From an uncultured Bacilli bacterium (GTDB lineage Bacteria; Bacillota_I; Bacilli_A; RF39; UBA660): 40,264 nucleotides of DNA. This document shows positions 1 through 40,264 of the stretch, in pieces; the first letter of the stretch is position 1; every line of letters begins with the position of its first letter. The stretch covers positions 1 through 40,264 of the forward strand of contig CALVXO010000015.1 in assembly GCA_944371325.1 (NCBI GenBank), read 5' to 3'. The notes below the pieces were generated by a model. The model saw only the letters and a program-made list of their open reading frames with translations. It ran no database searches and was not told the origin of the DNA. A program made the position numbers and the translations under genes.

Positions 1-152
1 TTCATTACATCACATAAATTCAATATTTCTTTAGAATTTCCCATTAAGTTAAATGCAAAAATAAAAGAAAAAGCTAAAGTTACTGTAATTAAATAAATTA
101 CATAATCTTTTGCACTTCGTTTAACATTACGAAATGCTAATTTACTTAACAT
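1..152 (-). CDS. BceB-like FtsX-family ABC permease, N-terminal fragment
   Basis: The gene runs off the window; only its first 50 codons are visible. It starts MLSKLAFRNVKRSAKDY and goes straight into a hydrophobic helix (roughly residues 17-38), which is how FtsX/MacB-type peptide-antibiotic permeases of the BceB class begin. The ATG overlaps the last codons of the upstream ATPase gene and has a GGAGGAGA ribosome site inside that gene, so the two are translationally coupled. In the BceB family the full protein has about ten membrane helices and a large extracellular loop that binds the peptide or lipid II complex; none of that is visible here. The partner ATPase and the operator at 959-972 support the assignment. 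Confidence 0.8.
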   Translation of the reverse strand, partial: MLSKLAFRNVKRSAKDYVIYLITVTLAFSFIFAFNLMGNSKEILNLCDVM

Positions 153-906
153 TTCCTACATCTCCTCCAAGGAGTGTTAAAACATCAATTATTTCATCAA
201 AGAAATCTTTTCTTGATTTATTACCACGAACTATCTCATTGAAAATTTTACCATCTTTTAAGAATAATACTCTTTTACAAAAACTAGCACTAAAAGAATC
301 GTGAGTTACCATAAGAATCGTTGCTTTTAATTTGTCATTCATATCATCCATTGTTTCTAAAAGCATTCTCGAAGATTTAGAATCCAATGCTCCTGTAGGC
401 TCATCTGCTAAAATTAATTTTGGACGATTAATTAAAGCTCTTGCACAAGCACATCTTTGTTTTTGTCCTCCTGATACTTCATAAGGAAACTTCTTTAAAA
501 CATCTGAAATTCCTAATTTAGTAGCAATATCTTTTACTTTATTATCAACTTTGTTTGGATCTTCATTATTGATAATTAAAGATAAAGAAATATTTTCTTC
601 GATACTTAAAGTATCTAGTAAATTGAAATCTTGAAAAATAAAACCTAAATTTTCTTTTCTAAAATCTGCCATATCATCTTCTTTGATTTCGGTAATATCT
701 TTACCACCAACATAGATATGTCCAGCAGTAACATTATCAATAGTAGAAATACAATTTAACAATGTAGTTTTACCAGAGCCACTTGCTCCCATGATAGCAA
801 CAAATTCACCTTCATCTACATTAAATGAAATTCCATCTACTGCTTTTGTAATATTCGTATTAACACCATAATACTTTTTTACATTTTCTAATTTTAAAAC
901 TTCCAT
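142..906 (-). CDS. BceA-like ABC transporter ATP-binding protein
   Basis: A cytoplasmic ATPase of 254 residues that would power the adjacent FtsX-type permease, in the peptide-antibiotic detoxification (BceAB/MacB/LolD) family. Walker A GASGSGKT is at residues 40-47, the Q-loop FQDF at 91-94, the signature SGGQ at 145-148 and Walker B LILADEP at 164-170. All catalytic elements are intact and the length is normal. AGAGAGGAG precedes the ATG. A terminator separates it from the upstream kinase gene and a BceR-type palindrome lies in front of it, so it probably forms its own inducible transcription unit with the permease at 1-152. The substrate (bacitracin-like or lantibiotic peptide) cannot be read from the sequence. 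Confidence 0.9.
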   Translation of the reverse strand: MEVLKLENVKKYYGVNTNITKAVDGISFNVDEGEFVAIMGASGSGKTTLLNCISTIDNVTAGHIYVGGKDITEIKEDDMADFRKENLGFIFQDFNLLDTLSIEENISLSLIINNEDPNKVDNKVKDIATKLGISDVLKKFPYEVSGGQKQRCACARALINRPKLILADEPTGALDSKSSRMLLETMDDMNDKLKATILMVTHDSFSASFCKRVLFLKDGKIFNEIVRGNKSRKDFFDEIIDVLTLLGGDVGNVK

Positions 907-958
907 ATAATTTTCTCCTCTCTGATAATATTATAAAATATATGAACAAGATATAAAA

Positions 959-972
959 TTACAGTTTTGTAA
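959..972. promoter_or_regulatory. Putative BceR-type response-regulator binding site
   Basis: On the minus strand the sequence is TTACA-AAAC-TGTAA. It fits the TNACA-N4-TGTAA consensus that I recall for BceR-like regulators, and it lies about 50 bases upstream of the BceA-like gene start, where such operators activate transporter promoters. A TATAAT-like box (TTTTATAATATT) follows it downstream. Confidence 0.65.
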
Positions 973-974
973 GT

Positions 975-1011
975 AAAAGAAAAAGATTACCATTTTTAAC
1001 TTGATAATCTT
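975..1011 (-). terminator. Rho-independent terminator after the histidine kinase gene
   Basis: On the minus strand, arms AAGATTA and TAATCTT (1005-1011 and 983-989) flank a loop and are followed by a T-rich run (TTTTTCTTTT). It separates the regulatory operon from the BceAB-like transporter unit. Confidence 0.6.
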
Positions 1012-1033
1012 ATTATGTGCTAAATTAATTTTT

Positions 1034-1921
1034 TTAAAATATAATAGTAATTATTAACTTATTGTTCTTCTTATCAGCCTTTATTTTTCCTTTTAATTGT
1101 TCTACAAATTCTTTTGCAATAGCAAGTCCTAATCCAGTATTTCCTTTTGTCCTAGATATATCAACTGTATAAAACTCATCAAAAATTCTATCTACATCTA
1201 AATCATTATATAGTAAATCATTAATAAATTTTATTTTAACTTTATCATTGTTTTGATTAATTTCTATATCTAAATTTTCGTTACTATGTTTATAAGCATT
1301 TCTAATTAAATTATCAAAAACCCTAATAAGCATTACTTCATTAGATTTTATTTTGATTTTTCTTTTATTTGTTTTAAAGTCTATCATTCGATTATCTTTA
1401 GAAAAATCTTCATAATGATTAGAAATAGCTTTTTCTACCACAGCAACTAAATTGATTTCATCTAATTCTATAATTTGATTATTAGAAAGTATTTTAGAAA
1501 ATTCAAAGAAAGAATCAATTAATTCTGATAATCGTTTTAACCTTTCTTCCACTATTTTAAGATTCTTGATTTTTTCTTGTTCTGTTACATCAGATTCTAA
1601 CATTAAACTAACATATCCCAAAGAAGACGTTAACGGAGTACGTAAATCATGAGATATATTTCTTATCATTTTAACAAAATTAGCATTCTTTCTTTCTAAC
1701 TTACTTTCCTTACTTTTTATTTCAGTTAAATGAGTATTAATACATTCTACCAAATCATGAATTTCTTTTGATGTAAATTCAGTATGAACTAATCCATTTG
1801 TTTTCCTCGATAAAACTAAATCTAATTCTTTTTTTATCCTTCTTAATTCCATTTTCATAAAAAAAAGATAGCAAACTAGAAATAAAATAATAATAACTAA
1901 AATTACTAATATTATTTCCAT
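1034..1921 (-). CDS. BceS-like sensor histidine kinase, minimal sensor
   Basis: A membrane histidine kinase of 295 residues. A single hydrophobic segment (residues 2-21) is followed directly by the cytoplasmic part. The H-box RNISHDLRTPL carries the phospho-accepting His91, the N-box has N204 and N208 (DNLIRNAYKH), an F-box EFYTVD is near 249-254 and the G-box GNTGLGLA is at 260-267. There is no extracellular sensing loop, so the kinase probably reads its stimulus from the partner transporter, as known for intramembrane-sensing Bce kinases (those usually have two helices; I can see only one). It sits 15 bases downstream of the permease gene in the same operon as the response regulator at 3765-4445, its likely phosphotransfer partner. 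Confidence 0.88.
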   Translation of the reverse strand: MEIILVILVIIILFLVCYLFFMKMELRRIKKELDLVLSRKTNGLVHTEFTSKEIHDLVECINTHLTEIKSKESKLERKNANFVKMIRNISHDLRTPLTSSLGYVSLMLESDVTEQEKIKNLKIVEERLKRLSELIDSFFEFSKILSNNQIIELDEINLVAVVEKAISNHYEDFSKDNRMIDFKTNKRKIKIKSNEVMLIRVFDNLIRNAYKHSNENLDIEINQNNDKVKIKFINDLLYNDLDVDRIFDEFYTVDISRTKGNTGLGLAIAKEFVEQLKGKIKADKKNNKLIITIIF

Positions 1922-1936
1922 ACGCTCACTACCTTT

Positions 1937-2776
1937 CTACTTTATTTCTGTTTTTCTAAATACTCTATATCCAATTACATTAAATATTATAATATAGAAT
2001 ACAGCCAAAACTAAAGTTTTAAGTATGTATGTATTACTTGGATTTGATACTAAATTACCTATAATATATTGAAATTCATAATTTAAAATATTATTTGCAT
2101 CAAAGTGGAATAATGTTGCCACTCCCATAATAACTAATTGTATCACCATAATTAATGGTATTGTAATACTATTAAATGTTCCTGTTTTTCTAAAACAAAA
2201 ACCAATACATACTAACATACTAATTATACCATATAAAATTGGTAATTGTAGTATTGTTAGCTTCGTTATCTCTAAAATTCCTGCTGAAAATTCCTGTCCA
2301 TTCATTATTAAATTTATAATATAACTACCATAATTATTAATTAAAACTAAGAATGTACCTAAACCTATACAGGTAATTAATTTAGACATATAATACTTTT
2401 TTCTTGAAATTTCTGATGATAATGTATTTTTAGCTGTTGAATTAGACAAGTCTGTAACTAACACAATCACAACAACAACGATAAAAAAGTAATAAAGATT
2501 AGCATTTGCACCTAATTGTTCTTTATCTAATGGATATGCCCCATATTCTTTCATAAGTTCTCTTATTTCCAAGATAGAATCTGTTTCATATACTTTGTTT
2601 AATATTTCCTCATCTTCAACTAATTGTTGTTCTTCTGATGAACTAGTAATTCCAATATGTCCTGGACTCATGGAAAAACAACTAACTGCTGCTAAAAAAA
2701 GTATAAATATTATAGCAATATAAATTGCCTTTCCTCTAAATACTCTATATAAATCTGATTTAATGATATTTAACAT
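1937..2776 (-). CDS. ABC-2 type transporter permease (BcrB-like)
   Basis: A 279-residue integral membrane protein: one helix near the N-terminus (about residues 16-33), an extracellular segment rich in acidic residues (about 45-85), then five hydrophobic segments. This is the layout of ABC-2 permeases that pair with BcrA-type ATPases to move peptide antibiotics or lipid-linked substrates. Its ATG overlaps the stop of the ATPase gene (TAATG), so the two are translated as a coupled pair. A kinase gene follows after a short gap. The transported substrate is unknown; antibiotic-peptide immunity is inferred from the neighbours. Confidence 0.8.
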   Translation of the reverse strand: MLNIIKSDLYRVFRGKAIYIAIIFILFLAAVSCFSMSPGHIGITSSSEEQQLVEDEEILNKVYETDSILEIRELMKEYGAYPLDKEQLGANANLYYFFIVVVVIVLVTDLSNSTAKNTLSSEISRKKYYMSKLITCIGLGTFLVLINNYGSYIINLIMNGQEFSAGILEITKLTILQLPILYGIISMLVCIGFCFRKTGTFNSITIPLIMVIQLVIMGVATLFHFDANNILNYEFQYIIGNLVSNPSNTYILKTLVLAVFYIIIFNVIGYRVFRKTEIK

Positions 2777-3690
2777 TATTTAGCACCTTCCTTTATTAAA
2801 GAATCGAAATAATCTTCTAATGAAATTCCAGATTCATAAATTCCCATTATCTCAATATCATTTGATAATAATGTTTTATTTACTTTTGCAGAGTTTTCTA
2901 AATAATCATAAAGTCTTATTTCTGTATTATCAATGACTTTATAATTTGTAGTAGATAATTCTTTTTCTAATACAACAGTTGCTTTCTTAACATCTTTTGT
3001 TCTTATTACAATACATTTACTACATTCTAAATCAAGCTCTTCTTTTGATACATCTTTAATAATTCTTCCTTTATCAATAAAGCAAAAATGATTCGCAATT
3101 AAATATAATTCGGATAGAATATGACTAGATATTAAAATAGTGATTTTTTCTTCCTCGTTTAATCTTTTTAGCGTATCCCTTATTTCTTTAATACCAATCG
3201 GATCAAGTCCATTAATAGGTTCATCTAAAATGATAAAATCTGGATTATCTAATATAGCAAAAGCAATACCTAATCTTTGCTTCATACCCAAAGAAAACTT
3301 TTTAAATTTTTTATTTTTTTCTTTATGCAAATCTACTGTTTTTAAAACTTTATCAATTTGCTTTTCATCCACAATTCCTTTTTGGATAGAATAATATTTT
3401 AAGTTTTGATAAGCAGTAAGATTATCAAAAAATGCAGGACTTTCAATTAAACATCCAATTCTTCTTTTTGATTCAGTTAGTTCTTCTTCGCTACCAAACA
3501 AAGAAAAACTTCCACCTGTTTTATTTGTTAAAGTTGTGATGGTTTTCATTAATGTTGTTTTACCAGCACCATTTCTACCAATAAGTCCATAAATATCACC
3601 TTTATGAATTGTTATAGTAGCATTATCTAAAGCAACAAAATCTTTGTACTTTTTTGTTAAATTATTTGTTTGCAACACTATTTCTTGCAT
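2776..3690 (-). CDS. BcrA-like ABC transporter ATP-binding protein
   Basis: A 304-residue ATPase of the bacitracin/lantibiotic (BcrA) type. Walker A GRNGAGKT is at residues 38-45, the signature FSLGMKQR at 132-139 and Walker B FIILDEP at 152-158, followed by NGLDP. The C-terminal 90 residues form the extension typical of this family. It partners the ABC-2 permease with which it overlaps by one base. GGGAG precedes the ATG, and a TATAAT box sits just downstream of the terminator at 3721-3748, so the transporter-kinase genes may have their own promoter in addition to readthrough from the response-regulator gene. Confidence 0.9.
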   Translation of the reverse strand: MQEIVLQTNNLTKKYKDFVALDNATITIHKGDIYGLIGRNGAGKTTLMKTITTLTNKTGGSFSLFGSEEELTESKRRIGCLIESPAFFDNLTAYQNLKYYSIQKGIVDEKQIDKVLKTVDLHKEKNKKFKKFSLGMKQRLGIAFAILDNPDFIILDEPINGLDPIGIKEIRDTLKRLNEEEKITILISSHILSELYLIANHFCFIDKGRIIKDVSKEELDLECSKCIVIRTKDVKKATVVLEKELSTTNYKVIDNTEIRLYDYLENSAKVNKTLLSNDIEIMGIYESGISLEDYFDSLIKEGAK

Positions 3691-3720
3691 ATAACATCTC
3701 CCTTTCTTTAACCATTATAC

Positions 3721-3748
3721 AAAAAAAGTGTTAAAAAACTCTTAACAC
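3721..3748 (-). terminator. Terminator between response regulator and transporter genes
   Basis: Arms GTGTTAA/TTAACAC (3742-3748 and 3728-3734 read on the minus strand) are followed by seven T. A TATAAT hexamer follows at once and could restart transcription. Confidence 0.7.
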
Positions 3749-3764
3749 AATCCTTAAATTTTCC

Positions 3765-4445
3765 TTAATTTTTAAATTTATATCCGATACTCCATATTGT
3801 TTCAATATATTCCTCACTTGGATTTGCTTTTTTTAATTTATTCCTTATTTTGCTTATATGAACATTTAAGGTGTTTTCATCAGCAGAATCCACAGTATCC
3901 CAGACTTTATCAAAAAGTACACTTTTTGTAACGACCTGATTACAATTTTGCATAAGTAGTTTTAATATTTCAAATTCTATTTTTGATAAATTAATATCTT
4001 TACCATTACAACTAACTTTAAAACCATTAGAATCTAATAAAATGTCTTTAATCTTCAATATACTGCTATCACTATTTGTATTATTTTTTAAATGAACTTT
4101 AATTCTAGCAAGTAATTCATCATTGTTAAAAGGTTTGGTAACATAATCATTTGCACCTAGCTTAAATAAATCTAATTTTGTATCCATATCTGTAATAGCA
4201 CTTGTAACAATAACTGGTACATCTTTTATATCTTTTAATTCTTTAATTATTTCTTCCCCACTCTTGCCAGGCAACATTAAATCTAAAATTATTAAATCAA
4301 TTTTATCATTATGAATTAGTAATGCTTCTGTTCCTGAATAAGCATATTTAACATCATAACCAGCTTGTTTTAATAATTCTTGTAGCATTTCATTTATATC
4401 TTTATCATCTTCAACTATCAAAATGTTTTTCAATTTAACCACCAC
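3765..4445 (-). CDS. OmpR/PhoB-family response regulator (BceR-like)
   Basis: An N-terminal receiver domain (about residues 5-120) with the acidic pair at 13-14, the phospho-acceptor Asp55 in LIILDLMLPG and Lys104 in VTKPF, followed by an OmpR-type winged helix (about 130-226, ending ETIWSIGYKFKN). It is the first gene of the two-component/transporter cluster and the likely activator acting at 959-972. The listed start is GTG. A TTG at 4433 would give the usual family start MKNILIVEDD and has GGTGG upstream, so the true start may be 12 bases further in. An extended -10 promoter (TGGTATAAT) lies just upstream. Confidence 0.9.
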   Translation of the reverse strand: MVVKLKNILIVEDDKDINEMLQELLKQAGYDVKYAYSGTEALLIHNDKIDLIILDLMLPGKSGEEIIKELKDIKDVPVIVTSAITDMDTKLDLFKLGANDYVTKPFNNDELLARIKVHLKNNTNSDSSILKIKDILLDSNGFKVSCNGKDINLSKIEFEILKLLMQNCNQVVTKSVLFDKVWDTVDSADENTLNVHISKIRNKLKKANPSEEYIETIWSIGYKFKN

Positions 4446-4494
4446 ATCTCAATAATAATTATACCACAAGTTTGGAAAAGCGTATCTTAACTCA

Positions 4495-5520
4495 TTAATA
4501 ATTCATTCTAAAAACAACTACTGCATACCAAATACCATCTGATTCATATACACTTGCTGCAATTCCTATAGATTGTTCTCTCAATATAGTAGCATTGTGA
4601 GAGGGGCTATTTTTCCATGCTGTAATAAAATCCCCTCCAGCATCACCGTAGCCAATAATTTCGCCAAAACCATATCCAGAACCAGAATGTGAATAATTAG
4701 TAACTAACTCTTTCGCCCTTCTATCAGCTTCTGCTTGTGCTTCAGCTGTTACAGGTAATTCTGATAAACCTTTTTCTTTTCTATAATTATTTATTTGTAC
4801 TACATAAGAATCTGATATACTTTTTTTATAACCATTTGAAGATGTTGTCGTATAATCTTCTTTAGAATTATTTGTTTGATTATTGTTTGACACATTATTA
4901 TTAGGTTTTTGAACACTATTACTATTTGAAGTATTTTCTGGCTCCTTTTCTTTTTTTAAAACTTTTAAAACAAAATTAAAACTTGAAATATTACCAAATT
5001 TATCTTTTGCTTCTATTATTAAATTGTAATCAGCTGGATTATTTATATCATAATCACCTTTAATTTGTAATGTTACATCAGAATAGTCTTCAACTTCAAA
5101 AAATGACTTTAAATCAAAAGAATTATTTCCTTCTTCTACTTCTATAATATCTTTAGTATTCACAAATTTTGGTGATGTTGTATCAACAACTTTTATTAAA
5201 AATTGTTTAGTATTTTTTTCAATAGATATTTCGATGGTATAAGTTCCAACAGGAACAATAGAATCATCTTGAGCAACAAAGTTTCCATTTTTAATTTTTA
5301 AATCATCCGTGTTTATATCATATTTTTTATTATTTTTAATAGTATCAATATTCTCAATATAATATGTCATATCACTGCTTATATTATCGCCTAATTCATA
5401 AACAAATTCGTTTTGTTTTAAAATTATCTTATTAGAGTTTTTTTGAATATATAAAAATACTATTAAAAATACTATTAATATAACTAAAATAAATATTAAT
5501 AATTTTAACTTCTTTTTCAT
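4495..5520 (-). CDS. Membrane-anchored CAP/SCP-domain surface protein
   Basis: The 341-residue protein has an N-terminal hydrophobic anchor (residues 5-25), two small beta-rich segments (about 35-112 and 113-188, the second resembling a bacterial Ig-like fold), an Asn/Ser/Thr-rich linker (195-230) and a C-terminal CAP domain (241-341). The CAP signature residues are visible: H278 in NYSHSG, E287 in GFGEII and H308 in SPSHNATI. Bacterial CAP proteins are extracellular; their biochemical role is mostly unsettled. It is transcribed in the same direction as the response regulator but separated by a promoter, so a link to the peptide-resistance locus is not shown. Confidence 0.85.
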   Translation of the reverse strand: MKKKLKLLIFILVILIVFLIVFLYIQKNSNKIILKQNEFVYELGDNISSDMTYYIENIDTIKNNKKYDINTDDLKIKNGNFVAQDDSIVPVGTYTIEISIEKNTKQFLIKVVDTTSPKFVNTKDIIEVEEGNNSFDLKSFFEVEDYSDVTLQIKGDYDINNPADYNLIIEAKDKFGNISSFNFVLKVLKKEKEPENTSNSNSVQKPNNNVSNNNQTNNSKEDYTTTSSNGYKKSISDSYVVQINNYRKEKGLSELPVTAEAQAEADRRAKELVTNYSHSGSGYGFGEIIGYGDAGGDFITAWKNSPSHNATILREQSIGIAASVYESDGIWYAVVVFRMNY

Positions 5521-5553
5521 TTTAACTTCTCACTCCCAAACTTCTATGTATTA

Positions 5554-5571
5554 TGTGGCAAAAGCCACATT
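5554..5571. repeat. Inverted repeat between CAP and HTH genes
   Basis: ATGTGGC-AAAA-GCCACAT is a perfect 7-bp hairpin with a 4-base loop, in the 65-base gap between the CAP gene and the gene at 5586. There is no T-run, so it is more likely an operator, a processing hairpin or an element boundary than a terminator. Confidence 0.5.
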
Positions 5572-5585
5572 ATAACTACTAAATT

Positions 5586-6047
5586 TCAATCTAAGTAGAA
5601 CTGATATACCCTTTCTTCTATGAACTCTACCTGATTAGTATATATAGCTAAATAATAAAATGCTTTTGATTTATAGTTAGCTACGCTTCTTAATGAAACA
5701 TTTATTCTTCTAGCAATTGCATCATCAGATAATCTATAAAAACATTTTAATTTTAAATATTCTCCAATTAAAGGATCAAAAGATTTTATATTCATAATGT
5801 TTTTTATGAATAAAGCTATTTGATCATTATTCCAAGACAATCTATCTATTAATTTAGAATCAGTCGATTTTAAACCACTAGAATTACTACATACAACAAT
5901 ACTAGCTGAATTTATTGGAATTTTACTTAATTGTTTTAATCTCTTTTCTACTAATGGTTGATAAAGCAAAAATACTTCTTTACCATTTGCAATAGTTTTT
6001 CTCATATCTATTTTTGATGCTATTTCGCTATTAAATACATTTACCAT
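5586..6047 (-). CDS. Helix-turn-helix (sigma region 4-like) protein, unknown role
   Basis: A 153-residue protein of unrecognised family. The C-terminal half (about residues 100-140, around LSDDAIARRINVSLRSVANY) looks like a helix-turn-helix of the sigma-70 region 4 type, as found in phage late-gene activators and small sigma-like factors. The N-terminal half has no clear domain. Its ATG overlaps the stop of the cold-shock gene (TAATG), so it is the last gene of the 7657-5586 unit. It could be a regulator of the integrated element; DNA binding is inferred from the motif alone. Confidence 0.55.
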   Translation of the reverse strand: MVNVFNSEIASKIDMRKTIANGKEVFLLYQPLVEKRLKQLSKIPINSASIVVCSNSSGLKSTDSKLIDRLSWNNDQIALFIKNIMNIKSFDPLIGEYLKLKCFYRLSDDAIARRINVSLRSVANYKSKAFYYLAIYTNQVEFIEERVYQFYLD

Positions 6048-6298
6048 TATACAGTAGGAACATTATTTTCTACAATAGATTCTACTGCTAATTTTTGGAC
6101 ATTTAATGCTTTTTGCATTTCTGAATCGTATTCAAAAGCAACTATATCATTTTGATCTAAACTTTTAAATCCTTTCATTTTAATATCAGAGAAATGAACA
6201 TATATATCATTTTCTATCTCATCACACGAAATAAAACCATATCCTTTTTCGTTACTAAACCACTTAACCCTACCTTTATAACTTACTCTTTCTTCCAT
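6047..6298 (-). CDS. Cold-shock-domain protein with C-terminal tail
   Basis: An 83-residue single-stranded nucleic acid binding protein. RNP1-like KGYGFI and the RNP2-like stretch YVHFSDI are both present after the family start motif GRVKWFSNEKGYGF. Classic Csp proteins are about 66 residues; here an extra tail (about residues 67-83) ends in NNVPTV. The gene overlaps the membrane-protein gene by 23 bases and has GGAGAAAAAA before the ATG. Its place between a membrane protein and a sigma-like regulator suggests a role tied to this operon rather than to the general cold-shock response; that is inference. Confidence 0.88.
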   Translation of the reverse strand: MEERVSYKGRVKWFSNEKGYGFISCDEIENDIYVHFSDIKMKGFKSLDQNDIVAFEYDSEMQKALNVQKLAVESIVENNVPTV

Positions 6299-6857
6299 TT
6301 TTTTCTCCTTTTCTATTCTTGATTATTTCACTACCTTCTACTGCTAATTTATATAATTTATCAATTTTTATAGTAAAATAATTAATTGATAACATAACTA
6401 CTGCAAGAACTACTATTAAATAAAAACTACTCATAAAACTATTTAATAAATTAAAATTATAATTTATTAATACTGCAATTGGTAATAATAATAAGCTTAA
6501 AATTATTAATTTATAAATCATTTCAATACTATATTTATACTTATAAGATGCAAACCCTATTATAAATAATGAAACAACAAATGTAATAATATAAGTGTTA
6601 ATTAAAAAGGTTTTAAAATCTTCTATTTTTTGTAAAAAAGCATAATTACTATTATTCCATAAATGGATTAAACTATTAGTCGATAAACTAATACAATAAA
6701 CTACTAAAGCAAATATTAATAGTTTATTAATAACTTTCAATATTTTAGATAATTTAAAATAATTTTGCATTCTCTTATTATTACCTTCACCACACCAATA
6801 TTCTTCTGCATTAATTCCAAATAAATCTTTATAAAACTGCCTTATCTTAGTTTTAAT
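6276..6857 (-). CDS. Unknown four-helix membrane protein, apparent ATT start
   Basis: The first ATG in frame (6770) has no good ribosome site. The frame stays open upstream to 6855-6860, where two consecutive ATT codons follow a strong GGGAGG at short distance. Starting there gives about 193 residues and adds a soluble N-terminus containing RQFYKDLFGINAEEYW. The rest has four hydrophobic segments (near residues 45-65, 82-102, 111-128 and 135-155) and a Lys/Arg-rich tail. I do not recognise the family. It lies one step downstream of the PemK-like toxin gene and overlaps the cold-shock gene. The ATG start at 6770 (164 residues) remains possible. Confidence 0.55.
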   Translation of the reverse strand: MKTKIRQFYKDLFGINAEEYWCGEGNNKRMQNYFKLSKILKVINKLLIFALVVYCISLSTNSLIHLWNNSNYAFLQKIEDFKTFLINTYIITFVVSLFIIGFASYKYKYSIEMIYKLIILSLLLLPIAVLINYNFNLLNSFMSSFYLIVVLAVVMLSINYFTIKIDKLYKLAVEGSEIIKNRKGEKNGRKSKL

Positions 6858-6870
6858 AATTTTTCCTCCC

Positions 6871-7197
6871 TTAATTTAAATCCAATGAAATGGATAAAGC
6901 ATCATTTATTTGTTCTAAAGTTTTTTCATCTAATGTTCCAATATAATTAATTATCTGTTCTTTTGAAATAGTCATAATACTTTCACACAAAGCCATTTGT
7001 TTAGAATTTACAATTACATGAACTGGCATAGTAATTTTTTTTAGTTTAGTGGTAAGAGGAACTACAATTAAAATTTTAGAAAATGTATTTCCAAAATTAT
7101 TTTGAACCACTACACAAGGTCTAATGCCTGTTTGAATATGTGGATAATCATTTTTTAATTTAACTAATAAAATATCCCCTCTTTTAATATTTTTCAT
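6871..7197 (-). CDS. PemK/MazF-family toxin-like protein
   Basis: A 108-residue protein with the PemK/MazF fold signature: RGDILLVKL near the N-terminus, IQTGIRPCVVVQN (about residues 22-34, carrying the arginine normally involved in catalysis) and ILIVVPLTTKLKK (43-55). Family members are ribosome-independent endoribonucleases balanced by a small antitoxin encoded just upstream. Here the upstream gene, coupled by an ATGA overlap, encodes an unfamiliar 86-residue protein rather than a recognisable MazE/PemI, so the antitoxin is unassigned. Some PemK-like proteins are not toxins, and activity is not shown. Confidence 0.8.
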   Translation of the reverse strand: MKNIKRGDILLVKLKNDYPHIQTGIRPCVVVQNNFGNTFSKILIVVPLTTKLKKITMPVHVIVNSKQMALCESIMTISKEQIINYIGTLDEKTLEQINDALSISLDLN

Positions 7198-7454
7198 AAG
7201 TTATAAATTCTTATTTTTTCTTCCATTTCTAAAATATAATAAGCGTAAATTGGATATTTTGTTCTTCTTTTAACGATATAATCATCCTCATAAACAATTT
7301 TTAATATGCACTTAAACCCTTTTTTTCTTAAAACTTCTATAATTTTTTCTTTACCAATTCTTTTTACTATTTCTCTACCACAGCAACAATTACCATATCT
7401 TCTTAGATGTTGCAAAATCCATTCAGGGATTTGAATCTCATCTGAGAACTTCAT
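7194..7454 (-). CDS. Unknown small basic protein upstream of PemK; possible antitoxin
   Basis: 86 residues, unrecognised. The N-terminal part contains three consecutive cysteines (YGNCCCGREIV, about residues 20-30) and a basic helix; the C-terminal part is Tyr/Ile/Arg rich. It starts at an ATG behind AGGAGGAG and ends in an ATGA overlap with the PemK-like gene, the coupling expected of an antitoxin-toxin pair. It does not resemble known MazE/PemI antitoxins in its visible sequence, so an antitoxin function is only positional inference. A metal-binding or structural role for the cysteines is equally possible. Confidence 0.6.
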   Translation of the reverse strand: MKFSDEIQIPEWILQHLRRYGNCCCGREIVKRIGKEKIIEVLRKKGFKCILKIVYEDDYIVKRRTKYPIYAYYILEMEEKIRIYNL

Positions 7455-7480
7455 AATAGTTGCTCCTCCTATACATCAAT

Positions 7481-7657
7481 CTAATAAATTTTTATTAGAT
7501 CATCTTCAAAATTACTGCCTACTTCAAAAAATTTTAATTCGTCATCACCATCAAATAAATAGCAAATTATGTTATCTATTTTTTGAATTATGGTTAAAAA
7601 ATTCCCGTGTTTATCAGATAAAGAATTGTATATTCTGTATCTTTCTCCCTTTTTTAT
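7481..7657 (-). CDS. 58-residue small ORF with apparent ATA start
   Basis: A frame of 58 codons reads (ATA)KKGERYRIYNSLSDK at the start and ends FEDDLIKIY-stop, with a protein-like acidic composition. It contains no ATG, GTG or TTG, and a TAA immediately precedes the ATA. The ATA has a good Shine-Dalgarno match (AGAGAGGTGA, five bases away) and the next gene starts 27 bases after its stop. It is the first sizeable gene after the operator-controlled promoter at 7787-7815. Either translation begins at AUA, or this is a non-coding leader with an accidental frame. The function is unknown. Confidence 0.45.
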   Translation of the reverse strand: MKKGERYRIYNSLSDKHGNFLTIIQKIDNIICYLFDGDDELKFFEVGSNFEDDLIKIY

Positions 7658-7675
7658 TTACTCACCTCTCTTCTA

Positions 7676-7691
7676 TTCCACTATTGTGGAC
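7676..7691. promoter_or_regulatory. Operator palindrome, copy 1
   Basis: TTCCAC-TATT-GTGGAC, one of four sites sharing the core GTCCAC-N4-GTGGAC around the XRE regulator gene. It lies just upstream of the ribosome site of the 58-codon ORF, downstream of the promoter at 7787-7815. Confidence 0.75.
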
Positions 7692-7761
7692 TGTTGTTTC
7701 AAAAAAAATATAACTCCATATTCTTTTCTAAAACTGATATACCACCTCCAAATCGTAAGTT

Positions 7762-7777
7762 GTCCACTATTGTGGAC
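7762..7777. promoter_or_regulatory. Operator palindrome, copy 2 (perfect arms)
   Basis: GTCCAC-TATT-GTGGAC with perfect 6-bp arms, ten bases downstream of the -10 box of the minus-strand promoter at 7787-7815, that is, at the expected transcription start. Binding here would block initiation of the 7657-5586 operon. Confidence 0.8.
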
Positions 7778-7786
7778 TACAATAAT

Positions 7787-7815
7787 AATATACTCTATTA
7801 AAAATATTTTGTCAA
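7787..7815 (-). promoter_or_regulatory. Strong sigma-A promoter of the toxin/Csp operon
   Basis: On the minus strand: TTGACA (7815-7810), a 17-base spacer and TATATT (7792-7787). It is a near-consensus promoter that reads into the 58-codon ORF, the 86-residue protein, the PemK-like gene and beyond, and it is overlapped by operator copy 2 at its start point. Confidence 0.8.
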
Positions 7816-7829
7816 TACTTCCTGTGGAT

Positions 7830-7858
7830 AAAAAACTGTATAGATTTTTTCTATACAG
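7830..7858 (-). terminator. Terminator after the 101-residue gene
   Basis: Perfect arms CTGTATAG/CTATACAG flank a 7-base loop, followed on the minus strand by TTTTTT. It separates the 8369-7874 unit from the operator-controlled promoter at 7787-7815. Confidence 0.8.
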
Positions 7859-7873
7859 AGTACCTTATCAGTT

Positions 7874-8179
7874 TTAATGGACTTTATCATATTTTTTTAA
7901 TGTTGATAAAATTTCATCCATTTGTAGCTCGTCTTCTACTGATATGGTACTAACAATACCAATTAATTCTAATAATTGTTCATATTTTACTACCAAAGAA
8001 TTACTTGCTAAAAGATCTTTTATAGTCTTATCGTAATCTTCCTCTACTGCCAATAATTTTTTAAAAACTTCATTTAAAACTGCATATGGAACATCGCTTT
8101 TACTTTCAAAATATTCCTTTAATACTTCTAAAACTACCTTTACTTCTTTTACTGCCTTATTTTCATCTTTAGTTATCAT
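7874..8179 (-). CDS. Unknown acidic helical protein of the integrated element
   Basis: 101 residues from the ATG at 8179, behind GGAAAGG. A TTG at 8197 would add six residues but lacks a ribosome site. The protein is rich in Glu, Lys and Leu and predicted all-helical, with alternating charged stretches (KEVKVVLEVLKEYFESK at about 10-26), and has no recognised motif. It overlaps the end of the 62-residue gene upstream and is closed by a terminator. It belongs to the transcription unit divergent from the XRE regulator, so it is an early gene of the element. The function is not known. Confidence 0.6.
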   Translation of the reverse strand: MITKDENKAVKEVKVVLEVLKEYFESKSDVPYAVLNEVFKKLLAVEEDYDKTIKDLLASNSLVVKYEQLLELIGIVSTISVEDELQMDEILSTLKKYDKVH

Positions 8180-8180
8180 T

Positions 8181-8369
8181 TCATTTTTCCTTTCCAATCG
8201 GTACTGCCTTTTTTAGTGATGCTTTGTCCTTTAAATTCCTTAAGCATACTTCTAAAATGCGAATCGTTAATTCATTATCCAATTGGGTTTTACATGTAAC
8301 ACTATTATTACTTCCATTGTAAAGAATCTGGATACTTCTAGTTGTTTCTGAAGACTGCCATTTATTCAA
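8181..8369 (-). CDS. Unknown 62-residue protein, TTG start
   Basis: Starts at TTG behind AGGTGA (four bases away) and encodes MNKWQSSETTRSIQ and onward to PIGKEK. A helical segment, LTIRILEVCLRNLKDKA, lies near residues 34-50. No domain is recognised. It is the first sizeable gene of the leftward unit that diverges from the XRE regulator, and it overlaps the next gene's ribosome site. Small proteins in this position in integrative elements are often excisionase-like or regulatory, but nothing here proves that. Confidence 0.55.
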   Translation of the reverse strand: MNKWQSSETTRSIQILYNGSNNSVTCKTQLDNELTIRILEVCLRNLKDKASLKKAVPIGKEK

Positions 8370-8392
8370 ACTTTCACCTGCCTTTCTATAAG

Positions 8393-8425
8393 TCAGGACG
8401 AAAACATCACCCTGATTTTTATCAT
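8393..8425 (-). CDS. Possible 10-codon leader peptide
   Basis: ATG ATA AAA ATC AGG GTG ATG TTT TCG TCC TGA behind AAGGTGGT, between the leftward promoter and the 62-residue gene. Its codons lie inside a hairpin (TCAGG/CCTGA). It could act as a translated leader; the evidence is only the strong ribosome site. Confidence 0.35.
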   Translation of the reverse strand: MIKIRVMFSS

Positions 8426-8470
8426 ACTACCACCTTACTTCCAATATAGCACATATACTATATTAATTTA

Positions 8471-8499
8471 ATTTTAGCAAATTATTTTAAATAAGTCCA
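8471..8499 (-). promoter_or_regulatory. Leftward promoter with operator-derived -35
   Basis: TGGACT (8499-8494), a 17-base spacer and TAAAAT (8476-8471). The -35 hexamer is part of the operator at 8495-8510. It reads into the 62- and 101-residue genes. Confidence 0.6.
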
Positions 8500-8510
8500 C
8501 TATTGTGGAT
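8495..8510. promoter_or_regulatory. Operator palindrome, copy 3
   Basis: GTCCAC-TATT-GTGGAT in the intergenic region upstream of the XRE regulator. It overlaps the -35 box of the leftward promoter. Confidence 0.75.
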
Positions 8511-8525
8511 TTTTTTAACAAATTG

Positions 8526-8541
8526 TTTTACTATAGTGGAC
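8526..8541. promoter_or_regulatory. Degenerate operator, copy 4
   Basis: TTTTAC-TATA-GTGGAC: the right half matches the other operators and the left half has diverged. It overlaps the -35 of the rightward regulator promoter, consistent with weak autoregulation. Confidence 0.6.
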
Positions 8542-8565
8542 TTTTTTCTGAAAATAATATAAAAT
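8537..8565 (+). promoter_or_regulatory. Rightward promoter of the XRE regulator gene
   Basis: TGGACT (8537-8542), a 17-base spacer and TAAAAT (8560-8565), the same hexamers and spacing as the divergent leftward promoter. AGAAGGGAGG follows before the ATG at 8605. Confidence 0.6.
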
Positions 8566-8604
8566 ATATATGCAGTATCATAAAAGAAAAGAAGGGAGGA
8601 TACA

Positions 8605-9006
8605 ATGACCAGAGAAGAAGCAATAAGACAGATTATTTTGGATTATTGTGAAAGCAACAACATACTAATTACTCAATTTGCTAAAAGATGCAACATAAGT
8701 AAATCATACATAAGTAAAATTAATTTAAAACAATTTGGAAAATTAGGAATATCTATGACCTATCTCGAACTTATAGCTAAAGGATTAAATATGTCTATGG
8801 TAGATTTACAAATTTTAATTGAAAAATATCAAAATTGTAATCATCAAAATAAAGAAGAAACGAAAAAAGAACTTATCCTGTGCGAAATCAATGATAAACT
8901 AAGAAATTTTAATGTAGAAGATTTGGAAATTGTACATAGTATTATATCAAATGTTAATCATAAAGATTTAAACATTTTACATAGTTTTTTAAAAAATATG
9001 CGATGA
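8605..9006 (+). CDS. XRE-family helix-turn-helix repressor of the element
   Basis: 133 residues, and the only clear plus-strand gene in the window. The N-terminal helix-turn-helix spans about residues 18-60 (ITQFAKRCNISKSYISKIN). The C-terminal part (about 85-133) is helical, Asn/Leu/His rich, and probably dimerises. It has a strong ribosome site (AGAAGGGAGG) and its own promoter. Four palindromic sites with a common core lie around it, at its own promoter, the divergent promoter and the toxin-operon promoter, so I infer that it is the repressor binding them and controlling the integrated element. There is no metallopeptidase partner (ImmA-like) next to it. Confidence 0.82.
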   Translation: MTREEAIRQIILDYCESNNILITQFAKRCNISKSYISKINLKQFGKLGISMTYLELIAKGLNMSMVDLQILIEKYQNCNHQNKEETKKELILCEINDKLRNFNVEDLEIVHSIISNVNHKDLNILHSFLKNMR

Positions 9007-9126
9007 CATATTTTTTTTTATAAAAAAATACTTCAAAAAATTGATAATTAAATATGCTTAAATAATTATCTATTTTTAAAGAAAACAAGCACATAATTAC
9101 TAATATTAAGATAATTACATTTAAAA

Positions 9127-9960
9127 TTATATTTCAAGATCATAATCTAAATCATAATTATCTTCCTTTTCATTCTTATTTACAAACCATCCAGTTTCTG
9201 GATCTATTACAAGTTCTTCATTATTTTTTAATTTTAATATACAATTATTTATTGCTCCTTTAAAGAATCCAAATTTATTTTCTATTCTATGACCTTCTTC
9301 ATCTATAAATTCATAATCAATCACATTTCCATTTTTATCAATATACTTATTCTTTGAAATCCTTGACAAAATGTAATCTGTCATAATTATGGTTTTTTTA
9401 TAGGTATGTTGTTTTATCAATTTTTCAAATAAACTATCATAATAATAAATATCTGTGTCTTCTATATCAATATATTTGTTCTTTATTAATTTATGTGTTA
9501 AAGGATTTAATTCATCTAAATCAACAAAAGAAAGATTACTTTTAACATCTTTAACTGTTTGTTCTTTAGTATTTTGTTTATTAGTATTTATTTGGTTGTC
9601 TTTTTCGGTATCTCCTATATCGGCATATCCCTTTTGGGTATCTGGATTATTTTTCTCTTGTAAAACATCTAATGGAATCTCTCTAATTATATATTCATAT
9701 TTATAATAGCCTTTTTCACCTCTTGTTTGTTGAATCTCTAAGTAGCCATGATCTTTCAATTCATTAAGTATTGATCTTATTGCCTTTATATTTTCTTTAC
9801 TAACTGCAACTAGCCCTTTCATTGAATAATCCCAATCTTCTGGTAAACTTAACATAAAAGAAAGTAAACCTTTTGCTTTATAAGATAAACTTCTATCTTG
9901 TAAATGGTAATTACTCATTACAGTATAGTTTTTTTGCTTTTCTATTTTAAACACTGCCAT
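9127..9960 (-). CDS. Winged-helix replication initiator-like protein (DnaD/RepA-like)
   Basis: 277 residues from the ATG at 9960, behind AAAGGGTGA; an earlier ATG at 9981 has no ribosome site. Residues 1-95 resemble the helix-turn-helix domain found in replication or accessory proteins of integrative elements and prophages: it begins MAVFKIEKQKNYTVMSNYHL and has SYKAKGLLSFMLSLPEDWDY near 32-51, a common signature of this group. The middle is a polar Asn/Lys/Thr linker and the C-terminal part is DnaD-like in position but not clearly recognisable. It follows the integrase gene after a terminator. It probably helps replicate or maintain the excised element. Confidence 0.75.
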   Translation of the reverse strand: MAVFKIEKQKNYTVMSNYHLQDRSLSYKAKGLLSFMLSLPEDWDYSMKGLVAVSKENIKAIRSILNELKDHGYLEIQQTRGEKGYYKYEYIIREIPLDVLQEKNNPDTQKGYADIGDTEKDNQINTNKQNTKEQTVKDVKSNLSFVDLDELNPLTHKLIKNKYIDIEDTDIYYYDSLFEKLIKQHTYKKTIIMTDYILSRISKNKYIDKNGNVIDYEFIDEEGHRIENKFGFFKGAINNCILKLKNNEELVIDPETGWFVNKNEKEDNYDLDYDLEI

Positions 9961-9983
9961 ATAATCACCCTTTCTTTGCAAAA

Positions 9984-10010
9984 TAAAAAAGCTAATAAAC
10001 TTTTAGCTTT
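9984..10010 (-). terminator. Terminator after the integrase gene
   Basis: On the minus strand AAAGCTAA (10010-10003) pairs with TTAGCTTT (9995-9988), followed by a T-run, directly after the integrase stop codon. Confidence 0.7.
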
Positions 10011-11315
10011 TTAAGTATTTTTATTTTTTAGTATAGATATTGAAAGAGAATTAGTATAGTCTTCAAATTTACTAACTACTTCTTCTTCCATTTTTAAAGT
10101 TACTCTTACATAAATATTATAAGTTGTTTGTATTGTAGAGTGTCCAAGTCTTTTAGAAACGGCTTTAATATCTGCTCCTTGTTCAATCAATCTTGTTGCA
10201 TGTGTATCCCTAAAGTCATGAAATCTACAAGGGATACCTAATTCATAATGGATTATTTTAAAAGGATGTTTAGTAGTATCAGTTCCTTCAAAAATTCCAT
10301 TGTTTTTAACAAATATTAGATTAACTTCTGGTAAGGCAACATCTATTTCAGCAAGAGCATTTACAATTTTTATTTCTGGTTTATTATTATATGGATTAAT
10401 TACTTCTTTCATATAATGCTTCATATACAAATCTCCATATTGTTCTTTAAAAAGTTCTTGTTCTTCTTTAAAATCTTTTAATGCTTGAAGTAATGTATCT
10501 CCTATTTCTATAGTTCTATGACTAGATGCTGTTTTACATGGACCAAAATACCAAATAGTTTTTGCTTTTCCCTCAATCAACCTTTTCTTTGTTCCTCCAT
10601 GTTGATTTTTTTTAAGAACCTTTCTATCTACTTTTATTGTTTTCTTTTCAAAGTCTATATCATCCCATGTTAAGGCAAACACTTCAGATACACGAAGTCC
10701 TGTATAGTATGCTGTTAAAAACGAATAATAAATAGTATGACTATTTCTAAATCTATTAAAAATGCGTTCAATTTCTTCTGGCGTAAAAATATGAACAGGA
10801 TCTTTTTCAGGTATATCATATTTAGGCAATTTTACTTTTAGTGCTGGGTTGTCTTTTATAAAATCTAATACATCAGCTGCATAGCCAAAAGAGCCTTTCA
10901 AGATTTTTAATATCGTATTTAAGAAACTTTTTGATACTCCCTTAGTAATATATATATCATTAATAAGTTCCTGTAAAGTCGATGGAGTAATTTGAGACAA
11001 TCTATAAAATCCTAATCTTGGTTTTAAATAATTTTTTATAATATTTTGATATGACAAAATTGTTGAATATCTTAAATTTACTTCACAATATGTTTTTATC
11101 CAATAATCTAAATAATCCGAAAATGACATATTAGAAGGTTCAAATTTACGACCTGTATTTAGATACTCATTATAAGCTTTCATTCCAGCTGCATAAGCAT
11201 CTCGTTTTGTTTTAAAACCAGACTTATTTATAAATTTTCTTTTTCCTCCTTGAGAGGCTATTTCAAATCTGTATTGAAAGAAATTTCCTCTTTTCATAAT
11301 ACTTACTTTTCCCAT
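10011..11315 (-). CDS. int: Tyrosine recombinase / integrase
   Basis: A 434-residue site-specific recombinase of the Tn916/phage type. Residues 1-57 form an AP2-like arm-binding domain (GNFFQYRFEIASQGGKRKF), 62-160 the SAM-like core-binding domain and 175-430 the catalytic domain. R208 is in YYTGLRVSEV, H366 and R369 are in FHDFRDTHATR, H392 is in LGHSTIQ and the nucleophile is probably Y402 in IYVRV, so all catalytic residues are present. GGAGG precedes the ATG. It lies at the secA-proximal end of the element with 11-bp repeats upstream, the usual arrangement next to an attachment site. Confidence 0.93.
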   Translation of the reverse strand: MGKVSIMKRGNFFQYRFEIASQGGKRKFINKSGFKTKRDAYAAGMKAYNEYLNTGRKFEPSNMSFSDYLDYWIKTYCEVNLRYSTILSYQNIIKNYLKPRLGFYRLSQITPSTLQELINDIYITKGVSKSFLNTILKILKGSFGYAADVLDFIKDNPALKVKLPKYDIPEKDPVHIFTPEEIERIFNRFRNSHTIYYSFLTAYYTGLRVSEVFALTWDDIDFEKKTIKVDRKVLKKNQHGGTKKRLIEGKAKTIWYFGPCKTASSHRTIEIGDTLLQALKDFKEEQELFKEQYGDLYMKHYMKEVINPYNNKPEIKIVNALAEIDVALPEVNLIFVKNNGIFEGTDTTKHPFKIIHYELGIPCRFHDFRDTHATRLIEQGADIKAVSKRLGHSTIQTTYNIYVRVTLKMEEEVVSKFEDYTNSLSISILKNKNT

Positions 11316-11335
11316 GTTTCCTCCTTTAAGAGAAC

Positions 11336-11358
11336 AAAAAAATCAGCAAGAATGCTGA
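11336..11358 (-). terminator. Terminator just upstream of the integrase gene
   Basis: On the minus strand TCAGCA (11358-11353) pairs with TGCTGA (11348-11343), followed by seven T, 20 bases before the integrase ribosome site. It would stop secA readthrough from entering int, or attenuate int expression. Confidence 0.75.
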
Positions 11359-11370
11359 CTTTTAAATTTG

Positions 11371-11468
11371 TGCACACACACCAATATCTATTTTTCCTAG
11401 ATTTTATAAGGCTTTTCAAAGGTGTTCAAAATATTTGCACACAAACTGCACACAAATTGCACACATTT
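11371..11468. repeat. Phased 11-bp direct repeats next to int
   Basis: Three consecutive 11-bp units beginning TGCACACA (11436-11446, 11447-11457, 11458-11468) and a separate TGCACACACAC at 11371-11381, in the gap between secA and int. Tandem sites with one-helical-turn spacing beside an integrase gene suggest arm-type integrase binding sites, or a regulator site. Element attachment cores could not be identified. Confidence 0.5.
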
Positions 11469-11546
11469 TGGTATTTTTACGCTTTTTTTTATGTTTTTTT
11501 GCACTTTTTACTATCGCAAAATTCTCTTAAACCCTTATTTTATGGG

Positions 11547-14033
11547 CTATTTTCCACAACATTGTTTATATTTCTTACCAGAGCCACATGGACATGGATC
11601 ATTTCTGCCTATTTTATTAACTCTTTTAGGTTCTTTTTTCTTTGGTTTATTATCACTTACAGCTTCACCTTTAGCAATTTGCTTTCTAACCGCATTTTGT
11701 CTTATTTCAGCCTTTAATAGGTACATTGTTGTTTCTTTTTCAATTGTATCAAGCATATCATCAAACATTTCAAATCCTTCAGTTGTATAAGCTCTTAATG
11801 GATTTTCTTGAGCATAACTTCTTAAATGAATACCTTCTCTTAATAATGACATAGCATTAATATTTTCCATCCAATGCATATCTATTACTCGTAAATATAT
11901 AGCCTTTTCAAATTCAGACATTATTTCTTTTGGAACTGATTCAACTTTTGCTTCATATTCTAAAACTATTTGAGAAATAATATAATCTGTTATTTGTTTA
12001 TAATCCATGTTATTTAAGTCATCTAACATTATTGGCTTATTTAATAATTTTTCATTAACAAATTCTAATATTTCATTCAAACTTTGACCATTTAAATTAT
12101 TTCCTTCTAAATGATTTTCAACTAAATGAGTAATAAAATCATTAAATAAATTAATTATAACTTCATGGATTGAATCACTATCCAGTATTTCATTTCTTTT
12201 TTCATAAATAATTTCTCTTTGTTCATTAACTACATTATCATATTCTAGTAAATTTTTACGAATATCAAAGTTATTACCTTCAACACGTTTTTGGGCAGTT
12301 TCAATTGAATTAGCTAGCATTTTTAAACTAATAGATTGATCGTCAGTAAATCCCACTTTTTGTAACATTACTTTAGCTCTATCAGTACCAAATCTTACCA
12401 TTAAATCATCTTCAAATGAAACGTAAAATCTTGTATATCCAGGATCTCCTTGACGTCCAGCACGACCTCTTAATTGGTTATCAATACGTCTTGATTCATG
12501 TCGTTCAGTTCCTATAACACATAATCCGCCTAATTCTTTAACCCCTTCACCAAGCTTAATATCGGTACCACGACCAGCCATATTAGTAGCTATAGTAACT
12601 GATCCTTTAACTCCAGCTTTGGCTATAATTTCTGCTTCTCTAGCATTATTTTTAGCATTTAATACTTCATGAGGTATTTTTTCTTTTTTCAACATAGAAC
12701 TTATTAACTCACTGGTTTCAACTGCAATAGTACCAACTAGAACTGGTTGACCTATTTCATGTCTTTTTTTAATCTCATTTATTATCGCTTTATATTTTCC
12801 TTTTTTAGTTGCAAAAACTAAATCAGTATCATCAATTCTAGCAATTGGCTTATTAGTAGGTATAACAATAACATACATGTTATAAATATCTCTAAATTCT
12901 TCTTCTTCTGTTTTTGCAGTACCTGTCATACCAGCTAGTTTATTATACATTCTAAATAAGTTTTGAAATGTAATAGTTGCTAAAGTTTTAGTTTCTTGAT
13001 TAATTTGAACGCCTTCTTTAGCTTCTATAGCTTGATGTAAGCCATCAGAATAAGCTCGACCTTGCATTAATCTTCCAGTAAATGGATCAACAATAACTAT
13101 TTGTCCATCGTGAACAACATAATCAAAATCTCTTTTCATGCCATAGTTAGCTTTTAAAGCTTGATTTATAAAATGAACTAGAGTTGTATGTTCAATATCA
13201 TATAAATTATCAATATTAAATGACTTTTCAGCTAATTTAACTCCTTCATCATCTAATGTTACGGCTTTTGTTTTTTCATCGTAAATATAACCATTATTTT
13301 CTTTTAATGATTTAGCAAATCTATCTGTTTGAATATATAAATTAGCACTATTCATAGATCCACCAGATATAATTAAAGGGGTTCTTGCTTCATCAATTAA
13401 AACTGAGTCCACTTCATCGACAATAGCAAAATTTAATCCTCTTTGAACTCTATCAGCTGCTTTAACAACCATATTATCTCTTAAATAGTCAAATCCAATT
13501 TCATTATTTGTGGAATATACTATATCACATTCATATACTTTTTTCTTTTCTGATGCGGTTAGTTCTCTTAAATTAACGCCAACTGTTAATCCTAAAAATC
13601 TATATATATTACCCATCCATTCAGCATCACGATTAGCTAAATATTCATTTACTGTAATTATATGAACACCTTGACCATTTAAAGCATTTAAGTAAGCAGG
13701 CATAGTAGAAGTTAATGTTTTTCCTTCTCCTGTTTTCATTTCTGCTATATTTCCATAATGAATAGCCAATCCACCAATTACTTGAACATAATATGGTTTT
13801 TCACCAATAACTCTATATGCTGCTTCTCTAGCTGTTGCAAAAGCTTCTACTAAAATATCTTCTAATGTTTCCCCATTATTTAATCTTTCTTTAAACTCAT
13901 TAGTTTTATTTTTTAATTCTTCATCAGTTAATTTTGAATATTCTTCTTCTTTAGCTACAATTAAATTAGCTTGTTCTTTAAATTTTTCTAATTCTTTATA
14001 TTCATGATCGAATAATTTTTTTAAAAAATTCAT
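11547..14033 (-). CDS. secA: Preprotein translocase ATPase SecA
   Basis: The 828-residue motor that drives preproteins through SecYEG at the cytoplasmic membrane. Walker A MKTGEGKT is at residues 99-106, the DEAD-type DEVD box at 206-209, and the conserved helicase motifs around RGTDIKLGEGV and QLRGRAGRQGDPG are intact. The C-terminus keeps the zinc/SecB-binding motif CPCGSGKKYKQCC (814-826). The length is normal for Bacillota. It follows hpf in the order usual for the phylum; prfB, normally next, is replaced here by the integrated element. GGAAGATCAAT precedes the ATG. Confidence 0.98.
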   Translation of the reverse strand: MNFLKKLFDHEYKELEKFKEQANLIVAKEEEYSKLTDEELKNKTNEFKERLNNGETLEDILVEAFATAREAAYRVIGEKPYYVQVIGGLAIHYGNIAEMKTGEGKTLTSTMPAYLNALNGQGVHIITVNEYLANRDAEWMGNIYRFLGLTVGVNLRELTASEKKKVYECDIVYSTNNEIGFDYLRDNMVVKAADRVQRGLNFAIVDEVDSVLIDEARTPLIISGGSMNSANLYIQTDRFAKSLKENNGYIYDEKTKAVTLDDEGVKLAEKSFNIDNLYDIEHTTLVHFINQALKANYGMKRDFDYVVHDGQIVIVDPFTGRLMQGRAYSDGLHQAIEAKEGVQINQETKTLATITFQNLFRMYNKLAGMTGTAKTEEEEFRDIYNMYVIVIPTNKPIARIDDTDLVFATKKGKYKAIINEIKKRHEIGQPVLVGTIAVETSELISSMLKKEKIPHEVLNAKNNAREAEIIAKAGVKGSVTIATNMAGRGTDIKLGEGVKELGGLCVIGTERHESRRIDNQLRGRAGRQGDPGYTRFYVSFEDDLMVRFGTDRAKVMLQKVGFTDDQSISLKMLANSIETAQKRVEGNNFDIRKNLLEYDNVVNEQREIIYEKRNEILDSDSIHEVIINLFNDFITHLVENHLEGNNLNGQSLNEILEFVNEKLLNKPIMLDDLNNMDYKQITDYIISQIVLEYEAKVESVPKEIMSEFEKAIYLRVIDMHWMENINAMSLLREGIHLRSYAQENPLRAYTTEGFEMFDDMLDTIEKETTMYLLKAEIRQNAVRKQIAKGEAVSDNKPKKKEPKRVNKIGRNDPCPCGSGKKYKQCCGK

Positions 14034-14105
14034 ATTGATCTTCCTTTCATTCTTATTAATTATACCAAAAATTCTTTAAAAATAATAGTTTTTTTATTAT
14101 TAAAC

Positions 14106-14130
14106 AAGAAAAAAGGTGAAATATCACCTT
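14106..14130 (-). terminator. Terminator after hpf
   Basis: AAGGTGA/TCACCTT arms (14130-14124 and 14119-14113) followed on the minus strand by TTTTTTCTTG, overlapping the hpf stop codon. Confidence 0.75.
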
Positions 14131-14656
14131 ATCTTGTTTCAATTATCCCATAATTTGTATCTTTTCTTCTATATAAAATATTAATTTGATTAGTTGCCTC
14201 ATTTGTAAAGACAAAGAAATCATGACCTAATAAATTCATTTGTAAAATTGCTTCTTCTTCATTCATTGGTTTAGTTTCAACTAGTTTTCTTTTTACTATT
14301 TTTCCTTTTTCATCTTCATCTTTTTCTATTTTAAAATTTGTATTAATATCCATTACTTCTTTTGTTCTCTTTTTTATTCTAGTCTTATTTTTTCTAATTT
14401 GTCTTTCTAATTTTTCTGAAACTAAATCGATAGCAGCATACAAGTCACTATGAGTATCTTCTGCTCTTAAAATTAATTTTTTTAATGGGATAGTGACTTC
14501 AACAGTTTGATCTTTCCCTTTTACTCTAACTGCCACAGTAGCAGTTACGTTTTCTGGATTTTCTAGATATTTATCTAGTTTTCCAATTTTTGCTTCAATA
14601 TAATCATTGATAGCTGAAGTAATTTTAATTTTACTTCCACGGATATTCATTTTCAA
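14129..14656 (-). CDS. hpf: Long-form ribosome hibernation promoting factor
   Basis: 175 residues: an N-terminal S30AE/RaiA-like domain (about 1-100, starting MKMNIRGSKIKITSAINDYI) and the C-terminal dimerisation domain (about 118-175, around MNEEEAILQMNLLGHDFFVF). Long HPF of Bacillota dimerises ribosomes into inactive 100S particles in stationary phase. The likely start is a TTG behind AGGAGGGTGA; the ATG two codons later is an alternative. It is upstream of secA, as in many Bacillota, but a terminator lies between them. Confidence 0.95.
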   Translation of the reverse strand: MKMNIRGSKIKITSAINDYIEAKIGKLDKYLENPENVTATVAVRVKGKDQTVEVTIPLKKLILRAEDTHSDLYAAIDLVSEKLERQIRKNKTRIKKRTKEVMDINTNFKIEKDEDEKGKIVKRKLVETKPMNEEEAILQMNLLGHDFFVFTNEATNQINILYRRKDTNYGIIETR

Positions 14657-14676
14657 AATATCACCCTCCTATAATC

Positions 14677-14685
14677 ATTATACCA
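14677..14685 (-). promoter_or_regulatory. Extended -10 promoter of hpf
   Basis: TGG-TATAAT on the minus strand just upstream of the hpf ribosome site. No clear -35 hexamer is visible. Confidence 0.5.
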
Positions 14686-14741
14686 TAAAAACAATTAAAA
14701 ATTATGGGATAATATGGAATTTATTAACAAATTATTTATAC

Positions 14742-14765
14742 AAAAAAAGAATAAACAAAGTTTAT
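14742..14765 (-). terminator. Terminator ending the Tad operon
   Basis: ATAAAC/GTTTAT hairpin followed by a run of seven T on the minus strand, three bases after the last gene of the operon. Confidence 0.75.
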
Positions 14766-14768
14766 CCC

Positions 14769-15134
14769 TTATTGTGCACATTTTGAATAATCATAATTTA
14801 TGAAACAATCAATACAATGCCACATACTTTCTCTATTAGAATCACTGCCATCACCAGCAACTAAATTAAATACAATTTGAACTATAAAAACAACTAAAAA
14901 TACTATAACTGCTGCAACAATTCTTTTAACAAATGTTTGTTGGCCTTTTTTAATTTCATCTTCTTTTTGGGCCATTACAGCTCTACCTAAATCTAACATT
15001 CCATAAATTATCAATAAAATAGGAATAACAATTTTAATAATATTAATAGCAGTTGTTACTAAATTTGGTATCATAGAATCAATAATTAAATTAGTTGTTC
15101 CACAAGATAATGTAATATTTTCTAATATAAACAT
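14769..15134 (-). CDS. VirB2/TrbC-like small membrane protein, paralogue 2
   Basis: 121 residues from the ATG at 15134, preceded by GGGAGAGAT; an ATG at 15149 lies before that ribosome site and is less likely. There are two membrane helices (about residues 22-48 and 66-92) around a short cytoplasmic loop, AQKEDEIKKGQQTFVKRIV. The tail contains cysteines (WHCIDC). The two-helix layout matches VirB2/TrbC-type pilins of conjugation systems and similar proteins in Bacillota. It is a paralogue of the gene upstream, with the loop almost identical. It has its own near-consensus promoter at 15159-15187. Whether it forms a filament or a pilus-base component is unknown. Confidence 0.65.
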   Translation of the reverse strand: MFILENITLSCGTTNLIIDSMIPNLVTTAINIIKIVIPILLIIYGMLDLGRAVMAQKEDEIKKGQQTFVKRIVAAVIVFLVVFIVQIVFNLVAGDGSDSNRESMWHCIDCFINYDYSKCAQ

Positions 15135-15158
15135 AAAAATCTCTCCCATCTATAAATC

Positions 15159-15187
15159 ATTTTACAATAATTTTGTTTATTTGTCAA
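15159..15187 (-). promoter_or_regulatory. Internal promoter before the last Tad-operon gene
   Basis: TTGACA (15187-15182), a 17-base spacer and TAAAAT (15164-15159), overlapping the end of the preceding paralogue. It would allow separate high expression of the last gene. Confidence 0.75.
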
Positions 15188-15549
15188 TTAAAACAGTTAT
15201 TGTTTACAAAACAATTAACGCAATCCCACATGCCTTGTTCATTTGGAACCACAACACCAATAACGAACTTTACTAAAACAAAAACTAAGAAAACACAAAT
15301 ACCAACTATTAACCTTTTAACAAATGTTTGTTGGCCTTTTTTTATTTCATCCTCTTTTTGAGAAATAACACCCTTTAATAAATCTATCATTCCTAGAAGA
15401 ATAATAATAACTGGTGTTGCAATTTGTATAACAGTAATTACTATACTAGTAATTTGAGCTGCAATGTATGGAACAGCAGTTCCATTACACATTATTTTCC
15501 TATAAGTATCTAGTACAAATAATCCTGAATCAAATAAAACTCCATCCAT
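15184..15549 (-). CDS. VirB2/TrbC-like small membrane protein, paralogue 1
   Basis: 121 residues with two membrane helices (about 34-56 and 73-95) around the loop SQKEDEIKKGQQTFVKRLI, nearly identical to that of the next gene. Both end in a short cysteine-containing tail (here GMWDCVNCFVNNNCFN). The N-terminal 25 residues are polar and precede the first helix. AGGTGAATT precedes the ATG. It follows tadZ by seven bases, so it belongs to the Tad operon. VirB2/TrbC similarity is judged by layout only. It could instead be a small channel-like or pilus-retraction accessory protein. Confidence 0.65.
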   Translation of the reverse strand: MDGVLFDSGLFVLDTYRKIMCNGTAVPYIAAQITSIVITVIQIATPVIIILLGMIDLLKGVISQKEDEIKKGQQTFVKRLIVGICVFLVFVLVKFVIGVVVPNEQGMWDCVNCFVNNNCFN

Positions 15550-15556
15550 AATTCAC

Positions 15557-16543
15557 CTAAAATAATCCTAAGATTTTCTTTCTTTTTTCTGTTTCTTCAG
15601 TTTGTTGTTTTAAAAATCCCATTTTAGATAAAAAAGTATCCATTATATTTATATTAGCATCCCTTTCATTTAATGGTGGCATATTAAAGAAAAATTTAGC
15701 TCTTGCCTCATATTGTAACTCTAAAACATCTTTTGAACTTAATAAGCTTTTATTCAATATTACTTTTCTACCAGCAAGTTCTTTAAAAACATTACGTTTT
15801 ACATTCATTAATCTATTTAATTTAACTGTAGATGGTTCAACTAAATAAATAATTTCCTGAACTAATCCAAGTGCCATTGGACTTTTGTTTACGTCAACTA
15901 TTATAACATCACAATCATTATTTTTTTCAATAAATTTACCTAAATCTTTACTAGAAATGCTATGTAATGATTTATTATTAAAATAATTAAAATCATTAGC
16001 ATCTACTTCTACTCCAACAACTTTGTAATTTTTTTTCAATTGTTTTACCATCATATAACAAAAAGTTGTCGCGCCACAATCATCAGTTAAATTTTTAACT
16101 CCTATAACTCTACAATAATCAGCTTCTACACCTTGATAAATAATTTGACTATCACTATCATCATCTAATTGGTGATATTGAGCTACATCACGATAACTAT
16201 TAGGATTATTATAAAGATAAAGAACTCCTTCTATATTTCTTGTAAAATTATATATCCCCATTGAAATTAATTTTGATAAATAATTTGGTGAACTAGATTC
16301 TTCACTATCATCTAATAATAAAATTAACTTTTCCATATCTAAAGATATTGATAGTTTTTGTAAATTTCTTATATCATTATAATCTTTTATTGCTGTTATA
16401 TCTAATATCATTCTTTGATAATAAAAATTTTTAAACATTTCTATTATTTCTTCAACATTGTATTGACCTTCTACTGTTTTTATTATGTCAATATTTAAAT
16501 TAGTTAATAGATCTTTTTTTTGATTACAAATAATTACGTTCAT
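15557..16543 (-). CDS. TadZ/CpaE-like pilus localisation protein
   Basis: 328 residues. Residues 1-125 look like a receiver-type domain without a clear phosphorylation site; 140-300 form a MinD/ParA-like domain. The P-loop is degenerate: residues 148-161 read GVKNLTDDCGATTF, lacking the lysines of the deviant Walker A (KGGxGKT), while a hydrophobic strand with Asp (CDVIIVDVNKS) remains. TadZ proteins place the Tad machinery in the cell and often have atypical nucleotide sites. It lies between pseudopilin genes and the VirB2-like pair, in the operon with cpaF, tadB and tadC, which supports the call. Confidence 0.75.
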   Translation of the reverse strand: MNVIICNQKKDLLTNLNIDIIKTVEGQYNVEEIIEMFKNFYYQRMILDITAIKDYNDIRNLQKLSISLDMEKLILLLDDSEESSSPNYLSKLISMGIYNFTRNIEGVLYLYNNPNSYRDVAQYHQLDDDSDSQIIYQGVEADYCRVIGVKNLTDDCGATTFCYMMVKQLKKNYKVVGVEVDANDFNYFNNKSLHSISSKDLGKFIEKNNDCDVIIVDVNKSPMALGLVQEIIYLVEPSTVKLNRLMNVKRNVFKELAGRKVILNKSLLSSKDVLELQYEARAKFFFNMPPLNERDANINIMDTFLSKMGFLKQQTEETEKRKKILGLF

Positions 16544-16545
16544 TA

Positions 16546-16974
16546 TTATCCCTCCACGTCTTTCTTGTCAAAAATTATTCTTGTTTCTCCATATAAAGGT
16601 AATTCTATAAAACTCCCAATCAATGGGAAATCAAAATGAACAAATACCGTAACTCCGTAATAGTCACCCTTATTAGTATCATATTGATAAACACAATATC
16701 TAAAACCACTATTATTAGATAAAGGTTGTTTCCCATTTTTTTCTTTACATTGCTGATTTAATTCAATTTGATAACCGATTGAAGCTAAATTTTCATCTAT
16801 TTCAGTTTTAGAAGAATCTGTATAGCCTTCATGCTTTTCAATAATATCTATTATTCTATCTCTAACTTTGAATCCTTTTGAAAAAGCTAATGAACCTACA
16901 AGAATAACTATAAAAACAATAATAAAAATTATAATTAAATTAAATACCATGGATGTTCCAATTGCTTCTTTCAT
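16546..16974 (-). CDS. TadE/TadF-like pseudopilin A
   Basis: 142 residues. A short N-terminus, MKEAIG, precedes one hydrophobic helix (residues 9-31), followed by an extracellular part with two cysteines (Q-C-KEK and RYCVYQ, about residues 76 and 93). It has the size and layout of TadE/TadF pseudopilins, which are cleaved by a prepilin peptidase and form part of the pilus base or tip. It is similar in layout and internal motifs (KVRDRIIDIIEKHEGY, then a Glu-Ile rich helix and a Cys pair) to the adjacent gene at 17000. It lacks glutamate at position 5 of the presumed mature protein. Confidence 0.65.
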   Translation of the reverse strand: MKEAIGTSMVFNLIIIFIIVFIVILVGSLAFSKGFKVRDRIIDIIEKHEGYTDSSKTEIDENLASIGYQIELNQQCKEKNGKQPLSNNSGFRYCVYQYDTNKGDYYGVTVFVHFDFPLIGSFIELPLYGETRIIFDKKDVEG

Positions 16975-16999
16975 TATCCACCTCCAAAATTTTATATTT

Positions 17000-17446
17000 T
17001 CATTCTAATGGTACTGTTGTTGTAAACTTATATATTTTATTAGTCCTTGTAAACACTGGAATATTTAATATGTTTATAATAGGCAAATCTAATTTCATAT
17101 AAGTTAATACGCCATATGAGAAATATGTATTTTTAGCTGGACGTTCATTTTCAATATAAACACAATAGTCATAATTTTCACCTACTGAACTTACAAGATA
17201 CATTTTTTTATACTGATCCTTACAATTAGCATCCTCTAATGAATATCCAAGGTTACCTAGTATTCTATCAATTTCTTCTTTTGACAACTTATTATATCCC
17301 TCAAATTTTTCTATTGCATATATTATTTTATTATTAACTTTAAATGCTTTATAATAACTTAATGTGCCCGAGATAAATGCAAATATAACAATTATAAAAA
17401 AAATCACTAAATTATACATAAAAGTATGTCCTATTGGTCCGTTCAT
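17000..17446 (-). CDS. TadE/TadF-like pseudopilin B
   Basis: 148 residues from ATG 17446; the TTG just before it is part of the spacer after AAGGTAGGTG. Short leader MNGPIG, then a single helix (about residues 10-33), the motif KVNNKIIYAIEKFEGY shared with its neighbour at 16546, and two cysteines (NCKDQ and YDYCVY). The two genes are tandem paralogues. It has its own near-consensus promoter just upstream (17471-17499), beginning the second part of the pilus operon after the pilin terminator. Confidence 0.65.
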   Translation of the reverse strand: MNGPIGHTFMYNLVIFFIIVIFAFISGTLSYYKAFKVNNKIIYAIEKFEGYNKLSKEEIDRILGNLGYSLEDANCKDQYKKMYLVSSVGENYDYCVYIENERPAKNTYFSYGVLTYMKLDLPIINILNIPVFTRTNKIYKFTTTVPLE

Positions 17447-17470
17447 CAAAACACCTACCTTAATAAGATA

Positions 17471-17499
17471 ATTATACTATATATTCTATTTAAAATCAA
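17471..17499 (-). promoter_or_regulatory. Promoter of the pseudopilin/tadZ part of the Tad operon
   Basis: TTGATT (17499-17494), a 17-base spacer and TATAAT (17476-17471), directly after the pilin terminator. Confidence 0.75.
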
Positions 17500-17513
17500 T
17501 TTTTTATTGTAAA

Positions 17514-17546
17514 TATTAAAAAAAATACAAAATAAATTTGTATTTT
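17514..17546 (-). terminator. Strong terminator after the pilin gene
   Basis: AAAATACAAA/TTTGTATTTT hairpin (10-bp arms, 5-base loop) followed by a run of eight T on the minus strand, starting at the pilin stop codon. Confidence 0.85.
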
Positions 17547-17790
17547 ATTCACCTCCGGCGTCTACACTTTGTACACAAGCATTATAACCTGCTTCATCAA
17601 ATAAGCTTTGATTGTTACTACCTTCTTGACAAGTACCACCTTTCCAAATACCACCATTATCAGTACAACAAGTTCTTTTAGCAGTATTACTCATCAAACT
17701 AGTAACTAAAGGTATTGCTATTGCAACTATAACACCGATTAAAATAATTGTTATAACAGTCATATTAGCTTCTCCTGCTGCTTCTTTCAT
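17545..17790 (-). CDS. Candidate major Flp/Tad-type pilin
   Basis: 81 residues: the short leader MKEAAGEA, one long hydrophobic helix (about residues 10-33, VITIILIGVIVAIAIPLV), then a small polar domain with four cysteines (TCCTDNGG, GTCQEG, NACVQS). The size and layout match Flp pilins, which are processed at a glycine before the helix, although the canonical Glu5-Tyr6 pair is not present. It lies between tadC and the pseudopilins and is flanked by its own promoter (17814-17842) and a strong terminator, as expected of the most highly expressed pilus component. The cysteines could form disulphides. Confidence 0.72.
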   Translation of the reverse strand: MKEAAGEANMTVITIILIGVIVAIAIPLVTSLMSNTAKRTCCTDNGGIWKGGTCQEGSNNQSLFDEAGYNACVQSVDAGGE

Positions 17791-17813
17791 CGTCTCACCA
17801 CCTTACTAGAATT

Positions 17814-17842
17814 AGTATATCACAATAAATACTTTTTATCAA
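17814..17842 (-). promoter_or_regulatory. Promoter of the pilin gene
   Basis: TTGATA (17842-17837), a 17-base spacer and TATACT (17819-17814); the ribosome site AAGGTGGTGAG follows before the pilin ATG. Confidence 0.78.
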
Positions 17843-17847
17843 CTTTT

Positions 17848-18630
17848 TTAATAATTCATCATCATCATCATTGATAATAACAATAATAACATTATTCCTC
17901 CACCAGTGACAAATAACATTATCATTGTTCTTTTTTCCATAGCTTCTAATCTTTCGGCATATTTTTGCTCTCTAGCTTTATTTTGTAAATTCGAAACTGT
18001 TCTTGAAAACATTAATATTTGTTCTTGTTTTTTTTCCTGACTACCTAAACTTAATCTATAAAGTAATCTCATCATACGCATAGAATCCCTTACTGGATAT
18101 TGTTTAGCAAAATCCATGTAAGGTTCTACTGTCATATCACCAGCTTCTATTCTGGAAACTAAAGTTCTTAAGCCAGGTTTAAAAATTTCTGGAGCCTGCT
18201 CAATAGATTTTGATAAAGCTATAGGGACAGTATAATGCTGAACTAAAATTTCTAAACTTTTTAAATAATATGGTAACATCAAATTTATATGATGTAAATT
18301 CTTTTTATAATATGATTTTAAAGAAACATATGATTGCTTAAATGTTAAAAATCCCGCAACAATAGCAAATAGAATATATACAAATTGAATTTCTGATAAG
18401 AAAAGAAATATCAAAGCTACAGTAACAATTAACCCATTACGAACACGAATTCCAAACATTTCACTGACATTAACGTCATTTCCATACTTTAACTTTAATA
18501 AAAATTCATAATCACTTTCTAATAAAAATTTAAATATTGGCTGTGTCTCACTAATAAATTCTTTAGGCTGAATTATATTGTTATATATAACTATAAAGAA
18601 AAATATAATAGCAACTAACAAAAATATCAT
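17848..18630 (-). CDS. TadC-like pilus assembly platform protein
   Basis: 260 residues with membrane helices near 2-15, 70-100 and 235-258 and a T2SSF-type cytoplasmic region between them (LMLPYYLKSLEILVQHYTVP, then RTLVSRIEAGDMTVEPYMDF). TadB and TadC together form the inner platform on which the CpaF ATPase acts. Its ATG overlaps the tadB stop (TAATG). The unusual C-terminus is a run of methionines after leucines. The spacing to the pilin gene is small but contains the pilin promoter. Confidence 0.82.
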   Translation of the reverse strand: MIFLLVAIIFFFIVIYNNIIQPKEFISETQPIFKFLLESDYEFLLKLKYGNDVNVSEMFGIRVRNGLIVTVALIFLFLSEIQFVYILFAIVAGFLTFKQSYVSLKSYYKKNLHHINLMLPYYLKSLEILVQHYTVPIALSKSIEQAPEIFKPGLRTLVSRIEAGDMTVEPYMDFAKQYPVRDSMRMMRLLYRLSLGSQEKKQEQILMFSRTVSNLQNKAREQKYAERLEAMEKRTMIMLFVTGGGIMLLLLLSMMMMMNY

Positions 18631-19532
18631 TATTCTGCACCTACATTCTCATTATAGAATTTTTCACCAGCAAGTATAAAATAAGTATTTATAATTATAA
18701 TCAAATGTAAAAGAATTTGAACATACCAATTATTTAACATTTCTATATATGTTTCTGTTCCTAGAAGAAATTGCACAAGCATAATCATTAAATAAAGAAC
18801 TATACCAAATTGAAGAAACTTTTTATGGAAAGTAGCTCTGTCTAATCTATCTCGATAAACCCCTTCAACCAACATATCTATATCAAGAGACATATTTTCT
18901 AATGATTCAGAGGCATCTCTTGCACCTTCATTAGTAATTTGATAAAAAAGTTGATGCATATTTTTCACAATATAGAAATCATATTTTTCACTCATAAAAT
19001 CTATTGATTCATTAATTGTACCATTTCTATATGCCATATCTATCATAGTTTTAACATCGCTTTTCACAGGATCTTCCAATACTCCAGACTCATAAACTCC
19101 CTCTAATGACTTTACAAAACTTTGAGTAGTTGCAAATTCCATAATTGTATTTGTAGTATATACTTGAATTTGTTCAAATATAAACTCACTATATAATCTT
19201 TTGCATCTTAAATATGATAAATAAGGTATAATCATTATTGCAACTAATATATACACAATACACCAAATCAGACTATAAAAATACAAATATGAAACAACTG
19301 CTGATCCAACAGAGAATATAGCAATTTGTATAGCATATTGTCTAGGCGTAAATTCTTGACCTAACTCTTTTACTTTTTCTCTTACTATTTTAAAAGAATA
19401 AGGTGCATATTTATCATAAACTGTTGTAACTCTATTTATAACAAATTTATAAACATTATCTCCAGTATTTATTCTATAAATGAATATAAATAGTAAAATT
19501 ATAGCTATTATTAAAAATATAGTTTCTATCAT
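18630..19532 (-). CDS. TadB-like pilus assembly platform protein
   Basis: 300 residues with hydrophobic segments near 2-17, 68-85 and 86-105 and a pair at the C-terminus (240-258, 272-290). The T2SSF-type cytoplasmic region lies between (about 113-235). It is the usual partner of TadC. The gene sits between cpaF and tadC as in other Tad operons, follows cpaF after 27 bases and overlaps the tadC start. It would be an integral membrane component contacting the CpaF ATPase. Confidence 0.82.
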   Translation of the reverse strand: MIETIFLIIAIILLFIFIYRINTGDNVYKFVINRVTTVYDKYAPYSFKIVREKVKELGQEFTPRQYAIQIAIFSVGSAVVSYLYFYSLIWCIVYILVAIMIIPYLSYLRCKRLYSEFIFEQIQVYTTNTIMEFATTQSFVKSLEGVYESGVLEDPVKSDVKTMIDMAYRNGTINESIDFMSEKYDFYIVKNMHQLFYQITNEGARDASESLENMSLDIDMLVEGVYRDRLDRATFHKKFLQFGIVLYLMIMLVQFLLGTETYIEMLNNWYVQILLHLIIIINTYFILAGEKFYNENVGAE

Positions 19533-19559
19533 TTTACCCCTCCTTTATCAAATAAAATG

Positions 19560-20969
19560 TTAATTAACATTATTTTGATTTGTATTCTGTAAATTATTGT
19601 TGCTTACGCTCATAGGGTTTATTCTAACACTTGGTTGACTTGTTGGTCTTTGAGTTGCACTAATATTTGGTTGACTTATTGGTCTTTGAGTTGTACTAAC
19701 ACTTGGTTGACTTATTGGTCTTTGAGTTGCACTAACACTTGGTTGACTTGTTGGTCTTTGAGTTGCACTAACACTTGATTGGCTTATTGGGCTTTGAGTA
19801 GTACTAATATTTGGTTGACTTACTGGTTTTTGAACTGTACTAACATCAAATTGATTATTTGAATTTAAAGATTTTTCAGTTGTTTGTTCAGAAGAACTAA
19901 AATTATTGTCATACGCTGGATTGACAAATCCAGGTGGTAAACTTATGCCTTGACCTTCAATATAATCGATTAGATATTTGCTAGGATTTTTTCTTGTAAT
20001 TTTACCTTCAGGATTCTTTTTATATATCACATTATACTTAGCTTCATTATCCTCAGTTACATAAAATTCCGTTACTTCACCTATTTCACGAATAAATCTT
20101 TTGGTTTCCTTATCCTGTCTACCTCTTATATAAACACCCAATTGAATATATCTATATATTGATTTTAAAAACTGATCTATTTCTTGATTTGTTTCTAGCA
20201 AACTGTACATACGGTTTGGAATAGATGATGCCTTATCTGCATGTATAGTTGAAAGAATATAGTGTCCTGAAGATATTGAGTTACGAACTGCCATTACTGC
20301 TTCTGCACTACGAACTTCGGATAATAATATCCATTTAGGGTTCTGACGCATACATGCTACTAGAACATCACTGTAAGAAGCAACATTGTTAGTTTTCATA
20401 GCAACTATATCACGATGTGGAAAAATTCTATCTAAGTGTAATTCCAAAGTATCCTCAATAGTAATTATTTTTTCATCTTCTCTAGTTTTAGAAGCTAAAT
20501 ACTTAACAAACTCAGTTTTACCAGAACCTGTTTCTCCAGAAACCATGATATTACAATGAGCTAATACACATTGTACTAAAAAATCATGAACATCAAGTGT
20601 TATATATTTTTCACTGATAATTTTATCTTTTTCAAGTCTTATTTTAGCAGGTGTTTTACGAATAACACAAGCTATACCATTACTAGCTACTGAATCATGT
20701 ATAAAGTTCATACGCAACTCAGCACTTTCAGAGTCTAAGAATGGATGAGCAGCATTAAATGATCTACCCATAACATTTGAACATTGAAAGGCTAGTTTTT
20801 CCATCATTTGATTATTGATATTAGGATTTTCAATCCTAAATATACCCTTTGATAAAGTTTTTAAATGAATTTGGCCATTATTTCCATATGAAATATCAGT
20901 AACATCTTCATCATTTAAATATTCAGTTAAAGGTCCAAAATCAATTTGGGAAAATAAATTATCATGCAT
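19560..20969 (-). CDS. CpaF/TadA pilus assembly ATPase with repeat tail
   Basis: A 469-residue secretion ATPase of the PulE/VirB11 superfamily. Walker A GETGSGKT is at residues 145-152, the Asp box ITIEDTLEL at 169-177, Walker B ILLSEVR at 214-220 and the His box (STIHADKASS) near 240-249. It hydrolyses ATP to extend (and in some Tad systems retract) the pilus. After the catalytic part (about residue 340) there is a low-complexity tail: six 12-residue repeats of the pattern S-T-Q-R-P-x-S-Q-P-S-V (377-448) and an Asn-rich end. This tail is not part of the usual CpaF and is probably cytoplasmic and disordered. Confidence 0.93.
   Translation of the reverse strand: MHDNLFSQIDFGPLTEYLNDEDVTDISYGNNGQIHLKTLSKGIFRIENPNINNQMMEKLAFQCSNVMGRSFNAAHPFLDSESAELRMNFIHDSVASNGIACVIRKTPAKIRLEKDKIISEKYITLDVHDFLVQCVLAHCNIMVSGETGSGKTEFVKYLASKTREDEKIITIEDTLELHLDRIFPHRDIVAMKTNNVASYSDVLVACMRQNPKWILLSEVRSAEAVMAVRNSISSGHYILSTIHADKASSIPNRMYSLLETNQEIDQFLKSIYRYIQLGVYIRGRQDKETKRFIREIGEVTEFYVTEDNEAKYNVIYKKNPEGKITRKNPSKYLIDYIEGQGISLPPGFVNPAYDNNFSSSEQTTEKSLNSNNQFDVSTVQKPVSQPNISTTQSPISQSSVSATQRPTSQPSVSATQRPISQPSVSTTQRPISQPNISATQRPTSQPSVRINPMSVSNNNLQNTNQNNVN
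19626..19841. repeat. Six tandem 36-bp repeats in cpaF
   Basis: In-frame 36-bp units encode 12-residue repeats in the C-terminal tail of the CpaF-like ATPase. Units differ by a few bases (S/T, I/T and S/N changes), so the array has drifted but remains in frame. It is not a CRISPR: there are no unique spacers. Confidence 0.85.
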
Positions 20970-20972
20970 AAA

Positions 20973-21815
20973 TTATTGATTATTCTCCAAATTATTTTGA
21001 GGAGTCGCAGAATTATTTATATTGTCCCCATTTGTATCTATTGTATCAGAAAATGTTACTGTATGGCTTTCAATATATTCGACTAATTCTTGGCGATCAA
21101 CGGTCAAATCACCTTCGATTGGAACTGTTCCACCATATGGAACAGGGAATAATTCAACACCTGTACTCTTTAAATATTCACTTTTCTTTAATAATACGAA
21201 AACATCTTCTGGTACACCAAATAATAAAGTTGCAGGAGTTCTATTTTCACTAGAATCTTCAAATACATTATTACCATTACTATCCTTAACTGCTAATACT
21301 TCTACTTGTGCTAACAATCTACCAACCATAATTTGTCCATTTTCGTCAGTAGCCTTCATATATACATCTATTTTATTTCCTGGAAAAATAGAGTTACCAT
21401 AAGTAGAGGCAGTTGTAACATTTAATGCATATGGTCTTTCACCATCTTTTACTTCTGTAAAAGCTGAATCAGGTAAATTTTCTTTACTAGTTAATACATC
21501 ACTATAAAACATACTTCCTGCAGGAATAACTGTATTAACTGCTGTATACATTCCAACAATACTAGAAGAACTTCTCATAACATTAGTGTTTACAGATACT
21601 GATGGAACACTAATATAAGTTATCATTTCATCGGTTATTAAAGTTCTAGGCTGTATTGTTTGACTTGCAACTGGTATTCTAACAGGCTTAACTTGACTTT
21701 GAATTGTCGAATTATACCCCCAATATAATAATCCTAAAATTGCTATAACCCCTATAACTGTTACAGTATTTTTATTTGTTATAAATTTTTTTAATCCTAA
21801 TAAAATATTATTCAT
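20973..21815 (-). CDS. CpaB/RcpC-like pilus assembly protein with SAF domain
   Basis: 280 residues: an N-terminal membrane anchor (about 17-36) and an SAF domain (about 42-112; IPVASQTIQPRTLITDEMIT, then GMYTAVNTVIPAGSMFYSD), then a CpaB-type region to about 250 and an Asn-rich tail. CpaB in diderm bacteria helps the secretin; here there is no outer membrane partner, so it may act at the cell wall. It ends three bases from cpaF. The family call rests on SAF position and operon context. Confidence 0.82.
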   Translation of the reverse strand: MNNILLGLKKFITNKNTVTVIGVIAILGLLYWGYNSTIQSQVKPVRIPVASQTIQPRTLITDEMITYISVPSVSVNTNVMRSSSSIVGMYTAVNTVIPAGSMFYSDVLTSKENLPDSAFTEVKDGERPYALNVTTASTYGNSIFPGNKIDVYMKATDENGQIMVGRLLAQVEVLAVKDSNGNNVFEDSSENRTPATLLFGVPEDVFVLLKKSEYLKSTGVELFPVPYGGTVPIEGDLTVDRQELVEYIESHTVTFSDTIDTNGDNINNSATPQNNLENNQ

Positions 21816-21830
21816 ATAATCATCCCTTTC

Positions 21831-22241
21831 CTATCCTTCAACATCTGGTGTTTCTAAAATTGCATCTATTGAATTTGAAATATTAAATTCCAAAACTTCC
21901 CCAGTCAAATTTGTTTGTTCTGAACTACTAACCGTTAAACTAACTTTAGGTGGTGTTTCATTTACATCGAAAATTTCAATTTTATATGTTTTTGATAATG
22001 AAGCACTTTCTGCAAATCTTAAATAAAAATTTTTTACAAATTGTTCTCGATCGATTCTTATAACCCCGTCTTGTCTATATGCAGCCAAATCAAGTGCATC
22101 ATACATAGCAGCTTCAGTTACTTCTTTTAACAAATGATAATTATGTTCGTCTGTATTTGTGATTGATTGAAAAAAGAAAATAAAGAAAATTGCTAAGATA
22201 CCACTTATTACCACAGCTGCTCCCCAATATGACTCTTTCAT
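21831..22241 (-). CDS. Membrane-anchored pseudopilin-like protein
   Basis: 136 residues: leader MKESYWG, helix (about 8-24), then a polar extracellular domain (INTDEHNYHLLKEVTEAAM to the end) that has acidic, beta-rich character. The MKE-x3-G beginning resembles the pilin and pseudopilins of this operon. I recall domains of unknown function with this layout next to CpaB in Bacillota (DUF5411-like), but I cannot confirm membership. It is positioned between the surface proteins and cpaB, so it is probably a minor pilus component. Confidence 0.62.
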   Translation of the reverse strand: MKESYWGAAVVISGILAIFFIFFFQSITNTDEHNYHLLKEVTEAAMYDALDLAAYRQDGVIRIDREQFVKNFYLRFAESASLSKTYKIEIFDVNETPPKVSLTVSSSEQTNLTGEVLEFNISNSIDAILETPDVEG

Positions 22242-22253
22242 TTATAAAACCTC

Positions 22254-22904
22254 CTAACTATAAATGTTATCGTTTCTTCTCTTATATATAACAATCGAAG
22301 TCACTAATACTATAAAGAAAAGAATAATAACAATATAATAATCTGTCAACAAACTTATAAGCACATTAATGAAAGAATTTTGTTCTGCTTTTTCAGCCTT
22401 GCTTTCTTCTTGTTTTATATTTAAATCTTCTTTATATTTTGTAACATTAGCAACAAATTCATCATATGATAACCCATGGCTTGACCATTTTTGACATAAG
22501 CTATACGTTTCTGCACCAATGCATACTGGATCTTTATAAAATTCGTTATAAGTAGGTAGTACAACTCTTAAAGTAACTAGTGGATCAGTACAATCAGGAT
22601 TAGTCGAATAAAATGTATATTTAACTGTCTGTCCACTTTTATATTTAGAAAGAGTTAATTCATTTTTACTATATTTATATACTTTATTATCTGTCTCATC
22701 AACAAAATAAAGATCTTTATATAAATTAAGTAAATTTACACTAAAAACTACGGAGCCGTTTTTTTCTACATAATCATAACTAAGATTAACATTTGATGCT
22801 ATTTTTTTTAAACGTGCTATTTCACTAAATTGACAATTTAATGCTTTTACATTTACTTTCGGAATAATCAACAATAAGATAAGCAAAAATATTATTCTTT
22901 TCAT
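22254..22904 (-). CDS. Unknown surface protein with signal peptide and C-terminal anchor
   Basis: 216 residues. A signal peptide (residues 1-21, cleavage likely after VKA) is followed by an extracellular region with six cysteines (NCQF, PDCTDP, PVCIGAETYSLCQK among them), a charged linker (about 165-178) and a C-terminal helix (about 188-206) ending in a basic tail, RRNDNIYS. It is not recognised. As an early gene in the Tad operon it could be an anchoring or adhesive component. It has a strong ribosome site (GGAGGAG) 52 bases after the previous gene. Confidence 0.65.
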   Translation of the reverse strand: MKRIIFLLILLLIIPKVNVKALNCQFSEIARLKKIASNVNLSYDYVEKNGSVVFSVNLLNLYKDLYFVDETDNKVYKYSKNELTLSKYKSGQTVKYTFYSTNPDCTDPLVTLRVVLPTYNEFYKDPVCIGAETYSLCQKWSSHGLSYDEFVANVTKYKEDLNIKQEESKAEKAEQNSFINVLISLLTDYYIVIILFFIVLVTSIVIYKRRNDNIYS

Positions 22905-22956
22905 TTTTTACTCCTCCATTATTTAATTATAACATAGAAATTTGGTTTTTTAAATA

Positions 22957-24552
22957 TTATTTTAAAATATATTCATAATTTTTATTTCTAATAGTAAATA
23001 TCAAAGAAATATTACTAGCATTTTCTATTTCTTTTAAAACTTCAATATAATAAATATTATTTTCTTTTAATCTTTGACTTTTCAATTCAACTAAATTCAA
23101 TTGTTGTGTTTTTTCTTCACCATCTATAGTATATTTAATTACTCCAAATTTTTCTATAAAGTCGTATAAATCATATACTCCATCTAACTTCTTTTCAACT
23201 TCTAAAACACCTTGAATTTTTAATATAGTTTTAGAATAATTAGTATTTATTGAAGGTTTTATGTATTCATATGACTTAATACATTCATCAGATACACAAA
23301 AATCATAAGATAGTTTATATTGTGATTTCAAATCAAAAGCATCAATTTTTATTTTATAATCTGGTAATATACTATCAACAAATTCTAAATCATTACCTAA
23401 TGTTGCTGTAGTTTTCGAATCAATACCTACTAAATCATTATATTTTATTTTTACCTTTGTTGATGCAAAATCACCATTTTTATCAACGTTTGTTTTATCA
23501 ACAAAAGAGAAAACTATTTTATCTTTTATAAGTTGCTTAGGGATTTTATAAATTAAAACTTTTTCTTCTGTGTCATTACCTATATTTTCTCCCTCATAGA
23601 CATCTCCAAAATCAAAAAAACTTTCCCTATTTTCTACTATTGGAGTATACACATAATTTCCAATTAAAATCTTTGTTGTTGCCATATCCAAACCAATTGG
23701 ATTTTTTGTATTATTCTTTATTTTCACTCTTAACAACAAATAGTAATCATCTGTTAATTTAGCGCCTTTATAATTAGTGTTAACTAAATAACTATCTGTA
23801 AGAACTAAAGTAAAATTATTACCATAAAAATATTCATTTTGCTTTATAGTCTTATCCCCAGTGGTTACAATTATAATAATAGCCGCTAAACTTATTAGAA
23901 CAAATGCTGATGCAACAGATCTTATAATAAGTTTATTTTCTTTATAAAAATATTTGGTAAATCTAATAAATCTTCTAAGTTTACGTAATTTTTTATTGCC
24001 ATCAAATTTTAATTCTACTTCGATTTCTTCATTATCTTGCTCATCTATTTCAAGAGTTTTTAATTCAGTTTCAAAATCAAATTTCTTTAAATCAAATCCT
24101 ACGCCTCTTATAAAAACAAAAATTAAACAAACTAATTGAAGAATGAAAGAAATTGTCGTTAAATCTCGTACTAATAGTAAAGTTTGTGACTCAATCAAAG
24201 ATAAGGTTAATGTATTTAGAGTAGATTTTGCAAGTTGAACAATTACAAAAGTATATATATTTAATAATATTATTAAGATGTATAAAATATATGGCTTTTG
24301 TTTCACTATCATAACTATTAATACAATGACTGAAAGTAATATAATTAAAATTGGAACAAGTTGAAATAATCCCGGCATAAGTGGTGTTAATAAATCCTGA
24401 CCTATAACATTAATTACTTCAGTACTATATTCATTAAAAAAATCAACTAATTGTTTTATTCTATAAATCAAATAAAATGTTAAAACTGTCATTATCAAAT
24501 GAATCAGTTTAAAATGCCTTATGAAAAAAGCATAAGGTTTTCTTAGTACCAT
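22957..24552 (-). CDS. Unknown polytopic membrane protein with large extracellular domain
   Basis: 531 residues from ATG 24552 (AAGGTGAGG upstream; a GTG at 24561 overlaps that site). Four helices (about 10-30, 45-82 as two, 92-110, 120-150) are followed by an acidic/basic cytoplasmic segment, a fifth helix (about 210-232) and a 300-residue outside domain of beta-rich repeats (with FYGNNFTLVLTDSYLVNTNY at its start and several beta-sandwich-like stretches, DUF4352-like in feel). I do not recognise the family. It is the first gene of the Tad operon, downstream of the promoter at 24577-24605, and is a candidate operon-specific surface or platform protein. Confidence 0.65.
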   Translation of the reverse strand: MVLRKPYAFFIRHFKLIHLIMTVLTFYLIYRIKQLVDFFNEYSTEVINVIGQDLLTPLMPGLFQLVPILIILLSVIVLIVMIVKQKPYILYILIILLNIYTFVIVQLAKSTLNTLTLSLIESQTLLLVRDLTTISFILQLVCLIFVFIRGVGFDLKKFDFETELKTLEIDEQDNEEIEVELKFDGNKKLRKLRRFIRFTKYFYKENKLIIRSVASAFVLISLAAIIIIVTTGDKTIKQNEYFYGNNFTLVLTDSYLVNTNYKGAKLTDDYYLLLRVKIKNNTKNPIGLDMATTKILIGNYVYTPIVENRESFFDFGDVYEGENIGNDTEEKVLIYKIPKQLIKDKIVFSFVDKTNVDKNGDFASTKVKIKYNDLVGIDSKTTATLGNDLEFVDSILPDYKIKIDAFDLKSQYKLSYDFCVSDECIKSYEYIKPSINTNYSKTILKIQGVLEVEKKLDGVYDLYDFIEKFGVIKYTIDGEEKTQQLNLVELKSQRLKENNIYYIEVLKEIENASNISLIFTIRNKNYEYILK

Positions 24553-24576
24553 AAGCCTCACCTTTATTCTAATAAA

Positions 24577-24605
24577 ATTATATAATATTTAATAATATAT
24601 TTCAA
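24577..24605 (-). promoter_or_regulatory. Promoter of the Tad operon
   Basis: TTGAAA (24605-24600), a 17-base spacer and TATAAT (24582-24577), 25 bases upstream of the first Tad gene start. Confidence 0.75.
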
Positions 24606-24610
24606 TATAA

Positions 24611-24635
24611 AAAGAAAAAAGTTTTCACTTTTTTT
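24611..24635 (-). terminator. Terminator after tRNA-Gln
   Basis: A short AAAGT-GAAA-ACTTT hairpin followed by TTTTCTTTTT on the minus strand, between the tRNA and the Tad promoter. The arms are weak. Confidence 0.55.
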
Positions 24636-24645
24636 ATATTTAATA

Positions 24646-24719
24646 TGGCTGCCCTAATTAGATTCGAACTAATGATCACGGAGTCAGAGTCCGCCGCCTT
24701 ACCGCTTGGCCATAGGGCA
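24646..24719 (-). tRNA. tRNA-Gln (anticodon CTG)
   Basis: 74 bases including an encoded CCA. The acceptor stem TGCCCTA/TAGGGCA pairs perfectly, the T-arm ATTAG-TTCGAAT-CTAAT is intact, the D-loop GCGGTAAGGC is normal, and the anticodon loop CTCTGAC gives CTG, which reads CAG glutamine codons. It lies between pflA and the Tad operon and is probably transcribed with pflBA. Confidence 0.93.
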
Positions 24720-24729
24720 ATGAAACAAA

Positions 24730-25431
24730 TTATATTGTTTCATATAATTTGTATAATTCTTGACATTTTTCTTTGTCCATAGGTTTGGTATCTTTTAAAC
24801 GATAATTAATATTTAATTTTTTATATTTTGGGACGCCAATTGTTGTATATGGTAGAAATTCTACCTTTTCAATATTGTAATTTTTTAAAAATTTTTTTAA
24901 TTTTCTAATATAATCTTCGTTATCATTAATACCGGGAACAATTACTTGTCTTATCCACAGTCTTTTATTTAATTTTTGACATAAATCTAAGAAATTTATT
25001 GATTCTTGAATTTTTTGTCCAGTCATTATTGTATATTTATCTTCTTCTATTGCTTTAATATCCATCATGACTAAATCAACATATTTTAATACCTCTTCAT
25101 TTTTAGTGCCACCAAAACCAGCAGTGTCTAAACAAGTATTTATTCCAAATTGTTGACATTTTTTTAATATGTCTATTAAAAAATCAGTTTGAAGAAGGGG
25201 CTCTCCACCAGAAAATGTAACTCCTCCTTCACTTCCAAAATAACCTTTATATTTTAGTATTCTTTTTAATAATTCATCGGTTGTTATTTTTAAACCTTTA
25301 TTTTGTTCCCATGTTTCAGGATTATGACAAAATAAACATCTTAATTTGCATCCTTGCATAAAAACTACAAATCTTATGCCAGGGCCATCTACTAAACCCA
25401 TTGTTTCAATTGAATTAATATATCCTTCCAT
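24730..25431 (-). CDS. pflA: Pyruvate formate-lyase activating enzyme
   Basis: The 233-residue radical SAM enzyme that installs the glycyl radical on PflB using a [4Fe-4S] cluster and S-adenosylmethionine. The cluster cysteines are C28, C32 and C35 (GCKLRCLFCHNPETW), and the SAM/glycyl-activase motifs GGVTFSGGEPLLQ and DIKAIEEDKY are intact. The normal length is about 240. Its start coincides with the end of pflB, so the two are coupled. Oxygen-sensitive chemistry suggests anaerobic growth. Confidence 0.96.
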   Translation of the reverse strand: MEGYINSIETMGLVDGPGIRFVVFMQGCKLRCLFCHNPETWEQNKGLKITTDELLKRILKYKGYFGSEGGVTFSGGEPLLQTDFLIDILKKCQQFGINTCLDTAGFGGTKNEEVLKYVDLVMMDIKAIEEDKYTIMTGQKIQESINFLDLCQKLNKRLWIRQVIVPGINDNEDYIRKLKKFLKNYNIEKVEFLPYTTIGVPKYKKLNINYRLKDTKPMDKEKCQELYKLYETI

Positions 25432-27653
25432 TAAACACCTTCATGGAATGTTCTACTAATAACTTCAAGTTGTTGTTCTCTACTTAATCTATTGAAATGA
25501 ACTGCATATCCTGATACTCTTATTGTTAAATTAGGATAATCATCAGGATGTTCCATGGCATCAATTAATTGTTCTCTATTTAAAACATTAACATTTAAAT
25601 GATGTGCTCCTTGTTTAAAGTAACCATCTAAAATATTAACTAAATTTTTAATTCTTTCTTCTTCTGTATGACCTAATGCATTTGGAATAATTGAGAATGT
25701 ATTAGATATACCATCTTGGCATACATCTTTGTAAGGTATTTTAGCAACAGAATTTAATGAAGCTAAAGCGCCACTACTATCTCTTCCATGCATAGGATTA
25801 GCACCAGGAGCAAATGGAACACCTTTTTTTCTTCCATCAGGAGTAGATCCCGTTTTTTTACCATAAACAACATTAGAAGTAATAGTTAATACTGACAATG
25901 TATGTTTAGCATTTTTATATAATGGATGTTTTTTTAATTCTTTTATAAATGTTTTTACAATATCAACAGCAATACTATCTACACGGTCATCATCATTACC
26001 ATATTTAGGATAATCTCCTTCAATTTCAAAATCAATAGCAATTCCATCTTCATTTCTAATTGGTTTTACTTTAGCGTATTTAATAGCTGATAAAGAATCA
26101 GTTGCTACAGATAATCCAGCTACTCCAAATGCCATTAAATGTTCAACATTTGTATCATGCAAAGCCATTTGAGCTTTTTCGTATGCATATTTATCATGCA
26201 TATAGTGAATTATATTCATCGCATCAACATACGTTTTTGCAATGCTCTCTAACATTTTATAATATGCTTTTTTAGTTTTTTCATAATCTAATACTTCATC
26301 AGTTATTTTATCTATACCTTCAACAACTAATTTACCACTCATTTCGTCATAGCCACCATTAATAGCATATAATAATGATTTTGCTAAATTACATCTTGCT
26401 CCAAAGAATTGCATTTGTTTACCAACTTTCATAGCTGATACACAGCATGCAATAGCGTAATCATCACCATATATTGGTCGCATTATATCATCGTTTTCAT
26501 ATTGAATAGCATCAGTTAAAATAGATATTTTTGAACAATATTTTTTAAAGTTTTCTGGTAAATTATTTGACCATAAAACAGTTAAATTTGGTTCAGGTGA
26601 AGAACCTAAATTAATTAATGTGTGTAAATATCTATAACTATTTTTAGTAACTAAGCTTTTTCCATTTAAAGCCATACCACCTAATGATTCAGTTACCCAA
26701 GTAGGATCACCTGCAAATAATTCATTATATTCAGGTGTTCTTAAATGTCTTGCAATTCTTAGTTTAATAACAAATTGGTCAATAATTTCCTGAGCTTCTT
26801 TTTCTGTTATTACTTTATCTTCTAAATCTCTTTCAATATAAATATCTAAGAATGTTGAAGTTCTTCCTAAACTCATAGCAGCTCCATTGTTTTCTTTAAT
26901 AGCTGCTAAATAGCCAAAATATAACCATTGAGTTGCTTCTTTAGCGTTTGTAGCAGGTTTAGATATATCAAATCCATATTTTAAAGCCATACTTTTAATT
27001 TCATTTAATGCTTTAATTTGTTCACTAACTTCTTCTCTTAATCTAATTGTATTTTCGTTTATTTCAGTAATAGATTTTAAATCTTTTTTCTTTTCTTCAA
27101 TCAAAAAATCTATTCCATATAAAGCAATTCTTCTATAATCACCAATTATTCTACCTCTACCATAAGCATCAGGTAGTCCAGTTAATAAACCAGCACTTCT
27201 TGCTCTTCTAATTTCTTCAGTATAAGCATCAAAAACACCATCATTATGTGATTTTCGATATTCTTTAAAATGCTTGTCGATTGTTTCATCTAATTTATAA
27301 CCATAAGCTTCTAAGGATGTATGAGCCATTCTAATTCCACCGTATAAATTAACAATTCTTTTTAATGGCTTATCAGTTTGTAACCCAACAATAATTTCAT
27401 TATCTTTGTCTATATATCCAGGAGCAAAATTATCTATTCCAGAAATTAGTTTTGTTTCAACATCCAAAACGCCTTTTTTTAATTCTTCTTTAGTTAATTC
27501 ATTAACTTTATCTAATACTTTTTTTGTTTTGTCAGTTATACCTTCTAAAAAAGATTCATCACCTAAATACTCTTTATAATTATTTAAAATGAAGTCTTCA
27601 ACATTAATTTCATGTTTCCATTTTTCACCTTTAAACTTATTCCATGCTTCCAT
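25431..27653 (-). CDS. pflB: Pyruvate formate-lyase (formate C-acetyltransferase)
   Basis: A 740-residue glycyl radical enzyme that cleaves pyruvate with CoA into acetyl-CoA and formate. The active cysteines are C403 and C404 (IACCVSAM) and the radical glycine is G715 in RVSGYAVHF. The length and order are normal for the Bacillota pflB-pflA pair. GGAGG precedes the ATG, with an extended -10 box TGTTATACT upstream. It is a key enzyme of mixed-acid fermentation, cytoplasmic. Confidence 0.97.
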
Positions 27654-27674
27654 TTCATTACCTCCATCCTGTAT

Positions 27675-27688
27675 ATTAGTATAACATA
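27675..27688 (-). promoter_or_regulatory. Extended -10 promoter of pflBA
   Basis: TGTTATACT on the minus strand just upstream of the pflB ribosome site, with no clear -35. The rest of the 27653-27955 gap holds only the terminator listed next; I see nothing else in it. Confidence 0.45.
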
Positions 27689-27913
27689 TTTTTACAAAAA
27701 ATTAGCTATTTTTTAGTATATTTATTTTCTCTTGTCATTTAATGATAATTAACAAACTAACTATTCTATTAGCAATTTAATTTAAAAAGTTTAAGCAACT
27801 ATCTATTTGATTATTTACAATGAGCCAATTTTTAATACTCAAGTCTTAACAACTAATAAATATCAGTTTTATATATAATGTAGCATAATTTTGGCAAATT
27901 ATATTATTAAACG

Positions 27914-27945
27914 AAAAAATCACGAAATAACAAAATCGCGATTTT
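27914..27945 (-). terminator. Terminator after the 125-residue gene
   Basis: AAATCGCGA and TCACGATTT-like arms (27944-27936 and 27925-27917) with one mismatch, followed by TTTTTT on the minus strand. Confidence 0.65.
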
Positions 27946-27954
27946 ATATTAATA

Positions 27955-28332
27955 TTATCTTCTTCCACTTTTTTTCTCAAAACTTTCAGCAACTTCAGGG
28001 TTCATATTAACATTTGCACTTTCTTGGAACTCTTTTAATTGTTGCATTGATGGAAACTTAAAAACAAAACGTAATTTTCCTTGCTCTACTTTTTGAGATT
28101 TTAAAATAGCTCCACAACTTCCAGCCCACTTACAAACTGCTCTTGCTCTATCATAACTTTCTTTATCTTGAGTTATTTGTGCTTCATCTCTTTTGACAAC
28201 ATATCTGTTTTCTGCAGAATGTATATCTTTTGACATAACAATGTGATCTCGTTCTGGGCATTGAATAGATACAGATGCTGTTAAATTATTATAATCATAT
28301 TTTTTAATTATATTGACTTTTATTTCACTCAT
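27955..28332 (-). CDS. Unknown 125-residue protein
   Basis: Starts behind GAAGGAGGAATTT and reads MSEIKVNIIKKYDYNNLTAS. It contains a central ARAVCKWAGSCGAILKS segment with two cysteines (about residues 68 and 72), aromatic/acidic strands (GKLRFVFKFPSMQQLKEF) and a basic tail, GRR. No family is recognised. It is a monocistronic unit with its own terminator, between pflB and the mobile-element remnant. It could be host or element DNA. Confidence 0.6.
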   Translation of the reverse strand: MSEIKVNIIKKYDYNNLTASVSIQCPERDHIVMSKDIHSAENRYVVKRDEAQITQDKESYDRARAVCKWAGSCGAILKSQKVEQGKLRFVFKFPSMQQLKEFQESANVNMNPEVAESFEKKSGRR

Positions 28333-28389
28333 AAATTCCTCCTTCGAAATAATTATATCATATCCTGAATATATTTGAAAAAAATTAAA

Positions 28390-28569
28390 TTATTTTTCTT
28401 TATTTAAATTAAAAATTTCAATATCATAATTTTCTAAAACACTATCTTTATGTATATTCTTTATCATATCAAATATAAAGTTTACTATATAATATGAATA
28501 TTATTTTTTCAAACTAATCTCCATTTCATCGATTCTTCTCACTTGAAATAGATATTTTGCTTGAATGGA
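28390..28569 (-). pseudogene. Decayed ORF, possible recombinase C-terminal fragment
   Basis: One frame of 60 codons with a single internal TAA: VRRIDEMEISLKK, stop, then YSYYIVNFIFDM. Its first part resembles the serine-recombinase segments VMRYIDDIELEEIN and [14 protein letters not shown] of the two elements downstream, and it follows a recombinase-type promoter (28574-28602) in the same order as in the intact element. The match is short, so the identity is weak. Confidence 0.3.
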
Positions 28570-28573
28570 TTAT

Positions 28574-28635
28574 AATTTATCACTTTTTTAATAAAATGTC
28601 AAATCTTTGACATAAATCGTAATTTGAAATAAAAT
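28574..28635. promoter_or_regulatory. Palindromic bidirectional promoter
   Basis: The perfect palindrome ATGTCAAA-TC-TTTGACAT (28596-28613) supplies TTGACA on both strands. Rightward: TTGACA (28607-28612), 17 bases, TAAAAT (28630-28635). Leftward: TTGACA (28602-28597), 17 bases, TAAATT (28579-28574). The leftward one aligns with the recombinase promoter at 34804-34831. No plus-strand gene follows the rightward one; only a hairpin (AAACATTTT/AAATGTTT) is seen. Otherwise the 28332-28722 gap holds the decayed ORF only. Confidence 0.5.
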
Positions 28636-28721
28636 TGATAAACATTTTAAAAACCTTTGATTTATTCTTTTAAATGTTTAATTAATATCTTATTACTTAA
28701 ATTTTCTATATAGATATTTAT

Positions 28722-28928
28722 TTAATAATTGAATACAAGAAATGTAATACCTTTAATTATTATTCTATGTGGTTCTACATAAGATAGGTTTGTTCTTTTT
28801 ATTGTTCTAATTGAACCTTTTTGTATTTCACATTTAGTATTGCAGAAACTACATACTATACATACTAATTCTAGTTTCTTTCTTAAAGACCCTTCAATAT
28901 CAATTTCTTGTTTAATAATATTTACCAT
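28722..28928 (-). pseudogene. Truncated copy of the recombinase-associated small protein
   Basis: 68 codons from ATG 28928 (AAAGGGATG site); an upstream in-frame ATG has no ribosome site. Its core (TNLSYVEPHRIIIKGITFLVFN) matches TNIAYIEPHKLEINEITYLFFN in the intact 91-residue gene at 34837. Here a TAA follows the core, but beyond it the same frame continues INIYIENLSNKI, resembling YINTLEKSI of the intact copy, so this copy has a nonsense change and a divergent tail. It also has three extra cysteines. The function of the family is unknown. Confidence 0.55.
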
Positions 28929-28954
28929 TAAATCATCCCTTTCTTTTACACAAC

Positions 28955-29037
28955 AAAAAATCAATTCCATTTCTAGAATTGATATTTATTAGTAAATTGA
29001 ACCGAAGTTCAACCAGATTCTTTAATGGTGCCATAGT
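28955..29037 (-). promoter_or_regulatory. Attenuator-type leader of the truncated small gene
   Basis: From a TATAAT at 29086-29081 a leader of about 145 bases contains the 13-base core ACTATGGCACCAT (29037-29025), a hairpin (TTGAACTTCGGTTCAA) and then a terminator (ATCAATTC/GAATTGAT plus five T, 28983-28955) just before the gene. The same layout occurs in front of the intact homologue at 34837. Confidence 0.6.
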
Positions 29038-29114
29038 GGTACACATTTGGAAATTTTTAAAAAGGTTAATTTCTATATCTATTATACTATAAAACCTATA
29101 TTTTTAAATCATTT

Positions 29115-30197
29115 TTATTTAATGTTTTTTAAAAAAGTATTTAAACTATGATACCACTTAAACATACCCAATTTTTTATCAGCATATTTTTGAAATTCCT
29201 CTTCGGTATAATTTTGATTAACATTTTTCCATCTGTTTAAAACTCTTTCATAACAAGTTTCTATGCTTGTTCTCATAACTATAATTTGTCCTTTTAATAT
29301 AGAGTAATCTTTTATATTTCTGTACTGTGCAGAATCAATGACAATGGTTTTATTACTATTTTTAAAATAATCTAAAACTTTTAAATAAAATTCATCAAAA
29401 TTAGTAAATAAGTAATCTTTTGGTTTATCTTTAAATATTTCTCTTAATTGAACACATTCTTTATTATTTGATAATTGATTACTAAAGAGTATATCAGTAT
29501 CTATTACAATATAATTATCATCATTAATATACTTATTACTAAAATAGGATTTGCCACTCCCTGATTCACCAGTAATATTTATAACTTTATCATCTGTTAG
29601 ATTTTTAACATATGGCTCTTTATCTATAAATCTGCTTATTAATAAATCAGATTTTATCTCATATAAATAGGTTTCAATTTGCTTCACTAAATCATTAGTA
29701 TCTTTTCTATCATCTTTATTGCCATGAGATATAAAATCTTTCCATTCTTCCAAAACTAAATCAATATTTTCTTTATTAACTTTGTCCCTTAAAATTTGAA
29801 ATGCTGTCTTTTTATAATTCATAATACTAACAACACCTAATGCCTTATAATATGATTTTTCTGGTATTCTAGAAATTTTATAAAAATGAAGAGCCATCTC
29901 ATCATCAACTTTTCTAGGATTACTTATAATTATTTTATTTGTTCTATATATTGTTGTAGCTCCCTCTAATTTAATATTTTCTGCATCTTCTGGAACTATA
30001 ACATCATAAATTGTATCACCACGATGTAACCATCTTAATATAGAATCTTCAGAGCAATAATTAAATCCACCAAAATCTTTCCCATGTTCAGCATTAGGAT
30101 TCCAATTATTTGCAACATTAACTTCATCAATTTTATATTTAAAATCACTTTTAGCACCTGAAGTAGTGCCATACATCACTTTTACGTACTTTTCCAT
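29115..30197 (-). CDS. Two-domain protein: unknown N-terminal domain and P-loop kinase-like domain
   Basis: 360 residues. The N-terminal 180 residues (VMYGTTSGAKSDFKYKIDE near the start, then DFGGFNYCSEDSILRWLHRGDTIYDV) form a domain of unknown function that I have seen in gut Bacillota in front of kinase domains. The C-terminal part (about 200-360) is a P-loop domain with GESGSGKS at residues 210-217, a Walker B-like TIVIDSAQY and the lid-like RTSIETCYERVLNRW. It could act as a nucleotide or small-molecule kinase, possibly a toxin-like one. The gene follows the histidine phosphatase by 11 bases, in one operon. Confidence 0.7.
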   Translation of the reverse strand: MEKYVKVMYGTTSGAKSDFKYKIDEVNVANNWNPNAEHGKDFGGFNYCSEDSILRWLHRGDTIYDVIVPEDAENIKLEGATTIYRTNKIIISNPRKVDDEMALHFYKISRIPEKSYYKALGVVSIMNYKKTAFQILRDKVNKENIDLVLEEWKDFISHGNKDDRKDTNDLVKQIETYLYEIKSDLLISRFIDKEPYVKNLTDDKVINITGESGSGKSYFSNKYINDDNYIVIDTDILFSNQLSNNKECVQLREIFKDKPKDYLFTNFDEFYLKVLDYFKNSNKTIVIDSAQYRNIKDYSILKGQIIVMRTSIETCYERVLNRWKNVNQNYTEEEFQKYADKKLGMFKWYHSLNTFLKNIK

Positions 30198-30208
30198 TAA
30201 CTATAACC

Positions 30209-30817
30209 TCAATTCAATTTTATATTCTCTATATTAATTAAATTATGATCATCATCAAATTCTAATTTAAAAGTTTCACAGTATTCCCATTTGCCGTCAA
30301 AAAAAGTTTTACCTCTAAATTTATAATCACCAGTATAATCAATTTCACACCATTTACTAAATAAAGCAGCTAATGCTGTTGAATGTCCAACAATTAATAC
30401 CTTTTTATCAGAATAATTATTTAAAATGTTTATTAGTGAATTATACTCTCTATTAATCACTTCATTTATCGATTCTCCATTTGGTAATTTATAGTTAAAA
30501 TCATCAAATTGTTTCTTACCAAAATCTTTCGGTAATTCATCCCAATTATTTATACCAAATTTTCTTTCGCCAAAATTATCATCTATAAATAATTTATCTT
30601 TCGTAAAATATTTAGCAGTAGATATTGCTCTTACATAGTTAGAAGAAATTACCATGTCAAAATTGGCAAGTTCATTTAATTGACTCTTTTTTTTAGCTAA
30701 CTTTTCACCATTAATTGTTAATCCCCATTTTTCGTTTTGAATTTGTAATGAATCTTTATTATTTATACTGATAGGTTTTAATGGTTCAGAATGTCGCATA
30801 AAATATATCGTTTTCAT
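30209..30817 (-). CDS. Histidine phosphatase superfamily protein
   Basis: 202 residues from ATG 30817, which has AAGGAGATG upstream. The phospho-accepting His9 is in YFMRHSEP (residues 5-12), the second motif is GHSTALA near 144-150, and GESINEVINRE supplies the catalytic acidic region. Members hydrolyse phosphate esters (phosphoglycerate mutase-like or PhoE-like). Its substrate is unknown. It precedes the P-loop kinase gene, so a matched kinase/phosphatase pair is possible. It probably belongs to the integrated element as cargo. Confidence 0.87.
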   Translation of the reverse strand: MKTIYFMRHSEPLKPISINNKDSLQIQNEKWGLTINGEKLAKKKSQLNELANFDMVISSNYVRAISTAKYFTKDKLFIDDNFGERKFGINNWDELPKDFGKKQFDDFNYKLPNGESINEVINREYNSLINILNNYSDKKVLIVGHSTALAALFSKWCEIDYTGDYKFRGKTFFDGKWEYCETFKLEFDDDHNLINIENIKLN

Positions 30818-30858
30818 TTGCTTACATCTCCTTAATCTTATGACTTTAATATACCCAA

Positions 30859-30914
30859 AAGTGTATAACACTTTTGCACACCGTTATTGGCTCTGCCAAT
30901 AGCGTAGTGTGTTA
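30859..30914 (+). other. Predicted origin of transfer (oriT) of MobV type
   Basis: On the plus strand TAGTGTG|TTA (30905-30914) matches the pMV158 nick sequence as I recall it. It is preceded by the stem TATTGGC-TCT-GCCAATA (30885-30901), with outer CACAC (30877-30881) pairing to GTGTG (30907-30911), and by AAGTGT-ATA-ACACTT (30859-30873). This is the usual MobV oriT layout. The MobV relaxase encoded at 31581-32828 would nick here. Confidence 0.82.
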
Positions 30915-30924
30915 CTCTTTTGGA

Positions 30925-31338
30925 TTAGAAAATATTTACTATGTCTTCTACTTCGTTATTTTTTTTATTCTCATCATCATATATTACTTTGATTTTATAA
31001 TTTGTTTGCATTCCCATATATTCTAAATGTTTAATCCCAATAGAGTTTTGACTAGTTAATAATGAAAAATCGATTTGTTTTGCAAATACAGCAAAATCTT
31101 TATGTTCTAATATTGGAGTATCATCTATATATACTCTAATATTTTTTGCACTACATTCTCCATAATTAGAAATAACTATCTTTTTATTTATATATTTAAT
31201 TGTGATTTTTGATTTTTTCAAATTTTTTTTGTTTTTTTTGTATATAATCAATTCTTTTATTAAATCTTTAAATAATGCAATCAAAGATATTGCTAGAGCC
31301 AGCAACGACATCCAATTATTCTTAAAAAAATCAATCAT
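30925..31338 (-). CDS. Unknown membrane-anchored protein of the integrated element
   Basis: 137 residues: one N-terminal helix (about residues 9-25), a basic stretch with KKNKKNLKKSK, then a beta-rich soluble part (TIKYINKKIVISNYGECSAK) similar to small Ig-like domains. No function is recognised. It overlaps the end of the 68-residue gene upstream. The position near oriT suggests an accessory of mobilisation, entry exclusion or cargo. Confidence 0.6.
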   Translation of the reverse strand: MIDFFKNNWMSLLALAISLIALFKDLIKELIIYKKNKKNLKKSKITIKYINKKIVISNYGECSAKNIRVYIDDTPILEHKDFAVFAKQIDFSLLTSQNSIGIKHLEYMGMQTNYKIKVIYDDENKKNNEVEDIVNIF

Positions 31339-31541
31339 TTACCATTTAAGTCCTTTATTATACTATCCTTATATTCATTTATAACTTGCTCTTTTACTTG
31401 TTCTTTTTCATATTCCGTCATTTTATTCCATTGTTCTTCTGTATAGGGAAAAGAAACATGTGTTGGTTCTTCATATTTTTTTAACTTTTTCTTTATCTTC
31501 TCTAATCCACTTAAATCTAACTTAACTGTTGACTTTCCCAT
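31335..31541 (-). CDS. Unknown 68-residue basic protein of the element
   Basis: A small Lys/Glu-rich protein, helical throughout (LSGLEKIKKKLKKYEEP, then EYEKEQVKEQVINEYKDSI). The composition is highly charged and no domain is recognised. It starts behind GGAGGAAGTTACT, follows the MobV gene and overlaps the next gene by four bases (ATGA-type), so it is translated with the membrane protein at 30925. An accessory role in mobilisation is possible. Confidence 0.6.
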   Translation of the reverse strand: MGKSTVKLDLSGLEKIKKKLKKYEEPTHVSFPYTEEQWNKMTEYEKEQVKEQVINEYKDSIIKDLNGK

Positions 31542-31580
31542 AGTAACTTCCTCCTTCTTTTCTACATTATATCACATATT

Positions 31581-34630
<3,050 letters not shown>

Positions 34631-34650
34631 TCATCAACTCCTTTTTCCAT

Positions 34651-34700
34651 AAAAAAGAGGAGTCAAAAGCACTAACATTAAACTAATACCTTTGACTCCT
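34651..34700 (-). terminator. Attenuator terminator before the recombinase gene
   Basis: AGGAGTCAAA (34700-34691) pairs with TTTGACTCCT (34667-34658), followed by a run of six T, 24 bases before the recombinase start. The leader ORF at 34683-34790 enters and passes its 5' arm. Confidence 0.82.
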
Positions 34701-34790
34701 TAAACAATCGTTATTAATTCTATTACTATATCGTTTATTCCAATGCATAGAATCCCACCAATCTAATAAATGAGAAATACTGCATTTCAT
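34683..34790 (-). CDS. Leader peptide of the recombinase gene
   Basis: 35 codons, MKCSISHLLDWWDSMHWNKR and onward to LRSQRY, rich in Trp, Ser and Asn. The ATG lies only about 8-10 bases after the likely transcription start, with no ribosome site, so it may be read from an almost leaderless mRNA. Its last codons (LRSQRY-stop) cover the 5' arm of the terminator at 34658-34700. A ribosome finishing the leader would therefore keep the hairpin from forming. Translation-coupled attenuation is inferred from geometry. Confidence 0.6.
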   Translation of the reverse strand: MKCSISHLLDWWDSMHWNKRYSNRINNDCLRSQRY

Positions 34791-34803
34791 TTATTGGTTT
34801 TAT

Positions 34804-34831
34804 ATTCTATCACTTATTTTTTCTTTGTCAA
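34804..34831 (-). promoter_or_regulatory. Promoter of the recombinase operon
   Basis: TTGACA (34831-34826), a 16-base spacer and TAGAAT (34809-34804). The sequence aligns with the leftward promoter of the remnant at 28574-28602. Confidence 0.7.
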
Positions 34832-34836
34832 TAGGG

Positions 34837-35112
34837 CTAGTTTTTATGCTTTTTAATATAAGTTTCTAATTTATTAAAAGGTATAGACTTTTCTAATGTA
34901 TTAATATAAACACTCTCACATTCATTAAAGAAAAGATATGTTATCTCATTTATTTCTAACTTATGTGGTTCTATATAAGCAATGTTAGTTTTAGGAATGT
35001 GAATAATATTGCCTTTAATAATTTTAGATTTGATATTGAGAAATTTAAGTATGTTTTTAATTCGTTTTTCTAACACATCATCAATATCTAATTTTTCCTT
35101 TATTATCTGCAT
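34837..35112 (-). CDS. Recombinase-associated small protein (intact copy)
   Basis: 91 residues, unrecognised. It has a Lys/Ile/Asp-rich helical N-terminus (MQIIKEKLDIDDVLEKRI), then IPKTNIAYIEPHKLEINEIT (about residues 43-62), then a Tyr/Asn-rich end. The central block resembles a LytTR-like or small beta/alpha domain, but the assignment is uncertain. It starts behind AAAGGAGTTG and lies after an attenuator leader and before the recombinase promoter. A second, damaged copy with the same leader layout is at 28722-28928. It is probably a regulator of the element. Confidence 0.6.
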   Translation of the reverse strand: MQIIKEKLDIDDVLEKRIKNILKFLNIKSKIIKGNIIHIPKTNIAYIEPHKLEINEITYLFFNECESVYINTLEKSIPFNKLETYIKKHKN

Positions 35113-35138
35113 AACTAATCAACTCCTTTCAAGTATAT

Positions 35139-35234
35139 AAAAAAGGTTAACCGAAATTAACCTTTCATATATTACAAGTCGATTAGTTCGACTAATTTCC
35201 CTATGGTGCGATAGTTAAGATAGTCCGAAACCAT
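35139..35234 (-). promoter_or_regulatory. Attenuator leader of the small-protein gene
   Basis: After the promoter at 35270-35278 the transcript contains the 13-base core ACTATCGCACCAT (35215-35203), a hairpin (AGTCGAACTAATCGACT) and the terminator AAAGGTTAA/TTAACCTTT plus T-run (35165-35139), just before the 34837-35112 gene. A 20-codon frame MVSDYLNYRTIGKLVELIDL (35234-35172) spans the core and hairpin, but lacks a ribosome site. Leader-peptide or ligand control is possible. Confidence 0.6.
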
Positions 35235-35269
35235 CACAACAAATAAATAAACAATTTAATTCTATAATC

Positions 35270-35278
35270 ATTATACCA
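35270..35278 (-). promoter_or_regulatory. Extended -10 promoter of the small-protein leader
   Basis: TGG-TATAAT on the minus strand upstream of the attenuator leader. No good -35 is visible. Confidence 0.6.
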
Positions 35279-35315
35279 TGACTTTTACTAATTTTTATAA
35301 ATAATTTTTATAAAA

Positions 35316-35350
35316 ATGAAAAAGACCTAGAGCTTCTAAAGTTTTCTAGG
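35316..35350 (-). terminator. Terminator downstream of the Abi-side genes
   Basis: CCTAGA/TCTAGG arms (35350-35345 and 35331-35326) with a T-rich tail on the minus strand, a second stop behind the candidate small RNA. Confidence 0.6.
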
Positions 35351-35384
35351 CACATTTCATATATAATATTACATTATTTAAAAC

Positions 35385-35450
35385 AAAAAAGCAAGTCAGA
35401 CGCATCCAACTTGCTCAGATGGGATCCGAAGATACACCATCGCCATTCAC
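35385..35450 (-). ncRNA. Candidate short RNA with its own promoter and terminator
   Basis: The minus-strand promoter at 35457-35485 would start a transcript near 35450. It contains GATGG...CCATC (with TATCTTCGGATC between) and ends in the terminator AGCAAGT/ACTTGCT plus six T (35415-35385). It encodes no plausible protein. A function as antisense or regulator of the element is only a guess. Confidence 0.55.
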
Positions 35451-35456
35451 ATTTAT

Positions 35457-35485
35457 AATATACCATAATTGCAAAAATTATGCAA
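35457..35485 (-). promoter_or_regulatory. Promoter of the candidate short RNA
   Basis: TTGCAT (35485-35480), a 17-base spacer and TATATT (35462-35457), with TGG before the -10 (an extended element). Confidence 0.7.
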
Positions 35486-35493
35486 TAATTTGA

Positions 35494-36468
35494 TCAACTT
35501 TTTATGAAATTTCGTAAAGCCGATAATTTATTCTTTGTATCTGAATATATAATTTTATTATAAATACTAATGGAAATTTTATTTCTAAATTCTTCAATAA
35601 TTTTTTCATAATCATTTACAAATTTATTAATTTCAGTTTTAGTAATTCCATACTTCTTTAATAACACTGAAATTATAAGAACATAATCAGTAATTGTATT
35701 AAAATCAATTCCTGTACAACCAATTTCATTTTCTAGATATTTACATAATTTAGTATCAATTTTTCCATCTTTAAATCTTACATCAAAAACTACATCATTA
35801 TGTGCAATTGAATTTCTTAACGATTTAATTAAATACATAATTTTTTCAGGAAATTTAGCATTAGTATCAAATGCAATATTTATATTCATTTCTTTATCAA
35901 TTTTATTTCTAACTTTAAATTCTAAACTCTTAATTAAATCTGCGAATGTTCCTAATGTAATTATTTCAAATATACCCCAAATTGGAACGTGCCTATCTTT
36001 TGAATAAAAATGACTAACAATTTTATTTTCATTATTATAACTTCTAGATAAAGAAGAATAAATATTATTTTGTACTGATAATCTTTGTTTCATTTTCTTT
36101 TTATATTCTTCACTAGTATTACTATTTCTATAATCAGTCATACCATTTTCATAAATAACATTAAATTCATCAGTTTTATATTCTTCAACTAATATTTGAA
36201 GTACAATATTTTTTGAAATCGTTTCTATTTGCATTATTTGTGGATATAATAAACTTTTTAATTTAGAGTCAAAATCAACTATTGAAACTATTTCATCAAA
36301 ACTAGATAAATTTATTCTATTTTGTGGATTATTAATATATCTATAACCCTTATATCCATGATAATAACCTATATTTCTTAGATTCTTTTTATCTTTAGTT
36401 CCTTCAATAGAAATATTATGCTTTTCTCTTAAATATTTCATTAAAGCATTTGTTGTTCTAACTTTCAT
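35494..36468 (-). CDS. Abi-family abortive infection protein with HEPN-like motif
   Basis: 324 residues from ATG 36468 (GAGGTGG upstream; a GTG at 36480 overlaps that site). The protein resembles AbiD/AbiF-type proteins: an N-terminal block RNIGYYHGYKGYRYINNP, a helical core and RNSIAHND (residues 218-225), a R-x4-H motif typical of HEPN RNases. Abi proteins stop phage infection by killing or stalling the infected cell. It is next to an unknown gene and a MobV relaxase, so it looks like a phage-defence cargo of the second element. RNase activity is inferred from the motif. Confidence 0.82.
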   Translation of the reverse strand: MKVRTTNALMKYLREKHNISIEGTKDKKNLRNIGYYHGYKGYRYINNPQNRINLSSFDEIVSIVDFDSKLKSLLYPQIMQIETISKNIVLQILVEEYKTDEFNVIYENGMTDYRNSNTSEEYKKKMKQRLSVQNNIYSSLSRSYNNENKIVSHFYSKDRHVPIWGIFEIITLGTFADLIKSLEFKVRNKIDKEMNINIAFDTNAKFPEKIMYLIKSLRNSIAHNDVVFDVRFKDGKIDTKLCKYLENEIGCTGIDFNTITDYVLIISVLLKKYGITKTEINKFVNDYEKIIEEFRNKISISIYNKIIYSDTKNKLSALRNFIKS

Positions 36469-36534
36469 CTTTATATCCACCTCACTTATATATAGAAAAA
36501 GAGCAAAATAAATCTTATATTTAATAAGTCTCTA

Positions 36535-37659
36535 CTAGCCCTTATTTATTCTACTTTTTTCTAATTTTCTTTCTAATCTTAATCTCTTAACTTCTTCTTG
36601 TTTTACAACTTCTTGGTCAACTTGACTTGCAATAGCATTAACTAATCTTTGGTGTAATTCATCTTCTTCTGGTGTATAGAACGTTGCAGCATCATTCCAT
36701 AATGTTAAAATTAAATCTTGTATTGTTACAGTATCTAATTTTTCTTTTTTACTAGCTCTTGAAAAGTATCCTACATAACATTCTAAATCTTTTGAACCTC
36801 CAGATTTAATATATTCATTCATAAATAATCTTAATCCTGGATCAGAACGATCTACTGCATACATCATTGGAATATCAATATTTCTTCCAAATTCTTTAGC
36901 AAATAAGAATGCTCTACGAGGACCAATTCTATTTCCACCTCGTTCTATAATTCTATACATTGCACAATCTAATATTCCTTCTTTTTGTTGAATCCATTTA
37001 TTAGCTTCATTGATAGTTTTTTCTAATTCATTATTTTCTGGTAGTTCAATTCCTTTTTCTTGAAACAATTTAACAACATCTCTAACATTTAATCCAGTTA
37101 ATTCTTCATCTTTTATAACTGACTCTGTATAGCCTGTAACATCTTCAGCCATTTCAACAAATCCATTTTTTGTTAAATGTAAATGTGCAACTCTAGAATT
37201 TGGATTTAAATAAACTATGTTTCTATATCTTGGTTTAGTAAAATAACATCTTTCTTCCCATGGTAATGATTTCATAAATACATTAGTGTTATAAAAATCA
37301 TTCCAGTCTAATTCCTTTGCATCTGAATTTTCATCAAGTAATTCATTTACATAAGGATTATTTTTAAACATTACATCATTAACATTAATTTGTTCTTGTC
37401 CACTTCCTGGCATTAATCTATTAATTTCATAGCTTGGGTATCTTAATTCATACCATACTGCTATTTTTTCAATTAAATCTCTCATTTCTCTTGGAGCGTG
37501 ATATTCTCCAATGTCAGTATAATTTCCTTTCACCATATTTTTAAAATACCAATCAATAAACTCATCAACTTTAGCATCTAAATCAATTAGTGTGCTTTCT
37601 ACTTCAGTAGCTCCAGTAAGCTTTGTTCTAAATTTTAATAATTCATCTTTAATACTCAT
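36535..37659 (-). CDS. Unknown 374-residue soluble protein
   Basis: Starts at ATG 37659 with AGGAGGG upstream (an earlier ATG at 37677 has none). MSIKDELLKFRTKL opens a mostly helical, charged protein without membrane segments. A region near EIAVWYELRYPSYEINRLMP and a later FAKEFGRNIDIPMMYAVDRS are distinctive, and the C-terminus is a coiled-coil-like Lys/Arg/Glu helix. No family is recognised. It is 54 bases upstream of the Abi gene and may be its operon partner, perhaps as immunity or as a second defence subunit. This is not proven. Confidence 0.6.
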   Translation of the reverse strand: MSIKDELLKFRTKLTGATEVESTLIDLDAKVDEFIDWYFKNMVKGNYTDIGEYHAPREMRDLIEKIAVWYELRYPSYEINRLMPGSGQEQINVNDVMFKNNPYVNELLDENSDAKELDWNDFYNTNVFMKSLPWEERCYFTKPRYRNIVYLNPNSRVAHLHLTKNGFVEMAEDVTGYTESVIKDEELTGLNVRDVVKLFQEKGIELPENNELEKTINEANKWIQQKEGILDCAMYRIIERGGNRIGPRRAFLFAKEFGRNIDIPMMYAVDRSDPGLRLFMNEYIKSGGSKDLECYVGYFSRASKKEKLDTVTIQDLILTLWNDAATFYTPEEDELHQRLVNAIASQVDQEVVKQEEVKRLRLERKLEKSRINKG

Positions 37660-37736
37660 TTTTAACCCTCCTGACAAGCAATATACAAATTAATTATACC
37701 ATATTATTTGTTTAATTTAACTATTTTTATATAATT

Positions 37737-39083
37737 TTATCTTTCAAAATCATCTTTTTCTTTACTTAAATCTAATTCTTCAATGTTTTCATCATCTAAA
37801 ACGTTATCTTCATACATATCATTAACTACATCAATGTATTTATCATCTTTATCATACCAACTATGAAGTTTATCGTGTAAGAAAGATATTAATTTTTCAA
37901 ATTTATCTTTCCAGTAATCTAATGTGTTTTTTAAATCTTGTATTTTAGATTTTAAAAATGATATTTCATTATCCTTTTCTTTAATCGTATCATTTAAAGT
38001 TTTAACTCTTAAATTAAGTGCTTCGTTATTTTCAGTAAGCGTCTTAATCTTATTATTCTTATCTTTTAGTTGTTCATAGGCATTAACTAGTGTATTAGAT
38101 AGAGTTTGGATTTTATCATACTCTTTACTAGTGTCATTAACTTGATTGATAAAGTCGATAAATGTTTCTTTATCTTCTTTTGATAAAATATAATTATCTT
38201 TATTTAATTTAGTTACTTTTAATTTATCAATTTTATCTTTTATATATTTAGAGTTTTGTTTTAACTCTGAAGATTTCTTATTTGCTTGTTTTAAGTTTTC
38301 AGTATTCTTTTCAATTTGTTTCTTCATCTCAATATAGTTGTCCATATCAGATACATGAATATCTCTATTTCTACCTTTTTGTTTTTTCTTTAAAGTAGAA
38401 TCTAAACTATATACTTGATTAAATTCTTCAATACATAAAGTTCTCATTTTATCTTGTAATCTAATTAGTGATTCTTTAGTAAACACATCAGATTTACCAA
38501 CTTGTTTTTCCATACCATTTTTGTTTTTATATTTAATTGGAACTCCAACAATATGTAAGTGTGGACTAGTTTCATCATAATGAATGATAGCACTAGCTAC
38601 TTTAAAGTTAGGAACAAGCATCTCTAAATCATCAACTTGTTTTTTATAGACTTCGGACATTTTCTTTTTAAAACTTTCATCTTTAGTATCCCAATATTCT
38701 TTATCTCCTAGTTCTAAAATAATTTCACAAGCAAGATCTTTTTTTTCATTATTAGATACATTATCAAAATAATTATCAATCATACGACTAGGTCTAGATT
38801 GTTTAGAATTGTATTCTAATCTAGCTTCTTCAAACTCATTTAAATATAATTCTTTTACATCATCAAGTGGAGAAGAAGTGCCTCTAACTATTTCAATTAG
38901 TTCTTTGTCATTATCATATTTTCTATAATTATGTTTATCTACTTTTGATAATTGTCTTACATTTTGAATAGCATTATTTGGTAAAGAAGTTGTTCCACTT
39001 AAATTATTTTTACCATTTTGTTTAGATATATTTTTTCTATTTTTATCACTACCTAGATGCAATGAATAAGCAAGCTCCGACAT
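37737..39083 (-). CDS. MobV-family relaxase of the second element
   Basis: 448 residues. The N-terminal Pre/Mob domain contains KHNYRKYDND (51-60) and the metal-binding motif IIHYDETSPHLH with H168, H175 and H177. The rest is an extended coiled coil (about 240-420) with an acidic end. It is distantly related to the first relaxase. It has a strong ribosome site (AAAGGAGG). A partial serine recombinase gene lies upstream with 247 bases between them, which hold several inverted repeats, a likely oriT. Confidence 0.9.
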   Translation of the reverse strand: MSELAYSLHLGSDKNRKNISKQNGKNNLSGTTSLPNNAIQNVRQLSKVDKHNYRKYDNDKELIEIVRGTSSPLDDVKELYLNEFEEARLEYNSKQSRPSRMIDNYFDNVSNNEKKDLACEIILELGDKEYWDTKDESFKKKMSEVYKKQVDDLEMLVPNFKVASAIIHYDETSPHLHIVGVPIKYKNKNGMEKQVGKSDVFTKESLIRLQDKMRTLCIEEFNQVYSLDSTLKKKQKGRNRDIHVSDMDNYIEMKKQIEKNTENLKQANKKSSELKQNSKYIKDKIDKLKVTKLNKDNYILSKEDKETFIDFINQVNDTSKEYDKIQTLSNTLVNAYEQLKDKNNKIKTLTENNEALNLRVKTLNDTIKEKDNEISFLKSKIQDLKNTLDYWKDKFEKLISFLHDKLHSWYDKDDKYIDVVNDMYEDNVLDDENIEELDLSKEKDDFER

Positions 39084-39105
39084 AGTTTCCCTCCTTTCTA
39101 GAAGT

Positions 39106-39207
39106 GACCACTTGAGTGGTCATTTTGGTCATCCAAAATTTCTAACCCCCTAGGAATTTTGTACGTTCCATACAAAATATCCAGTGGGCTAAGGTTTAAC
39201 ACCTTAG
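39106..39207 (+). other. Cluster of inverted repeats, candidate second oriT
   Basis: Perfect palindromes GACCACT-TG-AGTGGTC (39106-39121), TTTTGG-TCAT-CCAAAA (39123-39138), ATTTTGTA/TACAAAAT (39156-39178) and CTAAGGT/ACCTTAG (39189-39207) lie in tandem upstream of the relaxase gene. GAGTG|GTCATTTTGG resembles TAGTGTG|TTACTCTTTTGG of the first oriT. The rest of the 39083-39330 gap is hairpin-rich (also TAACCA/TGGTTA) with no gene. Confidence 0.5.
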
Positions 39208-39329
39208 AATCCGTTTACTTTATTCCGTAATAACCAAAACTTCGTAATGGTTAAAACTTCATAAAGTATTAATTTTTAAATTGCTATCGCCACTTTCATT
39301 TACTTCGTAAACAAAACGTGCCACGCATT

Positions 39330-40264
39330 TTAAAAATCTTCTTCGGTAACATTATCGGGTATTGTTTCAAATACATCTCTAATGTTTACCTTTATATCAT
39401 TAGGGCTATTCTGTGTAACAAGCATTCCCATTGATAACCAATTTTCATTTCCATTATTATTTTTTTGTAATGGGAAAATTCTTACTGGTATTTCATCTTT
39501 TAATATTGGTCCAATATCTAATTTTTCAGTATCTTTATAAAATGTACCTTTATATAAATTAACTTCATAACATTCATTTAATCTATAAAAGTTTTGCATT
39601 ATATCTTTAATACTAGTAAATTCATTATATCTAACTGGAACTGAAGTTTGTATTCCATTAAAGTCAATAATCATTTCTCTTTTACAATCAATATAACCTT
39701 GATTAAATAGCATTTTAAAATCTTCATAGAAAGTACTTCTAAAATTAACATTCTTAACAACATACATATTATTTATTTCTTCAAGTTCTATATCATCAAT
39801 ATATCTCATTACTATATCAGCTTTATCATCTCTATCTAAATCAGGCCAACATTCTTCAAATGCATGATAAGTAAGTGGTAATTTGATTTTGTTAATATAG
39901 TCCATATCTCTTTTAAGTAATATATCATCAACAGTAAAATTTAATTGTTCTGCTTGTTGATTAGATATAATCTTTTCTTCTAAATCTTTGATTAAGTTAT
40001 CTAATTTTTCAGTTTCATCTTTAAATTCTTCTATTGTAAATAATTCATTAAGAAATCCTTCTTTTAATCTTTTCTTTTTATTATTTAGTTTCTTAATTTC
40101 TTCTTCTAATTCATCCTTAGGATTTTCTAATTTATTTTTAAGTACTGGTAAAAAGAATTCATTAACAACTGAATCATATTCAAATACATCATTTAAAATA
40201 TGCATTATTGCTTCTTCAATTTTATTCTCTTTAATATTATTTTTACAATCTTCACATCTATAAT
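39330..40264 (-). CDS. Large serine recombinase of the second element, C-terminal part
   Basis: The gene continues beyond the window; 311 codons are visible. It starts in the zinc ribbon (YRCEDCKNNIKENKIEEAI at the window edge) and runs through the coiled coil and C-terminal beta region. It aligns along its length with the 600-residue recombinase at 32825 (for example TVDDILLKRDMDYI against [14 protein letters not shown], and VKNVNFRSTFYEDF against [14 protein letters not shown]). The catalytic domain is outside the window. It ends before the relaxase gene, as in the first element. Confidence 0.88.
   Translation of the reverse strand, partial: YRCEDCKNNIKENKIEEAIMHILNDVFEYDSVVNEFFLPVLKNKLENPKDELEEEIKKLNNKKKRLKEGFLNELFTIEEFKDETEKLDNLIKDLEEKIISNQQAEQLNFTVDDILLKRDMDYINKIKLPLTYHAFEECWPDLDRDDKADIVMRYIDDIELEEINNMYVVKNVNFRSTFYEDFKMLFNQGYIDCKREMIIDFNGIQTSVPVRYNEFTSIKDIMQNFYRLNECYEVNLYKGTFYKDTEKLDIGPILKDEIPVRIFPLQKNNNGNENWLSMGMLVTQNSPNDIKVNIRDVFETIPDNVTEEDF

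Follow-up and report, generated by a model that had tools for sequence, protein, structure and literature searches.

We propose that a translation-gated transcription attenuator controls the large serine recombinase (LSR) and the overlapping MobV relaxase gene of a putative integrative mobilizable element (IME), a reading to which we assign a probability of about 0.72. The window analysed here is a 40,264-nt stretch of DNA, whose coordinates are used throughout. On its minus strand, positions 34831 to 34627 carry, in order, a sigma-A-type promoter, a leader open reading frame (ORF), a terminator, a U-tract and the LSR ribosome site. Little is known about what sets the moment at which IMEs exit the chromosome. 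If the proposal is right, a translation-gated attenuator on the recombinase would tie excision to the cell's translational state, and the mobility of a small element in gut-bacterial chromosomes would follow the capacity to start translation. The features are as follows (SD, Shine-Dalgarno sequence).

34837–35112, minus strand: gene for a 91-aa protein, found ahead of the LSR in almost every relative; the stop codon directly adjoins the promoter
34804–34831, minus strand: sigma-A-type promoter, TTGACA-16-TAGAAT with a TGN extension, 11/12 matches
34765–34795, minus strand: 5'-terminal hairpin S1, AATAAATGA ... TCATTTATT, 9 bp, loop with conserved GCAGTAT
34743–34785, minus strand: alternative hairpin S2, predicted to sequester the leader SD; UCAUU in common with S1
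34754–34759, minus strand: leader SD GGTGGG, spaced to the ATG at 34748; relatives have GAGGTAC or GGAGG at the equivalent place
34683–34748, minus strand: leader ORF, 21 codons plus TAG, MHWNKRYSNRINNDCLRSQRY, with its stop codon within the terminator 5' arm
34658–34700, minus strand: intrinsic terminator hairpin (the attenuator), 19 pairs, then C and T6; U-tract at 34656–34651
34634–34666, minus strand: possible second hairpin, terminator 3' arm and U-tract with the LSR ribosome site (anti-SD)
32825–34627, minus strand: large serine recombinase, 600 aa, Resolvase (PF00239, 3.9e-36) then Recombinase (PF07508, 1.2e-19); SD at 34644–34638
31581–32828, minus strand: MobV relaxase gene, PF01076; NCBIfam MobV 115.7 bits, cut-off 100

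Relatives of this locus were collected by searching species genomes with the recombinase, which gave 43 loci, and further loci came from a DNA search of 100 related genomes and from a covariance model of the leader. The terminator stands out both in the window and among these relatives. Scanning the 1-kb region returned one terminator-like site against 0.1 expected, with a fold of −22.1 kcal/mol (z −6.6), and the hairpin arms covary: own pairing reaches −22.3 kcal/mol compared with −18.0 kcal/mol for arms exchanged among relatives (p = 0.0002). Once the terminator 5' arm is occupied, the second hairpin listed above could possibly form in its place. This pairing scored z −2.2 in the window, p = 0.025 for own versus swapped partners across the family and z −8.1 against shuffled sequences; we give it little weight because it is partly a trivial outcome of a purine-rich SD next to a U-tract.

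The identity of the leader required revision. The original prediction took it to be a 35-codon ORF with three tryptophan codons, beginning close to the predicted transcription start point and ending over the 5' arm of a strong terminator just before the recombinase ribosome site. That ORF (34790–34683) exists, its ATG lies about 8 nt after the start point, and both the placement of its last codons and the strength of the terminator, which sits between the promoter and the LSR start at 34627, are borne out. The translated leader, however, is very likely the in-frame 21-codon ORF at 34748–34683. We prefer this shorter reading because the SD is correctly placed for 34748, whereas the ATG at 34790 has no SD. 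A near-leaderless start at 34790 also lacks support among relatives: an upstream in-frame ATG extension occurs in just 11 of 33 non-redundant sequences, its peptide differs each time, and where present it amounts to a reading through of hairpin RNA.

Conservation of the shorter frame is striking in degree. In each relative we chose the leader start by SD score rather than by openness of the frame. The SD-linked frame was open into the terminator in 33/33 non-redundant relatives, while the other two frames were open in 2 and 1. Counting stops ahead of the terminator gave 0 in 483 codons for the SD-linked frame, 65 in 474 for the +1 frame and 87 in 463 for the +2 frame, and the product of mononucleotide-shuffle probabilities was ~10^-24.5, far from chance. 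By these counts, the leader frame is under strong selection. Of 53 rows, 50 have the leader stop codon within the terminator hairpin; two of the three exceptions are mis-picked rows, and in the third, L085, the ORF runs past. Across the same 53 rows, each of the three frames is used for entry into the terminator (21/16/16), and the leader peptides are unrelated sequences with nothing in common. A free frame and peptide combined with a fixed stop position is what would be expected if only the arrival of a ribosome matters. Because the leader peptide is free to change, whereas an uninterrupted frame and the site of the stop are retained, the module could serve as a clean test system for control by a ribosome acting as antiterminator.

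We next consider how access to the leader may be set. Among 22 type I leaders, the type to which the window belongs, the S1 stem covaries, with own pairing stronger than swapped (p = 0.0014) and stem variants AAAG/CTTT, GAC/GTC and GC/GC; the loop, GCAGUAUC, hardly changes. Bases around the leader SD (GGUAC or GAUAC ahead of the ATG) complement this loop, and pairing between the two would give S2. S1 and S2 use the same bases, so they would be mutually exclusive or joined as an H-type pseudoknot, a geometry compatible with many members (for example, L086). S2 is the minimum-energy fold of the window 5' stretch taken alone (−10.7 kcal/mol), with a z against shuffles of only −1.24. Across 33 leaders, the probability that the leader SD is unpaired is 0.25, and shuffling of the upstream RNA raises it to 0.44 (p = 2.5e-6); the corresponding values for the window are 0.03 and 0.41. 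Comparing own and swapped partners revealed no covariation between the loop and the SD (p = 0.22), which we attribute to the fixed loop side, and the case for S2 is mostly one of conserved complementarity without covariation. A separate reading of the S1 palindrome as a DNA operator was rejected, since half-sites that vary with compensation around a fixed loop are the opposite of an operator.

Different 5' elements, which we sorted into types I–V, all engage the leader SD. Searching for a base-paired antiterminator between the 5' element and the terminator 5' arm found none in type I (z +1.3) or type II (z +1.7) leaders. We also discarded the leader SD/ATG region as a candidate partner of the terminator 5' arm (own versus swapped p = 0.18; z −1.6 against shuffles). 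Type III leaders, which belong to the same recombinase family, do carry a 12-bp antiterminator, in which GUUUUAUGUUUU pairs with AAGACAUAAAAC in the terminator 5' arm (z −7; L067, L135, L136, L138, L142 and L143). Four of these six (L135, L136, L138 and L143) have no recognisable leader ORF, a pattern that suggests one device replacing another, with an RNA antiterminator standing in for the leader ORF. With no base-paired antiterminator in window-type leaders, this part is left to the ribosome, which probably acts as antiterminator itself; the gate is probably initiation at a sequestered SD. In type IV elements (L109, L114, L139 and L155), a CUAUUUAA/UUAAAUAG-like hairpin displays the leader SD in its loop, which would be a further way of gating the same leader ORF. 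Types I–V are spread over the recombinase tree, as if the 5' elements had been exchanged.

Sequence backs the components from which a mechanism can be assembled, namely the conserved promoter, leader ORF and terminator, the sequestration of the SD, and S1. RNA polymerase would start at about 34797, and the short 5' RNA would fold either as S1, with the leader SD free, or as S2, with the leader SD hidden. A ribosome initiating at 34748 would trail the polymerase into the terminator 5' arm and stop there; with the terminator blocked, transcription would proceed into the recombinase. Were no ribosome to initiate in time, the terminator would form and no recombinase would be made. The peptide would be disposable, the read-out being prompt leader initiation together with ribosome–polymerase coupling, and the signal could be the overall capacity for translation or any influence that opens S2. 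With this anatomy, readthrough is expected when a ribosome occupies the last codons, so efficient initiation should turn the recombinase on; inhibitors of elongation could act in either direction, depending on where the ribosome stalls. In Bacillus-like hosts the polymerase may move faster than the ribosome, and coupling would then be weaker. We infer from the anatomy that readthrough would depend on translation, that S1 and S2 would act as a switch, and that excision and mobilization would be affected.

The E. coli ampC and pyrBI attenuators offer precedents in which the ribosome itself masks the terminator without a special peptide, ampC responding to growth rate or initiation and pyrBI to polymerase–ribosome coupling. 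The module described here differs from both in its genes and hosts, and the pyrBI ORF runs through its terminator; neither system is known to have a sequestered leader SD. Like Tn916 tet(M), the window combines a promoter, a short leader ORF and a terminator within a mobile element; the leader sequences themselves are not known to be related. In Tn916 the tetracycline-resistance gene comes first and the excision genes lie far downstream, whereas here the terminator directly precedes the recombinase and relaxase. Tn916 is partly regulated by attenuation that translation inhibitors relieve (PMC9632896), and translation of its leader is proposed to control readthrough toward the functions for excision (PMC9632896; Su et al. 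1992, as cited by PMC11222575). Other relatives by design are vmlR, with an upstream ORF (uORF), a terminator, an antiterminator and, past the terminator, a hairpin that sequesters an SD (PMC9226507), and mef(E)/mel, with a drug-stalled peptide (PMC4335068). The window module resembles vmlR, bmrCD and mef(E)-mel in pairing a leader ORF with an intrinsic terminator, and vmlR also in its SD-sequestering hairpin; those systems differ in relying on drug-stalled short peptides and base-paired antiterminators, the latter appearing here in type III relatives only. E. coli toiL-topAI likewise has a multipurpose uORF and an RNA structure hiding a ribosome site (PMC12121999), but toiL acts on main-gene translation with Rho termination and without an overlapping intrinsic terminator.

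These parallels raise the strongest alternative, in which antibiotics slow ribosomes down or halt them in the leader, keeping them over the terminator 5' arm and so turning the recombinase on, after the manner of Tn916 tet(M), vmlR and mef/mel. The overall layout is alike, translation inhibitors relieve the attenuation of Tn916 (PMC9632896), and leaders of ~15–25 codons keep their last codons over the terminator. However, the leader rows hold no conserved arrest motif, peptide, position or frame, and the window type has neither a base-paired antiterminator nor an anti-antiterminator, unlike vmlR (PMC9226507). No resistance gene lies directly downstream, and an early stall in the leader would cause termination, which is the opposite effect. 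We regard drug-inducible stalling as possible but distinctly the less probable account.

A second alternative places the control in the 5' element, whose loop (GCAGUAUC), S1 stem and SD pairing would form a ligand-, protein- or RNA-responsive switch. The signal would then be one particular factor, such as the 91-aa protein, the recombinase or a product of a helper element, that exposes or hides the leader SD. S1 covaries yet its loop is invariant across LSRs of 43–98% identity, the H-type pseudoknot geometry suits many members (L086 among them), and types I–V, different as they are, all engage the leader SD. Against this, SD pairing already accounts for the invariance of the loop, and neither a matching Rfam family nor a partner was found: among Rfam covariance models the leader had no match at gathering score, the best being RF01691 with 21.4 bits against 31 (E 0.016). 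We therefore find a factor-specific switch rather doubtful. Just as tentative is a broader version of the attenuator reading, in which the exchangeable types I–V would be dedicated sensors, possibly of a helper element, conjugation or ribosome availability, and would constitute a new class of riboregulator timing IME excision and mobilization through leader translation instead of through the recombinase gene.

In a third alternative, the hairpin is a plain terminator of the upstream 91-aa gene, the ORFs are incidental and the recombinase is expressed constitutively by leakage. The 91-aa gene ends 5 nt ahead of the −35 box, and its transcripts would indeed meet the terminator. A strong conserved promoter nonetheless lies between that gene and the terminator (at least 10/12 matches at the equivalent place in 29 of 33 non-redundant relatives), no promoter is predicted between the terminator and the LSR, and selection on the leader ORF would be left unexplained, which makes this account very unlikely. 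Tryptophan-specific attenuation, implied by the original prediction and drawing on the three TGG codons of the 35-codon reading, deserves next to no credence: the tandem TGG TGG is the leader SD GGTGGG itself, the third codon is retained in the nearest relatives only, any tryptophan occurs in 6 of 53 leader rows (0.5% of leader residues) with no conserved run of tryptophan control codons across them, the start at 34790 is unconserved, and a recombinase is no tryptophan gene. The principle of translation-coupled attenuation put forward with that leader nevertheless survives as the best reading of the conserved anatomy, with a different leader and without tryptophan sensing, and the response to stress or antibiotics suggested there could run in either direction.

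The attenuator module appears well beyond the window. A class-wide covariance search of 395 genomes returned 17 with a match at E <= 0.001, all within the window's own family, and in a family sample 29/117 genomes matched the leader model. Where the gene downstream of a match was readable, it was in most cases a relative of the window's LSR, and the window's own genome holds further leader copies on other contigs. By these matches, the module is widespread in one bacterial family and attached to one LSR clade. When loci were selected on recombinase identity alone, inspection by eye identified a promoter, a leader region and a terminator in ~26 of the 28 upstream regions that were readable, and the module is kept across LSRs of about 43–98% identity. 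Mapped onto the recombinase tree, the attenuator is found in each of the two main subclades but not in one clade of close LSR relatives (the L043–L066 group), which implies that it is not essential for the recombinase. Its presence requires at least 6 changes on the tree compared with 16.9 in shuffles; the tree sample over-represents attenuators, since the leader was the means of finding many of its loci. A full-text literature search, largely of openly accessible papers, found no attenuator ahead of a serine recombinase, and the module would represent translation-coupled attenuation with features not matched in Rfam or the searchable literature.

We also characterized the genes that flank the attenuator. 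The best NCBIfam matches of the LSR are CcrB/XisF/CcrC/CcrA, all far under cut-off. The MobV start overlaps the LSR stop by 4 nt (ATGA), so the two genes probably form one operon and presumably share the attenuator. MobV adjoins the LSR in L034–L042, L045, L055 and L071, and close LSR relatives at other loci occur without MobV. The combination of LSR and MobV points to a putative integrative mobilizable element with a MobV relaxase, resembling MobV-type elements with a serine recombinase of the Tn4451 kind (PMC5704250). A 2017 review of IMEs ascribes the timing of excision mostly to helper elements and leaves attenuation unmentioned (PMC5704250). Plasmid and phage records contained no close LSR relatives at >=60% identity; in a viral collection one close LSR turned up, whereas a 20-nt piece of the terminator had no exact match there. 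The 91-aa gene is present upstream of the recombinase in relatives both with and without the attenuator. Its product had no match in Pfam, PHROGs or NCBIfam, and a confident structure model (pLDDT 91) returned no match in a fold search; we consider it a candidate recombination directionality factor or regulator.

Elsewhere in the window, the C-terminal part of a second serine recombinase (39330–40264, minus strand) is cut by the contig end and is 96% identical to a recombinase on contig C26 of the same genome; a MobV-like gene (37737–39083) then follows. Between the two recombinase/MobV modules lies an Abi-like Abi_2 gene (35494–36480, minus strand; PF07751), possibly phage-defence cargo. Several leader–recombinase modules can accumulate in single small genomes, with seven leader matches in G008, and G485:C14 has a pair of sites that tie in both leader score and recombinase score. 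L088 (G030:C6) has a full type II leader with its terminator but no recombinase; this orphaned leader lies just past the apparent end of a tyrosine-integrase gene and ahead of an unknown gene, either as a relic or as a capture of the module. Lastly, in L055 / L082 (G219:C14), the terminator hairpin before the LSR is inverted, with arms and loop reverse-complemented (AGGAGTCAAAAGCACTAGCATTAAACTAATACCTTTGACTCCT) between flanks nearly identical to those of the window, reflecting either an arm-templated hairpin flip or an assembly effect.
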